From: Amycolatopsis alba DSM 44262
GTDB lineage: Bacteria; Actinomycetota; Actinomycetes; Mycobacteriales; Pseudonocardiaceae
Assembly: GCF_000384215.1 (NCBI RefSeq)
Contig: NZ_KB913032.1
Span: forward strand, 2,071,021-2,135,020
Direction: 5' to 3'
DNA length: 64,000 nt
Part shown: positions 1-64,000 of the stretch, one piece after another
Numbering within the stretch: the stretch's first letter is position 1
How the letters are laid out: every line of letters begins with the position of its first letter
Translations under genes and position numbers: made by a program
Notes under the pieces: model-generated
The model's database searches: none
What the model saw: the letters and a program-made list of their open reading frames with translations, nothing else
Told to the model about the DNA's origin: nothing

Positions 1-653
1 GGCTTCCAGCGTTGGACGATCTCGGGAAAGCCGCCCGTGATCAGGAACGCGTCGATCGCCTCGGCGGATTCGAGCGAGGTCATCTCCTGCACGTCGCCAG
101 GGTTGAGAGGACGAACCAGCATACGGGCGGCACGGCCATGAAAGGGCCGGCCGTATTCCTGAAGGGACTCCATCGTCGAAAGATCACTGCCGACAAGCAG
201 CAAGAGCACAGGCTTGGCGGACAGGTACCGATCCCAAACGGTCTGAAGGGCACCCTCGAACTCGCTGTCCTGCTCAACAAGCCAGGGCACCTCATCCAGG
301 ACGACGATGCTCGGTTCGCGCTCAGGAACAGCGATCGCCAGGGCTCGCAAGGCCTGGTTCCAATCGGCGCCGACCGCCCCGGCGACGAGATCGGCACCGG
401 GGAGTGAGGACTGGGCGAGCGCAGCGGTGAAGTCACCACGCTCAGCGGCCGGATTCCGACCACGCGAGGCTTGGAACACCACATACGGCGCATCCGAGCG
501 GTCGCAGAACTCCTGGACCAGCCGGGACTTTCCCACCCGGCGGCGACCGGTGACGATCACGGCCTGCCCAGGGGTCGTCGCGACCCCGTCGCGGACCACG
601 CACAGCTGCCTGTCCAGCAGCTTCAGGTCGTTCGAACGTCCTCGAAATCTCAC
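1..653 (-). CDS. AAA+ ATPase of the archaeal-ATPase type (3' end outside window)
   Basis: The reading frame is open from a GTG at 653 to the window edge (217 codons), so the C-terminus is missing. It starts MRFRGRSNDLKLLDRQL, the usual F-x-G-R-x-x-E/D-L opening of archaeal-type P-loop ATPases. A Walker A GRRRVGKS (about residues 37-44) and a Walker B SIVVLDEVPWL (about 115-125) are visible. GTG is the only possible start because an in-frame stop lies 15 bases upstream. Such proteins often carry a C-terminal DUF234 or winged-helix part, which cannot be seen here. The physiological role is unknown; roles in DNA binding, defence or toxin control are all speculative. An AT-rich operator-like palindrome lies immediately upstream. 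Confidence 0.85.
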   Translation of the reverse strand, partial: MRFRGRSNDLKLLDRQLCVVRDGVATTPGQAVIVTGRRRVGKSRLVQEFCDRSDAPYVVFQASRGRNPAAERGDFTAALAQSSLPGADLVAGAVGADWNQALRALAIAVPEREPSIVVLDEVPWLVEQDSEFEGALQTVWDRYLSAKPVLLLLVGSDLSTMESLQEYGRPFHGRAARMLVRPLNPGDVQEMTSLESAEAIDAFLITGGFPEIVQRWK

Positions 654-668
654 AACCTCTGACCTTAT

Positions 669-707
669 CTAAGTATGATCTAATCTTACTTAGATTGAAT
701 CATACTT
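669..707. promoter_or_regulatory. AT-rich operator/promoter of the ATPase gene
   Basis: Three half-sites are seen: AAGTATGAT at 671-679, and its inverted form as ATCTTACTT at 683-691 and ATCATACTT at 699-707. The last two are exact 16-bp-spaced repeats of ATCnTACTT. The stretch is very AT-rich against a roughly 70 % GC background and ends about 16 bases before the GTG of the ATPase gene, so it probably combines the -10 region and an operator. Function is inferred. Confidence 0.55.
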
Positions 708-763
708 TACCCAGCCTGATGAGACGAGCGAACCCGAGCACACAACTGCCGGACGACCCGACG

Positions 764-1387
764 TCAGCCTTTTCTCTTTCGCAAGCGACCGGTCAGCCAT
801 GCCCGGCTCCCGGCCACGGTCAGCCCATCTCGTGCCACATCGCGCAGAACAGCCTCGTCGTACGCTCGGTCGGCGAGTTCAGCTTCGGCGAACTCCAGAG
901 GGCGAGCGTCGTTGCCGGTCCAGCGGGTCACCTCGACCGCCAGTTCATGGACTTGCGTTTCCCATCGGTCGTCGTCGGCGTCATCCGGCCGGATCAGCAG
1001 GAGGTCCACATCGCTGTCCTCCGCCATCCCGCCACGTGCCGCCGAGCCGAACACCGCGGCATAGACCGGCAGGATCTCCCAGGACTCGAGGCGGTCCTCG
1101 ATGCGTTCCAAGAGCGTCTTCTGAAGCTGCGCGAGCCCGATGATGTGCTCCGCCGCGAGGTGGTCACGGTTGAGGCGGTACGCGAACGCGTTGCCGACCC
1201 GGTCGGACAGCACGACACCCTGCTTCGTCAGGCGCCGCAGCACCTTGCGAATCCCCTCCTCCGAATGCCTCGTCAGAAGGCGATGCAACTGGCCGGTCGT
1301 GAAGATGCCGTCATGGTTGGCGAGCACGGCGAGGACGTCGCCGTCGAGCGTTGGGGTGACCGTCATCAACGGCCGGCTCAAGTCCAC
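764..1387 (-). CDS. Winged-helix / nucleotidyltransferase-domain protein
   Basis: 207 residues from the GTG at 1387, chosen because GAGGAG lies 7 bases upstream. The N-terminal 90 residues look like a winged-helix DNA-binding domain (helix pairs around FTTGQLHRLL and EEGIRKVLRRLTKQGVV). The C-terminal half has the minimal nucleotidyltransferase signature GSAARGGMAEDSDVDLLL, that is GS-x10-D-x-D. No HEPN partner gene is next to it, so it is not a standard MNT/HEPN toxin-antitoxin pair. A DNA-binding protein with a nucleotidyltransferase fold and an operator array directly upstream suggests autoregulation. Substrate (self-, tRNA- or protein-nucleotidylation) is unknown. Confidence 0.8.
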   Translation of the reverse strand: MDLSRPLMTVTPTLDGDVLAVLANHDGIFTTGQLHRLLTRHSEEGIRKVLRRLTKQGVVLSDRVGNAFAYRLNRDHLAAEHIIGLAQLQKTLLERIEDRLESWEILPVYAAVFGSAARGGMAEDSDVDLLLIRPDDADDDRWETQVHELAVEVTRWTGNDARPLEFAEAELADRAYDEAVLRDVARDGLTVAGSRAWLTGRLRKRKG

Positions 1388-1414
1388 GGTCCAACTCCTC
1401 AGGGAAGCCGTGAC

Positions 1415-1464
1415 AACTATAGTACAGGATGCCCAACTATAGTACATATAGCGGTCTTATAGTG
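1415..1464. promoter_or_regulatory. Three ACTATAGT-type operators at exact 20-bp spacing
   Basis: The 12-mer AACTATAGTACA occurs at 1415-1426 and 1435-1446. A weaker third copy, CTTATAGT, is at 1456-1463. The palindromic cores start at 1416, 1436 and 1456, that is at exact 20-base steps (about two helical turns). The array ends 28 bases upstream of the GTG of the winged-helix nucleotidyltransferase gene, and probably holds its promoter and the site of cooperative repression. Confidence 0.6.
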
Positions 1465-1686
1465 GGCACGGTGCTCGCCCGCTCGGTGACCACTTGGCTC
1501 ACGCAGACGCGGGCCGACATCACTCTCACGATCAAGAGCCGTGAAGGAACGCAGATCAAGATCAATGTGAACCGGGCGAAGGACGCTCAGGGCGTGATCC
1601 GCGAGATCGGTGAACTGATCGAGAAGAGTGAGCATCGGCGCCCTGCCCTGGAAGGCGAACCACCGGAGGATCAGGGCGCCTCGTGA
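1462..1686 (+). pseudogene. Truncated EACC1-like small membrane-anchored protein
   Basis: The frame reads a short hydrophobic stretch followed by TRADITLTIKSREGTQIKI and VIREIGELIEKS. This pattern (helix, then a beta-rich R-x-D-V/I-T-L segment) resembles the C-terminal two thirds of actinobacterial effector-associated constant component EACC1 proteins. The N-terminal part is missing: upstream there is only the operator array, no ribosome site is clear, and starts at 1429 (ATG) or 1462 (GTG) are both weak. The stop codon at 1684-1686 lies inside the terminal inverted repeat of the element that follows, so the 3' end may also be altered. I read it as a remnant; the family assignment is tentative. 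Confidence 0.4.
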
Positions 1687-2091
1687 GTGGTAAGGACGGT
1701 TAGAGCGGACCAGCATTTACCTACCCACGCCTGACCTGCGCATGGGTGGCGGTTCCGCGCTGTCGGTTCGACGGTGAAGGAATTGGGACGTTCAACGTCC
1801 TGATTCCTTCACCGTCGAGCGGGTCGCCCGGTCTTGAATCTTGATCAACGGAAGATCCGGGACACTCACCGTCCCCAATCCTCCGTTGATCAAGGTCGCA
1901 CCGGTCACGACCAGTGGCAGATACGCGACGAGGGAAGTTTCCGGACGTTCAACGTCCCAAATCCCTCATCACCGAGACCGAGCGTGGAGGAATCAGGACG
2001 TTCAACGTCCCAGATCCTCCACACCCGACCGCCAGCCACACCAGTGGGTAGGCAAATACGGGTCCGTTAGAACCATCCGTACCAATCACGA
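1681..2091. mobile_element. 411-bp MITE-like element with 48-bp terminal inverted repeats
   Basis: This fills the gene-poor gap 1687-2101. Its ends, 1681-1728 and the reverse complement of 2044-2091, match at 39 of 48 positions without gaps; both begin TCGTGA and end CCTACCCAC. Between them are several internal palindromes built on GACGTTCAACGTC (around 1769-1817, 1945 and 1998) and one on TTGATCAACGGA (around 1842-1895). It has no credible gene and no transposase. A second, one-ended copy lies at 42469-42713 in inverted orientation with about 90 % identity over the shared part. No target-site duplication is obvious. Confidence 0.65.
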
Positions 2092-2101
2092 GTCCGGATG
2101 A

Positions 2102-2701
2102 TCAGCGCACCCGGTCGTAGACCAGCGCCATCTCTCCCGGCTCCCCGACCTCCTGATAGGCCAGCGTCCATTTCGACGCGGGCAGACCGTCGACGAACAG
2201 CCGCTGCCCGCCGCCGGTGATCTCGGGGCAGATCATCAGGTACAGCCGGTCGATCAGGTCGTCCGCCAGCAAGGCTTTGATGACGCCGGCGCTGCTGTTG
2301 ACCAGGATGTCGCCTTCCCCGTTCGCCTTCAGGTCGGCGATGACGTCGGCGGCCGGGGCGTTCACGACGCGGGCGCGGTCCCAGGGTGCGTCGGTCAGTG
2401 TCGTGGAGAAGACCACCTTTTCGGCGTCCACCAGCCACTTCGCGTAGGCGCGGTCGCGTGGGTCGGCGTTCTCGTCGACGGCGACGGCAGGCCAGAAGCC
2501 CAGGAATCCCTCGGCGTTCAGTCTGCCGAGCACCGCGGTGGTCGCGGTTTCGTGGATGCGGGCGAGGTGCGCGCGGGCGACGTCGGTGGTGGCGTACGAG
2601 ACGATCGCGCCCATGTCGCCGGGACCGCCGGGACCGCTGTAGTGGCCGTCGAGGGTGAGGCTGATGTTCGCGGTGACGCGGCGGCCGGTCGGGTTCGACA
2701 T
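2102..2701 (-). CDS. Dihydrofolate-reductase-fold (RibD C-terminal type) protein
   Basis: 199 residues. The N-terminus RRVTANISLTLDGHYSGP and the C-terminal DRLYLMICPEITGGGQRLF are hallmarks of the RibD_C/DHFR-like reductase family common in actinomycetes. These are probably NADPH-dependent oxidoreductases of unknown substrate and not true folate enzymes. The gene begins 6 bases after the stop of the ArsR-SRPBCC gene, so the two are very likely one operon, a frequent pairing in these bacteria. The stop codon lies just outside the repeat element on its left. Confidence 0.85.
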   Translation of the reverse strand: MSNPTGRRVTANISLTLDGHYSGPGGPGDMGAIVSYATTDVARAHLARIHETATTAVLGRLNAEGFLGFWPAVAVDENADPRDRAYAKWLVDAEKVVFSTTLTDAPWDRARVVNAPAADVIADLKANGEGDILVNSSAGVIKALLADDLIDRLYLMICPEITGGGQRLFVDGLPASKWTLAYQEVGEPGEMALVYDRVR

Positions 2702-2706
2702 GTCGT

Positions 2707-3507
2707 TCAGTCCTTTTCTTGAGTGAGCCGGGCAGCGAGGTTGTCGAGCACCTGGCCCCAGCCGGTTTCGATCCCGGCGATGAAGGGGACGGCCTCGACC
2801 GTGGTTTCGGTGACGCGCAGATCGAGCCGGAGCCGGGTCCCGCCCGGCACCTCGGTGAACTTCAGGTCGTAGTGACCGGTGAAGAAGACTGCCCCCTTGG
2901 CGTCCAGCACCGAGAGGTCGAACTCAAGGTGTTCGAATTCGGTCGCGGCGCGGACCTCGCCCGCGGAGCGATACCGCCCTTCCGCGTCGCGGTAGTCGAG
3001 CACCGCTCGTCCACCAGCCCACGGTTCGAGGACGCAGTCGGTGACGGTCATCGAGGGCGGCGCCCACCACGACGCGAGCAGCGCGGGCTCGGTCCAATGC
3101 CGCCAGACGTCGTGCCGCGACGCGGCCAGCGGACGGTCGAACGAGAACGTCCGCCCGTCCGCCCACCGGTCGTGGTCCGCGACCGCCACGCTCTCGCTGA
3201 TCGCGGCCTGATAGCGCGTGAGGACATCTCGCTCGCCCTCGTTCGCCTCGATGGTCGCGATCAGCGCCCGCAACTGTCCTTCGAAGTCCTTCAGCCGGCC
3301 CGCCTCGACCGCGTAGACGCGACGCTGCCCGAGCGGGAAGACCGTCACGAGACCGGCACGGGCGAGGGTCTGCAGGTGCTTGGTGGTCTGCGGCTGCCGC
3401 AGGCCGGTCAGCTCGGCGAGCTCACCGACGGACCGGGGCCGTTCGGCGAGCAGCTCGACGATGCGCCACCTCGCTCCGTCTCCCAGCGCTGCCGCGATCT
3501 GCTCCAT
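2707..3507 (-). CDS. ArsR-type repressor fused to an SRPBCC/AHSA1 domain
   Basis: 266 residues. Residues 1-90 are an ArsR winged helix (MEQIAAALGDGARWRIVELL, then LRQPQTTKHLQTLARAGLV and a beta wing at RRVYAVEAGRL). Residues about 120-262 are an AHSA1-like START-fold domain (RPLAASRHDVWRHWTEPALL and WWAPPSMTV). The fold forms a hydrophobic cavity, so the protein may be a one-component sensor of a hydrophobic ligand. No metal-binding Cys cluster typical of ArsR/SmtB is seen. Its own promoter carries an inverted-repeat array, which supports autoregulation. Confidence 0.85.
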   Translation of the reverse strand: MEQIAAALGDGARWRIVELLAERPRSVGELAELTGLRQPQTTKHLQTLARAGLVTVFPLGQRRVYAVEAGRLKDFEGQLRALIATIEANEGERDVLTRYQAAISESVAVADHDRWADGRTFSFDRPLAASRHDVWRHWTEPALLASWWAPPSMTVTDCVLEPWAGGRAVLDYRDAEGRYRSAGEVRAATEFEHLEFDLSVLDAKGAVFFTGHYDLKFTEVPGGTRLRLDLRVTETTVEAVPFIAGIETGWGQVLDNLAARLTQEKD

Positions 3508-3514
3508 GCCCAGA

Positions 3515-3552
3515 AGTATTCACTCGCCAGAATATTCTTGTCAAGGAATATC
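3515..3552 (-). promoter_or_regulatory. Consensus promoter overlapped by an operator array for the ArsR gene
   Basis: On the minus strand TTGACA (3544-3539) and GAATAC (3521-3516) are separated by 17 bases, a near-consensus sigma-70-type promoter. The same stretch holds AGTATTC (3515-3521), GAATATTC (3530-3537) and GAATATC (3546-3552), each separated by exactly 8 bases, which form overlapping inverted repeats. The operator covers both promoter boxes and runs into the last codons of the upstream methyltransferase gene. Confidence 0.65.
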
Positions 3553-4548
3553 TTGGACCCGGAACTCCAGCAGGCTGCGCTGCTCGGTCAGCGTGGTGAC
3601 GGAGTCGAAGACCAGGCCGTGCGCGGCGGCGAGATCGCGGAGCTCGTCGAGACGTCGCTCGCGGCCGCCGTAGAGCACGAGCATGACCAGGTCCCATTCG
3701 GTTTGCGCCCCGAGTCCGCCGACCGCCTCGATGACCAGGACACGTCCTCCCGGACGGACCGCTTCGGCGCACCGGGCCAGGACGCGATGGGCGTGCTCGT
3801 CGTCCCAGTCGTGGAGGATGTCGGACAGCAGGTAGGCGTCCGCTCCCGCCGGGAGCGGGTCGAAGAAGCTGCCCGCGGTCACCTCGGTCCGGTCTTCGAG
3901 GCCCTGCTCGCGCAGCTCCTTCTCGGCGGCGGCCGCGGTGGGCGCGAGGTCGACGAGATGGCCGCGCACCGAGGGATTCGCCTTCAGGATCGCGGCGAGC
4001 AGGCTGCCGTGACCCCCTCCGACGTCGACGATCGTGTCGAAGCGGGACCAGTCGAAACCGGCGACGAGCCCCGGCACCTGGTTCAGGAACCGCTGGGTCA
4101 TCTGCCGGTCGAACGTCTCCCGCAGGTGGGGGTGCTCGGCGAGATCGGCCCAGAAGTCCTGGCCGTAGCGGCGGATGTAGCCCGCCTGGCCGGTGGCGAC
4201 GCTGTACGCGAGTTCGACGAACGCCAATTCGCCCCGCCCGCCGGCCGCGTTCATGTCGAGAAGGCCCGCGAGGCCGTTTCCGGCGTCGGCGCGAAGGTTC
4301 GCGCCGTAGCCGGTGGTGCGATAGCCGGTCGATGTCCGTTCCAGGACGCCGAGAGTGGTGAGGTGCCCCAGCAGCAGATCGAGTGCGAGCGGGGACTGGC
4401 CGAGTTCCGCTGCCAGGTCCGCGGCGGAAGCGCCGTCGCCGGTCAGCCGGTCCGGCAGCCCGAGGGTGACCGCGACCCGCAGCGCCATCGGCGTCGCCAG
4501 CCCGGCAAGTCGGAGGAGATCGTTTCTGTCGTTGTCATGGTTCGCCAC
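3541..4548 (-). CDS. SAM-dependent O-methyltransferase (DnrK/TcmN class)
   Basis: 335 residues, the usual length for this family. An N-terminal winged-helix dimerisation domain (LATPMALRVAVTLGLPDRL) precedes a Rossmann methyltransferase domain with the SAM motif IVDVGGGHGSLL (about 183-194). The catalytic-region signature LLSDILHDWDDE follows. Such enzymes methylate hydroxyl groups of aromatic polyketides or other small molecules. The gene starts 24 bases after the stop of the class V aminotransferase gene, so the two probably share a transcript. The acceptor is unknown. Confidence 0.85.
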   Translation of the reverse strand: MANHDNDRNDLLRLAGLATPMALRVAVTLGLPDRLTGDGASAADLAAELGQSPLALDLLLGHLTTLGVLERTSTGYRTTGYGANLRADAGNGLAGLLDMNAAGGRGELAFVELAYSVATGQAGYIRRYGQDFWADLAEHPHLRETFDRQMTQRFLNQVPGLVAGFDWSRFDTIVDVGGGHGSLLAAILKANPSVRGHLVDLAPTAAAAEKELREQGLEDRTEVTAGSFFDPLPAGADAYLLSDILHDWDDEHAHRVLARCAEAVRPGGRVLVIEAVGGLGAQTEWDLVMLVLYGGRERRLDELRDLAAAHGLVFDSVTTLTEQRSLLEFRVQDIP

Positions 4549-4571
4549 GAAGATCTACTGTGGCAGCGCGG

Positions 4572-5699
4572 TCAAGCGAAAATCTCCCGCACCGCGACGA
4601 TCAGGCGATCGATTTCGCCCTCGGTGTTGTAACCGTGCGGCGAGATCCGGAGCCCGCCCGATCTCGCCGAGCAGGCGATCCCTCTCGCCTTGAGCCGTTC
4701 CGCCAGCAGCGGGACCGGCATCCCGTCGACGCGCACGGACAGGATTCCCGAGCGATACCCGGCATCGCGCTCCGAAAGCACCGTCGCACCGATCCCGGCG
4801 AGCCCTTCGGCCGCCCGTTCGCAGAGACCGTCCACATGCGACCAGATCTCCTCGATTCCCGCGGACAGCAACAGATCGATCGAGGCGCCGAGGGCGGCGA
4901 TCCCGGCGATATTCGGCATACCGCCTTCCAGCCGCCGGGCCGTGACATCGGGAACGTAGGCCAGGTTGTCCCAGTCTTCTCGATGAGCGACCGAGTTCCA
5001 GCCCGGCTCCAGCGGCCGCAGAAGGTCCAAACAGGACTCCCGCACGTAGAACACGCCACAGCCTTGCGGCCCCAGCAGCCATTTGTGGCCGTCGGCCATC
5101 GCGAAATCGACGCCCCATTCCTCCAGCCGCGCCGGGATCACGCCGAGCCCCTGGATGACGTCGACGCAGAACAGCGCCCCGGCTTCCCGGCACACCCGGC
5201 TCAGCGCCGCGAGATCCACCCGCCCGCCGTGACCGAAGCGGACCCAGCTGGTCACCACGATCCTGGGCGGCGGACCGGCGGCGATCGTCTCGGCGAAGGC
5301 CTCGGTGGTGAGAGGTCCGCGCACGCGGTCCACCACCACGCCCCGATCGGCGAGCGCGAGCCACGGATACAAGGTGGACGGGAACTCGCCGTCGGGGATG
5401 ACGACGCGGTCGCCGGGTGACCACTCCAGCCCGTTCGCCACGAAACCGAGGCCGGTGCTGGTGTTCTTCACGAAGGCGATGTCACGGGCCGGGACCCCCA
5501 TCAGCGCCGCAGCCGAGGCGCGCGCCCCTTCGATCGCCGCACTGTGCGCGGCATAGGTGAACTCGCCGTCCAGCGACACTTCGACGGCCTGCCGGTGCAT
5601 GGCCTCCACCGACGACGTCGGCAGCGGGCAGATCCCGGCGTGATTGAGGTAGGCCCAGCGGTTCACGGCGGGGAACTGCTCGCGCGGCAACGGAGTCAT
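4572..5699 (-). CDS. Class V PLP aminotransferase-fold enzyme (cysteine desulfurase/epimerase type)
   Basis: 375 residues. The opening NRWAYLNHAGICPLP and the PLP-lysine region MADGHKWLLGPQGCGVFYV identify the aminotransferase class V fold of CsdB/isopenicillin-N-epimerase-like enzymes. The final SARSGGLRISPHGYNTEGEI is the usual substrate-binding end of this subgroup. It lacks a clear catalytic Cys loop of true cysteine desulfurases in the expected place, so a C-S lyase, epimerase or transaminase role is more likely. AAGGAGGATCCC gives a strong ribosome site before the ATG. Two palindromic sites lie upstream. Confidence 0.8.
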   Translation of the reverse strand: MTPLPREQFPAVNRWAYLNHAGICPLPTSSVEAMHRQAVEVSLDGEFTYAAHSAAIEGARASAAALMGVPARDIAFVKNTSTGLGFVANGLEWSPGDRVVIPDGEFPSTLYPWLALADRGVVVDRVRGPLTTEAFAETIAAGPPPRIVVTSWVRFGHGGRVDLAALSRVCREAGALFCVDVIQGLGVIPARLEEWGVDFAMADGHKWLLGPQGCGVFYVRESCLDLLRPLEPGWNSVAHREDWDNLAYVPDVTARRLEGGMPNIAGIAALGASIDLLLSAGIEEIWSHVDGLCERAAEGLAGIGATVLSERDAGYRSGILSVRVDGMPVPLLAERLKARGIACSARSGGLRISPHGYNTEGEIDRLIVAVREIFA

Positions 5700-5712
5700 C
5701 GGGATCCTCCTT

Positions 5713-5772
5713 AAGTGAACACCGTGTCCACTTCACCGAAGTTAGCCGATAACCGGTCACACTGTCCACTTA
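5713..5772. promoter_or_regulatory. Two TetR-like operator sites upstream of the aminotransferase gene
   Basis: 5713-5733 is a 21-bp imperfect palindrome, AAGTGAACAC-C-GTGTCCACTT, with one mismatched pair. A second related site, GGTCACACTGTCCACTT, covers 5755-5771 and overlaps the stop codon of the SDR gene. Site size and symmetry fit a TetR-family repressor. No TetR gene is in the window, so the regulator must act from elsewhere. Confidence 0.5.
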
Positions 5773-6357
5773 CGGCGTCAGGGTGCTCCCGGTCAGGCTC
5801 ACGGTCTCCACCGCCTCGACGTAGCTCCGCGCGACGTCCGCCGCCGGGGTGCCGCCTTCCGGTTCACCGAGCGCGGCGAGCGTTTCGCGCACCCAGCCTG
5901 GGCTGACAGCGTTGACCCGGAGGCCACGCGGCAGTTCACGGGCCGCGGCGGCGACGAACGCTTCGAGGCCGGCGTTGGTCAGGAAACCGAACGCGCTGCC
6001 GCGCAACGTCTCCGGGATCCGGCCCGCGGTCAGCGTGACCGAGCCGCCATCCGGCAGATACGGGACCGCGTGCCGCAGCAGGAACACCTGGCCGAGCAGT
6101 TTCCCTTGCAGCCCTTGGACGAACTCTTCATCGGTACCGCCGTCGACCGGAACCAGCGAGCCGCTCCCCGCGCAGCACACGATGTGGGCGATCCCCGGTT
6201 CGGCGGCGAAGACGGCGTCGAGCGTGTCGGGCCGCTCGACGTCCACCTTGACCTCCCCGGAGCGAGACGCGGGGAGCACGGTGTGCCCGCGTGCGGTGAG
6301 CGCTGACGAGACCGCGGCCCCGATCGTCCCGGTGGCACCTACCACGAGGATCTTCAT
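5770..6357 (-). CDS. Short-chain dehydrogenase/reductase
   Basis: 195 residues from the ATG at 6357, preceded by AAGGGAAAG. The N-terminal VVGATGTIGAAVSSAL is the dinucleotide-binding motif. NAG-like and active-site features follow: CCAGSGS, then a FGFLTNAGLEAF stretch where the usual catalytic Y-x-x-x-K is replaced. The enzyme is therefore an atypical short SDR of the YwnB/short-chain epimerase-like kind. It starts 15 bases after the dnaE stop and may be transcribed from it. Substrate is unknown. Confidence 0.8.
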   Translation of the reverse strand: MKILVVGATGTIGAAVSSALTARGHTVLPASRSGEVKVDVERPDTLDAVFAAEPGIAHIVCCAGSGSLVPVDGGTDEEFVQGLQGKLLGQVFLLRHAVPYLPDGGSVTLTAGRIPETLRGSAFGFLTNAGLEAFVAAAARELPRGLRVNAVSPGWVRETLAALGEPEGGTPAADVARSYVEAVETVSLTGSTLTP

Positions 6358-6371
6358 CGGCGTCTTTCCCT

Positions 6372-9300
6372 TCAAGGTCGTTCGGGCGCGATGCCGGGAA
6401 TGGACTTCAGCTCCCCCAGAAGCATCGAGCTGACCGCCACAGGATAGTCGTCGAGCGCGTACAGCGACCCGGCGAGCTTCACCCGGACCGGTGTCTCTCC
6501 TTTGTGCGCCAGCAAAGTCCGCTTCAAGTCGAGGACCACGTCCTCGGTCAGTCTCGCGGCGACAGCGTGCAGCGTCAGTGGCGGTTCCTCGTCCCCGGAC
6601 GTGGAAAGATCCAGCGGTACCAGGCCGCCGCCGAACACGGACATCCTGTCCTCCCGCCAGTTCACCCGGCCGCTGACGCGGACGGCGTTGTCTTCGACCA
6701 GTTCCGTCACGAACAACGCGTACGCCTTGGGAAAGAACAGCACTTCGAGTGCGGCGTCCAGATCCTCGATCGTGCAGATCGCCCACGGCTCGCCTTTCTT
6801 GTTCACCCGCCGCTCCAAGGCCGTGATGAGCCCGGCGACGACCAGTTCCCCTTCCCTCGGCGGATTGTCGAGGATCGCCGCGATCGGGCGGGGCGCGTGC
6901 TTGCGCAGGACGCGTTCCGCCCCGTCGAGCGGATGCGCGGAGACGTACAGCCCGAGCATTTCCCTTTCGTGGGTGAGCAGTTCCTTGCGCGGCCACTCCT
7001 CGACGCCGAATCCGAGATGGGCGAGCGGCGAGGTGTCGTCCCCGCTCTCCTCGCCCGGACCGAACAGGTCGAACTGCCCCATCGCCTGCTTGCGTTTGAG
7101 CGGCACCACGGCGTCCACCGCTTCTTCGTGCACCTGCTGGATCGAGAGCCGCGTATGCCCGAGAGAGTCGAACGCGCCCGCTTTCGCCAGTGATTCGATG
7201 ACACGTTTGTTGCACGCCACCAGTTCGGACTTGCCGAGGAAATCGGTGAACGACGCGTACTTCCCCTTCTCCCGCCGTGTCGCGATGATCGAATCGACGA
7301 CGTTCGCGCCGACGTTGCGCACCGCGCCGAGCCCGAAGCGGATCGCGTCCCCCACCGCCGAGAACCGGAGCCCCGACTCGTTGACGTCCGGCGGCAGCAC
7401 CTTGATCCCCAGCCTGCGGCACTCCGAGAGGTAGACCGCCGACTTGTCCTTGTTGTCCCCCACCGAAGTCAGCAGGCCAGCCATGTACTCCGCCGGGTAG
7501 TTCGCCTTCAGGTACGCGGTCCAATAGCCGACCAGGCCGTACCCCGCGGCGTGGGACTTGTTGAACGCGTACCCGGCGAACGGGAGGATCGCGTCCCAGA
7601 GCGCCTGCACGGCCGCGTGGGAGAATCCGTTGGCGGCCATGCCGTCCCGGAAGCCCTCGAACTCCTCCTCCAGCACCTCTTTCTTCTTCTTGCCCATCGC
7701 CTTGCGCAGCACGTCGGCACGCCCCATCGAGTACCCGGCGACGTCTCGCGCGATCTGCATGATCTGTTCCTGGTACACGATCAGGCCGTGGGTCTCGGCC
7801 AGGATCTCGCGCAGCGGCCCGGCCAGTTCGGGATGGATCGACTCGATCGGCTGCCTGCGGTTCTTGCGGTCCGCGTAGTTGTTGTGCGTGTTCATCGCGA
7901 TGGGGCCGGGCCGGTACAACGCGTTCACCGCGATGATGTCGCCGAACCCGGTGGGCCCCATGCGGCGCAGCAGATCCCGCATCGCGCCGCCGTCGAGCTG
8001 GAAGACGCCCAGGCTGTCGCCGCGCGCGAGCAGTTCGTAGGTCGCCGGATCGTCGACACCGAGCGTGTCGAGGTCGATGTCCTCGCCGCGGTTGTCCTTG
8101 ATGTTGTCCAGCGCGTCGCCGATGACGGTGAGGTTGCGCAGGCCGAGGAAGTCCATCTTCAGCAGGCCGATGGCCTCGCACGACGGATAGTCCCAGCCGG
8201 TGATGACCGCGCCGTCGTCCCGCCGCCACAACGGGATCGCGTCGAGCAGCGGCTCGCTCGACATGATGACGGCGCAGGCGTGCACCCCCGCGTTGCGGAT
8301 CAGTCCTTCGAGCCCTCGGGCGGTCTCGAAGATCCTGGCCGCCTCGCCGTCGCCTTCCAGCAGTGCGCGGACCTCCGCGGCTTCGGCGTACCGCTCGTGG
8401 CCCGGCTCGACGATCCCGGCGAGCGGGATGTCCTTCGCCGCGACCGGCGGCGGGAGCGCCTTCGAGATCCGGTCGGCGATCGCGTACCCGCTCTGTCCAT
8501 AGTGGACACGTGCGGAATCCTTGATGGCCGCCTTGGTCTTGATCGTGCCGAAGGTGATCACCTGCGCGACGTGCTCGGCACCGTACTTGTCGGTGGCGTA
8601 GCGGATCATCTCGCCGCGGCGCCGGTCGTCGAAGTCCATGTCGATGTCCGGCATGGAGACCCGTTCGGGGTTGAGGAACCGTTCGAAGAGCAGGCCGAGG
8701 CCGATCGGGTCCAGGTTGGTGATGCCGAGCGCGTACGCGACGAGCGAGCCCGCCGCCGAACCTCGGCCGGGCCCGACCCGGATACCGACCTCACGAGCGT
8801 GGTTCATCAGGTCGGCGGTGATCAGGAAGTACGCCGGGAAACCCTTCTCGGCGATCACCCCGATCTCGAAGCCGGCGCGGGCGACGTAGGCGTCGGGAAC
8901 GCCGTCCGGCAGCCTCCGCCTGAGCCCGGCCGCGACCTCCTCACGCAGCCAGGACTCCTCGTCGTGTCCCGCGGGGACAGCGAAGACCGGCATGCGGTCG
9001 ACGTGCCGGTAGACGTCGTCGTAGGGCTCGATCCTTTCCGCGACGAGCAAAGTGGAATCCGCCGCGCCCGCGACTTCGGCGTCCCAGTACCGGCGCATCT
9101 CCTCCGCGGACTTGAGGTAGTAGCCGTCGCCGTCGAACTTGAACCGGCCCGGATCGTCGAGGGTCTTGCCGGACTGGACGCACAGCAGTGCCGAATGCGC
9201 GGCCGCCTGATCCTGGGTGACGTAATGCGAATCGTTGGTGGCCAGGGGTTTCAGGCCGAGACGGCGGCCGATGTCCAGCAGCCCGTCCCGTACGGACCGT

Positions 9301-9884
9301 TCGATCGCGAGGCCGTGGTCCATCACCTCCAGGAAGAAGCTGTCCGTGCCGAAGATGTCGCGGTAGTCCGAGGCCGCCTGGATCGCCTCTTCCGGCTGGC
9401 CGAGCCGGAGCCTCGTCTGCACCTCGCCGGACGGGCAACCGGTGGTGGCGATGACGCCTTCGTGGTGCCGGGCGAGGAGTTCCCGGTCCATCCGGGGCTT
9501 GCGGTAGTAGCCCTCCAGGCTGGCCAGGGAGGACAGCCTGAACAGGTTCCGCAACCCGGTCGCGTTCTCCGCCAGCATGGTCATATGCGTATAGGCCCCT
9601 CCTCCGGAGACGTCGCCGCCGTCGCCTCGCCGCCCCCAGAAGACCGGTTTCTTGTGGAAACGGGACTCGGGCGCGAGGTAGGCCTCGATGCCGATCACCG
9701 GTTTGATCCCGGCTCGGACGGACTGCCGGTAGAACTCGTCCGCGCCGTACATGTTCCCGTGGTCGGTCATGCCCACCGCGGGCATGCCGAGCCGCTGGGC
9801 CTCGGCGAACAGCGGCGCGATCTTGGCCGCGCCGTCGAGCATCGAGTATTCGGTATGAACGTGCAGGTGCACGAAGGAGTCCAC
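6372..9884 (-). CDS. dnaE: DNA polymerase III alpha subunit, DnaE type
   Basis: 1170 residues, normal for DnaE1. Order: PHP domain (1-280), C-family polymerase palm with [10 protein letters not shown] (371-380) and catalytic [10 protein letters not shown] (411-420), fingers, helix-hairpin-helix, OB domain. All nine expected PHP metal ligands are present by motif (H8, H10, D17, H42, E67, H100, C150, D218, H220), as in mycobacterial DnaE1, so it should carry its own 3'-5' proofreading nuclease. QFDLF in the C-terminal third fits a beta-clamp-binding motif. The GTG start is preceded by GGGGAG. DnaE2 (ImuC) is less likely because no imuA/imuB partner is beside it. Whether it is the only DnaE1 in the genome cannot be told. 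Confidence 0.93.
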
Positions 9885-9947
9885 CGGCCACTCCCCACGG
9901 TTGTACGATTCCGGTCCGACGCGGCGATTGGACCCAAGGCGTGCAGG

Positions 9948-9992
9948 TGTTGTCCAACAAGCGACACGCGAACGGCGACAACCGGAAGTTGT
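9948..9992. promoter_or_regulatory. Palindromes in the dnaE/LysR divergent intergenic region
   Basis: TGTTGTCCAACA (9948-9959) and ACAAC-CGGAA-GTTGT (9978-9992) are two inverted repeats with ACAAC/GTTG half-sites in the 122-bp divergent gap. They lie directly in front of the LysR gene and so are candidates for its autoregulatory sites. The second overlaps the leader just before the ribosome site. Confidence 0.4.
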
Positions 9993-10006
9993 AGGGAGAG
10001 GACACA

Positions 10007-10936
10007 GTGGAGCTGGACCTGGGCGCGGTGCGCGCGTTCGTCGCGGTGGCCGAGGACCGCTACTTCGGCGAGGCGGCGATCCGGCTGGAGGTGAGCCAGC
10101 AGGCGATCTCCAAACGGGTGGCGAAGCTCGAAGCGGATCTCGGCGTGCGGCTGCTGTCGCGGACGCGCGGTGGGGCCGAGCCGACCGAAGACGGCCAGGA
10201 GTTCCTGGTCCACGCCCGTGCGCTGGTCAGCCTCGCGGACCAGGCCGTCGAACGCCTTCAAGGCAGGCGCCGCCCCCTGCGTGTCGACGTCCTCGGCACG
10301 CGGCTGGCGACCATGGAGGTGATCAGGGCCTTCCACGCCGACCACGACGACGAACTGGAACTCGTCACGCCCGGTTTGGGCGCGGTGCGCCGGTCGATGC
10401 TGCCCGAGTCGGTCGATGCCGCCTTCGCGCGCGTCAACACCGTGACGGACCCAGGGATCGGCCGGACCCCCGCCTACTTGGAACCGGCGAACCTGCTGGT
10501 CGGGCGCCGGCACCCGCTCGCCCGGCGACGCCGGGTCGAGATGGCGGAACTCGCCGGACTGACGGCCTGGATGCCCTACAACGCGCGGGCCAGCGAATGG
10601 GCGGAGTTCTGGCAGGAACTGTGCCCGGCGTTCGGGATCCTCGTCGACACCGACGGCCCGAACTTCGGGCTGGAACACCACATCGAAGTGCTCGGACAGT
10701 CGAAGGACCGCCTGGGTTTCGTCGGCGCGAAGATGCACGTGCCCTGGCATCCGGACGTCGTCCAGATCCCGCTCGTCGACCCGACACCGGTGTACCCGTT
10801 CTCGCTGCTGTGGCGGCACGAGAACCGCCATCCCACGCTGCCGCTGCTGATCGGGCACGTGCGGTCCGCGTACCGGCCGTTCGACGCGGAACGGCAGTGG
10901 CTCCCGGTGGCGGACCGGGAGGCCATGACCCCGTGA
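10007..10936 (+). CDS. LysR-family transcriptional regulator
   Basis: 309 residues from a GTG preceded by GGGAGAGG. Residues 1-62 form the LysR winged helix ([41 protein letters not shown]). The remainder is a periplasmic-binding-protein-like effector domain starting near residue 85. It is transcribed divergently from dnaE, but dnaE is an unlikely target. A target among secondary metabolism or efflux genes elsewhere is as probable. The effector is unknown. Confidence 0.85.
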
Positions 10937-10959
10937 AGGCCGGCCGAGGCCCAGGGCGG

Positions 10960-11313
10960 TCACCATCGCTCGTCGATGTGCTGGAGGTATCCCCGGAACT
11001 CAGGGGTGAGCCGTGCCGGGAGGGCGAGCAGGACGCCTTCGAGCATGTCCCTCGCCTCCTGGGGATCGCCGCAGCACTCCCAGACCCCGCATCCTTCACT
11101 GTCCACCCGGAGTCGTCGGTACGGGTCGGCGATGAACTCCCGGCAGAGGCGAAGCGCGGTCCGGATCGCACCGGCACCGAGGTAGCCGCGAGCGCGTTCC
11201 AGGCGGGAGAGTTCCGCGGCGAGCGCGGGCGTGAACTCTTGCCGGTCGCGGTGATCGGGCGGGGGCCGAAGTCGCAGCCCCTGCCGAACCCGCGCGGGCG
11301 CCTTACGCGGCAT
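10960..11313 (-). CDS. Hypothetical protein
   Basis: 117 residues, mostly helical by composition, with a Cys cluster SEGCGVWECCGD in the middle and a conserved-looking C-terminus GVLLALPARLTPEFRGYLQ. The basic, Pro/Arg-rich first 25 residues may not be translated; a start further in is possible. Family not recognised. It lies convergent to the LysR gene and upstream of a strong hairpin. Confidence 0.5.
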   Translation of the reverse strand: MPRKAPARVRQGLRLRPPPDHRDRQEFTPALAAELSRLERARGYLGAGAIRTALRLCREFIADPYRRLRVDSEGCGVWECCGDPQEARDMLEGVLLALPARLTPEFRGYLQHIDERW

Positions 11314-11360
11314 CGTCCTTTCGGAAGTCGGTCATCCCGCCATCGTGCCACGAGCCCGAA

Positions 11361-11415
11361 GTCCGTGAAGGCCTCCTTCCCTACCTTGAGAGTAGGGAAG
11401 GAGGCCTTCACGGAC
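11361..11415. terminator. Perfect 24-bp hairpin downstream of the muramidase gene
   Basis: Arms 11361-11384 and 11392-11415 are fully complementary with a 7-base loop. It belongs to the GTCCGTGAAGGCCTCC family also seen at 13945. It starts just past the muramidase stop codon. There is no U-tract, so termination is inferred from position and stem strength. Confidence 0.6.
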
Positions 11416-11423
11416 CTCCAAGC

Positions 11424-12380
11424 TCAGCCGACGATGTCGATCTCGAACTCCACGTTCGAGCTGTACTCGTAGTCGGCCCACACCGCGCCGGGCAGGGCGT
11501 ACCGCCGGTGCGAAACCGTCTTCGGGTTGAATCCGGGCGTCTGCATGGGATTCCCGCCGACACCGACCTTGTCGCTGCCCCAGGCGTAGATGTTGCCCTG
11601 CCATACGGGCGCGTCGGTGATCCCGTCCCCGTCGACACGCGGGCGGACGACGATCGCGGCCGACTCGCTGCCGGAGAGCAGCAGCCGCACGGACGTGGTC
11701 GAGGGGCTGGCCGGAATGGTCCTGCGTTCCATGAGTTCTGTCGTCGCCTTCCGCTTCGGGGCGGCGCCGCCGCCGGTCAAGTGGGCGTTCGTGTAGGACT
11801 CGTCGAGGTCGACACTGCTCGCGCGGATACCGGGGATGTGGCCCGCGTCCGAAAACTGGTGAAGGTCATAGCGGCCCGCGGCGGGATCGGGTTTGGCACC
11901 GTAGCGCGCGATCCAGATGACGAGGTCCGGCACGCCGAACCGGTCCGGACGCAGCATCTTGGCGTGCGCGTTGTTCATGTAGACACCGGGCCGGAACCCG
12001 CGTGCCGCCACGCGGTTGCAGAACCTGATCGCGAAGTCGCGCTTGCGCCCGTCGGGAATGTTCGGGCCCGAACCGGGCGGGTTGTCCTCGAGGTCGAGCA
12101 TCGGAACGCATCCGGTCGCCCCGAGCCGCCCGACCTCATTGATCAACACGTCCGCCTGCGCCTCGGGTGAAGGAGTCAGCTGAGCGAAGTGGTAGCCACC
12201 CACCGGAATTCCCACCGATCTCGCGCCCGCCACCAGCGCTTCGCCGGTGTTGCGGCCACCGTTCGGCAGACCCCCGCCGTCGGTGAGCTTGACGTAGACG
12301 AACGTCACCCCATGATCCTTGACGGCTTGCCAATTGGTAACGGTCTGAAAGCGACTGTAGATATCTATTCCCAGCGCCAT
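11424..12380 (-). CDS. Glycoside hydrolase family 25 muramidase-like protein
   Basis: 318 residues from the ATG at 12380. The N-terminal 200 residues have the GH25 lysozyme pattern: GIDIYSRFQTVTNWQAVKDHG at the first strand, GGYHFAQL, and the catalytic D-x-E as PMLDLEDN. VKLTDGGG replaces the more usual IKATEG. The C-terminal 110 residues are a beta-rich domain not recognised. No signal peptide is seen, so export by an unusual route, or an intracellular or phage-like lytic role, is possible. It should cleave the MurNAc-GlcNAc bond of peptidoglycan if active. Confidence 0.75.
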   Translation of the reverse strand: MALGIDIYSRFQTVTNWQAVKDHGVTFVYVKLTDGGGLPNGGRNTGEALVAGARSVGIPVGGYHFAQLTPSPEAQADVLINEVGRLGATGCVPMLDLEDNPPGSGPNIPDGRKRDFAIRFCNRVAARGFRPGVYMNNAHAKMLRPDRFGVPDLVIWIARYGAKPDPAAGRYDLHQFSDAGHIPGIRASSVDLDESYTNAHLTGGGAAPKRKATTELMERRTIPASPSTTSVRLLLSGSESAAIVVRPRVDGDGITDAPVWQGNIYAWGSDKVGVGGNPMQTPGFNPKTVSHRRYALPGAVWADYEYSSNVEFEIDIVG

Positions 12381-12510
12381 CGCTACAGCCTGACGGGTGA
12401 ACCTGTTGGACAAAAGGGCCTAGTGGGCGATTACCGGTACGACTGGTTCGCCCTTTCGGGCGGCCCCTCCCTGGCTGACCCGGTTCACCCGTGCCCGTAC
12501 TGTGAGTGTC

Positions 12511-12693
12511 ATGGCGTCTCGAAGCCCCTTTCGCTGGATGACCCGGTGGGCGGACTGGTTCGAAGAGCGCGGCGTCTACGTCCCCGGCGAGGAGAGCCGA
12601 GCGGTCGACCCGATGCGCGATTTCGGCTGGTTGATCGTGGCCTGGGTGTCCGGTCTGGCGATCTTCATCCTGTTTTTCGCCTTCGCGGTTTGA
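12511..12693 (+). CDS. Small single-pass membrane protein
   Basis: 60 residues from the ATG at 12511. The N-terminal half is polar (SRSPFRWMTRWADWFEERGVYVPGEE) and the C-terminal 23 residues form one transmembrane helix (GWLIVAWVSGLAIFILFFAF). The tail-anchored layout and good codon usage make it a plausible real gene. No family recognised. It is divergent from the muramidase gene. Confidence 0.6.
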   Translation: MASRSPFRWMTRWADWFEERGVYVPGEESRAVDPMRDFGWLIVAWVSGLAIFILFFAFAV

Positions 12694-12893
12694 CCTTCGC
12701 CGGTGTGTCACTCAGGTGACCACTGTCACTAGCCGTACCCTGCCGATCACGGATCGGCCACGGCTGTACACCAGGTGCGCGTCAACCCGGCCGTGCCGCT
12801 CCTCTCGGCTGCGGAAGACCGTCACTCTGGACTCTTCGGCACTAATGACTACCTCGAACGGCCCACCCGCACCGCCGACTGGAGTAACCGCAC

Positions 12894-13439
12894 ATGGCGC
12901 CCCCGCGCACCCCGAAGCTTTTGATCGCCGCCTGCTCACTGATGCTGGCGGCCGCGTGCGGGGTTCCGGCACCGGAAAAAGGTGCCGCCGTGCTCGGCGC
13001 GGACGCCCCGGCACAGGGACTGGCCGCGACGCATGCGGAGGGTGACCTCGCCTTCGGCGCCCCGCACCGGTTCGCGACCGGGGTGACGATCGCCGTGTCC
13101 GCGCCGAAGTCGTTCCGCCCCAGCGCGTCGGCGTACCCGCAGAGCCCGCGTGCGGTGGCGTTCGGCATCGAAGTGACCAACGCGGGCGAGGGCACGTACC
13201 GGCTCTCCGGTCTGTCCGTGACCGGCGAAGTCGACGGCGAAACCCCGTCGGTCAAACAGGTCGTCGACCCGACGCAGGGCTACAACGGCGTCGCGGACGC
13301 CGGCAAGGACGTGGCACCCGGCCGGTCGGTCCGTCTGAACCTGGCCTTCGCCGTTCCGGACAAGCCGGTGAAGCTGCGCCTGCAGGTCCGGCCGAGCCCG
13401 GCGGAGCCCGTCGCGGCGAAGTACTGCGGGAAGGTCTGA
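12894..13439 (+). CDS. Secreted lipoprotein
   Basis: 181 residues with a signal peptide PKLLIAACSLMLAAAC whose lipobox LAAAC predicts lipidation at Cys22 or so. The mature part (FATGVTIAVSAPKSF, AVAFGIEVTNAGEGTYRLSG) resembles the immunoglobulin-like DUF4352 domains of actinobacterial surface lipoproteins. The function is unknown. The 200-bp stretch 12694-12893 upstream holds its promoter region but no gene. Confidence 0.75.
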   Translation: MAPPRTPKLLIAACSLMLAAACGVPAPEKGAAVLGADAPAQGLAATHAEGDLAFGAPHRFATGVTIAVSAPKSFRPSASAYPQSPRAVAFGIEVTNAGEGTYRLSGLSVTGEVDGETPSVKQVVDPTQGYNGVADAGKDVAPGRSVRLNLAFAVPDKPVKLRLQVRPSPAEPVAAKYCGKV

Positions 13440-13466
13440 CGCCGCCGATTCGCTACCGTGTGCGTC

Positions 13467-13940
13467 ATGACCGAGCAGCGACTCTCCCCCGGCGACAAAG
13501 CGCCCGACTTCACCCTCCCCGACAGCGAGGGCAACGACGTCAAGCTCAGCGACTTCCGCGGCAAGTCGGTCGTCGTGTACTTCTACCCGAGCGCCGGCAC
13601 GCCGGGCTGCACGAAGCAGGCCTGCGACTTCCGGGACAGCCTCGCGCAGCTCAACGACGCCGGCTACCAGGTCCTCGGCATCTCGCCGGACAAGCCCGCG
13701 AAGCTCGCCAAGTTCGTCGAGGCGGAGGGGCTGACCTTCCCGCTGCTCTCCGACACGGAGAAGACCGCGCTCAAGGCGTACAGCGCCTTCGGCGAGAAGA
13801 AGAACTACGGCAAGGTCTACGAAGGCGTCATCCGCTCGACGTTCGTCGTCGACGCCGAGGGCAAGATCGCGGTGGCGCAGTACAACGTGCGCGCCACGGG
13901 GCACGTCGCGAAGCTGCTGCGGGACCTCTCTCTGGCGTGA
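13467..13940 (+). CDS. bcp: Thioredoxin-dependent thiol peroxidase (Bcp/PrxQ peroxiredoxin)
   Basis: 157 residues. The active site [10 protein letters not shown] contains the peroxidatic Cys48 and the resolving Cys53 five residues later, the typical 2-Cys arrangement of [21 protein letters not shown] is the standard N-terminus. It reduces hydrogen and organic peroxides in the cytosol with thioredoxin. It is convergent with rdgB, a neighbourhood known from other actinobacteria. Confidence 0.95.
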
Positions 13941-13944
13941 AGCC

Positions 13945-14003
13945 AAGTCCGTGAAGGCCTCCTTGAGGGACTCAGAGTCCCTCAAGGAGGCCTTCACGGA
14001 CTT
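13945..14003. terminator. Perfect 28-bp hairpin between convergent bcp and rdgB
   Basis: Arms 13945-13972 and 13976-14003 pair perfectly around a 3-base loop. It starts 4 bases after the bcp stop and ends 10 bases before the rdgB stop, so it can serve both strands. It has no T-run. Same family as 11361-11415, with altered but still complementary arms. Confidence 0.7.
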
Positions 14004-14013
14004 CCGAGAGTTG

Positions 14014-14619
14014 TCAGCCGGCCAGGTTTCGCAGCTCGGTTACGAGAGCCCGCAGCGCCTTGCCGCGATGCGAAGCGCCGTCCTTTTCGGACGGTTCCAG
14101 CTCGGCCGAGGTACGCGTTCCGCCTTCGGGCACGAAGATCGGATCGTACCCGAATCCGTTGGCACCACGGCGTTCCCGGATCAGCGTGCCTCGCCATTCG
14201 CCCCGCACCACGGTTTCGTCGCCGCCGGGGACGACCAGCGCGGCCGCGCAGACGAAGGCCGCGCCCATGCGCTCGTCGGGCGTGTCGGACAGCTGTGCCA
14301 GCACGAGGTCCAGGTTCGCTTCGTCGTCACCGTGCTTGCCGGACCAGCGGGCCGACAGCACACCCGGCATACCGTTGAGCGCGTCCACGGCGATGCCGGA
14401 GTCGTCGGCGATGGCCGGGAGACCGGTCGCGGCGGCCGCGTCCTGTGCCTTCGCGAGCGCGTTGCCTTCGAAGTCCGGAGCGGTTTCAGGCGCTTCGGGG
14501 AATTCGGGGACGTCGGCGAGGCCGATGACCTCGACGCCTTCGATCCCTTCGGCCACCAGGATGCGCCGGAGTTCGCCGAGCTTCTTCGCGTTGCGGGTGG
14601 CCAGAAGCAGCTTGGTCAC
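14014..14619 (-). CDS. rdgB: XTP/dITP diphosphatase (RdgB/HAM1)
   Basis: 201 residues. [14 protein letters not shown] is the HAM1 N-terminal motif. Substrate-binding [26 protein letters not shown] and [10 protein letters not shown] follow. It removes deaminated purine nucleotides (XTP, dITP) from the pool. The GTG start overlaps the rph stop as GTGA, which indicates translational coupling. The rph-rdgB order is the same as in mycobacteria. Confidence 0.95.
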
Positions 14620-15401
14620 TTCGCGCCCTTCTTCTTGTCCGGACGCGGCTCGGGGAGCTCGCCGGGGTACGGCAGCGCGAGGGCCTCGGTCTGCAGCCGG
14701 GTCAGCTCCTCGCAACCGGCCTGCGCCATGTCCAGCATGGTGTCCAAAGTGGACCGCGCGAAGGTGGCGCCCTCACCGGTGCCCTGCACCTCGATCAGGG
14801 TGCCCGCGTCGGTGGCGACGACGTTCATGTCGACCTCCGCACGCGAGTCCTCTTCGTAAGGCAGGTCGAGGCGCACCCGGCCGTCGACGACGCCGACGCT
14901 CACCGCGGCCACCGAGGACGAAAGCGGTTGCGGGTCGGCGAGGCGGCCTGCCGCGCCGAGCCAGGTGACGGCGTCGGCGAGCGCGACATAGCCGCCGGTC
15001 ACCGCTGCCGTACGGGTGCCGCCGTCGGCCTGGATGACGTCGCAGTCGATGACGATCGTGTTCTCCCCCAGCGCCGCCAGGTCGATGCAGGCGCGCAGGG
15101 ACCGGCCGATCAGCCGGGAGATCTCGTGCGTGCGGCCGCCGACGCGGCCCTTGATGGATTCGCGGTCGCTACGGGTGTTGGTCGCCGACGGCAGCATCGC
15201 GTACTCGGCGGTGACCCAGCCGAGGCCGGAACCGGCCCGCCAGCGGGGGACGCCTTCGGTGACGCTCGCCGCGCACAGCACCCGCGTGTCGCCGAATTCG
15301 ATCATCACCGAACCCGCGGGCCACCGCTGGAAGCCGCGGGTGATCTTGATGTCGCGAAGCTGGTCGTCGTTCCTGCCGTCTTTTCTCGCCACGGCCGCCA
15401 C
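14616..15401 (-). CDS. rph: Ribonuclease PH
   Basis: 261 residues if started at the GTG at 15401; a second GTG at 15392 gives VARKDGRND. Signatures include [53 protein letters not shown] and [17 protein letters not shown] (phosphate-binding). It trims tRNA 3' ends phosphorolytically. It is followed at once by rdgB and preceded by the MBL-fold gene, as in Mycobacterium. Confidence 0.95.
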
Positions 15402-15415
15402 TCTAGAACCCCGTG

Positions 15416-16183
15416 TCAGAGGTCGTAGACAGCGCCCTGCTCGACCAGCTCGGCTTCGGGGAAAGCGACGGCCGCCTCGGCGAGGACGGCCGCGCGGTCG
15501 GTCCAGGGCGCGACGTGGGTCAGCAGCAACCGCCCCACCCCGGCCTTGCGCCCCAGCTCTCCCGCTTCCTTGCCGGACAGGTGGACGCCGACGGGCCGGT
15601 CGGGCGAGTCGGTCCAGGACGCTTCGGACAACAAGACGTCGGCACCGTCGGCGAGGTCTGTCAGCGTGTCGCAGACGCCGGTGTCGCCGGTGTAGGCGAG
15701 CGTCTTGCCGCCGTGCGCGATCCGCAGGCCGAACGCCGGGGTCGGATGGTCGACCGGGACCGCGGTGATCTCGAACGGCCCGATCTCCATGGGCTCTGTC
15801 CGCAGGGTGTCGAAAGCGAAGACGTCGGAGAGGTCGGTGCTCGCCCGCTCCTCCTCGTTCGCCGCGTAGGCGCAGGCGAGCCGCTCGTGCACGTCCGACG
15901 GCCCGTACACCGGCAGCCGCCGCGGCCTCGCCGGATACGGGAGCGCCGGGTGATAGCGCCGCAGCACGGTGAGCGCGCTGACGTCGGCACAGTGATCGGG
16001 GTGGAGGTGCGAAAGGATCAGCGCGTCCAGATCGAACGGGTCACGCAGGGCCTGCAACCCGGCGAGCGTCCCGTTGCCGAGTTCGAGCCCCAGGACGAAC
16101 CCGTCCGCCTCGATCAGATAGCCGGACGCGGCGGCGTTGGGTCCGGGGATGCTGCCTGAGCAGCCGAGGATCGTGAGACGCAC
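15416..16183 (-). CDS. MBL-fold cyclic-nucleotide phosphodiesterase (Rv1339-like)
   Basis: 255 residues. The metal site is [14 protein letters not shown] (H-x-H-x-D-H), with GDTG and LLTHVAPW downstream. Position between murI and rph is identical to that of Rv1339, reported to be an atypical class II cAMP phosphodiesterase of mycobacteria. Hydrolysis of cAMP is therefore the best guess. The start follows the murI stop by 30 bases. Confidence 0.85.
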
Positions 16184-16213
16184 TGTGACACCTTAAGCAC
16201 GAAATCGGCGATT

Positions 16214-17020
16214 TTACGCACTGGTGGGAGCCAGCACACCCGGAGCGAACCCCATGAACCGCTGAGCGAGCCTGGTGAACGGCTCGGCGGACCCGGTGGC
16301 GACGAACTCGTGCCGCGGCGGGGTGTCGCGTTCGGCGAGAAGGTCGTCCTCGGTGAGGACGCGCACGAGATCACGCGCGGTCTCCTCGGCACTGGACACC
16401 AAGGTGACGTCCTGACCCATGACGATCTGCAGTACCCCGGACAGCAACGGGTAGTGCGTGCAGCCCATGACCAGGGTGTCGACCTGCGCGTCCAGCAGTG
16501 GCTCCAGATAACCCTGCGCGAGTCCGAGCACCTGACGCCCGGTGGTGATCCCTCGTTCCACGAAGTCCACGAACCGCGGGCACGCGACGCTGGTGATCTC
16601 GACGTTCTGCGCGGCGTTGAAGGCGTCGTCGTAGGCGCGGGACCGGACGGTGCCCTCGGTGCCGATCACGCCGATCCGGCCGGAACGCGTGGCGGAGACG
16701 GCCCGGCGCGCGGCCGGGAGGACGACCTCGACCACGGGGACGTCGTAGCGCTCCCGCGCGTCGCGAAGGCAGGCGGCCGAGGCGGTGTTGCAGGCGATGA
16801 CCAGTGCCTTCACCCCGCTTTCGACGATGTCGTCCAGCGCCTCCAGCGCGTACTGGCGTGCCGTCGCGATGGGAAGCGGACCGTACGGGTTGCGGGCGGT
16901 GTCACCGACGTAGCGCAACTGCTCACCGGGCAGCTGCTCCAGGATCGCCCTGGCGACGGTGAGCCCGCCCACTCCGGAATCGAAGACGCCGATCGGGGCG
17001 TCGGCGCTCGACTTGGTCAC
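16214..17020 (-). CDS. murI: Glutamate racemase
   Basis: 268 residues. The two catalytic cysteines are visible in IACNTASA (Cys77) and MGCTHYPLL (Cys187). [13 protein letters not shown] and [11 protein letters not shown] are family signatures. It makes D-glutamate for peptidoglycan. The start overlaps the rhomboid stop by 4 bases, so the two are coupled. Confidence 0.95.
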
Positions 17021-17688
17021 ACGGCGAGGTTACCGGGAGAGCCCCCGGTCGTTCGCTTGGCTTGGGACCTGTCCATCCGCGCCGCCACCCAGGCCGCGAA
17101 GATCCCGGACAGCGCGCCGAACAGGTGGCCCTGCCACGAGACGTTCGGATCACCCGGAAGCAGTCCCCAGAGCATTCCGCTCCAGATGCCCAGCAGCACC
17201 AGTGCGACCAGGATCTGCCCGACCGCCCGGTTGAAGATGCCCCTGACCAGCAGGAACGCGAGCCATCCGAAGGCGACGCCGGACGCGCCGACGGTCACCG
17301 TGCCGCTCGGCGCGATCAGCCAGACGCCGAGGCCGGAGAGCACCCAGATGATCGCGGTGACCACCACCCAGCGGCCGATGCCCGCGGCCATCGCGAGGAA
17401 GGCGAACACCAGCACCGGGACGGTGTTGGAGAACAGATGCCCCCAGCCCGCGTGCAGCAACGGCGCCCACAGCACGCCGTCGAGCCCGGAGAAGTCGCGG
17501 GCGAGGATGCCACCCTGGTCGAGGTCCGCGGGCAGCACCACGTCGACCAGCTCGATCAGGTAGAGCAGCGCGGTGAAGGCCAGCGCCACGATCGCGGCGG
17601 CCTTCGGGTTCGGCGGCAGGACACGTTTGGCCGGATCCGTACCGGGCGACTCGCTCGCCGGGACCGGCTGGGGAGGCAAAGTGGTCAC
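17017..17688 (-). CDS. Rhomboid-family intramembrane serine protease
   Basis: 223 residues with about six membrane segments. The catalytic serine motif GASGVAFG and the histidine in WQGHLFGAL are both present, as is GHLFSNT in the first loop region. It is the counterpart of Rv1337, upstream of murI in mycobacteria. The substrate is unknown. A proline-rich N-terminal 28 residues should be cytosolic. Confidence 0.9.
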
Positions 17689-17769
17689 TTGCCCAGGCTA
17701 CGAGCGGAATCGCGGGCCCGCCTCCGTGAGAACCCTGAATTGTCGGTGGGTGCCGCTACGGTCACTCGC

Positions 17770-18642
17770 ATGGGGATCTCTACTTCCGAGCACGTCGACG
17801 TGCCCGTCTATCTCGCGCGACTCGGCCTCGAGCAGGAGCCGCCGGGCCTCGACGCGCTCTTCCGGCTGCACGCGGCGCATGTGGAACGGGTGCCGTACGA
17901 GGATTTCGAAGTCCAGCTGGGCCGGGTGACCTCGCTGGATCCGGCGGTGTCCTTCGGCCGGATCGCCGCAGGCCGGGGCGGCTACTGCTATCACCTCAAC
18001 GGCGCGTTCTCGGCGCTGCTGCGGGCGCTGGGCTACCAGGTCACCCGGCATCCGAGCGGGGCGCAGCTCTCCGGCGACCGGGCGGGCATCCACCTCAACC
18101 ATCTGGCGCTGACGGTGACCGGACTGCCGGAGACGCCCGAGGTCGGCTGGCTGGTCGACGTGGGGCTCGGGGACGGCATCCACGAGCCGCTCCCCCTTCG
18201 TGAAGGCGAGTACAAACAGGGGCCGCTGGTGTTCCGCATGCGGGCTTCAGAGGTCACGCCCGGCGGCTGGCGGTTCGACCACGATGCGCAGGGCAGTTTC
18301 GTCGGGATGGACTTCGCGCCTGAGACGGCCGTGATGGCGGACTTCGCCGAAAAGCACGTCGAGCTGTCCACGTCCGAAGACTCCGGATTTGTCCGCACGC
18401 TGGTGCTGCAACGGCGGGACGCCGACGGGGTGGACTCGCTGCGCGCGCTGACCTTGACCGGCCTGCCCGGCGGCAAGACGGTGCTGGACTCACCGGAAGA
18501 GTGGTGGACGGCGATCGAGGACGTCTTCGGCGTGCCTCGCGGCGGCTTCACCGGTGAGGAACAGGACAGGCTGTGGCGGCAGGCCGTCTCCCAGCACGAA
18601 CGTCACACGGCAGGAGGGAGCGAGGACTTGCCCAACGCGTAG
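17770..18642 (+). CDS. nat: Arylamine N-acetyltransferase
   Basis: 290 residues. The Cys-His-Asp triad is complete: Cys73 in GRGGYCYHLN, His111 in IHLNHLAL and Asp130 in LVDVGLGDG. It transfers acetyl groups from acetyl-CoA to arylamines or hydrazines. The last 40 bases overlap the 3' end of the convergent racemase gene. With that gene it interrupts the cysM-rhomboid neighbourhood conserved in mycobacteria. The open frame extends upstream of 17770, but family length and start motif argue for this ATG. Confidence 0.92.
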   Translation: MGISTSEHVDVPVYLARLGLEQEPPGLDALFRLHAAHVERVPYEDFEVQLGRVTSLDPAVSFGRIAAGRGGYCYHLNGAFSALLRALGYQVTRHPSGAQLSGDRAGIHLNHLALTVTGLPETPEVGWLVDVGLGDGIHEPLPLREGEYKQGPLVFRMRASEVTPGGWRFDHDAQGSFVGMDFAPETAVMADFAEKHVELSTSEDSGFVRTLVLQRRDADGVDSLRALTLTGLPGGKTVLDSPEEWWTAIEDVFGVPRGGFTGEEQDRLWRQAVSQHERHTAGGSEDLPNA

Positions 18643-19325
18643 TCCACGGCCGCTTCGGCGTGCAGCCTGGTGGTGGGGAACGTGGGCACCGGACTGTCTT
18701 CCGGGCCGACGAGCAGTTCGATCTCGGTGCAGCCGTAGATCACGCCCTCCGCCCCCGCCTCGGCGAGCCTCGCGATTACCTCGCGGTATCGCTCGCGAGA
18801 GTCCTCGGTGACGACGCCGTGGACGAGTTCGTCGTAGATGATCCGGTGCACCGCCTCTCGGCCGTCCTCGTCCGGCACGAGCACGTCGAGCCCGTGCGCG
18901 GCGAGCCGTTCGCGGTAGAACGGCTGGGCCATGGTGAAGCCGGTGCCCAGGAGCCCGACGCGGCCGACGCCTTCCGCCTTGATCGCGACGGCCGTGGTGT
19001 CGGCGAGGTGCAGCAGCGGGATGCCGAGGCCTTCGGTGAGCTGGTCGGCGACCTTGTGCATCGTGTTGGTGCACAGGACGACGAAGTCCGCTCCGGCGGC
19101 TTCGAGACCGCGCGCGGCACGGTTCAGTTCCCGTCCGGCGTCGTCCCAGCGGCCGTCGGCCTGCATCGCTTCGATTTCGGCGAAGTCCACGGAGTAGAGC
19201 ACGGTGCGCGCGGAGTGGTACCCGCCGCGCAGCTCGCGGACGCGCTCGTTGACCAGCCGGTAGTACTCGGCCGACGATTCCCAGCTCATCCCGCCCAGCA
19301 ACCCGATGACCTTCACGCCCACCAT
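18603..19325 (-). CDS. Aspartate/glutamate racemase-family protein
   Basis: 240 residues from the ATG at 19325; a GTG at 19316 is equally possible. Family motifs are IGLLGGMSWESSAEYY and the two catalytic cysteines in LCTNTMH and YGCTEIELL. It probably interconverts aspartate or a related amino acid. It lies convergently with nat, tail to tail, overlapping by 40 bases. The racemase is not MurI, which is 1.6 kb away. Confidence 0.85.
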   Translation of the reverse strand: MVGVKVIGLLGGMSWESSAEYYRLVNERVRELRGGYHSARTVLYSVDFAEIEAMQADGRWDDAGRELNRAARGLEAAGADFVVLCTNTMHKVADQLTEGLGIPLLHLADTTAVAIKAEGVGRVGLLGTGFTMAQPFYRERLAAHGLDVLVPDEDGREAVHRIIYDELVHGVVTEDSRERYREVIARLAEAGAEGVIYGCTEIELLVGPEDSPVPTFPTTRLHAEAAVDYALGKSSLPPAV

Positions 19326-19415
19326 CGTGCCAGCGCGATGCACCTCGTGAGCGGTGAGCCGCGTTGGCAGCAGCCTTGCCACTCACGGGCCCGACCGCTG
19401 GGCAGCCCTGTCCTG

Positions 19416-19456
19416 AAGGCCACCTTTGAGACGTTGAAGGTCTCAAAGGTGGCCTT
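19416..19456. terminator. 17-bp hairpin between cysM and the racemase gene
   Basis: Arms 19416-19432 and 19440-19456 pair perfectly around a 7-base loop (GTTGAAG). It lies downstream of the cysM stop on the minus strand. Arms AAGGCCACC/GGTGGCCTT covary with those of the other hairpins in the window. Confidence 0.55.
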
Positions 19457-19519
19457 GCGGACCGCCCCAACCGCACCAGCAGTCACAACGCTCAGGTCCG
19501 GGGGGCGTGAGTGGCCACG

Positions 19520-19582
19520 CGCGTGTCGTCCGTTCAGTCACGCGAGTCGTCCATCGGCTCACGCGTGTCGTCCATCCCGTCA
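19520..19582. repeat. Three tandem 21-bp repeats
   Basis: Units 19520-19540, 19541-19561 and 19562-19582 share CGCGnGTCGTCCnTC with small changes, and a fourth unit begins at 19583. They lie 15 bases past the cysM stop. Function is not evident; they are contiguous with no spacers, so this is not a CRISPR. Confidence 0.7.
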
Positions 19583-19597
19583 CGCGGACAGCGAAGA

Positions 19598-20551
<954 letters not shown>

Positions 20552-20824
20552 TCAGCCTCCGGCCACGGCGGGCAGGATGGTCAGGGTGTCGCCGTCCTTG
20601 ACCTCGGACTCGAGGCCACCGGAGAAGCGCACGTCCTCGTCGTTGACGTAGACGTTGACGAAGCGGTGCAGCTTCTCTTCCTTGACCAGGCGGGCCTTGA
20701 GGCCGCCGTGGCGGGACTCGATGTCGTCGATCACCTCGAGCACGGTCTTGCCGTTCGCCTCGACGGACTTCTCGCCGCCGGTGTGCGTACGCAGGATGGT
20801 CGGGATGGACACGGTCACGGCCAT
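20552..20824 (-). CDS. cysO: Sulfur carrier protein CysO (ubiquitin-like)
   Basis: 90 residues with a ThiS/MoaD beta-grasp pattern (VSIPTILRTHTGGEKSV, VNVYVNDEDVRF, DGDTLTILPAVAGG). The exposed C-terminal Gly-Gly is the site of thiocarboxylation and of the temporary cysteine adduct. It sits between mec and cysM in one operon. Confidence 0.95.
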   Translation of the reverse strand: MAVTVSIPTILRTHTGGEKSVEANGKTVLEVIDDIESRHGGLKARLVKEEKLHRFVNVYVNDEDVRFSGGLESEVKDGDTLTILPAVAGG

Positions 20825-20894
20825 GGTTTTCTACCTCCGGTGGGTTCTCTCTACGCAGACGTTCGGGCCGGTCCGGGTTATTCCGGACGGGGGT

Positions 20895-21311
20895 TCAGCC
20901 GATGATCTCGACGGGCTCCTCGGTGATCTCCCCGTCCACGATCCGGTAAGACCGGAACTGGTGCGAATCGGGGTCCTTGGTGGAGACGAGCACGTAGTGC
21001 GCGTCGGGTTCCGAGGCGTACGAGACATCGGTGCGGGACGGATAGGCGTCGGTCGCGGTGTGCGAGTGGTAGATGACCACCGGGACCTCGTCGTTGGCGT
21101 CCATCTCACGGTAGAGCCTGAGCAGGTCGCCCGAATCGAATTCGTAGAACGTGGGCGAGCGCGCCGCGTTCAGCATCGGGATGTATCGCTCGGGGCTGTC
21201 CGATCCCTCGGGACCGGCGATCACCCCGCACGCCTCATCGGGGTGGTCACGACGGGCATGGGCGACGATCTCGTCGACGAGTTCACGGCGGATCCGGAGC
21301 ACACCGCACAT
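20895..21311 (-). CDS. mec: JAMM/MPN+ metalloprotease Mec (releases cysteine from CysO)
   Basis: 138 residues from the ATG at 21311. The JAMM zinc motif HSHTATDAYPSRTD supplies His82, His84 and Asp95, and Glu26 in PDEACG is the general base. In mycobacteria Mec hydrolyses CysO-Cys to free cysteine. The gene is the first of the mec-cysO-cysM operon; 70 bases separate it from cysO. An upstream GTG at 21338 would add nine residues. Confidence 0.93.
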   Translation of the reverse strand: MCGVLRIRRELVDEIVAHARRDHPDEACGVIAGPEGSDSPERYIPMLNAARSPTFYEFDSGDLLRLYREMDANDEVPVVIYHSHTATDAYPSRTDVSYASEPDAHYVLVSTKDPDSHQFRSYRIVDGEITEEPVEIIG

Positions 21312-21357
21312 CTTAGGTGCTGGACGCGCCTGGTCCACACTCTGAGATTGCCGCCAC

Positions 21358-21858
21358 TCAGAGCGTGTAGACGATCGGTTCGGCAGGATCGACGTAGACC
21401 GCGGCGGTGATCATGCTCTCGAACTGGTTGAGCCATAAAGACTTCACCTCGCGATCCTTCTTCGCGTAGCGCTCGTCCGGCGGAGCGGACTTCCACCGCG
21501 GTTTGCGCAGATACCGGGACTGGGCCTGAACGAGCGCGAGACGCAGGTCACGCACACCACCCCGGTCGAGGACCAGCACCTGCCCACCCGGCCAGGCAAC
21601 GAGAACGCGGGCGACGGTGGCGGCGACCTCGCTCCGCATGGCCTGGCCGTGCCTCGCCCGGAAACCGGCGCTGTCGGCCTTCCGGGAATAGGCGTCCGGG
21701 AACAACACCTCGTCGGGCACCCCATCGGGCCCCGCGGGGTCGGCGGCCAGCGCGGCCGCGAAGTCGGTCAGGATGAAGCGCAGCACCTCGGCCACGTTCT
21801 CCGTCATCTCGATCCGGGTACCGTCGCCGTCGTGACTTATCCGCGCCGCGTCACGCAT
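21358..21858 (-). CDS. DUF2017-like protein, second copy, paired with a ClpS-like gene
   Basis: 166 residues from the ATG at 21858. It has the same element order as the DUF2017 protein at 23119: an N-terminal helix with EVLRFILTDF, then VLFPDAYSRKAD (compare [12 protein letters not shown]), a helix-strand middle ending RDLRLALVQAQSRYL (compare [13 protein letters not shown]) and the C-terminal WLNQFESMITAAVY (compare [13 protein letters not shown]). Overall identity is low, so it is a distant paralog by my alignment. Its start overlaps the ClpS-like stop as ATGCGTGA. It is extra relative to the mycobacterial order, which goes directly from P1 peptidase to mec. Function unknown. Confidence 0.65.
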   Translation of the reverse strand: MRDAARISHDGDGTRIEMTENVAEVLRFILTDFAAALAADPAGPDGVPDEVLFPDAYSRKADSAGFRARHGQAMRSEVAATVARVLVAWPGGQVLVLDRGGVRDLRLALVQAQSRYLRKPRWKSAPPDERYAKKDREVKSLWLNQFESMITAAVYVDPAEPIVYTL

Positions 21859-22099
21859 GGCGGTCCTTCCGCAGCTTCGCGGTGAGGCCGCGAAGCTGGA
21901 ACGCGGCGGCGAATCGCTCCGCCTCTGGCCGGGGCAGGGGCGTGAGGTCGGCCTTGCCGTCACGGTGGATGTCTTCGGCCATTCGGCCCCCGTCGGCGGC
22001 GGACATGCCGAGAACCTCTTCGAGGACCAGCATCACTCCGGCGAAGGAATTGATGTGGTCGTTGTGGATCTCGATGATCCACGATCCCCCTTGACGCAT
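21851..22099 (-). CDS. ClpS-like adaptor, divergent second copy
   Basis: 82 residues, a ClpS core without the long N-terminal tail. IIEIHNDHINSFAGVM matches the substrate-pocket segment of ClpS (ND at 13-14) and EDIHRDGKADL matches the VHxxG segment (His45). The distance from Asn to His is 32 residues, exactly as in the main ClpS at 23673. The end AERFAAAFQLRGLTAKLRKD fits the last helix and strand. Pocket changes (Met to Phe/Ala near position 19-20, Val to Ile44) suggest altered N-degron preference. It lies 30 bases after the P1 peptidase stop and is coupled to the DUF2017-like gene. Confidence 0.72.
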   Translation of the reverse strand: MRQGGSWIIEIHNDHINSFAGVMLVLEEVLGMSAADGGRMAEDIHRDGKADLTPLPRPEAERFAAAFQLRGLTAKLRKDRHA

Positions 22100-22129
22100 G
22101 CCGACTTGATCGTCCGCGCCCGTTCCTCG

Positions 22130-23122
22130 TTACTCAAAGGCCTCCGGCCAGACGTCGCGGTACGCGCGCATGCCCCCGGCCGACGTGGCGTTCAGCACAC
22201 CGTGCACCATCGCCCGCCCGAACACGCGCGCGGCGGCCGAGCACAGCGTGTCCAGCACCATCGCGCGCCGCGCCGCCGCGACGGGTCCCACGCCGCCGGG
22301 CAGTTCCCGGTCGCCGGTCGCCAGCGCGAACACCGTGTCGCCGTCGAACATCGTGTGCGCCGGGCGGACCGCCCTGGCGAGACCGTCCTGCGCGGCCACC
22401 GCGAGCCGTCGCGCCTCCGCTTTGGACAGTGCCGCGTCGACCGCGACCACGCCGATGGTCGTATTGAGCCCGGACGCCTTCGCCTCGACGTCGCCGGGCC
22501 GATCGGGCCAGCGGACGCCGAACTCGCCGTCGACCTCGTGATCCGCCGCGAAAGCGCGGCCGGTCGAGAGGTCGACGGCCTCGCCGGCGGCGTTCACGGC
22601 GGCGACGACACCGACGGTGAACTCACCGACCCGCTCCGAAGCGGTCCCGATCCCGCCTTTGAGTGATCCCGCCTTCGCACCGGCGCCCGCGCCGACGGTC
22701 CCCAGCGGCACAGGACCGCCGACAGCCGCTTCGCAAGCCGCGTAGCCGAAGGAAGCGTCCGGGCGATTGCCCCAGTCACCGCGCGGCAGGTCGAACAGCA
22801 CCGCCGCGGGCACGATCGGCACCACCTCGTGCGGCTCCGTCCCGACCGGGATCCCCAGGTTCCGCTCGGCGAGCCAGCGCATGACGCCGTCCGCCGCGGC
22901 CAGGCCGTACGCGCTCCCGCCGGACAGGCAGATCGCGTTGACGTGCTGGACCAGGTTCTCCGGCTCCAGCAGGTTGGTCTCGCGCGTGCCGGGCGCGCCG
23001 CCGCGCTGGTCGACGGCCCCGACGGCGCCGCCGGGGACGAGCACGACCGTCGTCCCGGTCGCCCAGCCGCCGCCGACCCGCTCGTGGTGCCCGACCAGCA
23101 CGCCGGGAACGTCGGTGATCAC
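22130..23122 (-). CDS. P1 family peptidase (DmpA/NylC N-terminal-nucleophile hydrolase)
   Basis: 330 residues. QRGGAPGTRETNLLEP, LSGGSAYGLAAADGV and AGSLKGGIGTAS are signatures of the S58/P1 group. GLNTTIGVVAVDAAL places Asn220-Thr221 where NylC-type enzymes cleave themselves to free the catalytic Thr, so autoprocessing is predicted. Rv1333 occupies the same place in mycobacteria. The GTG start overlaps the DUF2017 stop as GTGA. Substrate unknown (D-aminopeptidase or amidase activity is possible). Confidence 0.88.
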   Translation of the reverse strand: MITDVPGVLVGHHERVGGGWATGTTVVLVPGGAVGAVDQRGGAPGTRETNLLEPENLVQHVNAICLSGGSAYGLAAADGVMRWLAERNLGIPVGTEPHEVVPIVPAAVLFDLPRGDWGNRPDASFGYAACEAAVGGPVPLGTVGAGAGAKAGSLKGGIGTASERVGEFTVGVVAAVNAAGEAVDLSTGRAFAADHEVDGEFGVRWPDRPGDVEAKASGLNTTIGVVAVDAALSKAEARRLAVAAQDGLARAVRPAHTMFDGDTVFALATGDRELPGGVGPVAAARRAMVLDTLCSAAARVFGRAMVHGVLNATSAGGMRAYRDVWPEAFE

Positions 23123-23676
23123 GATGTCAGCGACTGGATGAGGGTCTCCTGCACCCAGGTCAACCAGTGGTAGACGCCGAGATGCGGCGCGCGGGGATCA
23201 TCTTCGGGCAGCTCGTCGGGCATGTCCTCGGTGACGTCGAGCGCGGTGCCCAGGGCCAGCCGGACGTCGTTGAGCGCGCCGAGCCACGCGTCGGCCTGCT
23301 CGAAGGTCAGCCGCACGTTCCCGCCGTCCCTCGGCAGGGTGTCCAGCACGATCTTGGCGACGCCGACCTTCTTGTCCAGCAGCTCCGGCTCGTGGATCGA
23401 GCGCATCGCGGCGGCCGAGTCGAGGTCTTCGCGGGTCGGGTTGTCCGGGTCCAGCTTGTGGAAGTCCGGGAGCAGCCGCGAGAGCACCGGATCGTCCGGT
23501 GACTCCGTCGGGCCCGTGCGGATCCCGGTCAGCTCCGCCAGCTCGTCCTGCGGCGCCTCCTCGGCGCGCGCGGTGAGCATGTCCTCCAGCTGGCTGACCA
23601 GACCGCGCAGGACCGCGGCCTCCTGCTGCTCGAACCCGGCGACGATGGTCTCGCCCTTGCGGCGCCATCCGTTCAT
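23119..23676 (-). CDS. DUF2017 family protein (Rv1332-like)
   Basis: 185 residues from the ATG at 23676, which overlaps the clpS stop as [36 protein letters not shown] and [15 protein letters not shown] are typical of DUF2017, always found next to clpS in actinobacteria. It has sometimes been annotated as a regulator, but no DNA-binding motif is seen. The constant linkage suggests a role with ClpS/ClpCP. Confidence 0.88.
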
Positions 23677-23981
23677 GAAGGCTGCTCCATCGTGGCCCAT
23701 AGGCCGGCCGCGTGCAGTTTCGCGACGTCGACCTCGACCTTCTCCTTCGAACCGGAGGACACGATCGCCTTGCCCTTCTGGTGCACGTCGAGCATCAGCT
23801 TCGTCGCGTGATCCCGGCTGTAACCGAACAGCTTCTGGAACACGTACGTCACGTACGACATGAGGTTCACCGGATCGTTCCAGACGACCGTCCGCCAGGG
23901 CTTGTCCTCAGAGACGACTTCTACTCCCTGTGGATCAACCTGCGTCTGCTCGGATGCGACAGGCGTGGACATGCACTCCAT
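23673..23981 (-). CDS. clpS: ATP-dependent Clp protease adaptor ClpS
   Basis: 102 residues. [20 protein letters not shown] holds the N-degron pocket residues (Asn35, Asp36, Met41) and [12 protein letters not shown] holds His67. The protein delivers substrates with bulky N-terminal residues to ClpC. ATG at 23972 is an alternative start. It is divergent from pncB, as in mycobacteria (Rv1331/Rv1330c). Confidence 0.93.
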
Positions 23982-24046
23982 GGTGTCACGGGCCCAACCC
24001 GGTACGGGCTGGCAGGTCCGGCCATGTGGGTGAATAGGCTGGCGGT

Positions 24047-25351
24047 ATGGGTTTCCCCGAGGCGGCCACTGGCGCCAGCACCGCGCTGCTCACCGACCAT
24101 TACGAGCTGACCATGCTGGCCAGCGCCCTGTCCGACGGGACCGCGGACCGGCCGTGCGTGTTCGAGGTCTTCGCACGTCGCCTGCCCGACGGCCGCCGCT
24201 ACGGCGTCGTCGCGGGCACCGGGCGGGTCCTCGACGCGATCGCGGACTTCCGGTTCACCGACGCCGAGCTGAGCCAGCTGGAAGCGACGGCCGTCGTCGA
24301 CGACGCCACCCTTTCGTGGCTCGCGGACTACTCTTTCTCGGGGAACATCGACGGCTACGCCGAGGGCGAGCTCTACTTCCCCGGCTCCCCGATCCTGACC
24401 GTCACCGGCGGCTTCGGCGACGCCGTCGTGCTGGAGACGCTGATCCTGTCGATCCTCAACCACGACAGCGCGATCGCGTCCGCGGCGGCGCGGATGTCGG
24501 GCGCCGCGCACGGCAGGCCGATCATCGAGATGGGCGGGCGCCGCACCCACGAGTGGGCCGCCGTCGCCGCCGCGCGGGCCTCGTACCTCGCCGGTTTCGC
24601 CACGACGTCCAACCTCGAAGCGGGCCGCCGCTACGGCATCCCGACGCGGGGCACCGTCGCGCACGCGTTCATGTTGCTGCACGACAGCGAAGAGGAAGCG
24701 TTCCGCGCGCAGGTGGACAAGATGGGCGCCGACACCACCCTCCTGGTGGACACCTACGACATCACCAAGGGCATCGAAACGGCCGTGCGGGTGGCCGGGA
24801 CCGAACTCGGCGCGATCCGCATCGACTCCGGCGACGTAGGCCCGCTCGCGCGCAAGGCCCGTGAGCAGCTGGACTCCCTCGGCGCCAAGGACACCCGCAT
24901 CGTGGTGTCCGGCGACCTCGACGAACACGCCATCGCGGCGCTCCGGGCGGAACCTGTCGACGCGTACGGCGTCGGGACCTCGGTCGTCACCGGTTCCGGC
25001 GCGCCGACCGCCGGGATGGTCTACAAACTCGTCGAGGTCGACGGCAGGCCGGTCGCCAAGCGCAGCGCGCACAAGGAATCCCGCGGCGGACGGAAATCCG
25101 CGCTGCGGCGGCACCGCGAGACCGGCACCGCCGTCGAAGAGGTGATCTGGACCGACGGTCCGGCGGTACCGGAACGGGGACCGAACGACCACGAATTGCA
25201 GATTCCGCTGGTCCGGGACGGCCGGACAGTGGATGATTTGCCCACGCTGGACGACGCGCGCCAGCGGCTCCGGCGGGCGCTGGTGAGCCTGCCGTGGGAA
25301 GGCCTCAAGCTCTCGCACGGGGAGCCCGCCATCCCGACCGTATTCGTCTAA
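24047..25351 (+). CDS. pncB: Nicotinate phosphoribosyltransferase
   Basis: 434 residues. [18 protein letters not shown] is the family N-terminus. [25 protein letters not shown] contains the conserved His that is phosphorylated during ATP hydrolysis. IRIDSGDVG and [18 protein letters not shown] bind the phosphoribosyl moiety. It converts nicotinate and PRPP to NaMN. pncA follows 19 bases downstream, so the pair forms a NAD salvage operon. Confidence 0.95.
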
Positions 25352-25370
25352 AGAGACTCAGGAGCAACAC

Positions 25371-25946
25371 ATGGGGACCGCCTTGATCGTGGTCGATGTG
25401 CAGAACGACTTCTGCGAAGGCGGGTCGCTCGGCCTGCCCGGTGGCGCCGCCGCCGCGGAAGCGATCTCCAAGCAGGCCGCCGAAGGTGGCTACGCGCACG
25501 TCGTCGCCACCCGCGACTACCACATCGATCCTGGCGACCACTTCAGCGAGACGCCGGACTTCAAGGACAGCTGGCCGCGTCACTGCGTCGCGGGCACCTC
25601 CGGCGCGTCGTTCCACCCCGCGCTCGACGTGGTCCCGATCAGCGAGGTCTTCTCCAAGGGCGAGTACACCGCCGCGTACTCCGGCTTCGAGGGCAACGCG
25701 CGCGACGGCAAGACGCTCGACGCCTGGCTGAAGGAACGCGACGTCACCGAGGTCGAGGTCGTCGGCATCGCGGCCGACTTCTGCGTCCGCGCGACCGCGC
25801 TCGACGCGGCGAAGGCGGGCTTCAAGGTGCGGGTGCTGCTCGACCTCACCGTCGGCGGTTCGCAGCCGACGGTGGACGCCGCGCTGAAGGACTTCGACGA
25901 GGCGGGCGTCACCTACACCGGAAAGGCGCCGGTCCCGGCCGCATGA
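25371..25946 (+). CDS. pncA: Nicotinamidase
   Basis: 191 residues. LIVVDVQNDFCEGGSL contains catalytic Asp9. DYHIDPGDHFSE holds metal ligands and IAADFCVRATA the nucleophilic Cys. It deaminates nicotinamide to nicotinate for PncB and would also activate pyrazinamide. The ribosome site is CAGGAG. The stop overlaps the next start (ATGA). Confidence 0.95.
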   Translation: MGTALIVVDVQNDFCEGGSLGLPGGAAAAEAISKQAAEGGYAHVVATRDYHIDPGDHFSETPDFKDSWPRHCVAGTSGASFHPALDVVPISEVFSKGEYTAAYSGFEGNARDGKTLDAWLKERDVTEVEVVGIAADFCVRATALDAAKAGFKVRVLLDLTVGGSQPTVDAALKDFDEAGVTYTGKAPVPAA

Positions 25947-26593
25947 TCCAGCACGACCTCCAGGACACCCTGATCGAAAACCGCCTCGTCGCGATCCTGC
26001 GAGCCGCGGATGCCGGCCGGTTCGCCGACGCCGCCACCGTGCTGCACGCGGCGGGGGTGCGGGTGCTCGAAGCGGCGTTGACCACGCCGGGAGCCCCGGA
26101 CGCCATCACGGCCATCCGCAAGAAGCTCGGCGACGACGCGCACGTCGGCGCCGGGAGCGTGCGCGAGGTGTCCGATGTGGACGTCTCGGCGGACGCGGGC
26201 GCGACGTTCCTGGTCACGCCGACGGTGAACCCGCTGGTGCTGGAGCGCGCGCACGAACGCGGGCTGCCGGTGATCTGCGGAGCGCTGACGCCCACCGAGA
26301 TCGACCAGGCGTGGCGTCTCGGCGCGGCGGCGGTGAAGGTGTTCCCGATCGCCGCCGTCGGCGGGATCGCCTACCTGCGGGCGATCCGGGCGCCGATGCC
26401 GGACATCCCGCTCGTGCCGACCGGCGGCGTCCACCTGGCCGAAGTCGCGAAGTACCTCGAGGCGGGTTCGATCGCCGTCGCGGCAGCCACGCCGCTGCTC
26501 GGTGACGCGCTCACCTCCAGCGGGTCTCTGGCCGACCTCGCGACGCGGGCAAGCGAGTTCGTCGCCGCCGCTGTGCAATTTGCCGCGCGCTGA
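25943..26593 (+). CDS. eda: KDPG / 4-hydroxy-2-oxoglutarate aldolase
   Basis: 216 residues. VRVLEAALTTPGAPDAI carries the catalytic Glu. GAAAVKVFPIAAVGG holds the Schiff-base Lys and phosphate loop, with VPTGGVHLAEV following. It splits 2-keto-3-deoxy-6-phosphogluconate. No edd gene is nearby, so it may serve another keto-acid pathway. It overlaps pncA by 4 bases, an unusual partner that probably reflects shared expression only. Confidence 0.9.
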   Translation: MIQHDLQDTLIENRLVAILRAADAGRFADAATVLHAAGVRVLEAALTTPGAPDAITAIRKKLGDDAHVGAGSVREVSDVDVSADAGATFLVTPTVNPLVLERAHERGLPVICGALTPTEIDQAWRLGAAAVKVFPIAAVGGIAYLRAIRAPMPDIPLVPTGGVHLAEVAKYLEAGSIAVAAATPLLGDALTSSGSLADLATRASEFVAAAVQFAAR

Positions 26594-26670
26594 CGAAAAC
26601 CCGCCGAAGGGGCGAAGTTCGCACTCAGCGTCACGTTGAACGTGAAGGTCGCCCCTTCATCGTGTTTTCG
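26594..26670. terminator. Nested hairpin between convergent eda and the secreted-protein gene
   Basis: Three nested pairs are seen: CGAAAAC (26594-26600) with GTTTTCG (26664-26670), GAAGGGGCGA (26606-26615) with TCGCCCCTTC (26649-26658), and TCACGT/ACGTGA inside (26631-26645). On the + strand the outer arm ends in a T-run, so this can act as an intrinsic terminator for eda. Confidence 0.6.
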
Positions 26671-26765
26671 TGGGCCTCCGGCCCGAAAGCGGCGCGCGGG
26701 TGAAGTCTCCGTCGGGCGCAAGGCGCCCTTGGGAGACGCTGTGGTCGAGTCGGCATGAGCTTCGC

Positions 26766-27431
26766 TCAGGGCTTCTTCTTGCCGTAGGGGTCGCAGCGCG
26801 CGGTCCCGAGGTAGATGTCGCCCTTCGCCGGGCCGCCGCCCTGCGGGAACAGCTTGATGTGCAGCATGTGCGTCACGAGGCTCCCGTCGGGCGGCGTCGG
26901 CGTGACGGTCTCGTTGACCGTGAGCGACGCCAGCGCCGTCCCGCCCTTGCCGCCGGCGATGGTCAGCCGGTAGTTCTGCGGGATGTTCTCCGGCAGCGTG
27001 AACCCGGTGATGTCGCCGAACTCGATGTAGCCGAGGCTGCCGTCCTTGGTGGTACTGCATTTCGCCATGAACGTGCGGACCTTGATCACCGGTCCGCCGA
27101 AGCGTTTGAGCAGGGTGGTCTCGAACCGCCGCCCGGCCGCCTCGCCGATGGCCACCGCGCCGTTCCGGCCGCAGCGCGACTCACCGCCGCCGAAGCGGGC
27201 GAAGTCGCCGGTGGACCCGCCCTGGGTCGTCGCGGTCAAGGGACCGTCGACGTCGCACGGCGCGAGCTCGCCGGTGACCACGTGCTCGTCATCGATCTCC
27301 ACGTCGAGCGAACCCACCGACGCGGACGCCGTCGCGGGAGCCGCGTCGGCCGACGCGATCGCCGGACCTCCCGTCACCAGCGCCCCGGTCAGCATCGTCA
27401 CCGACAACAGCCTCGAAACGGGTTTCCTCAT
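26766..27431 (-). CDS. Secreted protein, choice-of-anchor type
   Basis: 221 residues from the ATG at 27431. A signal peptide (KPVSRLLSVTMLTGALVTGG, cleavage near ASADA) precedes a beta-rich mature part. Two Cys pairs (GESRCGRNG with APCDVDG; AKCSTTKDG with TARCDPYG) may form disulfides. The pattern resembles actinobacterial choice-of-anchor P proteins. Function unknown; extracellular or cell-wall location expected. Confidence 0.7.
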   Translation of the reverse strand: MRKPVSRLLSVTMLTGALVTGGPAIASADAAPATASASVGSLDVEIDDEHVVTGELAPCDVDGPLTATTQGGSTGDFARFGGGESRCGRNGAVAIGEAAGRRFETTLLKRFGGPVIKVRTFMAKCSTTKDGSLGYIEFGDITGFTLPENIPQNYRLTIAGGKGGTALASLTVNETVTPTPPDGSLVTHMLHIKLFPQGGGPAKGDIYLGTARCDPYGKKKP

Positions 27432-27543
27432 GTCCGGCAGCCTCCACCAAGAGTCCGGACCGCGCAGGTCCACGCCACCCGGACGAGTGGACGGGCGATG
27501 ACCGTGAGGTGCCCGACATTCGGTCCGCGGCCCGTCGTCTGGC

Positions 27544-27559
27544 GTTAACCTCGGTTCAC
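27544..27559. promoter_or_regulatory. Candidate BioQ-type operator before bioY
   Basis: GTTAACCTCGGTTCAC is an imperfect palindrome (GTnAACC-nn-GGTTnAC) 25 bases upstream of the bioY GTG. Actinobacterial biotin genes are often controlled by the TetR-type repressor BioQ at TGAAC/GTTnAC inverted repeats, and this site resembles them. No biotin riboswitch is known or seen. Confidence 0.45.
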
Positions 27560-27584
27560 ATTCGTGTACTCATAGGAGGTCTGA

Positions 27585-28175
27585 GTGTCTTCGCTGTCCG
27601 TGGCCGGCACCCGTCCGGTTCTCGCCGACCTCGTTCCCGGCGCACTGGTCCGTGACGCCGTCCTGGTCGCCGGTGGTGCCGCCCTGACCGGCGCCGCCGC
27701 CCAGATCCTGATCCCCGTGCCCGGCTCGCCGGTGCCGATGACCGGCCAGACGTTCGCCGCCCTGTTCGTCGGCGCGGCGCTGGGCTGGAAGCGCGGCGCG
27801 CTGTCGATGGCGCTGTACCTCGCCGTCGGCGCGGCGGGCTTCGGCTGGTTCCAGAACGGTTCGTCGGGCCTGTTCGGCGCCAGCGCCGGCTACATCGTCG
27901 GCTTCGTCTTCGCGGGCGCCCTGGTCGGCGCGCTCGCCGGCCGCGGCGGGGACCGCACGCCGCTGCGCACGGCGGGGACGATGGTGCTGGGCAACCTCGC
28001 CATCTACTCGGTCGGCGTGCCGTGGCTGATGGCGTCGACCGGTTTCGGCCTGTCGACCGCGCTCGAAAAGGGTGTCGTGCCGTTCCTGATCGGGGACGCG
28101 CTGAAGATCGCCGTCGCGGCCGCGCTGCTTCCGGCCACCTGGGCGCTCGTCTCTCGCTTCCGCAAGGAGTCGTGA
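27585..28175 (+). CDS. bioY: Biotin transporter BioY (S component)
   Basis: 196 residues with six membrane segments. ALTGAAAQILIPVPGSPVPMTGQTFAAL and GAAGFGWF with GYIVGF are diagnostic for BioY. The GTG start follows AGGAGG by 5 bases. No bioM/bioN ATPase genes follow, so it works alone or with a shared ECF module. A hairpin follows the stop. Confidence 0.93.
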   Translation: MSSLSVAGTRPVLADLVPGALVRDAVLVAGGAALTGAAAQILIPVPGSPVPMTGQTFAALFVGAALGWKRGALSMALYLAVGAAGFGWFQNGSSGLFGASAGYIVGFVFAGALVGALAGRGGDRTPLRTAGTMVLGNLAIYSVGVPWLMASTGFGLSTALEKGVVPFLIGDALKIAVAAALLPATWALVSRFRKES

Positions 28176-28205
28176 CCGGCCCTTTCACCGCTCCACGCAC
28201 TGCCG

Positions 28206-28250
28206 TGAACGGTCCGTTCCCCGCGTATCCGGCGGGGAACGGACCGTTCA
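28206..28250. terminator. Perfect 19-bp hairpin downstream of bioY
   Basis: Arms 28206-28224 and 28232-28250 pair perfectly with a 7-base loop. The GAACGGTCC family is shared with 30782-30829. It starts 30 bases after the bioY stop and lies before dinG. Confidence 0.6.
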
Positions 28251-28300
28251 TCGCACGGGGCGGACGATCTTGACGGTGCCCCCGGCTATCGTCTTGTCCC

Positions 28301-30367
28301 GTGCCCTCCCGTGCTGATTTCCCCGGTGTCCTCGAACTCCTGACCCACGCGGTCGAGTCCGTCGGCGGTGCCGAGCGCGAGGGCCAGGTCCAGATGGCGG
28401 ACGCCGTCGGCCGCGCCATCCGCACCGGCGAGCATCTGGCCGTCCAGGCGGGCACCGGCACCGGGAAGTCCTTGGCCTATCTCGTTCCCGCGATCCGGCA
28501 CGCGGTCGAGAAGGAGGCGACGGTCGTGGTCTCCACGGCCACCATCGCGCTGCAGCGCCAGCTGGTCGACAGGGATCTCCCCCGGCTGGCGAAGGCGCTG
28601 AAGAAGCCCCTCGGCCGCGAACCCACCTTCGCGATCCTCAAGGGCCGCCGTAACTACCTTTGCCTCCACCGGCTCGATTCCGGCGCCCCGGACGAGCCGG
28701 AGGACCAGCAGCTGTTCGACCCGTTCGCCGTCTCCAGGCTGGGCAAGGAGGTCACGCGGCTGCGGGAATGGTCTTCGGACACCGAGACGGGCGATCGCGA
28801 CGAACTGGTCCCCGGCGTCTCGGATCAGGCGTGGCGCCAGGTTTCCGTCACGGCCAAGGAATGCCTCGGCGCCTCGCGGTGCCCCATCGGCACCGACTGC
28901 TTCGCGGAACGGTCCCGCGCCGAGGCGGGCAAGGCCGACGTCGTGGTCACCAACCACGCGCTGCTGGCGATCGACGCGCTGCAGGGCTACCAGGTGCTCC
29001 CCGAACACGACCTGGTGATCATCGACGAGGCGCACGACCTCGTCGATCGCGTGACCTCGGTGGCGACGGGCGAGCTGACCAGCGGCATGGTCTCCGCGGC
29101 CGCCCGGCGCTGCGGGAAACTGGTCGACGAAGAAGTGGCCGACCAGCTGCTGGAGGCGAGCGACGGGCTGGCACTGATCCTCGACGACCTGCCGTCGGGC
29201 CGGATGGACTCGCTGCCGCAGGCCCTCACCGGCGCGATCCCCGCGGTCCGCGACGCCGCGCACCGCTGCCTCACCTCGCTCGGCAAGGACCGGAAGGAAG
29301 ACGTCGACGAGGCCACGGCCCGCAAACTGGCGCGGTCGCTGCTCGAAGAGGTCCATGACACCGCGGTCCGGCTCCTCGAAGCCTTCGACGACGACAAGGC
29401 GCATCAGCGCGATGTCGTCTGGCTGACCGGGGACCGCTTCTCCTCGAACCCGCGTCCGCCCGCGCTGAAGGTCGCTCCGCTGGGGGTCGCGGGCCTGCTG
29501 CGGGAACGCGTCTTCAACCAGCACACGACCGTCCTCACGTCGGCGACGCTGACCTTGGGCGGCACCTTCGACACCATGGCCCGGCAGTGGGGTCTGCCGC
29601 CCGGCGGGGCCAGGGTCGAGAAGGCGCCGGGCGCGGCGACCGACAAGGCCGTCCCGGCCGACAGCGACGGCAGTAACGACAGCGAAGGCCCGAAGTGGAC
29701 CGGTCTCGACGTCGGCTCCCCGTTCGACCACAAACGCAACGGCATCCTCTACCTGGCCAAACACCTGCCGCCGCCGGGCCGGGACGGGCTGCAGCCCTCG
29801 ACGATGGACGAGCTGGCCGAGCTGATCGAGGCAGCGGGCGGGCGCACCCTCGGCCTGTTCTCCTCGATGCGCGCGGCGAAGCAGGCCACCGAAGAGATGC
29901 GGGAGCGGCTCGACGTGCCGATCCTCTGCCAGGGCGACGATTCCACCGGCCTGCTGGTGCAGAAGTTCTCCGAGGACGCGCGCACCTGCCTGTTCGGCAC
30001 GCTGTCGCTGTGGCAGGGCGTCGACGTGCCCGGTCCTTCGCTCCAGCTCGTGGTGGTCGACAGGATCCCGTTCCCGCGCCCGGACGACCCGGTCTCTTCG
30101 GCCCGGCAACGGGCCGTGGAAGCCAGGGGCGGCAACGGATTCCTCACCGTCGCGGCCACGCACGCCGCGCTTCTGCTCGCGCAGGGCACCGGACGGCTGC
30201 ACCGCTCGACCAGCGACCGCGGCGTCGTGGCGATCCTGGACTCGCGGCTGGCCACCGCCCGCTACGGCGGCTTCCTGCGCGCGTCGCTGCCGCCGTTCTG
30301 GCCGACCATGGACCCGAAGGTCGCCCGCGACGCATTGCGCCGCCTCGACGCCGCCGCCCCGGCCTGA
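28301..30367 (+). CDS. dinG: ATP-dependent helicase DinG/XPD family with Fe-S cluster
   Basis: 688 residues. Walker A is QAGTGTGKSLAY and the Walker B box is IIDEAHDLVD. Four cysteines between motifs Ia and II (NYLCLHR, KECLGASRC, GTDCFAE) fit a 4Fe-4S cluster. Motif V/VI segments are SLWQGVDVPG and GTGRLHRS. It unwinds 5'-tailed DNA, R-loops or G-quadruplexes in repair. In M. tuberculosis dinG neighbours pncB1, so this is conserved context with an insertion of eda, the secreted protein and bioY. Confidence 0.92.
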   Translation: MPSRADFPGVLELLTHAVESVGGAEREGQVQMADAVGRAIRTGEHLAVQAGTGTGKSLAYLVPAIRHAVEKEATVVVSTATIALQRQLVDRDLPRLAKALKKPLGREPTFAILKGRRNYLCLHRLDSGAPDEPEDQQLFDPFAVSRLGKEVTRLREWSSDTETGDRDELVPGVSDQAWRQVSVTAKECLGASRCPIGTDCFAERSRAEAGKADVVVTNHALLAIDALQGYQVLPEHDLVIIDEAHDLVDRVTSVATGELTSGMVSAAARRCGKLVDEEVADQLLEASDGLALILDDLPSGRMDSLPQALTGAIPAVRDAAHRCLTSLGKDRKEDVDEATARKLARSLLEEVHDTAVRLLEAFDDDKAHQRDVVWLTGDRFSSNPRPPALKVAPLGVAGLLRERVFNQHTTVLTSATLTLGGTFDTMARQWGLPPGGARVEKAPGAATDKAVPADSDGSNDSEGPKWTGLDVGSPFDHKRNGILYLAKHLPPPGRDGLQPSTMDELAELIEAAGGRTLGLFSSMRAAKQATEEMRERLDVPILCQGDDSTGLLVQKFSEDARTCLFGTLSLWQGVDVPGPSLQLVVVDRIPFPRPDDPVSSARQRAVEARGGNGFLTVAATHAALLLAQGTGRLHRSTSDRGVVAILDSRLATARYGGFLRASLPPFWPTMDPKVARDALRRLDAAAPA

Positions 30368-30424
30368 GTGGCCTGGAACACGGCCGAGTACCGTTAACGG
30401 AACGCCGAAGACAGGGAGAACCGG

Positions 30425-30778
30425 TTGTCCCACGAGTCGCCCAACGCACAATCCCGGACAGTCAGCGTCGATGACACCGGGGTGCGGCGCCAGCTCGCGG
30501 ACGGAAGCGAGGAAGCCGTCACGTGGTCCGAGCTGTCCGCGGTGGTGGTCAGAGTGATCCCTGAAGGCCCGTGGAAGGAAGACGTCTTCTTCATGCTCGC
30601 CGGCGCCGACGGGAAGGGCACCGCGATCCCCAGCGGCGACCCGGCAGCCGACGCGCTGATCGAGCGGCTGCAGACGCTGCCCGGCTTCGACAACGAGAAG
30701 TTCATCGAGGCCATGACCACCGACGCCGACGAGGCGTACGTGGTCTGGAGCTCCGAAGGCCACGCCGCGAAGCACTAG
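30425..30778 (+). CDS. Small hypothetical protein
   Basis: 117 residues from a TTG preceded by AGGGAG. The beta-rich first half (RTVSVDDTGVRRQLADGSEEAVTWSEL) and a helical end (SGDPAADALIERLQTLPGF) suggest a single compact PH-like or DUF domain. It lies 57 bases after dinG and may be co-transcribed. Family not recognised. A perfect hairpin follows the stop codon. Confidence 0.65.
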   Translation: MSHESPNAQSRTVSVDDTGVRRQLADGSEEAVTWSELSAVVVRVIPEGPWKEDVFFMLAGADGKGTAIPSGDPAADALIERLQTLPGFDNEKFIEAMTTDADEAYVVWSSEGHAAKH

Positions 30779-30781
30779 CCA

Positions 30782-30829
30782 ATGCCATGAACGGTCCTTT
30801 CCTCGTCAGGAAAGGACCGTTCATGGCAT
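30782..30829. terminator. Perfect 22-bp hairpin between convergent genes
   Basis: Arms 30782-30803 and 30808-30829 pair perfectly with a 4-base loop. It lies 3 bases past the stop of the + strand gene and 9 bases before the OsmC stop, thus a likely bidirectional terminator. Confidence 0.7.
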
Positions 30830-30838
30830 CCGGGGGGG

Positions 30839-31243
30839 TTATTCGGTGGGGAAGCTTTCCGTGACCGGGACACCCTTCTTCAGCGTCCGGCTCACCGTGC
30901 ACAGCCGCTCGATCGCCCGGTCGACAGCCGTCGCCAGCGCCTCCCGATCCTCAGCGGCGAGCGAAGACACGTCGACGTCGAAAGCCACGTGGACGGCGTC
31001 AAGCTCCGAAGCGCCTTCGCGCCTGTCTGCGGTCACTCCGACCCGGAACTTCGAGTCCTTCCCGATCCGGCGCGTGATGAGGTTCTCGGCGGTGACGGCC
31101 GAGCAGCCCGCCGCGGCGATCTGCAGGAGTTCGGCCGGCGAGAAGGCGCCCTCGGCACCCTTGCGGCCGATCAGGACCTCGGCACCGCGTTCGTTGCGGC
31201 CGATGAAGCGGTGCTCACCGTCGCGCTGGACTTCCAAAGACAC
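30839..31243 (-). CDS. OsmC/Ohr-family peroxidase-like protein
   Basis: 134 residues from a GTG preceded by AAAGGG. The two family cysteines are in AAAGCSAVTAENL and ERLCTVSRTLKKGV. FSPAELLQIAAAG is the OsmC helix. It probably reduces organic hydroperoxides. It begins 11 bases after the receptor-kinase stop, on the same strand. Confidence 0.9.
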   Translation of the reverse strand: MSLEVQRDGEHRFIGRNERGAEVLIGRKGAEGAFSPAELLQIAAAGCSAVTAENLITRRIGKDSKFRVGVTADRREGASELDAVHVAFDVDVSSLAAEDREALATAVDRAIERLCTVSRTLKKGVPVTESFPTE

Positions 31244-31254
31244 GGTTTTCCCTT

Positions 31255-33006
31255 TCAGAGTGGCGGCAGCCTGGGCGCGATCCCGCCGGCGAGCCGTTCC
31301 GCGGCCGGGCACATCTCCTCCGGCTGCTTGACCTTGCTCGCGACGTAGATCTCCACCGTCTCGATCATGGCACGACCGTCGCCGGTGAAGGTCCGGTGCG
31401 GGATCTCCGCCTGGCAAGCCTTCCACTCGGACGAGACTTCGACGAAGGCTTCCCGCGATCCGAGAGCGACCCGCCTGCCGTCGTCCCGGAACGGCGCCCA
31501 TTCCCGTTCGAACCGGATCGTCACCTCGGTCTCGCGATGGTTCCAGTAGCACTCCCAGTTGCCGAAGACCGGATCCGGCGTGGCCGGGCCGCCGACGATC
31601 GCCTGCGGCAGGTCCCCGCCGAGCACACAGGCGTCGAGACTCCCGAGCGTCCCGGCGGCGAAGGGCGCGGGACGGCGTTTGAGCGGCTCCCGGTTCAGCA
31701 CCTCGGCCGCGTGCGCGGCCACCGGGTCGACGTAGTCGCACAGATGGGCGTGCCAGTTCCGGAGGTGCCGCGAGTGCACCCAGAGCTGGTTGCCGTCCGG
31801 CAGTTCGACACCCCGCTGGCACTTCTCTTCGGTGTCGCTCGGCCACTCACGCACCCGCAGCCGGCCGGGCGCCGGCTTCTCCAGCATCGGCGTCCCTGGA
31901 ATCGTCAGTTCGAGCCGGACGTCGACGACGTCACCCTCGTCGGGGCTCAGCCGCAGGAAGACGCCACAGCCGTTGTAGTCGCCGGTGGCACTGTTCAGCT
32001 GGGGAGTCCCGAACTGCTTCAGCACGGACGGGTCCACCAGCGCGCAGGGATCGGCCGTTCGCGGGTCTCCGACCGAATCGGCCGGAGCCGTCGCGGTCGC
32101 TGTCGAGGCGGGTCGATTCAGGGCGTAGACCAGTCCGCCCGCCAGTACGAGCACCATCGCGACGGCTCCGATCGCGACGGCCCGCCTGGTCACCCGGAAC
32201 CGCCTGGACCGTGCTGGCACCTCGACGTCCGCGACTTCGGACAGCACTTCGGCCGCGCGGACGGCGTCCGGCCTGCCTGCGGGTTTGCGCCGCAGCAGCT
32301 CGGTCAGCACCGACGCCAGCGGTCCCGCCCGGCGGATCGGCTCCAGGGTGTACGAGCTCGCGCGCCGGAGCTGCACGAAAGGCCCCGCGCTCGCGTCGCC
32401 CCACACCGAAGTGCCCTCGACGGCGGCGAACAGCGTCGCGCCGAGCGAGAACACGTCCGCGGCGGCACCCGCCTGATGCCCTTCGGCCATCTCGGGCGCG
32501 ACGTAGCCGGGAGTCCCGACGTCGAGACCGCCGCCGGTCCGGGTCACCTCGGCCCACTGCGCGATGCCGAGGTCGGTGAGTTTGGCGGTGCCGTCCTCGG
32601 CGACCAGGACGTTGCCCGGTTTGAGATCGCGGTGGACCATGCCCTTGTCGTGCATCGCCGCGAGCGCCGCGGCGAGCTGGACGCCGATCTTCGCCACCTT
32701 GCCGGGTGACAGCGGCCCCTCGGCGTCGATGATGTCGGCGAGGCTGCGCGAAGGCAGGTACTCCATGACGAGCCAGCGATCGTCACCGTCGATCACGGCG
32801 TCGAACACCGTGACCACGTTCGGATGATGCAGCCCCGCGCCGATCCGCGCCTCGCGCCGGATCTGGCCGCTGTCCCCGGCCTGCGAGCGTTTGAGGGCGA
32901 CTGTCCGGCCGAGGTCCTGATCGGTGGCCCGCCACACCACTCCCATGCCCCCGGCGCCGATCCGCTCCTCCAAGCGGTAGCGCCCGGCGATCAGCCGGTC
33001 ACCCAT
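31255..33006 (-). CDS. Receptor-like Ser/Thr protein kinase with DUF3558-like outer domain
   Basis: 583 residues. Kinase domain 1-265: glycine loop GAGGMG (17-22), Lys39 in VALKR, catalytic HRDLKPGN (125-132), DLG (145-147) in place of DFG, and GTPGYVAPE in the activation region. One membrane helix at about 276-296 follows. The extracellular part begins TADPCALVDPSVLKQFG, resembling the DUF3558 opening seen again in the lipoprotein at 52922, and holds several Cys. It looks like a Hanks-type sensor kinase of the PknB group without PASTA repeats. Confidence 0.88.
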   Translation of the reverse strand: MGDRLIAGRYRLEERIGAGGMGVVWRATDQDLGRTVALKRSQAGDSGQIRREARIGAGLHHPNVVTVFDAVIDGDDRWLVMEYLPSRSLADIIDAEGPLSPGKVAKIGVQLAAALAAMHDKGMVHRDLKPGNVLVAEDGTAKLTDLGIAQWAEVTRTGGGLDVGTPGYVAPEMAEGHQAGAAADVFSLGATLFAAVEGTSVWGDASAGPFVQLRRASSYTLEPIRRAGPLASVLTELLRRKPAGRPDAVRAAEVLSEVADVEVPARSRRFRVTRRAVAIGAVAMVLVLAGGLVYALNRPASTATATAPADSVGDPRTADPCALVDPSVLKQFGTPQLNSATGDYNGCGVFLRLSPDEGDVVDVRLELTIPGTPMLEKPAPGRLRVREWPSDTEEKCQRGVELPDGNQLWVHSRHLRNWHAHLCDYVDPVAAHAAEVLNREPLKRRPAPFAAGTLGSLDACVLGGDLPQAIVGGPATPDPVFGNWECYWNHRETEVTIRFEREWAPFRDDGRRVALGSREAFVEVSSEWKACQAEIPHRTFTGDGRAMIETVEIYVASKVKQPEEMCPAAERLAGGIAPRLPPL

Positions 33007-33023
33007 ACGGGGAGTATATGAGG

Positions 33024-35095
<2,072 letters not shown>

Positions 35096-36874
35096 TCACT
35101 GCTCGCTGGCGTTGTCCTTGGAGTGATCACCCGGCATGGCCGCGTCGGTGAGCACCTGGGACGGCGCGCGGTGGGTGTTGACCTTCTGCTTCCCGAAGAA
35201 GCCGATCTCACCCTCCTTGTGGATGCGCTCGACCATATGCGGGTAGTGCAGCTCGAACGCCGGGCGCTCGGACCGAATCCGGGGCAGCTCGGTGAAGTTG
35301 TGCCGCGGCGGCGGGCAGGAAGTCGCCCATTCGAGCGAGTTGCCGTAGCCCCACGGGTCGTCCACCGTGACGATCTCGCCGTACCGGTAGCTCTTGAAGA
35401 CGTTCCAGATGAACGGCAGCGTCGAGGCACCGAGGATGTACGCGCCGATCGTGGAGATCGTGTTCAGCGTGGTGAACCCGTCGGACTGCAGGTAGTCCGC
35501 GTACCGGCGCGGCATGCCTTCGGCGCCCAGCCAGTGCTGCACGAGGAACGTGGCGTGGAAGCCGATGAACGTGGTCCAGAAGTGCCACTTGCCGAGCTTC
35601 TCGTCCATCATGCGGCCGGTGATCTTCGGGAACCAGAAGTAGATCCCGGCGAACGTGGCGAACACGATCGTGCCGTAGAGCACGTAGTGGAAGTGCGCGA
35701 CGACGAAGTAGCTGTCCGACACGTGGAAGTCGATCGCCGGCGCGGCCAGCATGATGCCGGTCAGACCGCCGAAGAGGAACGTGACGATGAAGCCCATCGA
35801 GAAGATCATCGGCGTCTCGAAGGACAGCTGGCCCTTCCACATCGTGCCGATCCAGTTGAAGAACTTCACGCCGGTCGGGACCGCGATCAGGAACGTCATG
35901 AAGGAGAAGAACGGCAGCAGCACGGCGCCGGTCGCGTACATGTGGTGCGCCCACACGGCCACCGAAAGCGCGGCGATCGCCAGCGTCGCCCAGACCAGGC
36001 CCTTGTAACCGAAGATCGGTTTGCGGCTGAAGACCGGGAAGATCTCCGACACGATCCCGAAGAACGGCAGGGCCACGATATAGACCTCTGGATGGCCGAA
36101 GAACCAGAACAGATGCTGCCAGAGGATCACGCCGCCGTTCGCGGGGTCGAACACATGCGCCCCGAGATGCCGGTCCGCCAGCAGGCCCATCAGGGCCGCG
36201 GTCAGGATCGGGAACGCCAGCAGGATCAGGATGCTGGTGACCAGGATGTTCCAGGTGAAGATCGGCATCCGGTACATCGTCATACCGGGGGCGCGCAGGC
36301 AGACCACCGTGGTGATCATGTTGACGCCACCGAGGATGGTGCCGAGACCCGACACGACCAGACCGGCGATCCACAGGTCGGCGCCGACGCCGGGCGAGTG
36401 GATGGCGTCCGACAGCGGGGTGTAGGCGAACCAGCCGAAGTCGGCGGCGCCACCCGGAGTCAGGAAGCCGGACATCACGATCAGGCCGCCGAAGAGGTAC
36501 AGCCAGTACGAGAACGCGTTCAGCCGCGGGAAGGCCACGTCCGGCGAACCGATCTGCAGCGGCAGCACGAAGTTCGCGAATCCGAAGAGGATCGGCGTCG
36601 CGTACAGCAGCAGCATGATCGTGCCGTGCATCGTGAACAGCTGGTTGTACTGCTCCTGCGAAAGGAACTGCTGCCCAGGACGCGCCAGCTCGGAGCGGAT
36701 CAGCATCGCCATCGCGCCGCCCACCATGAAGAAGGCGAACGACGTGACCAGGTACATGATGCCGATTTGCTTGTGGTCCGTCGTGCGGAACAACCGCAGC
36801 AGGTACGAACCCTTAACCGACTCGCGCGCGGGATACGGGCGCGTGGCGATCGGCTTGGGGGCTACGGCCGTCAC
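35096..36874 (-). CDS. ctaD: Cytochrome c oxidase subunit I (aa3 type)
   Basis: 592 residues from the GTG at 36874, which follows GGAGGCAGGA by few bases. Twelve membrane helices are expected. [12 protein letters not shown] carries the haem a ligand, [19 protein letters not shown] the Cu-B His and cross-linked Tyr, WAHHMYATG further Cu-B ligands and [12 protein letters not shown] the haem ligands. It is the catalytic core of the terminal oxidase. Other subunits (ctaC, ctaE) are not in the window, as usual in actinobacteria. Confidence 0.97.
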
Positions 36875-37009
36875 TCCTGCCTCCAACACTCAAACCTTGT
36901 GGTGGTCAATTATCTGCCGTCGGCCGGGTTCGGGACCCATTTCGGCGGCTAGTGGGGATCGTAGCCCTCACTACCGACCGTCGCGCGCACCGGCTGGCAA
37001 GATCGCGCT

Positions 37010-37867
37010 GTGACCGACGAACACACCCGTGCGGGAGTGGCCGCGGCGCTCGCTGTCGGTGACCGGTACGGGCTGCCGACCGATGCTCCCGAGGTCCTGC
37101 ATTTCAAGTCGAACGTGCTGGTGAGACTGGGTCCGGTGGTGGCGCGGGTGCCGGGGACGACGCGCCTGGCCCGACCGTCCCCTGTGGACTGGCTCGCACG
37201 TGACGTCGACCTGTCGAGATACCTCACGGAACGTGATGTGCTCGTCGTCTCACCCACCACGGATCCCCCGGCCGGACCGCATTTCGCCGACGGACTGCCG
37301 GTCACTCTCTGGCATTACACGCCTCATGAGCCGGGACACACGCTGCCACCGCGCGAGGTGGCGATTTCGCTCGCCCGTGTGCACGCGGCGCTCGCGGACT
37401 ACCCCGGCGAACTGCCCGGACTCGGACCGGTCCGTGAACTCCGGACGCTGCTCGACCGGCACGGTCACACGATGGGCGGAGCGGCGCCCCGGCTGTACGA
37501 GGAACTCGAGCGGGTGACGGCGGCCCTGCCGTCGGACGGGGCCCGGCCGCTGCACGGTGACGCCCATCGGGGGAATGTCATCGTGACGGCGGCCGGGCCG
37601 TGCTGGCTCGACTTCGAGGACACCTGGCGCGGACCGCTCGGCTGGGACCTCGGCGTGCTCTACGCGGACGCCGGACCCGCCGCTTTGGACGCGTACCCGG
37701 CGGAAGTCGAGCCTTCGTCGCTGGAGCCGTTCATCGCGTTGCGGCGGTTGTTCGAGGTTCCGTGGCGGTTCGTTATCGCGCTGCGGTTCCCGGAGCGGCG
37801 CGGGGAGGCGGAGGCCGCCCTGGAGCGCTACTTCTCGACGTCCCGAGCGCCACGCCAGGGACACTGA
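37010..37867 (+). CDS. Aminoglycoside phosphotransferase (APH)-family kinase
   Basis: 285 residues. The catalytic loop PLHGDAHRGNVIV and metal-binding CWLDFEDTWRGPLGWDL are typical of APH/choline kinase-like enzymes. The N-terminal NVLVRLGPVVARVPG is the ATP-binding strand pair. Substrate may be an antibiotic or a small metabolite; no resistance context is seen. It is divergent from ctaD. A long hairpin overlaps its last codons. Confidence 0.85.
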   Translation: MTDEHTRAGVAAALAVGDRYGLPTDAPEVLHFKSNVLVRLGPVVARVPGTTRLARPSPVDWLARDVDLSRYLTERDVLVVSPTTDPPAGPHFADGLPVTLWHYTPHEPGHTLPPREVAISLARVHAALADYPGELPGLGPVRELRTLLDRHGHTMGGAAPRLYEELERVTAALPSDGARPLHGDAHRGNVIVTAAGPCWLDFEDTWRGPLGWDLGVLYADAGPAALDAYPAEVEPSSLEPFIALRRLFEVPWRFVIALRFPERRGEAEAALERYFSTSRAPRQGH

Positions 37868-37892
37868 ACGTCTCCGGCGTGGCGCTCGGGAC
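37840..37892. terminator. 17-bp hairpin between convergent APH kinase and glycosyltransferase
   Basis: Arms 37840-37856 and 37876-37892 pair perfectly with a 19-base loop. The left arm lies inside the last codons of the kinase gene. It separates two convergent genes. Confidence 0.6.
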
Positions 37893-37914
37893 ACCCCCTG
37901 CCCCGGCCGCGGAT

Positions 37915-39123
37915 CTAGACGACCGTCATCAGGAGCTTCGCCGCCACATCGACGCCGTCCGTCCGCACCTCACCGCCGACTTGAGCGGCACGCGAAGCGA
38001 CTTCGGGCCGCAGCACCTCGCTCAAGGCGAGCGTCAGGGACTCCGCCGTCGGCTCCCCCGTGATCGAGGTCCCTGCCCCGAGGTCGCGGACGCGCTGCGC
38101 GAAGTAGGGCTGATCGAACATCTGCGGGACGAGCACCTGCGGCACCCCGGCACGGGCCGCCGCCGTGGTCGTCCCGGCGCCGCCGTGGTGCACGACCGCC
38201 GCGACCCGCAGGAAGAGCGCCTGCTGGTTGACATCCCCGATGGCGAGGCAGTCGGGTTCGTCGTCGATCAGCGCCAGCTCGGTCCAGCCGCGGAACACGA
38301 TCGCCCGCCGTCCGTGCGCCCGCGCCGCCTCGATCATCGCCTTCGCGATCTCCTCCGGCGCGCGGATGCTCCCGAAGCCGAAGTAGACCGGCGGTTCCCC
38401 GGCGTCGAGGAACGCTTCCAGTTCCGGGGACAACGGACTGTGGTCCGGCAGGATCCAGGCGCCGGTCTGGTGCACGTCCAGCGCCGACGGTTCCCGCCAC
38501 GGCGCCAGCACCGGATCGGCGGCCAGCCACGGCCGTTCGGTGAAGATGTGCCCGCGGACGTCGTCGACCGGCGGCAGGCCGAGCAGCGCCCGCTGCGAGT
38601 CGAGCACTCCGCGCCATTGCTCGTTCCAGCGTTCCGCGTCGTCGGCCCACAACGCCGGGATGGCGGCGCCGGGATCTTTTGGCGCCCATCCCGCGAAAAC
38701 GGGCGGACGATGGTGCAGTGAAGGCAGCGTTATCGGGCAATAGGCGGTGAAGAAATAGGGAATTCCTTTTCGCTCCGCCACCGAATGGGCGGCGATGTTC
38801 AAGGCCATTCCCGCGACGACGGCGTCGCACCCCTCGGCCGCTTCCGGCATGGTCTCGAACTGGTCGACGACCATGGCCTCGGCCATCTCGCGGCGCCCTT
38901 CAGGTGTGGCCATCGCCTTGGTCATCACTGAATCCGGCTTCGCCGTCGACCGGAGTTCCGGCCCCAGCGAGGTGAAGGAGATCCCGAGACCTTCGGCCCA
39001 GACACGGAAATCCGGCGGCGCGCAGAGCCGGACCCGGTGGCCGAGTTCCCGTAATCGCACCGCCAGCGCGACCAGCGGCTGCACCTCACCCCTCGTCCCG
39101 ATAGTGGACAGGAGTACACGCAT
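37915..39123 (-). CDS. GT1-family glycosyltransferase similar to glycopeptide Gtf enzymes
   Basis: 402 residues, the usual size of vancomycin-group GtfA-E. MRVLLSTIGTRGEVQPLVALA is close to the Gtf N-terminus. VYFGFGSIRAPE and VVHHGGAGTTTAAARAGVP form the NDP-sugar site. AAGGGGGATTCCC provides the ribosome site. No NRPS, halogenase or sugar-nucleotide genes are nearby, so it is an orphan tailoring enzyme; natural product glycosylation or xenobiotic inactivation (as with macrolides) are both possible. Confidence 0.88.
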   Translation of the reverse strand: MRVLLSTIGTRGEVQPLVALAVRLRELGHRVRLCAPPDFRVWAEGLGISFTSLGPELRSTAKPDSVMTKAMATPEGRREMAEAMVVDQFETMPEAAEGCDAVVAGMALNIAAHSVAERKGIPYFFTAYCPITLPSLHHRPPVFAGWAPKDPGAAIPALWADDAERWNEQWRGVLDSQRALLGLPPVDDVRGHIFTERPWLAADPVLAPWREPSALDVHQTGAWILPDHSPLSPELEAFLDAGEPPVYFGFGSIRAPEEIAKAMIEAARAHGRRAIVFRGWTELALIDDEPDCLAIGDVNQQALFLRVAAVVHHGGAGTTTAAARAGVPQVLVPQMFDQPYFAQRVRDLGAGTSITGEPTAESLTLALSEVLRPEVASRAAQVGGEVRTDGVDVAAKLLMTVV

Positions 39124-39233
39124 GGGAATCCCCCTTCGGCAAAACGTGAAGGCACGAATTGTGAACCGGAAATGGGGGCTTGCCGCAAGTCCCCCTGTCC
39201 GCTATACCTTTGAAGGGGCGGGGGAACTGTTTT

Positions 39234-39971
39234 TCAGGCGGGATACCAGCCCAAGATCGCCTCGACGACTCCGGCCGGATCCTCCAGCGGCGTCAGATGT
39301 CCCACCTCCGGCAGCACGACCAGAGTCGCGTCCGGCAGCGTCTCCACCAGCGTGTTCGCCGCTTCCAACGGGGTCAGGCCGTCCTCTTCGCCGACCACGA
39401 CCAGCGCAGGCACGTCCGCCGACCGCAGTGTTTCGAGCGAATCGGGCCGGGTGGCCATCGCCCGTGCCGCCCACGCGATCCCCGACGGCGGCTGCGACGT
39501 GATCAGTTCTCGAAGCCGTTCGGAGACCTCCGGAGGGGCCTTCACGGAGAGCAATCCGGGCGTGACGGCTTCGGGCATCCATCCGGCGCCTTCCGCTTCG
39601 ACACGGGCCGCGACGTCGTGCCGGGCCCGCGCGGCCTCGGGCGTGTCGGCCGTCGCCTTCGTGTCGATGAACACGAGCCCGCCCACCCGTTCCGGCGCGA
39701 GACGCAGCACCGCCATCGTCAGGTAGCCGCCCATCGAGCAGCCGCCGAGGACGACCTGGTCGAGTTCGAGCCGGTCGAGCAGCGCCACGACGTCGCGCGC
39801 GGCGTCGTCCAGGTCCGGCTCCCGGTCGGTGTCCGGCAGCGGGCTGCGGCCGAGGCCGCGCTGGTCGGGGGTGATCAGCCGCAGGCGTTCACCGAGGGGC
39901 GCTCGCACCCCGTCCCACAGGCGGGCGTCGACGGGGAAGGCGTGCAGCAGTACCAGCGGGAGATCCTTCAT
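39234..39971 (-). CDS. Alpha/beta hydrolase
   Basis: 245 residues. LVLLHAFPVDARLWDGV is the oxyanion strand. The nucleophile elbow is GGCSMGGYL, the acid lies in VVGEEDGLTPLE and the catalytic His in EVGHLTPLEDP. The substrate is unknown. Start ATG at 39971 leaves only 40 bases to the divergent GNAT gene, so both promoters are very compact. Confidence 0.88.
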   Translation of the reverse strand: MKDLPLVLLHAFPVDARLWDGVRAPLGERLRLITPDQRGLGRSPLPDTDREPDLDDAARDVVALLDRLELDQVVLGGCSMGGYLTMAVLRLAPERVGGLVFIDTKATADTPEAARARHDVAARVEAEGAGWMPEAVTPGLLSVKAPPEVSERLRELITSQPPSGIAWAARAMATRPDSLETLRSADVPALVVVGEEDGLTPLEAANTLVETLPDATLVVLPEVGHLTPLEDPAGVVEAILGWYPA

Positions 39972-40011
39972 GGCGATAATTCTGTCGCACCCCCGCGCTA
40001 ACGTCAGATCC

Positions 40012-40512
40012 GTGCTGACAGAGATCAAGACGGAGAGGCTGCTGCTGCGTCGGCTGCGCGAGGCGGATCGCGAGAACATCGTCGCGCTGCAGGCCGCTCC
40101 GGAAACGAACAAGTTCAACCCGGTGCCGCATACCGTCGAGGGCGCGGAGAAGCTCTTCGACACCTGGATGAAGCAATGGGCCGACCACGGTTTCGGCTAT
40201 CTCGCGGTGTCCGCCTCGGACGATCCCGAGGTGATCGCCGGCTTCGGCGGCGTCCGGTACACCGAATGGAACGGCGAGCGCGTGCTGAACCTCGCGTACC
40301 GCTTCTGGCCGTTCAGCTGGGGCAAGGGCTATGCGACGGAGATGGCGGCCGCCGTCGTCGAGTGGGCCGAGCGGGAGATCCCCGATGTCCCGGTGATCGC
40401 CAACATCATGGTGTCCAACGAACCGTCCGTCCGGGTCGCCGAGCGGCTCGGTTTCAAGATCCACACGGAGGAGGAATACGAGGGCGAACCTTCACTGCAC
40501 CTGCGGCGCTGA
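40012..40512 (+). CDS. GNAT-family (RimJ/RimL type) acetyltransferase
   Basis: 166 residues from a GTG. LTEIKTERLLLRRLREADRENI is the RimJ/L N-terminus. LAYRFWPFSWGKGYATEMAAAVVEWA is the acetyl-CoA loop (Q/R-x-x-G-x-G/A in modified form) and NEPSVRVAERLGFK the C-terminal signature. Substrate is unknown (protein N-terminus or small amine). The stop lies in a short tandem repeat. Confidence 0.88.
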   Translation: MLTEIKTERLLLRRLREADRENIVALQAAPETNKFNPVPHTVEGAEKLFDTWMKQWADHGFGYLAVSASDDPEVIAGFGGVRYTEWNGERVLNLAYRFWPFSWGKGYATEMAAAVVEWAEREIPDVPVIANIMVSNEPSVRVAERLGFKIHTEEEYEGEPSLHLRR

Positions 40513-40554
40513 ATCACCGGCGGCTGAGTCACCAGCGGGCTGAGTCACCAGCGA
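40508..40554. repeat. Three 15-16-bp tandem repeats at the end of two convergent genes
   Basis: GCTGAnTCACCnGCG occurs at 40508-40522, 40523-40538 and 40539-40554. The first copy holds the GNAT stop codon and the last copy the stop of the opposite gene. Confidence 0.6.
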
Positions 40555-40832
40555 CCTGGCCTTCGCCGGGACCGCGCGTCCCAGCAGGGCTTGTGCCAAT
40601 GACGGCGGTCGGCGACACCGCCGGTGTCGTCGGCGGGCCAGACGACCAGATGCGGGGTCCCCGGCCGGATCTCGTGGTCGCAGCCGGGACAGCGATAGTC
40701 CTTGGTGGCCTGCGCGCCGGGCACCGTCCGGACCAGCCATTCCCCGTCGGTTGCCGATTCGGAGCGCGCCCAGCCGGTCGACGCGCCGAGGTCGGGGCGT
40801 CCACCGCGTTCGGGCCGGTTACGTCGTGGCAC
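40545..40832 (-). CDS. Small zinc-knuckle protein
   Basis: 95 residues from a GTG. YRCPGCDHEIRPGTPHLVVW and RHWHKPCWDARS give C-x2-C and H-x2-C pairs, a treble-clef-like zinc site. The N-terminus RRNRPERGGRPD is basic. Similar actinobacterial proteins are annotated only as hypothetical or ATP/GTP-binding. RNA or DNA binding is plausible but unproven. Confidence 0.7.
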   Translation of the reverse strand: MPRRNRPERGGRPDLGASTGWARSESATDGEWLVRTVPGAQATKDYRCPGCDHEIRPGTPHLVVWPADDTGGVADRRHWHKPCWDARSRRRPGRW

Positions 40833-40858
40833 CCCGAAACCGTAACCGGCGGCCCGGT

Positions 40859-41611
40859 TCAGTCGCCGAAGTAGGCGCCCGGTGTCACACCGACCGCCCG
40901 TCGGAAGGCGACGACGAACGCGCTCGGCGAGGAGTAGCCGATCCGCCGGGAGACCGCGCTCAGCGGCAGGCCCTCGGCCAGCAGCGGCAGTGACGCGCGC
41001 AGCCGGGCCTGCACCCGCCACGCGCCGAACGTCGTCCGGCACTCGGTGAGGAACAGCCGCGCGAGCGTGCGTTCACTCGCGCCGGCGTCGTGCGTGAAGT
41101 CCGCGAGCCCGCGGCGGTTCGCCGGATCGGCGATCACCGCCCGCGCGACGGTCAGCGCCCGTTCGTCGGACGGCATCGGCACGGCGATCGGCACGACGTC
41201 CACCGGTTCGAGCAGGTCGAAGGCGACGGCTTCGGCCCGGCGGCGCGCGTCGTCGGCGAGGTCGGCCGCGCCGAGGTGCTCCAGCAGTTCCCGAAGCAGC
41301 GGGCGGACGGCGACGAGTGTCGGCGCGGGCCAGCGCACCGGGCAACGGTCCTGAGCGGCGTAGATCCCTCGCAACACGGTCTGCGCGGTGGCACCGGTCC
41401 GGTGGACGACACCGGCCGGGATCCACAGCGCCCTCGTCGGCGGCAGCACCCAATGCCGCTCGCCGACGTTCACGCTCAGGATCCCGCGCGCCGCCCAGGC
41501 GAGCTGGTGACCGTCGTGCTCGTGCCAGGGGAGCCACGTGCCGGCGGGCAGGTCCATCTCACCGAGCACCATCGCCGTCGACATCGACGGAAGGAGTCCG
41601 ATATTCGACAT
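40859..41611 (-). CDS. AraC-family regulator with cupin sensor
   Basis: 250 residues. The N-terminal cupin-like part (WLPWHEHDGHQLAWAARG, WIPAGVVHRTG) is followed by a double helix-turn-helix (ASERTLARLFLTECRTTFG, SAVSRRIGYSSPSAFVVAFRRAVGVTPGAY). It is divergent from a methyltransferase gene with only 45 bases between starts, and that gene is a natural candidate target. Confidence 0.88.
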   Translation of the reverse strand: MSNIGLLPSMSTAMVLGEMDLPAGTWLPWHEHDGHQLAWAARGILSVNVGERHWVLPPTRALWIPAGVVHRTGATAQTVLRGIYAAQDRCPVRWPAPTLVAVRPLLRELLEHLGAADLADDARRRAEAVAFDLLEPVDVVPIAVPMPSDERALTVARAVIADPANRRGLADFTHDAGASERTLARLFLTECRTTFGAWRVQARLRASLPLLAEGLPLSAVSRRIGYSSPSAFVVAFRRAVGVTPGAYFGD

Positions 41612-41656
41612 CACTTGGCAGCCTATCGCCTGCCGGTCACCTTTACCGTCGGATTC

Positions 41657-42226
41657 ATGCCGATGAACCTGGTGCACCGCAAACTGTGCAGTTCCGCGCT
41701 GTGGGCGAAGGCCGTGGCCGCCGAGATGCCGGGCAACGTCGCCGGCTTCGACCTCGGTGACTCCGTCCTGGAGATCGGGCCGGGGTTCGGCGCGACCACT
41801 CGCGCTCTCGTGGGACTCGTCCCGAAGCTCACCGCCATCGAGATCGACGAGGCGTCGGCGGAACTCCTGAAACGGGAGTTCGACGGCCGCGTGCGGATCG
41901 TCCAGGGCGACGGCGCCGCACTGCCCTTCGAGGACGGCGAGTTCTCGGCGGTCGTCTGCTTCACGATGCTGCACCACGTGCCGACGACGGGACTGCAGGA
42001 CGCGATCTTCGCCGAGGCGTTCCGGGTGCTCCGGCCCGGCGGGGTCCTGCGCGCCATCGACAGCCTGGAAAGCCTGCCGTTCCGGCTGCTCCACATCGGC
42101 GACACGATGAACGCGCTCGACCCGGTGTCGATCTGGCCCCGGCTCACCGGCGCCGGGTTCGGCGACATCAAGGTCGACCACGTCCCGAAGCGCAGCATCA
42201 GGTTCTCGGCCCGGAAGCCCGCCTGA
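41657..42226 (+). CDS. Class I SAM-dependent methyltransferase
   Basis: 189 residues. SVLEIGPGFGATTRAL is motif I, LTAIEIDEASAELL motif II and VVCFTMLHHVPTTG motif IV, as in UbiE/Methyltransf_11 proteins. It is short and may act on a small molecule. It is probably under control of the divergent AraC regulator. Confidence 0.85.
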   Translation: MPMNLVHRKLCSSALWAKAVAAEMPGNVAGFDLGDSVLEIGPGFGATTRALVGLVPKLTAIEIDEASAELLKREFDGRVRIVQGDGAALPFEDGEFSAVVCFTMLHHVPTTGLQDAIFAEAFRVLRPGGVLRAIDSLESLPFRLLHIGDTMNALDPVSIWPRLTGAGFGDIKVDHVPKRSIRFSARKPA

Positions 42227-42468
42227 CGCATTTATTGAGCGGTAAGGCAAAGGAGTCCTTCACGGACCGGCGCTCGGCGGCGAACAGCGAGGTGAAGGGG
42301 ACTTTCGCCGCATTGCCCGCAGGGACAGTCCCTTCTCCCAGGGTCTTGCGGTCCTTGTGGGTGACGGAGTCCCGGCGGTGTCGCGAAAGCCACTTTCGCG
42401 ACATCAGACGTCCTGAAAGTGGCTTTCGCGACACCGCCGCCCCACCAGACCGCGCCGGGTCAGGGTGG
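42227..42468. other. Non-coding: decayed repeat plus 24-bp hairpin
   Basis: No gene is seen in 42227-42758. CCTTCACGGACC at 42258-42269 is a leftover right arm of the family seen at 11361 and 13945, followed by weaker pairs such as 42295-42303 with 42327-42334. A strong hairpin has perfect arms at 42374-42397 and 42415-42438 (GGCGGTGTCGCGAAAGCC family). It lies between convergent methyltransferase and phosphodiesterase genes and may terminate both. Confidence 0.6.
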
Positions 42469-42713
42469 TCGTGAGTGGCGATTCGGGTTCTGACGGACCC
42501 GTATTTGCCTACCCACTGGTGCGACTGGCGGTCGAGTGTGGAGGATTTGGGACGTTGAACGTCCTAAATCCTCCACGCTCGGTCTCGGTGATGAGGGATT
42601 CGGGACGTTACGTCCGGAAGCTTCCCCCGTGACCGGTGTGACCTTGATCAACGGAGGATTGGGGACGGTGAGTGTCCCGGACCTTCCGTTGATCAAGATT
42701 CAAGACCGGTCGA
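42469..42713 (-). mobile_element. One-ended inverted copy of the element at 1681-2091
   Basis: 42469-42516 is a copy of the 48-bp terminal repeat. The remainder to 42713 is about 90 % identical, in inverted orientation, to 1824-2091, apart from a 23-base stretch (around 1908-1932) that is missing here. The other terminal repeat is absent, and the copy stops near the phosphodiesterase gene end. Confidence 0.65.
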
Positions 42714-42758
42714 GCCCTACAGCCGCGGAACCGCCACCTTCGCTCAGGAAATGCGAGG

Positions 42759-43883
42759 TCAGCCGCGCGCGAGGACCAGTGGGACGAGCTGCTCGGCCGG
42801 GGTCAGCGAGCCGTGCTGACCGACCAAGGAGGACTCGACGGCCTCCGCCAGTTCCCGCACGAGCCCGAAACGCCCCTTCGCCGCCACGACGACGTCGCCG
42901 ATGCGCGGCCGGACCCGGTCGGCGACCGGCCCGAACCAGCCCGCCTCGACGGCCTCGTCGCGCGAGAGGGTCCACGCCCGGTCGCCGACGACGTCGCGCC
43001 AGGCCGCCAGCACGTCGGCCTCCGCGCCCGGTTCGGTGTAGACGTGCCGCGCCCGGACCTCGCCCCCGATGGCCCGGACGCCGCCGAGCAGCGCGGGGGT
43101 GTCGTCGATGTCGAGCGCGCCCTCGACGGTCACCATGCCGTGGTCGGCCACGACCGCGAGCAGCGCGCCGGACGGCAGACCGTCCACGATGGACTCGACC
43201 AGCCTGTCGACGTGCCGCAACTGCATCCGCCACGGTGACGAGCCCGGCCCGTAGATGTGGCCCAGCATGTCGAGTTCGCTGTGATAGCCCCAGCAGAACG
43301 CCTGCCTCGGCTCGAGGCAGTGCAGGATGCAGGCCGCCAGGTCGCCGAGCGCGTGGACGCCGACATAGCGGGCACCGGACTGCGTCGCGCGGGTGAGCGC
43401 GGTGTCGGCGAATTTCGCCGAAGACACCACGCTGGTGGTGATCCCGGCGGCCGCCGCGCGCTCGAACGTCGTCGGCAGGGGCTGCACCTCGCGTGGCGGC
43501 AGCGCGCCGCGGAGGTCGCCGCCGTCCACATGACTTCGCCAGCGCAGCGCGTTCAAGACGCCCGCGCCGGGCACTTCGAAGCTGTACCCGACCAGGCCGT
43601 GCTCCCCCGACGCGAGCCCCGTGCCGATCGCGCCGAGACCGGCCGCCGTCGTCGCCGGGAAACCGACCCGCAGCGGCGACTTCGCCAGTTGCGTGAGCAC
43701 GGGCGCGTCGGCGGCGTGCTCGGCCAGCAGTTCCCAGCCGAGACCGTCGATGAGCAGGACACAGGCACTGGAGGCCTCGGCCAAGCTCAGCGTGTTGGCG
43801 AACCCGGCGGCACCGAGGGCGGAAAGGACGGACGGGACGACTTGGCCGAGGTGCGGCACATGCGCCGCGACAGGCAGTTCCAC
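42759..43883 (-). CDS. Alkaline-phosphatase-superfamily phosphodiesterase (nucleotide pyrophosphatase type)
   Basis: 374 residues from the GTG at 43883. Metal-site motifs are ACVLLIDGLGWELL, GFPATTAAGLGAIGTG (nucleophile Thr), SELDMLGHIYGPGS and VVADHGMVTV. It likely cleaves phosphodiester or pyrophosphate bonds. No signal peptide or membrane anchor is obvious, so it seems cytosolic. It is divergent from the FmdB gene. Confidence 0.88.
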   Translation of the reverse strand: MELPVAAHVPHLGQVVPSVLSALGAAGFANTLSLAEASSACVLLIDGLGWELLAEHAADAPVLTQLAKSPLRVGFPATTAAGLGAIGTGLASGEHGLVGYSFEVPGAGVLNALRWRSHVDGGDLRGALPPREVQPLPTTFERAAAAGITTSVVSSAKFADTALTRATQSGARYVGVHALGDLAACILHCLEPRQAFCWGYHSELDMLGHIYGPGSSPWRMQLRHVDRLVESIVDGLPSGALLAVVADHGMVTVEGALDIDDTPALLGGVRAIGGEVRARHVYTEPGAEADVLAAWRDVVGDRAWTLSRDEAVEAGWFGPVADRVRPRIGDVVVAAKGRFGLVRELAEAVESSLVGQHGSLTPAEQLVPLVLARG

Positions 43884-43926
43884 CCGGCCAGCTTGCCATC
43901 CCCAGACCCGAAAAGGAGATGGGATA

Positions 43927-44148
43927 ATGGCGGACATGCCGACTTACGCCTACCGCTGCCGCGAATGCGCCGGGACCTTCGAACTGCTGCGGCCGATGAG
44001 CGAATCCAGCGCGCCCGCGCCGTGCCCGGAGGGCCACCAGGACACCGTCAAGCTGCTGACGACCGTCGCGCTGACCGGGTCGGCGTCCGGCCCGGCGCCC
44101 GTTCCCGCCGGTGGCGGAGGCTGCTGCGGGGGCGGCTGCTGCAGCTGA
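43927..44148 (+). CDS. FmdB-family zinc-ribbon protein
   Basis: 73 residues. MPTYAYRCRECAGTFELLRPMSES is the FmdB zinc ribbon, with a partner Cys in APCPEGH. The C-terminus is a Gly/Cys-rich tail (GGGGCCGGGCCS) typical of actinobacterial members. AAAAGGAG supports the ATG at 43927. Role is unknown, possibly regulatory. Confidence 0.88.
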   Translation: MADMPTYAYRCRECAGTFELLRPMSESSAPAPCPEGHQDTVKLLTTVALTGSASGPAPVPAGGGGCCGGGCCS

Positions 44149-44245
44149 CCACTCGTTCGGGTGGCGTAACGTGTAATAGCCCATTTGGCGGGTACCCCCT
44201 TGCCACCAGTCTGGAAGCTCCAGTGGTGGGAAGGGAGAACGTCCA

Positions 44246-45154
44246 GTGGCCACATCAGCACTGGCGGCCGTCGATTTCGGCCAAGGCGTGTCCAGCGCCT
44301 GGAGTTCGGTCGCCACCTTCGTCCCGAAACTGCTCGCGTTCCTGGTCATCCTGTTCATCGGCTGGCTGATCGCCAAGGCGATCTCCAAGGCCGTGAGCAT
44401 GGTGCTCGAGAAGGTCGGGTTCAACCGACTCCTGGAACGCGGGGGCTTCAAGCAGATGCTCGCGCGGAATCAGGTCGACGCGTCGGGCATCATCAGCAAG
44501 ATCATCTACTACGCGATCCTGCTGATCGCCCTGCAGATCGCGTTCGGCGTGTTCGGCCCGAACCCGGTGAGTTCGCTGCTCAACGAGATCGTCGCCTGGC
44601 TGCCGCGCGCCATCGTCGCGATCGTCATCGTGGTGATCGCAGGCGCGATCGCCAAGGCGGTCAAGGACCTGGTGGGCAACGCCCTCGGCGGCGTCTCCTA
44701 CGGCAAGGTGCTCGCCACCATCGCCTCGGTGTTCATCTGGGGCCTCGGCGTGATCGCCGCGCTGAACCAGATCGGGGTGGCCACCGCGGTCACGCTGCCG
44801 GTGCTGATCACCGTGCTCGCCACGGTCGGCGGGATCGCCGTCGTCGGGGTGGGCGGCGGCCTGATCAAGCCGATGCAGCAGCGCTGGGAGACCTGGCTCG
44901 GCCGGGCCGAGGCGGAGATTCCCGCCGCGAAGGCGCAGGCCGAGGCCTACCAGCGCGGCCGCGAGGACGCGGGCCGCTCCGGTGACGTGCCGACCGAGCG
45001 GACGGCCGTGTCCGCCGGGCACCACGCGGCCGATCCGAACGCGATGACGCAGCACCAGCAGTTCCCGCCGAACCAGGGTCAGGTGCCGCAGCACCAGGAT
45101 CCCGGCCAGCGGCCCCCCGGTGGGTCAATGCCCCCTCCGCCGGAGTACCGCTGA
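44246..45154 (+). CDS. Mechanosensitive-channel-like membrane protein (conserved TM helix family)
   Basis: 302 residues from a GTG preceded by AAGGGAG. About five membrane helices (KLLAFLVILFIGWLIAKAI, SKIIYYAILLIALQIAFGVF, AIVAIVIVVIAGAIAKAV, VTLPVLITVLATVGGIAVVG) carry the repeated gly-rich pattern of PF05552/CmpX proteins related to MscS. A 90-residue polar C-terminus rich in Q and P is cytosolic and disordered. Confidence 0.85.
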   Translation: MATSALAAVDFGQGVSSAWSSVATFVPKLLAFLVILFIGWLIAKAISKAVSMVLEKVGFNRLLERGGFKQMLARNQVDASGIISKIIYYAILLIALQIAFGVFGPNPVSSLLNEIVAWLPRAIVAIVIVVIAGAIAKAVKDLVGNALGGVSYGKVLATIASVFIWGLGVIAALNQIGVATAVTLPVLITVLATVGGIAVVGVGGGLIKPMQQRWETWLGRAEAEIPAAKAQAEAYQRGREDAGRSGDVPTERTAVSAGHHAADPNAMTQHQQFPPNQGQVPQHQDPGQRPPGGSMPPPPEYR

Positions 45155-45188
45155 CCTTCCACGGGAGCGGGTGGGGCGTCCGGCCGCC

Positions 45189-45569
45189 CTACCCGTTCCC
45201 GGTCGGCCGTTCCCTGTCGTCCATCGTGGCGGCCAGCGAACACACGCCGACCAGGCGAGCGGTCAGCCAGTCGCTGCTGTTCCACTCGGACAGCTCGGCC
45301 GGGGCACGGAACGTCCAGCCCTTGGCCTTCGCCTCGTCGAGCAGCCCGCGCGTGTAGCCGGCGAGAAGCACGACCCCGGCGACCGCCGCCGAACCTTCGA
45401 CCCCGGCCGCGAGGATGTCCCGCACCGCCGCCGAGTGCTGATCGAAGACGGCCGAAAGTCCGGGAAGCGCCGCCGCCGCGGCCAGCCCGGCCACCCCGAT
45501 CTGCTGGTGCAGCCGGGAAAGCGTGCTACGAGCCGAAGATTCCACCCAGGACGAGACCAGATCTTTCAC
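45189..45569 (-). CDS. Hypothetical helical protein
   Basis: 126 residues. An Ala-rich hydrophobic stretch (GVAGLAAAAALPGLSAVFDQH) and RDILAAGVEGSAAVAGVVLLAGYTRGLLDEA suggest a helical bundle or weak membrane association. A conserved-looking C-terminal W-N-S-S-D-W motif is present. The family is not recognised with confidence. It is convergent with the channel-like gene. Confidence 0.6.
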   Translation of the reverse strand: MKDLVSSWVESSARSTLSRLHQQIGVAGLAAAAALPGLSAVFDQHSAAVRDILAAGVEGSAAVAGVVLLAGYTRGLLDEAKAKGWTFRAPAELSEWNSSDWLTARLVGVCSLAATMDDRERPTGNG

Positions 45570-45631
45570 CCGACCAGGTTAGCCAGATCAGGCGATTTGT
45601 CGACATCCCGGTGACCACGATCGCAGTGATC

Positions 45632-46750
45632 TCAGCAGGTCTTGAGCGCCTGATCCAGGTCGTGCCACAGATCCTCGACGTCTTCCAGGCCCACCGACAT
45701 GCGGATGAGCCGGTCGGTGACGCCCGCGCCGCGCCGGTCGTCCTCGGCGACGATCCGGTGGCTGATCGACGCGGGATGCTGGATGAGCGAGTCAACGCTG
45801 CCGAGGCTGACCGCCGGGGTGATCAGCCGGACCGCGCCGATGAGCGCGTGCGGATCGCCGTCGACCTCGAACGCGATCAGCGGGCCACCGACGCGCGGGT
45901 AGTGCACGGCGCTCACGTTCGCGTGACCGCGCAACCGCTCGACGAGTTCGGCGGCCGTCGCGGAAGCGGCGTTGACGCGCAGCGGCAGTGTCGAAAGGCC
46001 GCGAAGCAGCATGTACCCGGCCAGCGGGTGCAGCACGCCGCCGGTGGCGAAGCGGATCTGCCGCAACATCCCGGCGTCCTCGGCGCTACAGGCCACGACG
46101 CCGCCCATGACGTCGCCGTGGCCACCGAGGAACTTGGTCGCGCTGTGCAGGACGAAGCGGGCTCCATGACGTCCGGGCCGCTGAAGCACCGGAGTCGCGA
46201 AGGTGTTGTCGACCAGCACCGGGACCTCGCCCGCGGCGCGCACGATCTCGGCGATGTCGACCTCGCGCAGGGTCGGATTCGCGGGGGTTTCGAGCAGGAC
46301 CAGCCCGGTGTCGGGGCGCAGCGCCGCGGCGACACCTTCCGGATCGGCCCAGGTCACCTCGGTGCCGAGCAGCCCGGACGTGAGCATGTGGTCGGTGCAG
46401 CCGTAGACCGGCCGGACGGCGACGACATGCCGCTTGCCCTGCGCGACGGCGGCGAGCAGCGAGGCCGACACCGCGGCCATGCCGGTGGCGAACGCGACGG
46501 CGTCGTCGAACCCTTCGAGCTCGGCCAGCGCTTTCTCGAACCGCTCGACGGTCGGATTGCTCAGCCGCCCGTAGACCGGGAGCCCGGACAGCGAGCCCGT
46601 CGAGGCGAACTCGTCGATGCGGCCCGCCTCCTCGACGCTGTCCCGCGACGGGTAGGTCGTGGACAGGTCGAGCGGAGCGGCGTGGACGCCGAGGTCCGTG
46701 AGATCGTCACGGCCGGCGTGGACGGCTCGGGTGCGCAGCGTTGCGGTCAT
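45632..46750 (-). CDS. Trans-sulfuration PLP enzyme (cystathionine gamma-lyase/synthase family)
   Basis: 372 residues. RAVHAGRDDLTDLGVHAAPLDLSTTY is the family N-terminus. VYGRLSNPTVERFEKALAELEG, FATGMAAVSASLLA and HSATKFLGGHGDVMGGV (PLP lysine) follow. Cystathionine gamma-lyase, synthase and methionine gamma-lyase cannot be told apart by reading. The divergent Lrp/AsnC regulator 60 bases away, with a palindrome between, is probably its controller and points to amino-acid-responsive expression. Confidence 0.88.
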   Translation of the reverse strand: MTATLRTRAVHAGRDDLTDLGVHAAPLDLSTTYPSRDSVEEAGRIDEFASTGSLSGLPVYGRLSNPTVERFEKALAELEGFDDAVAFATGMAAVSASLLAAVAQGKRHVVAVRPVYGCTDHMLTSGLLGTEVTWADPEGVAAALRPDTGLVLLETPANPTLREVDIAEIVRAAGEVPVLVDNTFATPVLQRPGRHGARFVLHSATKFLGGHGDVMGGVVACSAEDAGMLRQIRFATGGVLHPLAGYMLLRGLSTLPLRVNAASATAAELVERLRGHANVSAVHYPRVGGPLIAFEVDGDPHALIGAVRLITPAVSLGSVDSLIQHPASISHRIVAEDDRRGAGVTDRLIRMSVGLEDVEDLWHDLDQALKTC

Positions 46751-46786
46751 ACTCCAGATGGTGCGTTTTTCTCCGGATCAGGCGCA

Positions 46787-46800
46787 ATATCCTCGGATAT
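46787..46800. promoter_or_regulatory. Palindrome between the PLP enzyme and Lrp genes
   Basis: ATATCC-TC-GGATAT is a perfect 6+6 inverted repeat in the 59-bp divergent gap. It is a likely Lrp/AsnC-binding site controlling both genes. Confidence 0.5.
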
Positions 46801-46809
46801 CATTCGCTG

Positions 46810-47283
46810 ATGTCGGATTCTGTCGAACTGAGCACGGTCGACCTGCGGATTCTGCGGCTCCTCCAGAACGACGCACGGATCTCGAACAAGGATCTGGCTG
46901 CCGAGGTCGGTGTCGCACCCTCGACCTGTCTCGACCGCGTCAACCGGCTGCGGGAGCTCGGGGTGATCGTCGGCCAGCGCGCGGAGGTGGCCGCCGCCAA
47001 ACTCGGCCGCCCGCTCGAAGCGCTCCTGTTCGTCCAGGTCCGCCCGCACCGGCGGGCGCTGGTCGACTCGTTCGTCGAGCATCTGCTCGCGCTGCCCGAG
47101 GTCCGTGCCGTCTACCACCTGACCGGCCCGGACGACTTCCTCGCGCACGTCGCCACCGCTTCGGCGACCGAGCTGCAACGGCTGGTCCTCGACGAACTGA
47201 CCGCGCGCGACGAGGTCGCGCGGGTGCACACGAACCTGGTCTTCCAGCACTGGAGCGGGGGACCTTTGCTACCGCCGGCCTAG
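46810..47283 (+). CDS. Lrp/AsnC-family regulator
   Basis: 157 residues. N-terminal winged helix (VDLRILRLLQNDARISNKDLA, APSTCLDRVNRLRELGVI), then a RAM ligand domain (EALLFVQVRPHRRALVDSF, VRAVYHLTGPDDFLAHVA). It is divergent from the trans-sulfuration gene, which it probably controls in response to an amino acid. Confidence 0.92.
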   Translation: MSDSVELSTVDLRILRLLQNDARISNKDLAAEVGVAPSTCLDRVNRLRELGVIVGQRAEVAAAKLGRPLEALLFVQVRPHRRALVDSFVEHLLALPEVRAVYHLTGPDDFLAHVATASATELQRLVLDELTARDEVARVHTNLVFQHWSGGPLLPPA

Positions 47284-47286
47284 GCG

Positions 47287-48120
47287 CTAATCGATACGGA
47301 CCTTGACCGGATGCGTGACGTCGGCCGGGCAGGTGAAGATGTTCAGCACTCCCTGGCGGGAGAACGACCAGCCCACCGGGTCGTCCTCGGTGACCTCGCA
47401 CCCGCAGCCGACCTCGTGCTCCTCCGTGGCCAGCGCGATCGTCTGCCGCAGTTCCTCGCCGCACTCCCGGCAGCCCAGATCGACGCGGTCGGTCGCGGAC
47501 CAGGCCGTCCAGCCGCCGATCTTCGAGTACTGGTCCAGCTCGGGCCAGCCCTCCGGGTCTTCACTCGCGCCCTCGGGGATGCCGAGCGCGGCGCGGGTCT
47601 CCGCCGGGAAGTCGCAGAGCCGGGGCAGCTCGTCGATCGAGCACGGTTCGAAAACACACGGCTTCGGCAGGAACGCTGCTTCGGCGCCTTCGGGGGCGGG
47701 CGGCGGGTCCGCGATGTCCCCGACCTCGCCGGAATCACGCCAGACCAGCCGGACCGCGGGCCCCTGGTGGTACGGGCTGTTGTGCTCCAGCGGGCAGAAC
47801 AGGATCTGCAGGACGTCGGTGCCCTCCGGGAAGGGCAGCTCCGGAAAGTCGTCGCGGAAGAACTGCGCCGCGCTGACCATCACCGGGACCGGACCGTCGA
47901 GCGGATGCCCGCCCATCCACGCGTCGTCGGACGCGTCGGGGTCGGGCGGCCAGGTCACCGGGCACTCCGGCCACGGTTCGTCCGACGGCCAGAGCAGCGG
48001 GCCGCCGATATGGCTTTCGTCCGGACGGGGCACCCCCGGCGCGGGGTGCAGCCGGATGGCCGTCCGGACCAGGTCGTTCAAGCCGGGGATGGGCACCCCG
48101 TCGTATGTCAGCTGACGCAC
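47287..48120 (-). CDS. DUF1963/YwqG-like protein
   Basis: 277 residues, acidic and Pro/Trp-rich. HIGGPLLWPSDEPWPEC and KIGGWTAWSATDRVDLGCRECGE resemble the repeated G-G-x-P-x-x-P/W pattern of YwqG (DUF1963) proteins. A C-x2-C plus C-x-C set (GCRECGEEL, EVGCGCEV) might bind zinc. The function is unknown. It ends 4 bases from the convergent Lrp stop. Confidence 0.7.
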   Translation of the reverse strand: MRQLTYDGVPIPGLNDLVRTAIRLHPAPGVPRPDESHIGGPLLWPSDEPWPECPVTWPPDPDASDDAWMGGHPLDGPVPVMVSAAQFFRDDFPELPFPEGTDVLQILFCPLEHNSPYHQGPAVRLVWRDSGEVGDIADPPPAPEGAEAAFLPKPCVFEPCSIDELPRLCDFPAETRAALGIPEGASEDPEGWPELDQYSKIGGWTAWSATDRVDLGCRECGEELRQTIALATEEHEVGCGCEVTEDDPVGWSFSRQGVLNIFTCPADVTHPVKVRID

Positions 48121-48130
48121 CCAGGGGAGC

Positions 48131-48496
48131 TTAGAGGTCCGGCAGCGGATCTTCAGGTTTTGAGGCGTCCCGCATGATTTCCGCGTCGGCGGCGTGGACG
48201 ACCGCGATGTACTCGTCGTCGATCTCGTAGTCGACGCCGTTGAACTTGAACCAGGGGACGGTCGACGTGTCGACCGGCCCGATCCGGTGGTTTCGCAGGG
48301 ACGTCGAGATGACGCGCTTCGGCGTCTTCCGGCTCAGATATCCGGTCGTCAGGATCGTGATCGTCTTGCGGGTCACCGCGAAGAACACGCTGGGATTGGT
48401 ACTGCCGAAGATGTCGGCAGGGAACACATACTGGATCTCGTCGTCCGGGTCGAGGAACTCCGCGATCCGCTTCCTGACCCCCGAGGAAACTGGCAT
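48131..48496 (-). CDS. PH-like domain protein
   Basis: 121 residues. KRIAEFLDPDDEIQYVFPAD and FFAVTRKTITILTTGYLSRKTPKRV look like the bacterial pleckstrin-homology fold (bPH). LRNHRIGPVDTSTVPWF is a typical loop. It is a short, cytosolic, single-domain protein with unknown partner. Confidence 0.75.
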   Translation of the reverse strand: MPVSSGVRKRIAEFLDPDDEIQYVFPADIFGSTNPSVFFAVTRKTITILTTGYLSRKTPKRVISTSLRNHRIGPVDTSTVPWFKFNGVDYEIDDEYIAVVHAADAEIMRDASKPEDPLPDL

Positions 48497-48513
48497 GCCC
48501 TCCAAAGTACCGA

Positions 48514-50289
48514 TTACCGGGCCGAGTAGTCCTTGAAACCCTTCCCCGTCTTCCGGCCGAGCCGCCCGGCGGTCACCAGGTGCTCCAGCAGCGGCGCGGG
48601 CGCGAAGCCCTCTTCGCGGAACTCGTTGAACAGGGTCCGCTGGATCGCCAGCGAAACGTCCAGCCCGACGACGTCGAGCAGTTCGAACGGGCCCATCGGC
48701 AGCCCGCAGCCCACCTTCATCGCGGTGTCGATGTCGTCGGCCTCCGCGTAGTGCGCCTCCAGCATCTTCACCGCGTCGTTCAGGTACGGGAACAGCAGCG
48801 CGTTGACGATGAACCCGGCCCGGTCGCCGCAGTGCACGGGGTGCTTGCCCACCGCCGCGCAGACGGCGTCGACGGTCGCGATCACGTCGGGCGCGGTGGC
48901 GATGGTCGAGACGACCTCGACGAGCTTCATCACCGGCGCCGGGTTGAAGAAATGCACGCCGACGACGTCGGAGGGGCGCGAGGTGGCGGCCGCGCATTCG
49001 ATGACCGGCAGTGAGGACGTGGTCGTCGCCAGCACCGCGCCCGGCTTGACGACGTCGTCGAGCGCGGCGAACACGGCCTGCTTGACGGCGAGGTCCTCGG
49101 CCACGGCTTCGACGACGAGGTCGACGTCGCCCAGTTCGTCGAACTCCACCGCGGGCGAGATCCGGCCGAGCGCGGCGGCGGCATCCCCTTCGGACAGCTT
49201 GCCCTTGACGACGGCCTTGTCCAACGACTTCTTCACCCGCGCGACCGACGCCGCGGCCTTCTCCGCGCTCCGCGCCCGCAGGATGACATCGTAACCGCGT
49301 TTCGCGAACACCTCGACGATGCCGGTCGCCATGGTCCCGGTCCCGACGACGCCGACCTTGCGCACCTCACGCGGCGCCACGGTGTCCACTGTGGACGCGG
49401 TGACCGCGTCGGTGACCGTCGGCGAATCGGGTGCGTCGTAGGTGTAGAAGCCCCGCCCCGTCTTCCGCCCGAGCAGCCCGGCGGTGATCATCTGCTTCAG
49501 CAGCGGCGCGGGCGCGTGCAGCCGGTTGCGCGACTGGTGGTACATCGTGTCGAGGATCTCGTACGCGGTGTCCAGCCCGATGAGGTCGAGCAAAGCCAAG
49601 GGCCCCATGGGATATCCGCAGCCGAACCGCATCGCCGCGTCGAGATCCTCGCGGGTGGCGTAGCGCTGCTCGTACATCCGCACCGCGTGGTTCAGATACC
49701 CGAAGAGCAGGGCGTTCGCGATGAACCCGGCGCGGTCGCCGATCACCACCGGTGTCTTGCCGAGGCGTTCGGCGAACGCGACGACGTCGGTGATCACGTC
49801 GGGTTCGGTGACGACGGTGCGCACGATCTCGACCAGTTTGAGGATCGGCGCCGGGTTGAAGAAGTGCATCCCGACGACCTTGCCCGGCCGCGCGGTGTGC
49901 ACCCCGATCTCGGTGATCGACAGCGACGACGTGTTGGACACGAAGATCGTGTCCGGGCCCGTGATCTTGTCCAGCTCCGCGAACACGTCGGACTTCGCTT
50001 CGAGGTTCTCCGGGATCGCCTCGATCACCAGGTCCACATCGGACAGTTCGGCCAGCGACGTGGTGTACCGGATCCGCCCCAGCAGCTCGCTCCGGCCGTC
50101 GGCGTCGAGTTTGCCGCCGGACACCGCCCGTTCGGTCGAATGCTCCAGATGACCGCGGCCCCGGCTCACGCCGTCGTCGTCGATCTCCACCGCGACCACG
50201 GACACGCCGCTCCTCGCGAGCACCTCGGCGATCCCGGCGCCCATGGTGCCGAGACCGATGACTCCTGCACTCGAGATTTCCCGTGCCAC
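48514..50289 (-). CDS. Duplicated 3-hydroxyacyl-CoA dehydrogenase (two Hbd modules in one chain)
   Basis: 591 residues from the GTG at 50289, twice the length of a normal 3-hydroxybutyryl-CoA dehydrogenase. Each half has an NAD site (AGVIGLGTMGAGIAEVLARSG; VGVVGTGTMATGIVEVFAKRG), the HFFNPAP catalytic His segment and GRKTGRGFYTY or GRKTGKGFKDY at its end. There is no enoyl-CoA hydratase part, so it is not FadB. Both halves keep the H-F-F-N-P motif and should be active. It acts in beta-oxidation or butanoyl-CoA metabolism. Confidence 0.9.
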   Translation of the reverse strand: MAREISSAGVIGLGTMGAGIAEVLARSGVSVVAVEIDDDGVSRGRGHLEHSTERAVSGGKLDADGRSELLGRIRYTTSLAELSDVDLVIEAIPENLEAKSDVFAELDKITGPDTIFVSNTSSLSITEIGVHTARPGKVVGMHFFNPAPILKLVEIVRTVVTEPDVITDVVAFAERLGKTPVVIGDRAGFIANALLFGYLNHAVRMYEQRYATREDLDAAMRFGCGYPMGPLALLDLIGLDTAYEILDTMYHQSRNRLHAPAPLLKQMITAGLLGRKTGRGFYTYDAPDSPTVTDAVTASTVDTVAPREVRKVGVVGTGTMATGIVEVFAKRGYDVILRARSAEKAAASVARVKKSLDKAVVKGKLSEGDAAAALGRISPAVEFDELGDVDLVVEAVAEDLAVKQAVFAALDDVVKPGAVLATTTSSLPVIECAAATSRPSDVVGVHFFNPAPVMKLVEVVSTIATAPDVIATVDAVCAAVGKHPVHCGDRAGFIVNALLFPYLNDAVKMLEAHYAEADDIDTAMKVGCGLPMGPFELLDVVGLDVSLAIQRTLFNEFREEGFAPAPLLEHLVTAGRLGRKTGKGFKDYSAR

Positions 50290-50469
50290 AACCGGCCTCC
50301 GGAGGTTACTCGCTGGTAATTTCTCCGATCGTGCCATGCCGGGGCGCGGAAAGCAGCCGCTGTCACCCTCCGAATCGAGTAAGTGTCACTCGCGTCCCGT
50401 CAGAACCGGCCGACGTCCTGAAGTCGGTGAGGGCCTTCGCCTCGGCGAGGACGACGACGGCTCACGGGA

Positions 50470-50524
50470 TGTCGCGAAAGCCACTTTCGGGACGTCAGGT
50501 GTCCCGAAAGTGGCTTTCGCGACA
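50470..50524. terminator. 24-bp hairpin downstream of dhaM
   Basis: Arms 50470-50493 and 50501-50524 (TGTCGCGAAAGCCAC family) pair with one mismatch around a 7-base loop. It lies 35 bases past the dhaM stop on the minus strand, before the dehydrogenase gene promoter. Confidence 0.6.
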
Positions 50525-50558
50525 CTGGGCGAGAACGGTGCCACCCCGGCCGTAAGTG

Positions 50559-51233
50559 TCACTCCCCGAAGTTCTGGTCGACGAGGTCCTTGACCTTGGT
50601 GAGCGCTTCTTCGGCCTGTGCTCCCTTGGCCCTGACCTCGATCCGGTCGCCCTGACGTGCGCCGAGCGCCATCAGCGCGAGCACGCTGTTGGCGTCCGCG
50701 GTCTCGTCACCAAGCCGCACGGTGACCTCCGCGTCCAGCCCGGCGATGCTCCGGACCAGGACGGCGGCGGGCCGCGCGTGCAGCCCGACGTCGTTCCGCA
50801 GTGTGAGTTCGACACTGCTTTCGCCCTCCTGCACGCCGTCGTCGAGCGTGAGGTCCGGCGGAGCGCCCGCGGACGCGGCGGCTTCGGAGACGGCCTGGCG
50901 GTCCGCCCCGCCCTGCGCCGCGACGGCGGCGGCGATCGCGCCCTCGACGAGCGGCGCGTCCACGACGAGGGCCGCCGACGGATCCGCGAGCGATTCGACG
51001 GCCAGTTCCGCGGTCATCTGCGCGCTGCCGAGGTCGTACAGCAGGACGACCCCCGCGCCCGAATCGGCGCGCTGGGTCGCGGCGACGACCTCGTCGTAAT
51101 CCGTTCCGATCCCGCCTTCGGGCAGGCCGCCCGCCGCCATGATGGTGACGTCCGGCGCCATCTGCGCGGCGAGTTCCGCGAGCCCTTCGGCGAGTTTGGC
51201 GCTGTGGGAGACGAGCACGATTCCGACGCTCAC
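50559..51233 (-). CDS. dhaM: DhaM phosphotransfer subunit fused to HPr
   Basis: 224 residues. GIVLVSHSAKLAEGLAEL carries the phospho-His (His10) of the mannose-EIIA-like DhaM fold. Residues about 138-224 form an HPr domain with NDVGLHARPAAVLV (His-15 type site) and no EI part. It passes phosphate from PEP/EI to DhaL-bound ADP. Start and dhaL stop overlap by 4 bases. Confidence 0.93.
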   Translation of the reverse strand: MSVGIVLVSHSAKLAEGLAELAAQMAPDVTIMAAGGLPEGGIGTDYDEVVAATQRADSGAGVVLLYDLGSAQMTAELAVESLADPSAALVVDAPLVEGAIAAAVAAQGGADRQAVSEAAASAGAPPDLTLDDGVQEGESSVELTLRNDVGLHARPAAVLVRSIAGLDAEVTVRLGDETADANSVLALMALGARQGDRIEVRAKGAQAEEALTKVKDLVDQNFGE

Positions 51234-51853
51234 CGGGCGGCCTCCGCGAAAGCGCGCAGCAGCAGCGCCGTCGAACGGGCACCGGGATCCATATGCCCCT
51301 TCGCGCGCTCACCGAGGTACGACGCCCGGCCCTTGCGCGCCACGAGATCCACAGTGGACTCGGCGCCCTTGTCGGCGGCGTCCGCGGCCGCGGCCAGGAT
51401 CGCCGCGACATCGGCACCCGAAGCCTCTTCGGCGGCGGAGACGGCGGGAATGAGCGCGTCGACCATGGTCGCGTCTCCTCCGACGGCCTTGCCACGCGCT
51501 TGCACTCCCTCGAGTGCCGCGCGCAGGGCCTCGACGAGCAGCGGCCCGTCCACTTCGGCCGCGTCGCCCAGTTTGACCGACGCGCGCAGGAAAGCCGTGC
51601 CGTACAACGGGCCAGCCGCGCCACCGACCTTCGAGATCAACGTCGTGGCGGCGAGTTTCACGACGGCGGCCGGGGTTTCGGGCGTCGCGGTGTCCAAAGC
51701 GGACACGATGGCGGTGAACCCACGGTCCATGTTCTCGCCGTGGTCGGCGTCGCCGATCGCGCGGTCGAGGTCGACCAGCTCGGCGCGATGCTCGGCGATC
51801 ACCGCGGCCGCCGCCCGCAAGGCGGCGGCGAGTGTCTCGGCGGTGCAGGCCAT
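51230..51853 (-). CDS. dhaL: Dihydroxyacetone kinase ADP-binding subunit DhaL
   Basis: 207 residues. LVDLDRAIGDADHGENMDRGF contains the Asp triad that holds Mg-ADP. KVGGAAGPLYGTAFLRA and GDATMVDAL are family signatures. ADP stays bound and is rephosphorylated by DhaM. The ATG shares a base with the dhaK stop (TGATG). Confidence 0.95.
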   Translation of the reverse strand: MACTAETLAAALRAAAAVIAEHRAELVDLDRAIGDADHGENMDRGFTAIVSALDTATPETPAAVVKLAATTLISKVGGAAGPLYGTAFLRASVKLGDAAEVDGPLLVEALRAALEGVQARGKAVGGDATMVDALIPAVSAAEEASGADVAAILAAAADAADKGAESTVDLVARKGRASYLGERAKGHMDPGARSTALLLRAFAEAAR

Positions 51854-52854
51854 CAGACTCCCCACCTCAGGGCCGGGGTGTTCACCGGCGCGTCCCACAA
51901 CTCGGTCAGCTCGTCGTCCAGTTTCAGCAACGTCAGGCTCATCCCCTGCATCTCGAGGCTGGTGATGTACGGCCCCACCAGGCGGCGTTCGACCACGATC
52001 CCACGCTCGGCCAGCAGCCGCTCGGCGATGCCGTGGGCCAGGTACAGCTCGACCAGCGGGGTGCCGCCCATCGAGTTCGTGAACAGCAGGACCTTGTCCC
52101 CCTCGGCGAAGGGCAGGTCCGTGACCACCGCTTCGACCATGCGGGCGACGAGCTCGTCGGCGCTCACCACGGCCGTCCGTTCGATACCCGGTTCGCCGTG
52201 GATGCCGATGCCGAACTCGATCTCGTCGTCGGCGAGGTCGAAACTCGGTTCGCCCGCGTGCGGCACGGTCGGCGCGGTGAGCGCGACGCCGATCGAGCGG
52301 ACCTGGCCGATCACCTTGCGCGCCAAGGCCTCCACCGCGTCGAGCGCGTCGCCCCGTTCGGCGGCGGCACCGGTGATCTTCTCCAGCAGCACCGTGCCGC
52401 CGACACCGCGACGACCGGCGGTGTACGTGGAGTCCTTGACCGCGACGTCGTCGTCGATGACCACGCTGCGGACGTCGAGCCCCTCGGCGGCGGCGAGTTC
52501 CCCGGCGGTCTCGAAGTTGAGCACGTCACCGGTGTAGTTCTTGACGATCAGCAGCGCGCCCGCGTCGCCGGTGGTGGCCTTGACCGCGGCTTCGACGGCG
52601 TCCGGCGTCGGCGAGGTGAACACCGCGCCGGGGACGGCGGCCGACAGCATGCCCTGCCCGACGAAGCCCCCGTGCAGCGGTTCGTGCCCGGAGCCGCCGC
52701 CGGAGATCACCGCGACCTTGCCTGCCGATGGCGCGTCCACACGCACCACGATCGCCGGGTCGTCCTCCACGCGCAGGACGTCCGCGTGCGCCGCGGCGAG
52801 TCCGCGCAAGGATTCCGCGACCACCGTTTTCGGGTCGTTGATGATCTTCTTCAA
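51853..52854 (-). CDS. dhaK: Dihydroxyacetone kinase substrate subunit DhaK
   Basis: 333 residues. VISGGGSGHEPLHGGFVG forms the substrate loop. The His in EFGIGIHGEPGIE binds dihydroxyacetone covalently as hemiaminal. First gene of dhaKLM, which converts dihydroxyacetone to DHAP at the cost of PEP. No glycerol dehydrogenase or dhaR regulator is in the window. Confidence 0.95.
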   Translation of the reverse strand: MKKIINDPKTVVAESLRGLAAAHADVLRVEDDPAIVVRVDAPSAGKVAVISGGGSGHEPLHGGFVGQGMLSAAVPGAVFTSPTPDAVEAAVKATTGDAGALLIVKNYTGDVLNFETAGELAAAEGLDVRSVVIDDDVAVKDSTYTAGRRGVGGTVLLEKITGAAAERGDALDAVEALARKVIGQVRSIGVALTAPTVPHAGEPSFDLADDEIEFGIGIHGEPGIERTAVVSADELVARMVEAVVTDLPFAEGDKVLLFTNSMGGTPLVELYLAHGIAERLLAERGIVVERRLVGPYITSLEMQGMSLTLLKLDDELTELWDAPVNTPALRWGV

Positions 52855-52921
52855 GGTGGCCTCCGGCCGTCGGCGGGTGGGGTGTCCCCTTCCTACCTCT
52901 CCCGGCCGGATGCCGCCAGGT

Positions 52922-53935
52922 TCAGGGCTTCGGCAGCTTGGAGATCACCGATTTGGCGATCTTGGCCGCCTTCTCACAGGACGCGGCTTCGTCCTTCTTC
53001 TCGTCGTAGTTCTGGTAGCTCACGCCGACGATCTCGACGCCGTCGTCGTCGATCCAGGGCTTGTGCTGCCACTCGATCTTGCACTCGGCGTTGCTGCCCG
53101 AGCCGCCCTTCTGATAGGTCGAGACGCCGTCGATGTCGACCTTCTTGCTGCCTTCGCGCGCCTCCGGCGCTATGCCGTGCCGGAAGCCGATCGTGATCCG
53201 CGGGTTGGAGCCGGGGGTCCAGTCACAGGCGTGGAAGCTGCTCGGCGAGGTCGCGCCGTGCGGCACGACCTCGGCGAGGACCGCGGGGTCCGCGACGGTG
53301 CACGGGTCGACCGCGGTCAGCGTGCCCGTGCCCGCCTGGAACTTCGCCGGTGACGAGTGCAGGGATTTCACGGCCTTGGCCGCCACGGCGCGACCGGTCG
53401 CGCAGGGATCGCCGCCGTCGTAGGTGATCGCGAAGCTCATCCCGCGCTCGGGCTTGCGCAGCGTCATGACCCCGACGTCGCAGGACTTGCCGTCCTTGCT
53501 CTTGCGCTCGACCTGCGGGAGGCCCTCGACCACCGAAACGGTCGCGCCGCCGCTGTCGTTCAGATAGGTCGAGGCGCCGATGTCGACGCTGATCGTGACC
53601 TTCTTGCCGCCGGCGTCGACGACCTTCGTCATGCAGGTGCCGAACGAGGTGAGCGATGGCCTCGGGTCCTCCGGGGTGCCGAGGCTGCTCAAGGCCTCCT
53701 TGCCGACGAGCGGGCACGGGTCGATCGTGCGCATCACCGCGGGGGCGACCGCCGGGTCGTTGATGTCCCCTGTCGGCACCTCACCGCCGGAACCGGCTTC
53801 GGCGGCGACGGTGGTGCGGGCGAAGTTGGACTTGCCGAGGTTCTGACCGCAGGCCGACACCACGCCGAGCGCGGCGACCAGGGCCAGCACGGACGCGATC
53901 CGGCGACGTCGAGCGTTGAGCAGCACGAAGTGCAC
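52922..53935 (-). CDS. DUF3558-like lipoprotein with two similar domains
   Basis: 337 residues from the GTG at 53935 (another at 53926). A signal peptide RRRIASVLALVAALGVVSAC ends in a lipobox. Two domains each begin I/V-D-P-C (RTIDPCPLVGKEALSSLG; TAVDPCTVADPAVLAEV), the layout of DUF3558 proteins from actinobacteria. The outer domain of the receptor kinase at 31255 has the same D-P-C-x-L-V-D opening. A cell-surface binding role is possible; ligand unknown. Confidence 0.75.
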   Translation of the reverse strand: MHFVLLNARRRRIASVLALVAALGVVSACGQNLGKSNFARTTVAAEAGSGGEVPTGDINDPAVAPAVMRTIDPCPLVGKEALSSLGTPEDPRPSLTSFGTCMTKVVDAGGKKVTISVDIGASTYLNDSGGATVSVVEGLPQVERKSKDGKSCDVGVMTLRKPERGMSFAITYDGGDPCATGRAVAAKAVKSLHSSPAKFQAGTGTLTAVDPCTVADPAVLAEVVPHGATSPSSFHACDWTPGSNPRITIGFRHGIAPEAREGSKKVDIDGVSTYQKGGSGSNAECKIEWQHKPWIDDDGVEIVGVSYQNYDEKKDEAASCEKAAKIAKSVISKLPKP

Positions 53936-53973
53936 GGTAGCCGGACCGCCCCGGCGCTGTCCGGACAACCCGG

Positions 53974-54240
53974 CTATTCGCCGTCTCCGCCGGTCTCGGA
54001 CGTGGGCGGCACGACGATGGGCCGCAGCTTCGCCCACAGCATGAAGAGCGCCGCGAACACCAGCATGCCGATACCCGCCCACAGGTTGATCCTGACCCCG
54101 GCGGCCTTGGCCAGCTCCGCTTCGGTGGTGAACCAGATTCCCATGATCGTGAGCACCAGGCCGTAGCCGCCGATGAGCAGGGCGATGATCAGCCGGATGT
54201 CGAAGACGCCGGCCTTCTTGGGAGCTTGGGACGCAGCCAT
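53974..54240 (-). CDS. Small two-helix membrane protein accompanying the symporter
   Basis: 88 residues with two membrane helices (RLIIALLIGGYGLVLTIMGI and INLWAGIGMLVFAALFMLWA). It starts 10 bases after the symporter stop, so it is co-transcribed. Such small proteins regularly follow sodium:solute symporters in actinomycetes and may be accessory subunits. Confidence 0.8.
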   Translation of the reverse strand: MAASQAPKKAGVFDIRLIIALLIGGYGLVLTIMGIWFTTEAELAKAAGVRINLWAGIGMLVFAALFMLWAKLRPIVVPPTSETGGDGE

Positions 54241-54250
54241 CTCCGGCCTC

Positions 54251-55963
54251 CTAGAAGATGATGTTGAGCGCGATGGTCAGGATCAGCACGATGCCCGCGA
54301 GCAGGCCCGGCTTGCGGTACCAGCCCGCGTCGTCGCCGGTCTCGTCGTGCTTCAGCGACTCCTTCGGGGTGAGGGAGTAGACGAGGCCGACGAGCTGCGA
54401 TTCCGGTTTGGGCGTGGTGGCGAGCGAGACCCCGACGCTGACCGCGATGTCGACGACGAACGCGGTACCGGCGGCCACGAAGCTGATGCCCTGCCCGGTG
54501 AGCCCGAGCACCCCGGCCTGCGACAGCAGCCACACGGTGATCGCGGACGCGGTACCGGCGACAAGGCCGACCCAGCCCGCCGTCGGCGTCATCCGCTTCC
54601 AGAACATGCCGAGGATGAAGGTGGCGAACAGCGGCGCGTTGAAGAAGGAGAACAGGTCCTGCAGGTAGGTCAGGATGTTCCCGGAGTTCGACGCGATGAA
54701 CGCGGTCCCGACCGCCAGCACGGTGCCTGCCGCGGTGACCACGCGGCCGAGGCGGAGGTAGTAGCCGTCCGACTCGTTCTTCTTCACGTACGACTGCCAG
54801 ATGTCGTAGGTGAAGACGGTGTTGAACGAACTCAGGTTCGCCGCCATCCCGGCCATGAACGACGCGAGGAGACCGGCGATCGCGACGCCGAGCATGCCGT
54901 TGGGCAGCAGGTCGCGCATCAGCAGCAGGATCGCGTTGTTGGCGGTCACGCCGCTGGGCGCGTCGCCGCCGTCGAGCAGGACCTGCTTGTCCTGGACGTA
55001 CTCGGACACGGTGACCGCGGCGATCATGCCGGGGATGATCACGATGAACGGGATCAGCATCTTCGGGAAGGCGCCGATGATCGGCGTCCGCCGCGCGGCC
55101 GACATGCTCTTCGACGCCATCGCGCGCTGGACCTCGACGAAGTTCGTCGTCCAATAACCGAACGAGAGCACGAAACCGAGACCGAAGACGAGGCCGAGGA
55201 TGGAGAGGAAGCTGTTGCCGAATCCGGTGAGGTTGTCACCCGGCCAGGAGGACAGCTGCGCCTCGCCGCCGGGGTCCGCGCTGAGCTTGTCGACCAGGCC
55301 CTGCCAGCCGCCGACCTTGACCAGGCCGACGATGGTCAGCGGCAGCAGCGCCGCGACGATCACGAAGAACTGCAGGACCTCGTTGTAGATCGCGGCGGAC
55401 AGGCCGCCGAGCGCGGTGTAGGAGAGCACGACCACGGCCGCGACGATGATCGACACCCACAGCGGCCAGCCGAGCAGGAGGTTCACCACGCTGGCGAGCA
55501 GGAACAGGTTCGCGCCCGCGATGAGGATCTGCGCGCTCGCGAAGCTGATCCCGTTGACCAGGTGGGCGGGTTTGCCGAACCGGCGGAGCATGAACTCCGG
55601 GACACTGCGGACCTTCGAGCCGTAATAGAACGGCATCATCACGATGCCGAGGAACAGCATCGCCGGGATCGCGCCGATCCAGAAGTAGTGGACGGTCGGC
55701 AGGCCGTAGAGCACGCCGTTGGCCGACATGCCCATGATCTCGACCGCGCCGAGGTTCGCCGAGATGAACGCGAGGCCGGTGACCCAGGCGGGCAGCGAGC
55801 GGCCGGAGAGGAAGAAGTCGAGGCTGCTCGAGACCGACTTCCGCGCCATGTACCCGATACCGAGCACCAGCGCGAAATAGAAGGCGAGCAGGACGTAGTC
55901 GATCGGACTTGCGTCGAGTCGCAGGTTCGCATCGGCCAGTACGTGCAACCGACCCACCTCCAT
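54251..55963 (-). CDS. Sodium:solute symporter (SSS/SGLT family)
   Basis: 570 residues from the ATG at 55963; an ATG at 56023 would add 20 residues, and neither has a clear ribosome site. About 13 helices. GRSLPAWVTGLAFISANLGAVE is helix 1-2 with sodium-site features, and SSLDFFLSGR and GYWTTNFVEVQRAMASKS are SGLT-type. The substrate is probably a sugar or sugar alcohol, by similarity of the N-terminus to SGLT-like bacterial members. Confidence 0.88.
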   Translation of the reverse strand: MEVGRLHVLADANLRLDASPIDYVLLAFYFALVLGIGYMARKSVSSSLDFFLSGRSLPAWVTGLAFISANLGAVEIMGMSANGVLYGLPTVHYFWIGAIPAMLFLGIVMMPFYYGSKVRSVPEFMLRRFGKPAHLVNGISFASAQILIAGANLFLLASVVNLLLGWPLWVSIIVAAVVVLSYTALGGLSAAIYNEVLQFFVIVAALLPLTIVGLVKVGGWQGLVDKLSADPGGEAQLSSWPGDNLTGFGNSFLSILGLVFGLGFVLSFGYWTTNFVEVQRAMASKSMSAARRTPIIGAFPKMLIPFIVIIPGMIAAVTVSEYVQDKQVLLDGGDAPSGVTANNAILLLMRDLLPNGMLGVAIAGLLASFMAGMAANLSSFNTVFTYDIWQSYVKKNESDGYYLRLGRVVTAAGTVLAVGTAFIASNSGNILTYLQDLFSFFNAPLFATFILGMFWKRMTPTAGWVGLVAGTASAITVWLLSQAGVLGLTGQGISFVAAGTAFVVDIAVSVGVSLATTPKPESQLVGLVYSLTPKESLKHDETGDDAGWYRKPGLLAGIVLILTIALNIIF

Positions 55964-56154
55964 AGTGAAAATGTCCACGAGAAACGCCGGTATCGCGTCA
56001 ATCGCGGACCATACTGCATGCATTCAGGAACGGCAGTGCGGGCGGGTGGTGACTGACCGGAAGTGTCTGTTTCCGGGCGGTTCTTGACAATTCCTGTCCT
56101 GTTATCGGCAGAACTGCCGTGGCCTGTCCCGGCTTCTCGCGGTTGACTGCGCGG

Positions 56155-56847
56155 GTGTCCTGGGAGTGGCTCGAACGGTTGTCGTGGATCGCGGGGATCG
56201 TCAGCGCACTGGTCGCGGTCGGCACGGCCTGGGCGGCGTATCGGGCGGCCAAGGGGACGACACGCGATCTCGCGCTGCTCATCGCGGCGGCCACCGACAA
56301 CCCCGAACTGCTGGAAAAGCTGGAGGCGGCGGCGCGGCAGCGGGCCGAGACCGTGCGGCGGCGGCTGCGCACCGTCGTGGCGGCCGCGGGGAACTCGGCC
56401 GTGTTCGTCTTTCTCGCCGGCGGGCTCGGCGTCCTGTTCGCGGTGATCCCGGACTATGCCGACACCGAAGCCGTCGGCGGCAGCGCGCCGCGGACCTGGC
56501 AGGAGTGCGCCGCCGTGGACGAGGCGACGGTGTGCACGCCGGTGCACGACTACGAGTTGTTCCGGAGCCAGCAGGCGGAGACCCTCTTCGGCGGGGTGCA
56601 CCGTCCGTCGAAACAAGGCACGGGCAGGCTTTCCGTCGAACTGCCCGACTGCAAGGCGGAGGTTCGGTGGCACGTCTCGGTGGGCGGCGCGGTGGTCGCC
56701 GAAGCCGTCTCCCGCGACGACCTGGTGAAGGTGGAGTTCCCGATCGCGAGCGACCAGGCGTACACCTTCGTCGCGGAGCGTCCGGCCGACGACGGCTGCC
56801 CCAAGACCACCGTCCGGGTGCGGACCGGGATCACCTTCGACCGTTAG
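56155..56847 (+). CDS. Two-helix membrane protein with outer domain
   Basis: 230 residues from the GTG at 56155 (a GTG at 56119 is also possible). Membrane helices are RLSWIAGIVSALVAVGTAWAA and SAVFVFLAGGLGVLFAVIPDY with a basic helical link between them. The C-terminal 110 residues hold three Cys (WQECAAVD, ATVCTPVH, LPDCKAE, DGCPKT) and a beta-rich pattern, probably extracytoplasmic. Family not recognised. It ends at a strong terminator shared with the peptidase-like gene. Confidence 0.65.
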   Translation: MSWEWLERLSWIAGIVSALVAVGTAWAAYRAAKGTTRDLALLIAAATDNPELLEKLEAAARQRAETVRRRLRTVVAAAGNSAVFVFLAGGLGVLFAVIPDYADTEAVGGSAPRTWQECAAVDEATVCTPVHDYELFRSQQAETLFGGVHRPSKQGTGRLSVELPDCKAEVRWHVSVGGAVVAEAVSRDDLVKVEFPIASDQAYTFVAERPADDGCPKTTVRVRTGITFDR

Positions 56848-56857
56848 GTCAGCCGGA

Positions 56858-56889
56858 AAAGGGCCGCTCCGGTTCAGGAGCGGCCCTTT
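56858..56889. terminator. Bidirectional 13-bp terminator hairpin
   Basis: AAAGGGCCGCTCC (56858-56870) pairs with GGAGCGGCCCTTT (56877-56889) over a 6-base loop, A-rich on one side and T-rich on the other. It sits between convergent stops at 56847 and 56908. Confidence 0.75.
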
Positions 56890-56907
56890 CCCGTGACCGG
56901 CGGAGGC

Positions 56908-57684
56908 TTACCGGTCCGTGGGCAGGCCTACTTCGCCGTCCTCCTTGATCAACCGGGCGAGGACGTCGTCCGGCAGGTACGTGCGGTGCGGGTAGCCCGG
57001 ACCCCACGAGTTGAGGAACGGCACGGCGCCGAGTTCGTCGGCACGCGGGTTGCCGAGCACCTCGTGCACCTCGTCGACGGTCTTCGCCCAGCGATAGGCC
57101 TGGATGCCGTTCTTGACGTCGGGCGTGTAGGCGGCCCGCTTGACGTAATCGTCGTCGGCGTAACTCTCCGACCACGCGACATGTCCCAGTTCGAGCAGCA
57201 CCTCGGCCGCTGCGCGGACGGACGTGCCGTTGTTGTCACCGGGGTTGGTCTCGTCCCATTCGTCGCGCAGCTTCGCCTGGTCCCACAGCCACCGCGCGGC
57301 GTAGAGGTCGGCGTTGAACAACGTCATGCAGCGAGACCAGCCGAAGCCGACGCAAGCGCCTTCCCTGCCCTGGTCGTAGAAGGCGTACTGCTTGTCGCCG
57401 TCGGTCGATCCGCCGGGTTCGAGACAGACGCAGTGCCCGCCGCGGATCCGGGTGAGCGTTTTCGCGCCGCCTTTCGCGACGAAGAACTCGCCAGACTTCT
57501 CGTCCTTCTCGGGTACGTCGAATTCCTTGTACCAGTTGACGCCGATGACGACCGGCGACCGGGTGGGCCGGTCCTGGGTGGCCAGCGCGGTCAGCGGATA
57601 GCGCTCGACGTGGCGCCAGTCGTCCGGGACGAACCGGCCGAGGCGGCCGTCCGCCGGGTCACTGTCGATCGGGCGATAACGCAT
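56908..57684 (-). CDS. Papain-like (C1A) peptidase with rearranged catalytic order
   Basis: 258 residues. DQGREGACVGFG (Gln105, Cys111, same 6-residue spacing as papain Gln19-Cys25), DNNGTSVRAAAEVLLELGH and FLNSWGPGYP (Asn225-Ser-Trp-Gly) are C1A hallmarks. The PVVIGVNWY and GGHCV (His84) segments, which normally lie between the Cys and Asn parts, stand at the N-terminus instead. The order is thus His-Cys-Asn in place of Cys-His-Asn. No signal peptide, so cytosolic. AGGAGG precedes the ATG. It lies 44 bases after the patatin gene. Substrate unknown; it might also be an inactive relative. Confidence 0.72.
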   Translation of the reverse strand: MRYRPIDSDPADGRLGRFVPDDWRHVERYPLTALATQDRPTRSPVVIGVNWYKEFDVPEKDEKSGEFFVAKGGAKTLTRIRGGHCVCLEPGGSTDGDKQYAFYDQGREGACVGFGWSRCMTLFNADLYAARWLWDQAKLRDEWDETNPGDNNGTSVRAAAEVLLELGHVAWSESYADDDYVKRAAYTPDVKNGIQAYRWAKTVDEVHEVLGNPRADELGAVPFLNSWGPGYPHRTYLPDDVLARLIKEDGEVGLPTDR

Positions 57685-57728
57685 GGGATCCTCCTATCCC
57701 TCAACCCGCCGGAATACCGCCGGCGAGT

Positions 57729-58691
57729 TCACTGCGGCACAATCTCGGCCAGAAACCGCCGCGCGGCCTCCCGCCCGTTTTCGAAGAGGCGCTTCTTCTC
57801 CTCTTCACCGAGCCCGAAGTCGACGGCGGAAATCCCGGTCGTGTCGACGTACACCGTCCGCCGGTTCACACCCTCCTCGTGCAGCCGGTAACGATTCCAG
57901 TCCGACAGCAGGGTTTCGAGCGAACCGATGGCGATCCGCAACGCACCCTTCACCGGTTTGTCCCTGCCGCCCGCGGGTTCGCCGGAAAGCTTCACACCCC
58001 AGGTCGGCCATCGCGGCTTCTTCTTGTCGGTCCGGTCGAAGACGGTGATCGGGAAGTTCGACAGCAGACCTCCGTCGACCCAGGTCGCCGTGCCCCTCGG
58101 GCGGACGTCGAACTGCACGGGCCGGAAATAGAACGGGATCGACATCGACGCGCGGACGGCGTCGACGATCTTCTCAGCGCCGGGATCGTGGCCGTACTGG
58201 GAATAATCCCAAGGCAGCCGGACCAGCACGCGGCGGGTCAGGTCGCTGACGTGAACGACGAGGGAATACCGTTGATACGGAAGCAAAGTGCCTTCGGGAT
58301 CGTCGATGGCGAGATCGGCGAAAGTGCGCACGCCGAGCTCGTCCAGCAACGGCGTGAGCCATTCGGCGAGATAGTCACCGGTATTCATTCCGTCGTGCAG
58401 GAGCAGGTCGACACCATCGCCGACCGGACCGGTGATCCGGTCAAGGAAGGACCGATCCTGGAAGCGGTGGCAGTCCATGTCGTTCATCACCGCTTCCAGG
58501 CCGTCGAGGTCCCTTTCGGCCTTCTGATAAGCGGCGACCAGTGTCGCGACGATCGCCCCCGCGCTCGTCCCGGCGATGCGGGGGAACGAATAGCCGGCGT
58601 CGTGCAACTCCAGCACCGCTCCCAGCAGCCCGATACCTTTGACGCCGCCGCCTTCCAGCACCAGATCGACACGCTTCGGAGAATCCGCCAT
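57729..58691 (-). CDS. Patatin-like phospholipase
   Basis: 320 residues. LVLEGGGVKGIGLLGAV is the oxyanion-hole glycine loop, GTSAG (41-45, Ser43) the nucleophile elbow and WVDGGLLSNFP (Asp206) the catalytic dyad partner. No signal peptide or membrane helix. It hydrolyses acyl chains from lipids. It is the first gene of a probable two-gene operon with the papain-like peptidase. Cytosolic patatins also serve as membrane-attacking effectors in bacterial immunity, but no sensor or cyclase is next to it. Confidence 0.9.
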   Translation of the reverse strand: MADSPKRVDLVLEGGGVKGIGLLGAVLELHDAGYSFPRIAGTSAGAIVATLVAAYQKAERDLDGLEAVMNDMDCHRFQDRSFLDRITGPVGDGVDLLLHDGMNTGDYLAEWLTPLLDELGVRTFADLAIDDPEGTLLPYQRYSLVVHVSDLTRRVLVRLPWDYSQYGHDPGAEKIVDAVRASMSIPFYFRPVQFDVRPRGTATWVDGGLLSNFPITVFDRTDKKKPRWPTWGVKLSGEPAGGRDKPVKGALRIAIGSLETLLSDWNRYRLHEEGVNRRTVYVDTTGISAVDFGLGEEEKKRLFENGREAARRFLAEIVPQ

Positions 58692-59195
58692 GGCACATCA
58701 CCCCTGGACCCGCGACCGCCGCAGGTCGGCGATACCCCTCGCGGAAATCGAGTGTGGCACAACGTGAGACCGGCCAATCCGGCGTTCACCCGAATGGCAC
58801 AGAAATAGCTGGTTCTTTTGCAGGATGAAGCGAGTTCGTTAATTTCTCGCCGCCCTTTGGGGCATTCCGTGGTGCAAGAAAGAATGCAGATACAAAACCG
58901 AGGACTCGATTGGATATCGGCTGTTCACCGCTCGGACGGGTTCTGGGAACACTCGACGACTGCAACGCTTACCTGGAGAAAGGGCTCGCGAGTGGTCAGG
59001 ACGGTTCTAACCACTCACGAGACCCGCGACCCCCTGGGGTCCGGTGCGGTCTGGCGGGGAGGGCGTGTTGTGAAAGCCACTTTCGCAACGTTGAAGGTTG
59101 CGAAAGTGGCTTTCGCAACGCGACCAGCGGGGCGCGTGCTTGGACCGTCGGCAGGGCTGGTCGTGAGTGGTCAGGACGGTCCTAGCCGCGCTGGC
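58692..59195. other. Non-coding: patatin promoter region, solo element ends and hairpin
   Basis: No gene is seen. 58800-58920 is less GC-rich and should contain the patatin promoter. 58988-59020 is an inverted pair of the 1681 element's end sequence (GAGTGGT/ACCACTC), and another end, TCGTGAGTGGTCAGGACGG, is at 59161-59179. Between them a hairpin of the GAAAGCCACTTTCGC family has arms 59064-59089 and 59097-59122, which lies downstream of the nucS stop. Confidence 0.55.
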
Positions 59196-59855
59196 TCAGA
59201 ACAGCCGGAACTCGTCCGACTCGATGCCGCGCAGCGCGTCGTAGTCCAGCGTGAGGCACCGGATCCCCCGGTCCTCGGCCAGCACTCGCGCCTGCGGCTT
59301 GATGATCTGTGCCGCGAAGACGCCCTGCACCGGCGCCAGCAGCGGGTCGCGGTTGAGCAGTTCGAGGTATCGCGTCAGCTGTTCGACGCCGTCGATCTCG
59401 CCGCGCCGCTTGATCTCGACGGCGACGCTGGCCCCTTCGGCGTCACGGGCCATGATGTCGACCGGCCCGATCGCGGTCGGGAACTCCCGCCGCACCAGGG
59501 TGTAGCCGTCGCCGAGGGTCTTGATGTGCTCGGCGAGCAGTTCCTGCAGGTGCGCCTCGACGCCGTCCTTCTGCAGTCCCGGCTCCGCACCGAGTTCCTG
59601 GGAATGGTCGTGGAAGATCTCGTCGATCGTGATGACGAGCTTCTCTCCCTGCTTGTTCTCGACGATCCACAGCTTGCCGTCCTCGATCAGCCAGCACGGC
59701 GGGCTCATCCAGTTCAGCGGCTTGTAGGCGCGGTCGTCCGAGTGCACGGACACCGAGCCGTCGGCCTTCACGAGCAACAGCCGGGTGGCCATCGGCAGAT
59801 GGGCGGTCAGACGGCCGGCGTAGTCGACCTGGCAGCGAGCGATCACTAGGCGCAC
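59196..59855 (-). CDS. nucS: Endonuclease NucS/EndoMS (mismatch-specific)
   Basis: 219 residues from the GTG at 59855 ([16 protein letters not shown], as in mycobacteria). [18 protein letters not shown] is the N-terminal DNA-binding signature. The nuclease core is [24 protein letters not shown] (D, E-x-K). The C-terminal DEFRLF fits a beta-clamp-binding end. It performs non-canonical mismatch repair in actinobacteria that lack MutS/MutL. It is divergent from a NUDIX gene. Confidence 0.95.
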
Positions 59856-59892
59856 CACGCGAGGGTAGGACAAGCATGGCGATACTGTGCGC

Positions 59893-60435
59893 ATGGACCC
59901 CGTTCAGCGTGTCAGCTCGCGTGAGGTGTACCGGAACAACTGGATGACCGTCCGCGAAGACGCCGTCCGGCGGCTCGATGGTTCCGAAGGGATCTACGCG
60001 GTCGTCGACAAACCCACGTGCGCCATCATCATTCCCTACGACGGCACCCGGTTTCACCTGGTCGAGCAGTTCCGCTACCCGATCGGACTGCGGCGCTGGG
60101 AGTTCCCCATGGGCTCCGCCCCCGATCTGGCCGACGTCCCGGCGCCCGAACTCGCCGCCCGCGAACTGCGCGAGGAGACCGGGCTGCTCGCGGGTTCGAT
60201 GACCGACCTCGGCGTGACCGACGTCGCCGCCGGCTTCTCGAGCCAGCGCGGGCGCGTGTTCCTGGCCACCGACCTCACCCAGGGTGACACCCAGCGCGAG
60301 GTCGAGGAGCAGGACATGCGGACGGCGTGGCTCGAACGTGACGAGTTCGAAAAGATGATCGCTTCGGGTGACATCACCGACGCGCAGACGCTGGCCGCCT
60401 ACGCGCTGCTGCTCGTGCGCGAACGCGCGTCCTGA
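59893..60435 (+). CDS. NUDIX hydrolase (ADP-ribose pyrophosphatase type)
   Basis: 180 residues. [20 protein letters not shown] is typical of ADP-sugar hydrolases. The Nudix box is seen in [18 protein letters not shown] (R-E-L-x-E-E-T-G), preceded by WEFPMGSA. It probably hydrolyses ADP-ribose or related nucleotide sugars. It shares a 37-bp divergent promoter region with nucS. Confidence 0.9.
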
Positions 60436-60451
60436 GCGCGGGGGTGCGCGC

Positions 60452-61225
60452 TCAGTCGGGCCACACCGGGGAGCGTTTCTCCAGGAAGGCCGCCATCCCC
60501 TCACGAGCACCCGGAAGCTGCGACGCCGCGGCCATCACCTCCAGCGCCAGGGCATAGGCGTCGGCCTCGGGCCGGTCCAGCTGCGCGTAGAGGGTCTGCT
60601 TCCCCAGCGCCTTGCTCGCCCGGCTTCCCCTGGTCGCTCGCGCCAGCAAGGAGGCGACGGCCTCGTCGAGCGACACGTCCGGGACCACGCGGTTCACCAG
60701 CCCCCAGTCCAGCGCGGTCGCGGCGTCGACGACGTCGCCGGTGAGCGCCAGTTCCATCAGCCGCTTCCGCCCGATCGACCGGGCCACCGGCACCGCGGGG
60801 GTGTGACAGAACCAGCCGCCCTTGCCGCCGGGCAGGGCGAACCCGGCGGACTCCGCGGCGACGGCGAGGTCGCAGGAGGCCACCAGCTGGCAGCCCGCCG
60901 CGGTCGCGAGCCCGTGCACCCGCGCGACGACGACCTGCGGCACCGACTGCATCGTGCCCATCAGGTCCGTGCACAGCCGCAGCAGTTCACGCACGGACAC
61001 CAGATCACGCGCGGCGACGTCGCCGAAGTCGTGTCCCGCGGAGAACACCGGCCCGGCGCCCGCCAGGACGATTCCGGTGGCGTCGGTCTCGCCTGCCTCG
61101 CGGAAGGCCGCGAGCAGTTCGGCGAGGTGGTCCGCCGACAGCGAGTTCCGCCGCGCGGCGCGGTTCATGGTGATCGTGACGGTGTCGCCGTCCCGTTTCA
61201 CGAGGATGTGCTCGTACTCGGCCAT
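60452..61225 (-). CDS. Enoyl-CoA hydratase/isomerase-family protein
   Basis: 257 residues. The CoA oxyanion segments are FSAGHDFGDV and VARVHGLATAAGCQLVASCDLA. The first catalytic Glu of typical hydratases is replaced (GKGGWFCHTPAV region), so isomerase or hydrolase activity is possible. The first 28 bases overlap the end of the GlxA-type regulator gene on the same strand, thus a likely operon. Confidence 0.87.
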   Translation of the reverse strand: MAEYEHILVKRDGDTVTITMNRAARRNSLSADHLAELLAAFREAGETDATGIVLAGAGPVFSAGHDFGDVAARDLVSVRELLRLCTDLMGTMQSVPQVVVARVHGLATAAGCQLVASCDLAVAAESAGFALPGGKGGWFCHTPAVPVARSIGRKRLMELALTGDVVDAATALDWGLVNRVVPDVSLDEAVASLLARATRGSRASKALGKQTLYAQLDRPEADAYALALEVMAAASQLPGAREGMAAFLEKRSPVWPD

Positions 61226-62184
61226 GCTTCGACGGTAACCGACCGGAACGTCCGGCGATACGAATCGGGTCCGACGCCGACTTCAGCCCGGAGCCGTCGC
61301 CGCAGGTTGGCGGCGGTGCCGAGCCCGGAGCGCTGCGCGACCCGCTCCACGGGGAGTTCGGTCGTCTCCAGCAGCCGCCGTGCGAGCCGCACCCGCTGCG
61401 CGCGCAGCCAGCGTCCCGGCGTCACGCCGGTGGCCGCCGCGAACTCGCGGTGGAAGGTCCGTTCGCTCAGCCCGGCGTGACCGACCAGGTCGTCGACCCC
61501 GATGTCTTCGGCGATCCGCTCCAGCGCCCAGTCCATTGTGGACGAGACGCTCGGCCGCGACGGCTTGGGCGGCAACGGGTTGTCGACATACTGTCGCTGG
61601 CCGCCCTCCCGCGCGGGCGGCATCACGAGCCGCCGGGCGAGGGCGGCCGCGACCTCGGCGCCGTGCTCGCGTCGCACCAGGTGCAGGCAGAGGTCCAGCC
61701 CGCCGACCACCCCGGCGGACGTCAGGACGGCACCCTCGTCGGTGAACAGGACGTCCCGCTGGACGACGGCGTCGCGAGCGGCGGTTTCCAGCGCGTCCAG
61801 CAGCCGCCAGTGCGTGGTGACGGACAGACCGTCGAGCAGCCCCGCGGCGGCGAGGGTGAAGGCCCCGGAACACAGCGACGCCACGGTGATCCCGGCCCGG
61901 TGCGCCTTGCGCAACGCGGCGACGGCGGCCGCGGGCACCTCGGCATGCGGATCGACCCTGCCCGGCACGAGGACGAGATCACAGCCCGCGAGCCCGCTCA
62001 GCCCGTGCGTCGCCTCGACCTGGCCGAACGGATGACTGGAGACCCGTCCGCGGCCGGGCGCGCACAGCCGGACCTCGAAGGGACCGATGCCGCTGTCGGT
62101 ACGGTCCACACCCCAGACCTCGCCGATCACGCCCAGGTCGAACGACCGGCTGCCCGGCAGGAGGAGCACACCCACGGTTCGCAT
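61198..62184 (-). CDS. GlxA-type AraC regulator with DJ-1/PfpI domain
   Basis: 328 residues. The amidase-like N-terminal domain has VGVLLLPGSRSFDLGVIGEVWG and ITVASLCSGAFTLAAAGLLDG (elbow Cys). The C-terminal AraC helix-turn-helices are LSERTFHREFAAATGVTPGRWL and PVERVAQRSGLGTAANLRRRLRAEVG. It overlaps the enoyl-CoA hydratase gene and is divergent from an isochorismatase-like gene, its probable target. Confidence 0.9.
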   Translation of the reverse strand: MRTVGVLLLPGSRSFDLGVIGEVWGVDRTDSGIGPFEVRLCAPGRGRVSSHPFGQVEATHGLSGLAGCDLVLVPGRVDPHAEVPAAAVAALRKAHRAGITVASLCSGAFTLAAAGLLDGLSVTTHWRLLDALETAARDAVVQRDVLFTDEGAVLTSAGVVGGLDLCLHLVRREHGAEVAAALARRLVMPPAREGGQRQYVDNPLPPKPSRPSVSSTMDWALERIAEDIGVDDLVGHAGLSERTFHREFAAATGVTPGRWLRAQRVRLARRLLETTELPVERVAQRSGLGTAANLRRRLRAEVGVGPDSYRRTFRSVTVEAWPSTSTSS

Positions 62185-62255
62185 GGCAGAAAAGTACCGC
62201 ATCGCGCGCCTTCTGCCACTCCCCTGCGCCGGGGAAAGAGCCGAAACTCGAAGCC

Positions 62256-62816
62256 ATGACCACTGAAACCAAGGCCCTGCTCGTGATCGACGTCCAGCGC
62301 GGCTTCGACAAGCCCGTCTGGGGCCCGCGCAACAACCCCGGCGCGGAGGCCAACATCAAGGCGCTCGTCGACGCCTACCAGGAGCGCGGGCTGCCGATCG
62401 TGCTGGTGCACCACGACTCCGTGAAGCCCGGCTCGTCGCTGTGCCCCGGCCAGGAGGGCAACCACTTCAAGCCCGAACTCGACGGCGTGCGCGCGGATCT
62501 GGTGTTCGGCAAGAAGGTCAACTCGGCCTTCCACGGCGACATCGACCTCGACGGCTGGCTGAAGACCCGCGGCATCACCTCGTTCGTGCTCGCCGGGATC
62601 CAGACGAACTTCTGCTGCGAGACGACGGCGCGTGTCGGCGGAAACCTCGGCTACGACGTGACTTTCGCGCTCGACGCCACTTTCACCTTCGACCTCGCCG
62701 GGCCGGACGGGAGCGTCCTCACCGCCGACGAGCTGGCCAAGGCGACCGCGACGAACCTGCACGGCGGCGGATTCGCCACGGTCACCTCGACGAAGGAGAT
62801 CCTGAGCGCGCTTTGA
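62256..62816 (+). CDS. Isochorismatase-like cysteine hydrolase
   Basis: 186 residues. ALLVIDVQRGFDKPVWG carries Asp12, LVFGKKVNSAFHG the Lys and GIQTNFCCETTARVGGNLGY the nucleophilic Cys. Such enzymes act on small amides (nicotinamide-like, N-carbamoyl compounds). It is divergent from the GlxA-type regulator, a common pairing. Confidence 0.88.
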   Translation: MTTETKALLVIDVQRGFDKPVWGPRNNPGAEANIKALVDAYQERGLPIVLVHHDSVKPGSSLCPGQEGNHFKPELDGVRADLVFGKKVNSAFHGDIDLDGWLKTRGITSFVLAGIQTNFCCETTARVGGNLGYDVTFALDATFTFDLAGPDGSVLTADELAKATATNLHGGGFATVTSTKEILSAL

Positions 62817-63068
62817 GACCCGTCCTTACCGCTCACGACCGCCGAGAGACTGCGCGGCCCGGACACAGGCCGCGTGTCGCGAAAGCCACTTTCGCGACGT
62901 CTGATGTCCCGAAAGTGGCTTTCGCGACACGATCACCGGGTAGCGCCCAGGGCGGGCGCCTAAGGCGTGACTCGCGTGATCCGTCTCCGATCACGCATGA
63001 CCGCCCACCTCACCCGAACACGACACCCTTGGCTCTAGCGACCCACAACACTCACGAGGCCCGACACC
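62817..63068. terminator. Non-coding gap with 26-bp hairpin, element end and palindrome
   Basis: 62873-62898 pairs with 62906-62931 (GTGTCGCGAAAGCCAC family, one mismatch) between convergent genes. The reverse strand at 62838-62819 reads TCGTGAGCGGTAAGGACGGG, an end of the 1681 element. GCGTGATC and GATCACGC (62974-62981, 62989-62996) form a further palindrome. No gene seen. Confidence 0.55.
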
Positions 63069-63857
63069 TCACGCCCGGTCGATCACCGCCTTGAGGAACC
63101 GCCGCGTCCGGTCGTGGTCCGGATCGTTGAACAGTTTGTCCGGCGCGGCGTCCTCCAGCACCTGTCCTTCGTCGAACATCATCACCCGATCCGACACGTC
63201 CCGCGCGAACTGCATTTCGTGCGTGACACAAAGGATCGTGATGTCGGTCGACGCCGCGATCTCGTGCAGCACGCGCAGCACGTCGGCGACCAGTTCCGGG
63301 TCGAGTGCCGAGGTCACCTCGTCCAGCAGCAGCACGTCCGGCCGCATCGCGAGCGCGCGGGCGATCGCGACGCGCTGCTGCTGGCCGCCGGAGAGCCGGG
63401 TGGGATGCGCGTCCTTCTTGTCCGCGAGCCCCACCATTTCCAGCAGTTCGACGGCCCGCGCCTCGGCCTCGTCACGCGGGACGCCGAGCGAGTGGACCGG
63501 CGCCTCGGTGATGTTGCGCAGCACGTTCATGTTGGGGAACAGGTTGAACTGCTGGAACACCATGCCGATCCGCTTGCGCACCTCCCGGAGGTACTTTTCG
63601 TCGGCGGGCACCAGTTTCCCGCCGCGCTTCTGATGACTCAGGTAGTCACCGCAGACCTCGATGGTGCCGCCGTCGACTTTCTCCAAGGTCATCAGCAGCC
63701 GCAGGATCGTCGTCTTCCCGGACCCGCTCGGCCCGATCAGCGAAACGAATTCTCCTGGCGCGACGGTGAAATCGAGGTCCCGCAACACGACGTGGTCGCC
63801 GTAGGACTTGACCACCTGCGAGAACCGGATCATCGGGGAATCAACCGTGGGCGGCAC
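63069..63857 (-). CDS. ehuA: ABC transporter ATP-binding protein, ectoine/polar amino acid type (EhuA-like)
   Basis: 262 residues from a GTG with TTGGAG upstream; the ATG at 63833 is an alternative. Walker A GPSGSGKTT, signature LSGGQQQR, Walker B VLLLDEVTSALD and switch VTHEMQ are complete. The insert GGKLVPADEKYLREVRKRIG is characteristic of EhuA of ectoine/hydroxyectoine importers. Its start lies inside the end of the upstream permease gene. Confidence 0.87.
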   Translation of the reverse strand: MPPTVDSPMIRFSQVVKSYGDHVVLRDLDFTVAPGEFVSLIGPSGSGKTTILRLLMTLEKVDGGTIEVCGDYLSHQKRGGKLVPADEKYLREVRKRIGMVFQQFNLFPNMNVLRNITEAPVHSLGVPRDEAEARAVELLEMVGLADKKDAHPTRLSGGQQQRVAIARALAMRPDVLLLDEVTSALDPELVADVLRVLHEIAASTDITILCVTHEMQFARDVSDRVMMFDEGQVLEDAAPDKLFNDPDHDRTRRFLKAVIDRA

Positions 63858-64000
63858 GTCGCTCCAACCTTCTCACCAGAATCGAAGCCGGCAGGCTCAC
63901 CAGCAGGAACAGCACCCCGGCCAGGGTGTACGGCTCGATGACGCGGAACGTCTCGGCACCGACCTCCTTGGCCCTCGCCAGCACGTCGACGACGCCGATC
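63841..64000 (-). CDS. ABC transporter permease, C-terminal part (runs off the window)
   Basis: The frame open from the window edge to the TGA at 63843-63841 reads IGVVDVLARAKEVGAETFRVIEPYTLAG and a last membrane helix GVLFLLVSLPASILVRRLERR. It fits the end of a HisM/EhuD-type permease. It overlaps the EhuA-like start by 17 bases, so it belongs to the same operon. The start and most of the gene are outside. Confidence 0.75.
   Translation of the reverse strand, partial: IGVVDVLARAKEVGAETFRVIEPYTLAGVLFLLVSLPASILVRRLERRAAHG

Follow-up and report, generated by a model that had tools for sequence, protein, structure and literature searches.

Gene organization of the locus

The DNA analysed here is a stretch of 64,000 nucleotides from Amycolatopsis alba DSM 44262, in the following called the window. 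On its minus strand it contains, in this order, clpS1, a DUF2017 gene, a P1/S58 family peptidase gene, clpS2, duf2017-2, mec, cysO and cysM, the last two names being assigned by eye. The canonical clpS (23673–23972) encodes the 99-residue ClpS1 with 25 residues before Trp26 and scores 83.8 bits in Pfam and 149.8 bits against NCBIfam NF000668 (cut-off 86). It is followed by the canonical, AosR-type DUF2017 gene (23119–23676; Pfam 188.5 bits), whose 185-residue product contains no cysteine. The peptidase gene (22130–23122; Pfam Peptidase_S58, 216.8 bits) lies between both pairs and its stop is located 30 bp before clpS2.

The second pair consists of clpS2 (21851–22099), encoding a divergent ClpS of 82 amino acids, and duf2017-2 (21358–21858), encoding a divergent DUF2017 protein of 166 amino acids that also lacks cysteine. 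Both open reading frames had been proposed in an earlier, sequence-only reading of this DNA, and the gene call confirms them as coding by codon usage. That reading had also ascribed an identical overlap to both pairs, which is not the case: according to the ORF coordinates the canonical genes overlap by 4 bp (23673–23676) and the second ones by 8 bp (21851–21858). Downstream follow an intergenic stretch (21312–21357, minus strand), which was compared with 14 Amycolatopsis loci, and mec (20895–21311, with the start set by codon usage), the gene of a JAB peptidase with a Pfam Prok-JAB match and the first member of mec-cysO-cysM. An alternative 147-residue form of mec starts at 21338, and the Prok-JAB score of 106.3 bits was measured on that form. 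The genome, one contig of 9.8 Mb, contains two ClpS and two DUF2017 matches, so the second pair represents the only second copies.

For mycobacteria it had been stated that the P1 peptidase gene leads straight to mec. Among five loci with the family code f8, which we regard as mycobacterial, this is true for two; the other three (L193, L195 and L196) contain clpS, DUF2017 and the S58 peptidase with no mec match in the next ~1 kb.

The second ClpS: fold, pocket and N-terminal tail

ClpS2 matches the Pfam family ClpS (PF02617) with 29.2 bits (E 8.1e-7) at a cut-off of 23. Its AF2 model, built from 8 sequences, has a pLDDT of 89.9 and shows the ClpS core fold: in Foldseek it superimposes on the ClpS of M. 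smegmatis (9ayn/9ayo/9b1p) with TM scores of 0.87–0.90 and an rmsd of 0.9–1.1 Å, and these structures rank above Agrobacterium ClpS2 (4yjm). The distance between Asn13 and His45 equals that between Asn32 and His64 of ClpS1, namely the 32 residues noted already in the sequence-only reading, and the alignment between them is ungapped. Neither a missing ClpS or DUF2017 profile match nor a fold other than that of ClpS, all of which were looked for, occurred.

Asn13, Asp14 and His45, the pocket residues by which ClpS grips the alpha-amino group of an N-degron, are all retained in the window copy. The pocket is nevertheless altered as had been proposed, since the gate methionine is replaced by phenylalanine (Phe19) and the equivalent of Met62 by alanine (Ala41). 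Pocket positions were obtained by alignment to E. coli ClpS, with what we take to be its residue numbering (Asp35, Met40, Met62, His66). Among the 56 ClpS2 rows, in which some loci are present twice, the Asp35 position is invariably Asp (56/56), the His66 position is His in 28, Asp in 12 and another residue in 16, the gate position Met40 is widely variable with Met in 4, and Met62 is likewise Met in 4 of 56. Canonical ClpS rows have His and Met62 in 39 of 39 cases and the gate Met in 38 of 39. The two nearest ClpS2 orthologues (P0005 and P0006) already carry Asp at the position of the pocket histidine. Moreover, ClpS2 has proline at the residue aligned with E. coli ClpS E79 (two alignments chained), which presumably is a ClpA-contact residue.

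The N-terminal extension is absent from the window copy, which has 6 residues at most before the conserved tryptophan (Trp7). At least 14 residues are possible before this Trp in all 119 canonical-like ClpS rows and at most 8 in 34 of the 83 ClpS2 rows, the window copy included, some loci being counted twice. The other 49 ClpS2 rows allow an earlier start and hence a longer tail, their nearest start codon being found mostly 4 to 9 residues before Trp. According to a passage of PMC9663308, E. coli ClpS inserts its N-terminal extension into the pore of ClpA, and delivery is inhibited when this extension is blocked.

Two tandem ClpS genes, both before DUF2017, are seen in the canonical locus of one genome (G004; L038, 4398–6463), and the second of them has an altered pocket segment.

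DUF2017 proteins and the name AosR

DUF2017-2 matches Pfam DUF2017 (PF09438) with 33.1 bits (E 8e-8; cut-off 25) over positions 4–123 of the 179 profile positions. The element order read earlier from the letters is recovered, as the landmarks LFPD, DLRLAL and the terminal W helix are all present and align with those of relatives. The AF2 model has a pLDDT of 82.2 and a pTM of 0.76. Searches of the PDB with this model revealed no clear relative and no DNA-binding fold, an absence that proves little, and sequence searches of DUF2017 against known structures found no relative either. A docking site on DUF2017 therefore cannot be argued, because no structural relative was found by sequence and no clear one by fold. 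No paper naming DUF2017 was found in the literature searched.

The canonical DUF2017 reaches 232.4 bits against NCBIfam AosR (NF051854) and remains under the equivalog cut-off of 260, and DUF2017-2 has no NCBIfam match. AosR (Rv1332) belongs to the DUF2017 family and is listed in NCBIfam as an oxidative stress transcription regulator. The AosR study in EMBO J of 2021 reportedly describes an intrasubunit disulphide, a redox switch that needs two cysteines. Since both DUF2017 proteins of the window (P0001 and P0003) contain none, this disulphide cannot form in them. In sets of loci that overlap a little, at least two cysteines are present in 1 of 37 canonical DUF2017 proteins of Pseudonocardiaceae, in 12 of 49 at the level of the order and in 1 of 29 best-scoring ones at the level of the phylum. 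Judged from these sets, the conserved feature of the canonical family is its linkage to ClpS and not the disulphide, and the function of a redox transcription factor of the AosR type fits poorly here.

Distribution and pairing

Close relatives are few: two others were found for ClpS2 at E values up to 0.001 among 5.8 billion sequences searched, and a sequence search for DUF2017-2 gave eight others. Divergent pairs were detected across the family, DUF2017-2 being present by its first profile, which was built from these relatives, in 65 of 390 Pseudonocardiaceae genomes and 18 of 46 genera, and within Amycolatopsis in 8 of 80 genomes (first profile, A1), so that it is absent from 72. At least two ClpS matches occur in 70 of the 390 genomes (hand count). 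Carriers include Actinokineospora fastidiosa, Saccharopolyspora kobensis, a Lentzea and Actinosynnema pretiosum, and proteins from Haloechinothrix and Kibdelosporangium are also among the members.

The pairing of both genes is almost strict. In the fetched loci, 55 of 57 DUF2017-2 ORF rows either are immediately preceded by ClpS on their own strand or share a frame with it, a count that (like those of pocket and tail) retains the duplicates L039/L113, window/P0002 and refetched loci; both remaining rows stem from a single decayed gene (L110). The reverse test covered 19 of the 20 genomes that have a second ClpS but were not detected by the first DUF2017-2 profile (G004 was left out), and here 21 of 22 extra ClpS genes have DUF2017 directly downstream. 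The gene at 6357–6581 of L219 is the sole one of these 22 without an adjoining DUF2017 match. Among 49 spaced second pairs the genes overlap by 4 bp in 21, are separated by a 1-bp gap in 10 and overlap by 8 bp in 5; L113, which is the same place as L039, was excluded from these spacing counts and from the cysteine counts.

Canonical DUF2017 behaves in the same way. At the level of the order ClpS is located upstream at 48 of 49 loci, which were drawn from 153 genomes with a match, namely the 30 with the highest scores (the window and 29 others) and 20 picked for spread; the single miss begins at a contig edge. At the level of the phylum, where DUF2017 was detected in 69 of 149 genomes, upstream ClpS is found at 29 of 29 loci, which were those with the highest scores among 71 matches. 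Outside the order, one locus (L260, genome G590) has two close DUF2017 matches after a ClpS with a short N-terminus.

Relocation, tandem copies, fusions and decay

At 19 places the pair or its remains occur with no canonical DUF2017 within the 13.8–16 kb examined. The neighbours of these relocated pairs differ and include a MerR-type gene (L104), hsp20 (L095), msrA two genes away (L092) and a macro-domain gene (L098), while the Lentzea-type site is flanked by a subtilase gene and a class I tRNA-synthetase-like gene. Two pairs in tandem are found in L105 and L224.

In four genomes and at two unrelated sites ClpS and DUF2017 are encoded in one open frame. The fusion from Saccharopolyspora (L095) has both Pfam domains above cut-off. 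The remaining three (L206, L214 and L215) occupy one Lentzea-type site where other strains carry two genes; Pfam recognizes ClpS in all three and DUF2017 in L214 alone, below cut-off, and the DUF2017 profile built in this analysis detects DUF2017 in each of them. L118 and P0029 are apparently shorter hybrids with an internal deletion, and by our reading L110, L118, P0029 and L124 are decayed copies.

Some sites deserve description. In L104 (7155–8370) and L125, both from Lentzea, the pair follows ~20–50 bp after the MerR-type gene that ends a dnaK-grpE-dnaJ-like run, as if appended to a heat-shock operon. In L095 (7864–9470) hsp20 lies beside the fused pair; it also adjoins the pair of Saccharopolyspora spinosa (L124), which appears decayed. 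Around relocated pairs Pfam identities refer to the MerR, Hsp20 and MsrA genes only; dnaK, grpE and dnaJ were recognized by eye. A general association of relocated pairs with chaperone genes was rejected, as most other sites have no such gene by eye. In L087 and L093 (8054–12134) a run of genes for 82–86 amino acids and a gene for 907 amino acids, conserved in the two genomes, is found beside the pair.

Pairing, relocation, tandem copies and fusions lend good support to the view that ClpS and DUF2017 constitute one module, and this suggests that both work as one unit. The sequence-only reading had anticipated this module with DUF2017 as obligate partner; near-obligate describes it better.

Origin and evolutionary rates

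In a tree of joined ClpS and DUF2017 sequences a single branch (SH-aLRT 100) separates all 50 second pairs from 52 canonical pairs of Pseudonocardiaceae (11 of 42 used) and other families of the order. The tree is unrooted and contains long branches, for which the program warns of joins between them; L110, L113, L116, L118 and L093 were left out. The distance matrices of ClpS2 and DUF2017-2 correlate with r = 0.816 (n = 50), the largest value of 1000 permutations being 0.146, and the distances of canonical pairs from other families correlate too (r = 0.754, n = 41). The tree supports the earlier proposal that both genes were duplicated together.

In the 14 Amycolatopsis loci without the pair the gap between peptidase and mec measures 60–128 bp in ten and 449–491 bp in four, and no ClpS or DUF2017 remnant was found in them by tblastn at E 1e-3. 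The stretch ahead of mec is near-unchanged in close relatives without the pair (such as L227, L230 and L236), and hence the second pair ends just before 21312–21357. With no remnants and this stretch nearly unchanged, presence and absence therefore look clean. In 5 of the 14 pair-less genomes (L226, L228, L229, L231 and L237) the empty site that separates mec from the S58 peptidase gene contains, as seen by eye, an inverted repeat around GCGTTTCGTC...GACGAAACGC.

In ten comparisons dN/dS ranges from 0.10 to 0.85 for the second pair, always below 1, versus 0.01–0.17 for the canonical pair. Between the window and L035 the dS of the pair is 0.64–0.72 and that of eight flanking genes 0.05–0.24, i.e. 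an excess of about 3–16 times, which points to an exchange in place with a divergent allele. This excess is clear in L035 and weak in L115, and the others of the ten comparisons show about equal dS with raised dN. High dN, decayed copies and the absence from 72 of 80 Amycolatopsis genomes (first profile) indicate that the second pair is dispensable and perhaps relaxed. A pairing conserved in many genera together with dN/dS below 1 places it beyond chance.

Possible function of the second pair

In our view the pair slightly more probably than not encodes a heteromeric Clp cofactor, whose two proteins would act together on ClpC1 as a co-adaptor or an anti-adaptor. The second pair is then a rapidly evolving copy of an ancient unit of clpS and DUF2017 genes in actinobacteria. 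As ClpS2 keeps the ClpS fold, it probably docks on the ClpC1 N-domain. It should not deliver N-degron substrates by itself, because there is no room for a tail and many relatives have lost the pocket histidine. In the suggested mechanism ClpS2 would supply the docking domain and be bound by DUF2017-2, which may bring a client or block a site, and the pair could thus redirect or restrain ClpC1P. AAA_lid_9 matches number only two in the window genome and likewise in 5 of the 8 Amycolatopsis genomes with a hit to the first profile. Two is the number that we would expect for ClpB plus ClpC, the identity of both proteins being assumed, and with only these two matches ClpC1 is the likely target. ClpI, described in a passage of PMC10149685 as an extra Clp unfoldase class of Actinomycetota, was considered as dedicated partner of ClpS2 and rejected as not needed, since by count there are two AAA_lid_9 matches only.

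Reciprocal pairing, relocation, tandem pairs, fusions, the distance correlation, the phylum-wide linkage in 29 best-scoring loci and the loss of the tail are counted for this cofactor. Against it we count that neighbourhood and fusion indicate functional coupling and not binding, further the name of the AosR regulator, the docking site that cannot be argued for DUF2017, the longer tail possible in 49 of 83 rows, Pro at the E79 position, the ClpS of L219 without DUF2017 and the signs of a dispensable, perhaps relaxed pair.

The regulator name leads to another explanation, in which DUF2017-2 would be an AosR-like DNA-binding regulator and ClpS2 a dedicated adaptor delivering it to ClpC1P, a degradation switch perhaps acting on mec-cysO-cysM. 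NCBIfam uses the name for the canonical DUF2017, these three genes are termed SigH/AosR-activated in a passage of PMC11439070, and the second pair is situated directly before the stretch upstream of mec. Nevertheless this appears rather unlikely, considering the lack of cysteine in both window proteins, the rarity of two or more among the canonical ones of the fetched loci, the DNA-binding fold missing from the fold searches (which, again, proves little), relocated pairs around which no mec-like gene was seen by eye, and a ClpS2 without delivery tail. The last point also bears on the specialised N-degron adaptor favoured in the sequence-only reading, i.e. a ClpS2 whose altered pocket accepts other N-terminal residues and which, helped by DUF2017-2, hands them over to ClpC1P. 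Such specialisation has a precedent in cyanobacterial ClpS paralogues that differ in their N-residue preference (a passage of PMC7966870), and the ClpS fold, the invariant Asp and the replacements of gate Met and Met62 are in accordance with it. Yet His is kept in half of the rows (28/56) and exchanged for Asp in 12, the nearest orthologues P0005 and P0006 have Asp, the gate residue varies widely, and in the window copy no more than 6 tail residues are possible instead of an extension. For this copy the adaptor view is weakened by the sequence comparison, although Asn, Asp and His are still there, and we regard it as quite improbable.

Its patchy occurrence (8 of 80 Amycolatopsis genomes) at many sites, overlapping genes, decayed copies and the dS excess over the flanks in the comparison with L035 would also suit a selfish or conflict-related two-gene cassette, toxin–antitoxin-like, in which ClpS2 would be the labile or the neutralising partner. 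This is highly improbable in our opinion: the pair derives from a resident one that is linked across the phylum (best-scoring loci), of ten comparisons one has a clear excess and another a weak one, and we know of no toxin–antitoxin-like behaviour of the canonical ClpS–DUF2017 pair. Finally, the pair could be a duplicate under relaxed constraint that has lost most of its function and has stayed at its old place by chance. The dN/dS values, elevated relative to the canonical pair, and several decayed copies are expected in this case; frames that stay open and a pairing conserved in many genera, ratios still below 1, the matched divergence of both genes and the fusions are not, and we give this explanation a small likelihood.

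Relation to known systems and significance

The closest known relative is the canonical locus clpS-DUF2017-P1 peptidase-mec-cysO-cysM, which belongs to the same gene run and has the same families, order, strand and gene overlap. The second pair differs from it in being far divergent, patchy and relocating, in the tail-less ClpS2 of the window and in the loss of pocket residues in many relatives. AosR/Rv1332 shares the DUF2017 family and the locus with the window proteins, but these have no cysteine, the second copy is without NCBIfam match and the canonical one stays below the cut-off. To our knowledge the cyanobacterial ClpS paralogues and Agrobacterium ClpS2 are single genes without DUF2017. 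What cyanobacterial ClpS1/ClpS2 (PMC7966870) and Agrobacterium ClpS2 have in common with the present case is a second ClpS. The plant plastid ClpS1–ClpF, a proposed co-adaptor according to PMC7966870, is a precedent for a ClpS that acts with a second lineage-specific protein on ClpC. ClpF is described there with UVR and YccV domains, whereas Pfam finds in DUF2017-2 only DUF2017.

In a broader, tentative view, to which we assign a chance clearly below even, ClpS and DUF2017 would be two subunits of one Clp cofactor throughout the phylum. Transcription control by AosR would then be derived or indirect in some lineages, and the tail-less, pocket-altered versions that arose by expansion in Pseudonocardiaceae would serve ClpC1 either as dedicated anti-adaptors or as co-adaptors for particular clients. 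In actinobacteria ClpC1 is targeted by antibiotics, and the logic of its adaptors is poorly understood. Linkage to ClpS, movement as a unit and natural fusions make both the binding between ClpS and DUF2017 and its effect on ClpC1P directly and cheaply testable, and tail-less ClpS2 proteins would offer natural variants that separate docking from delivery.
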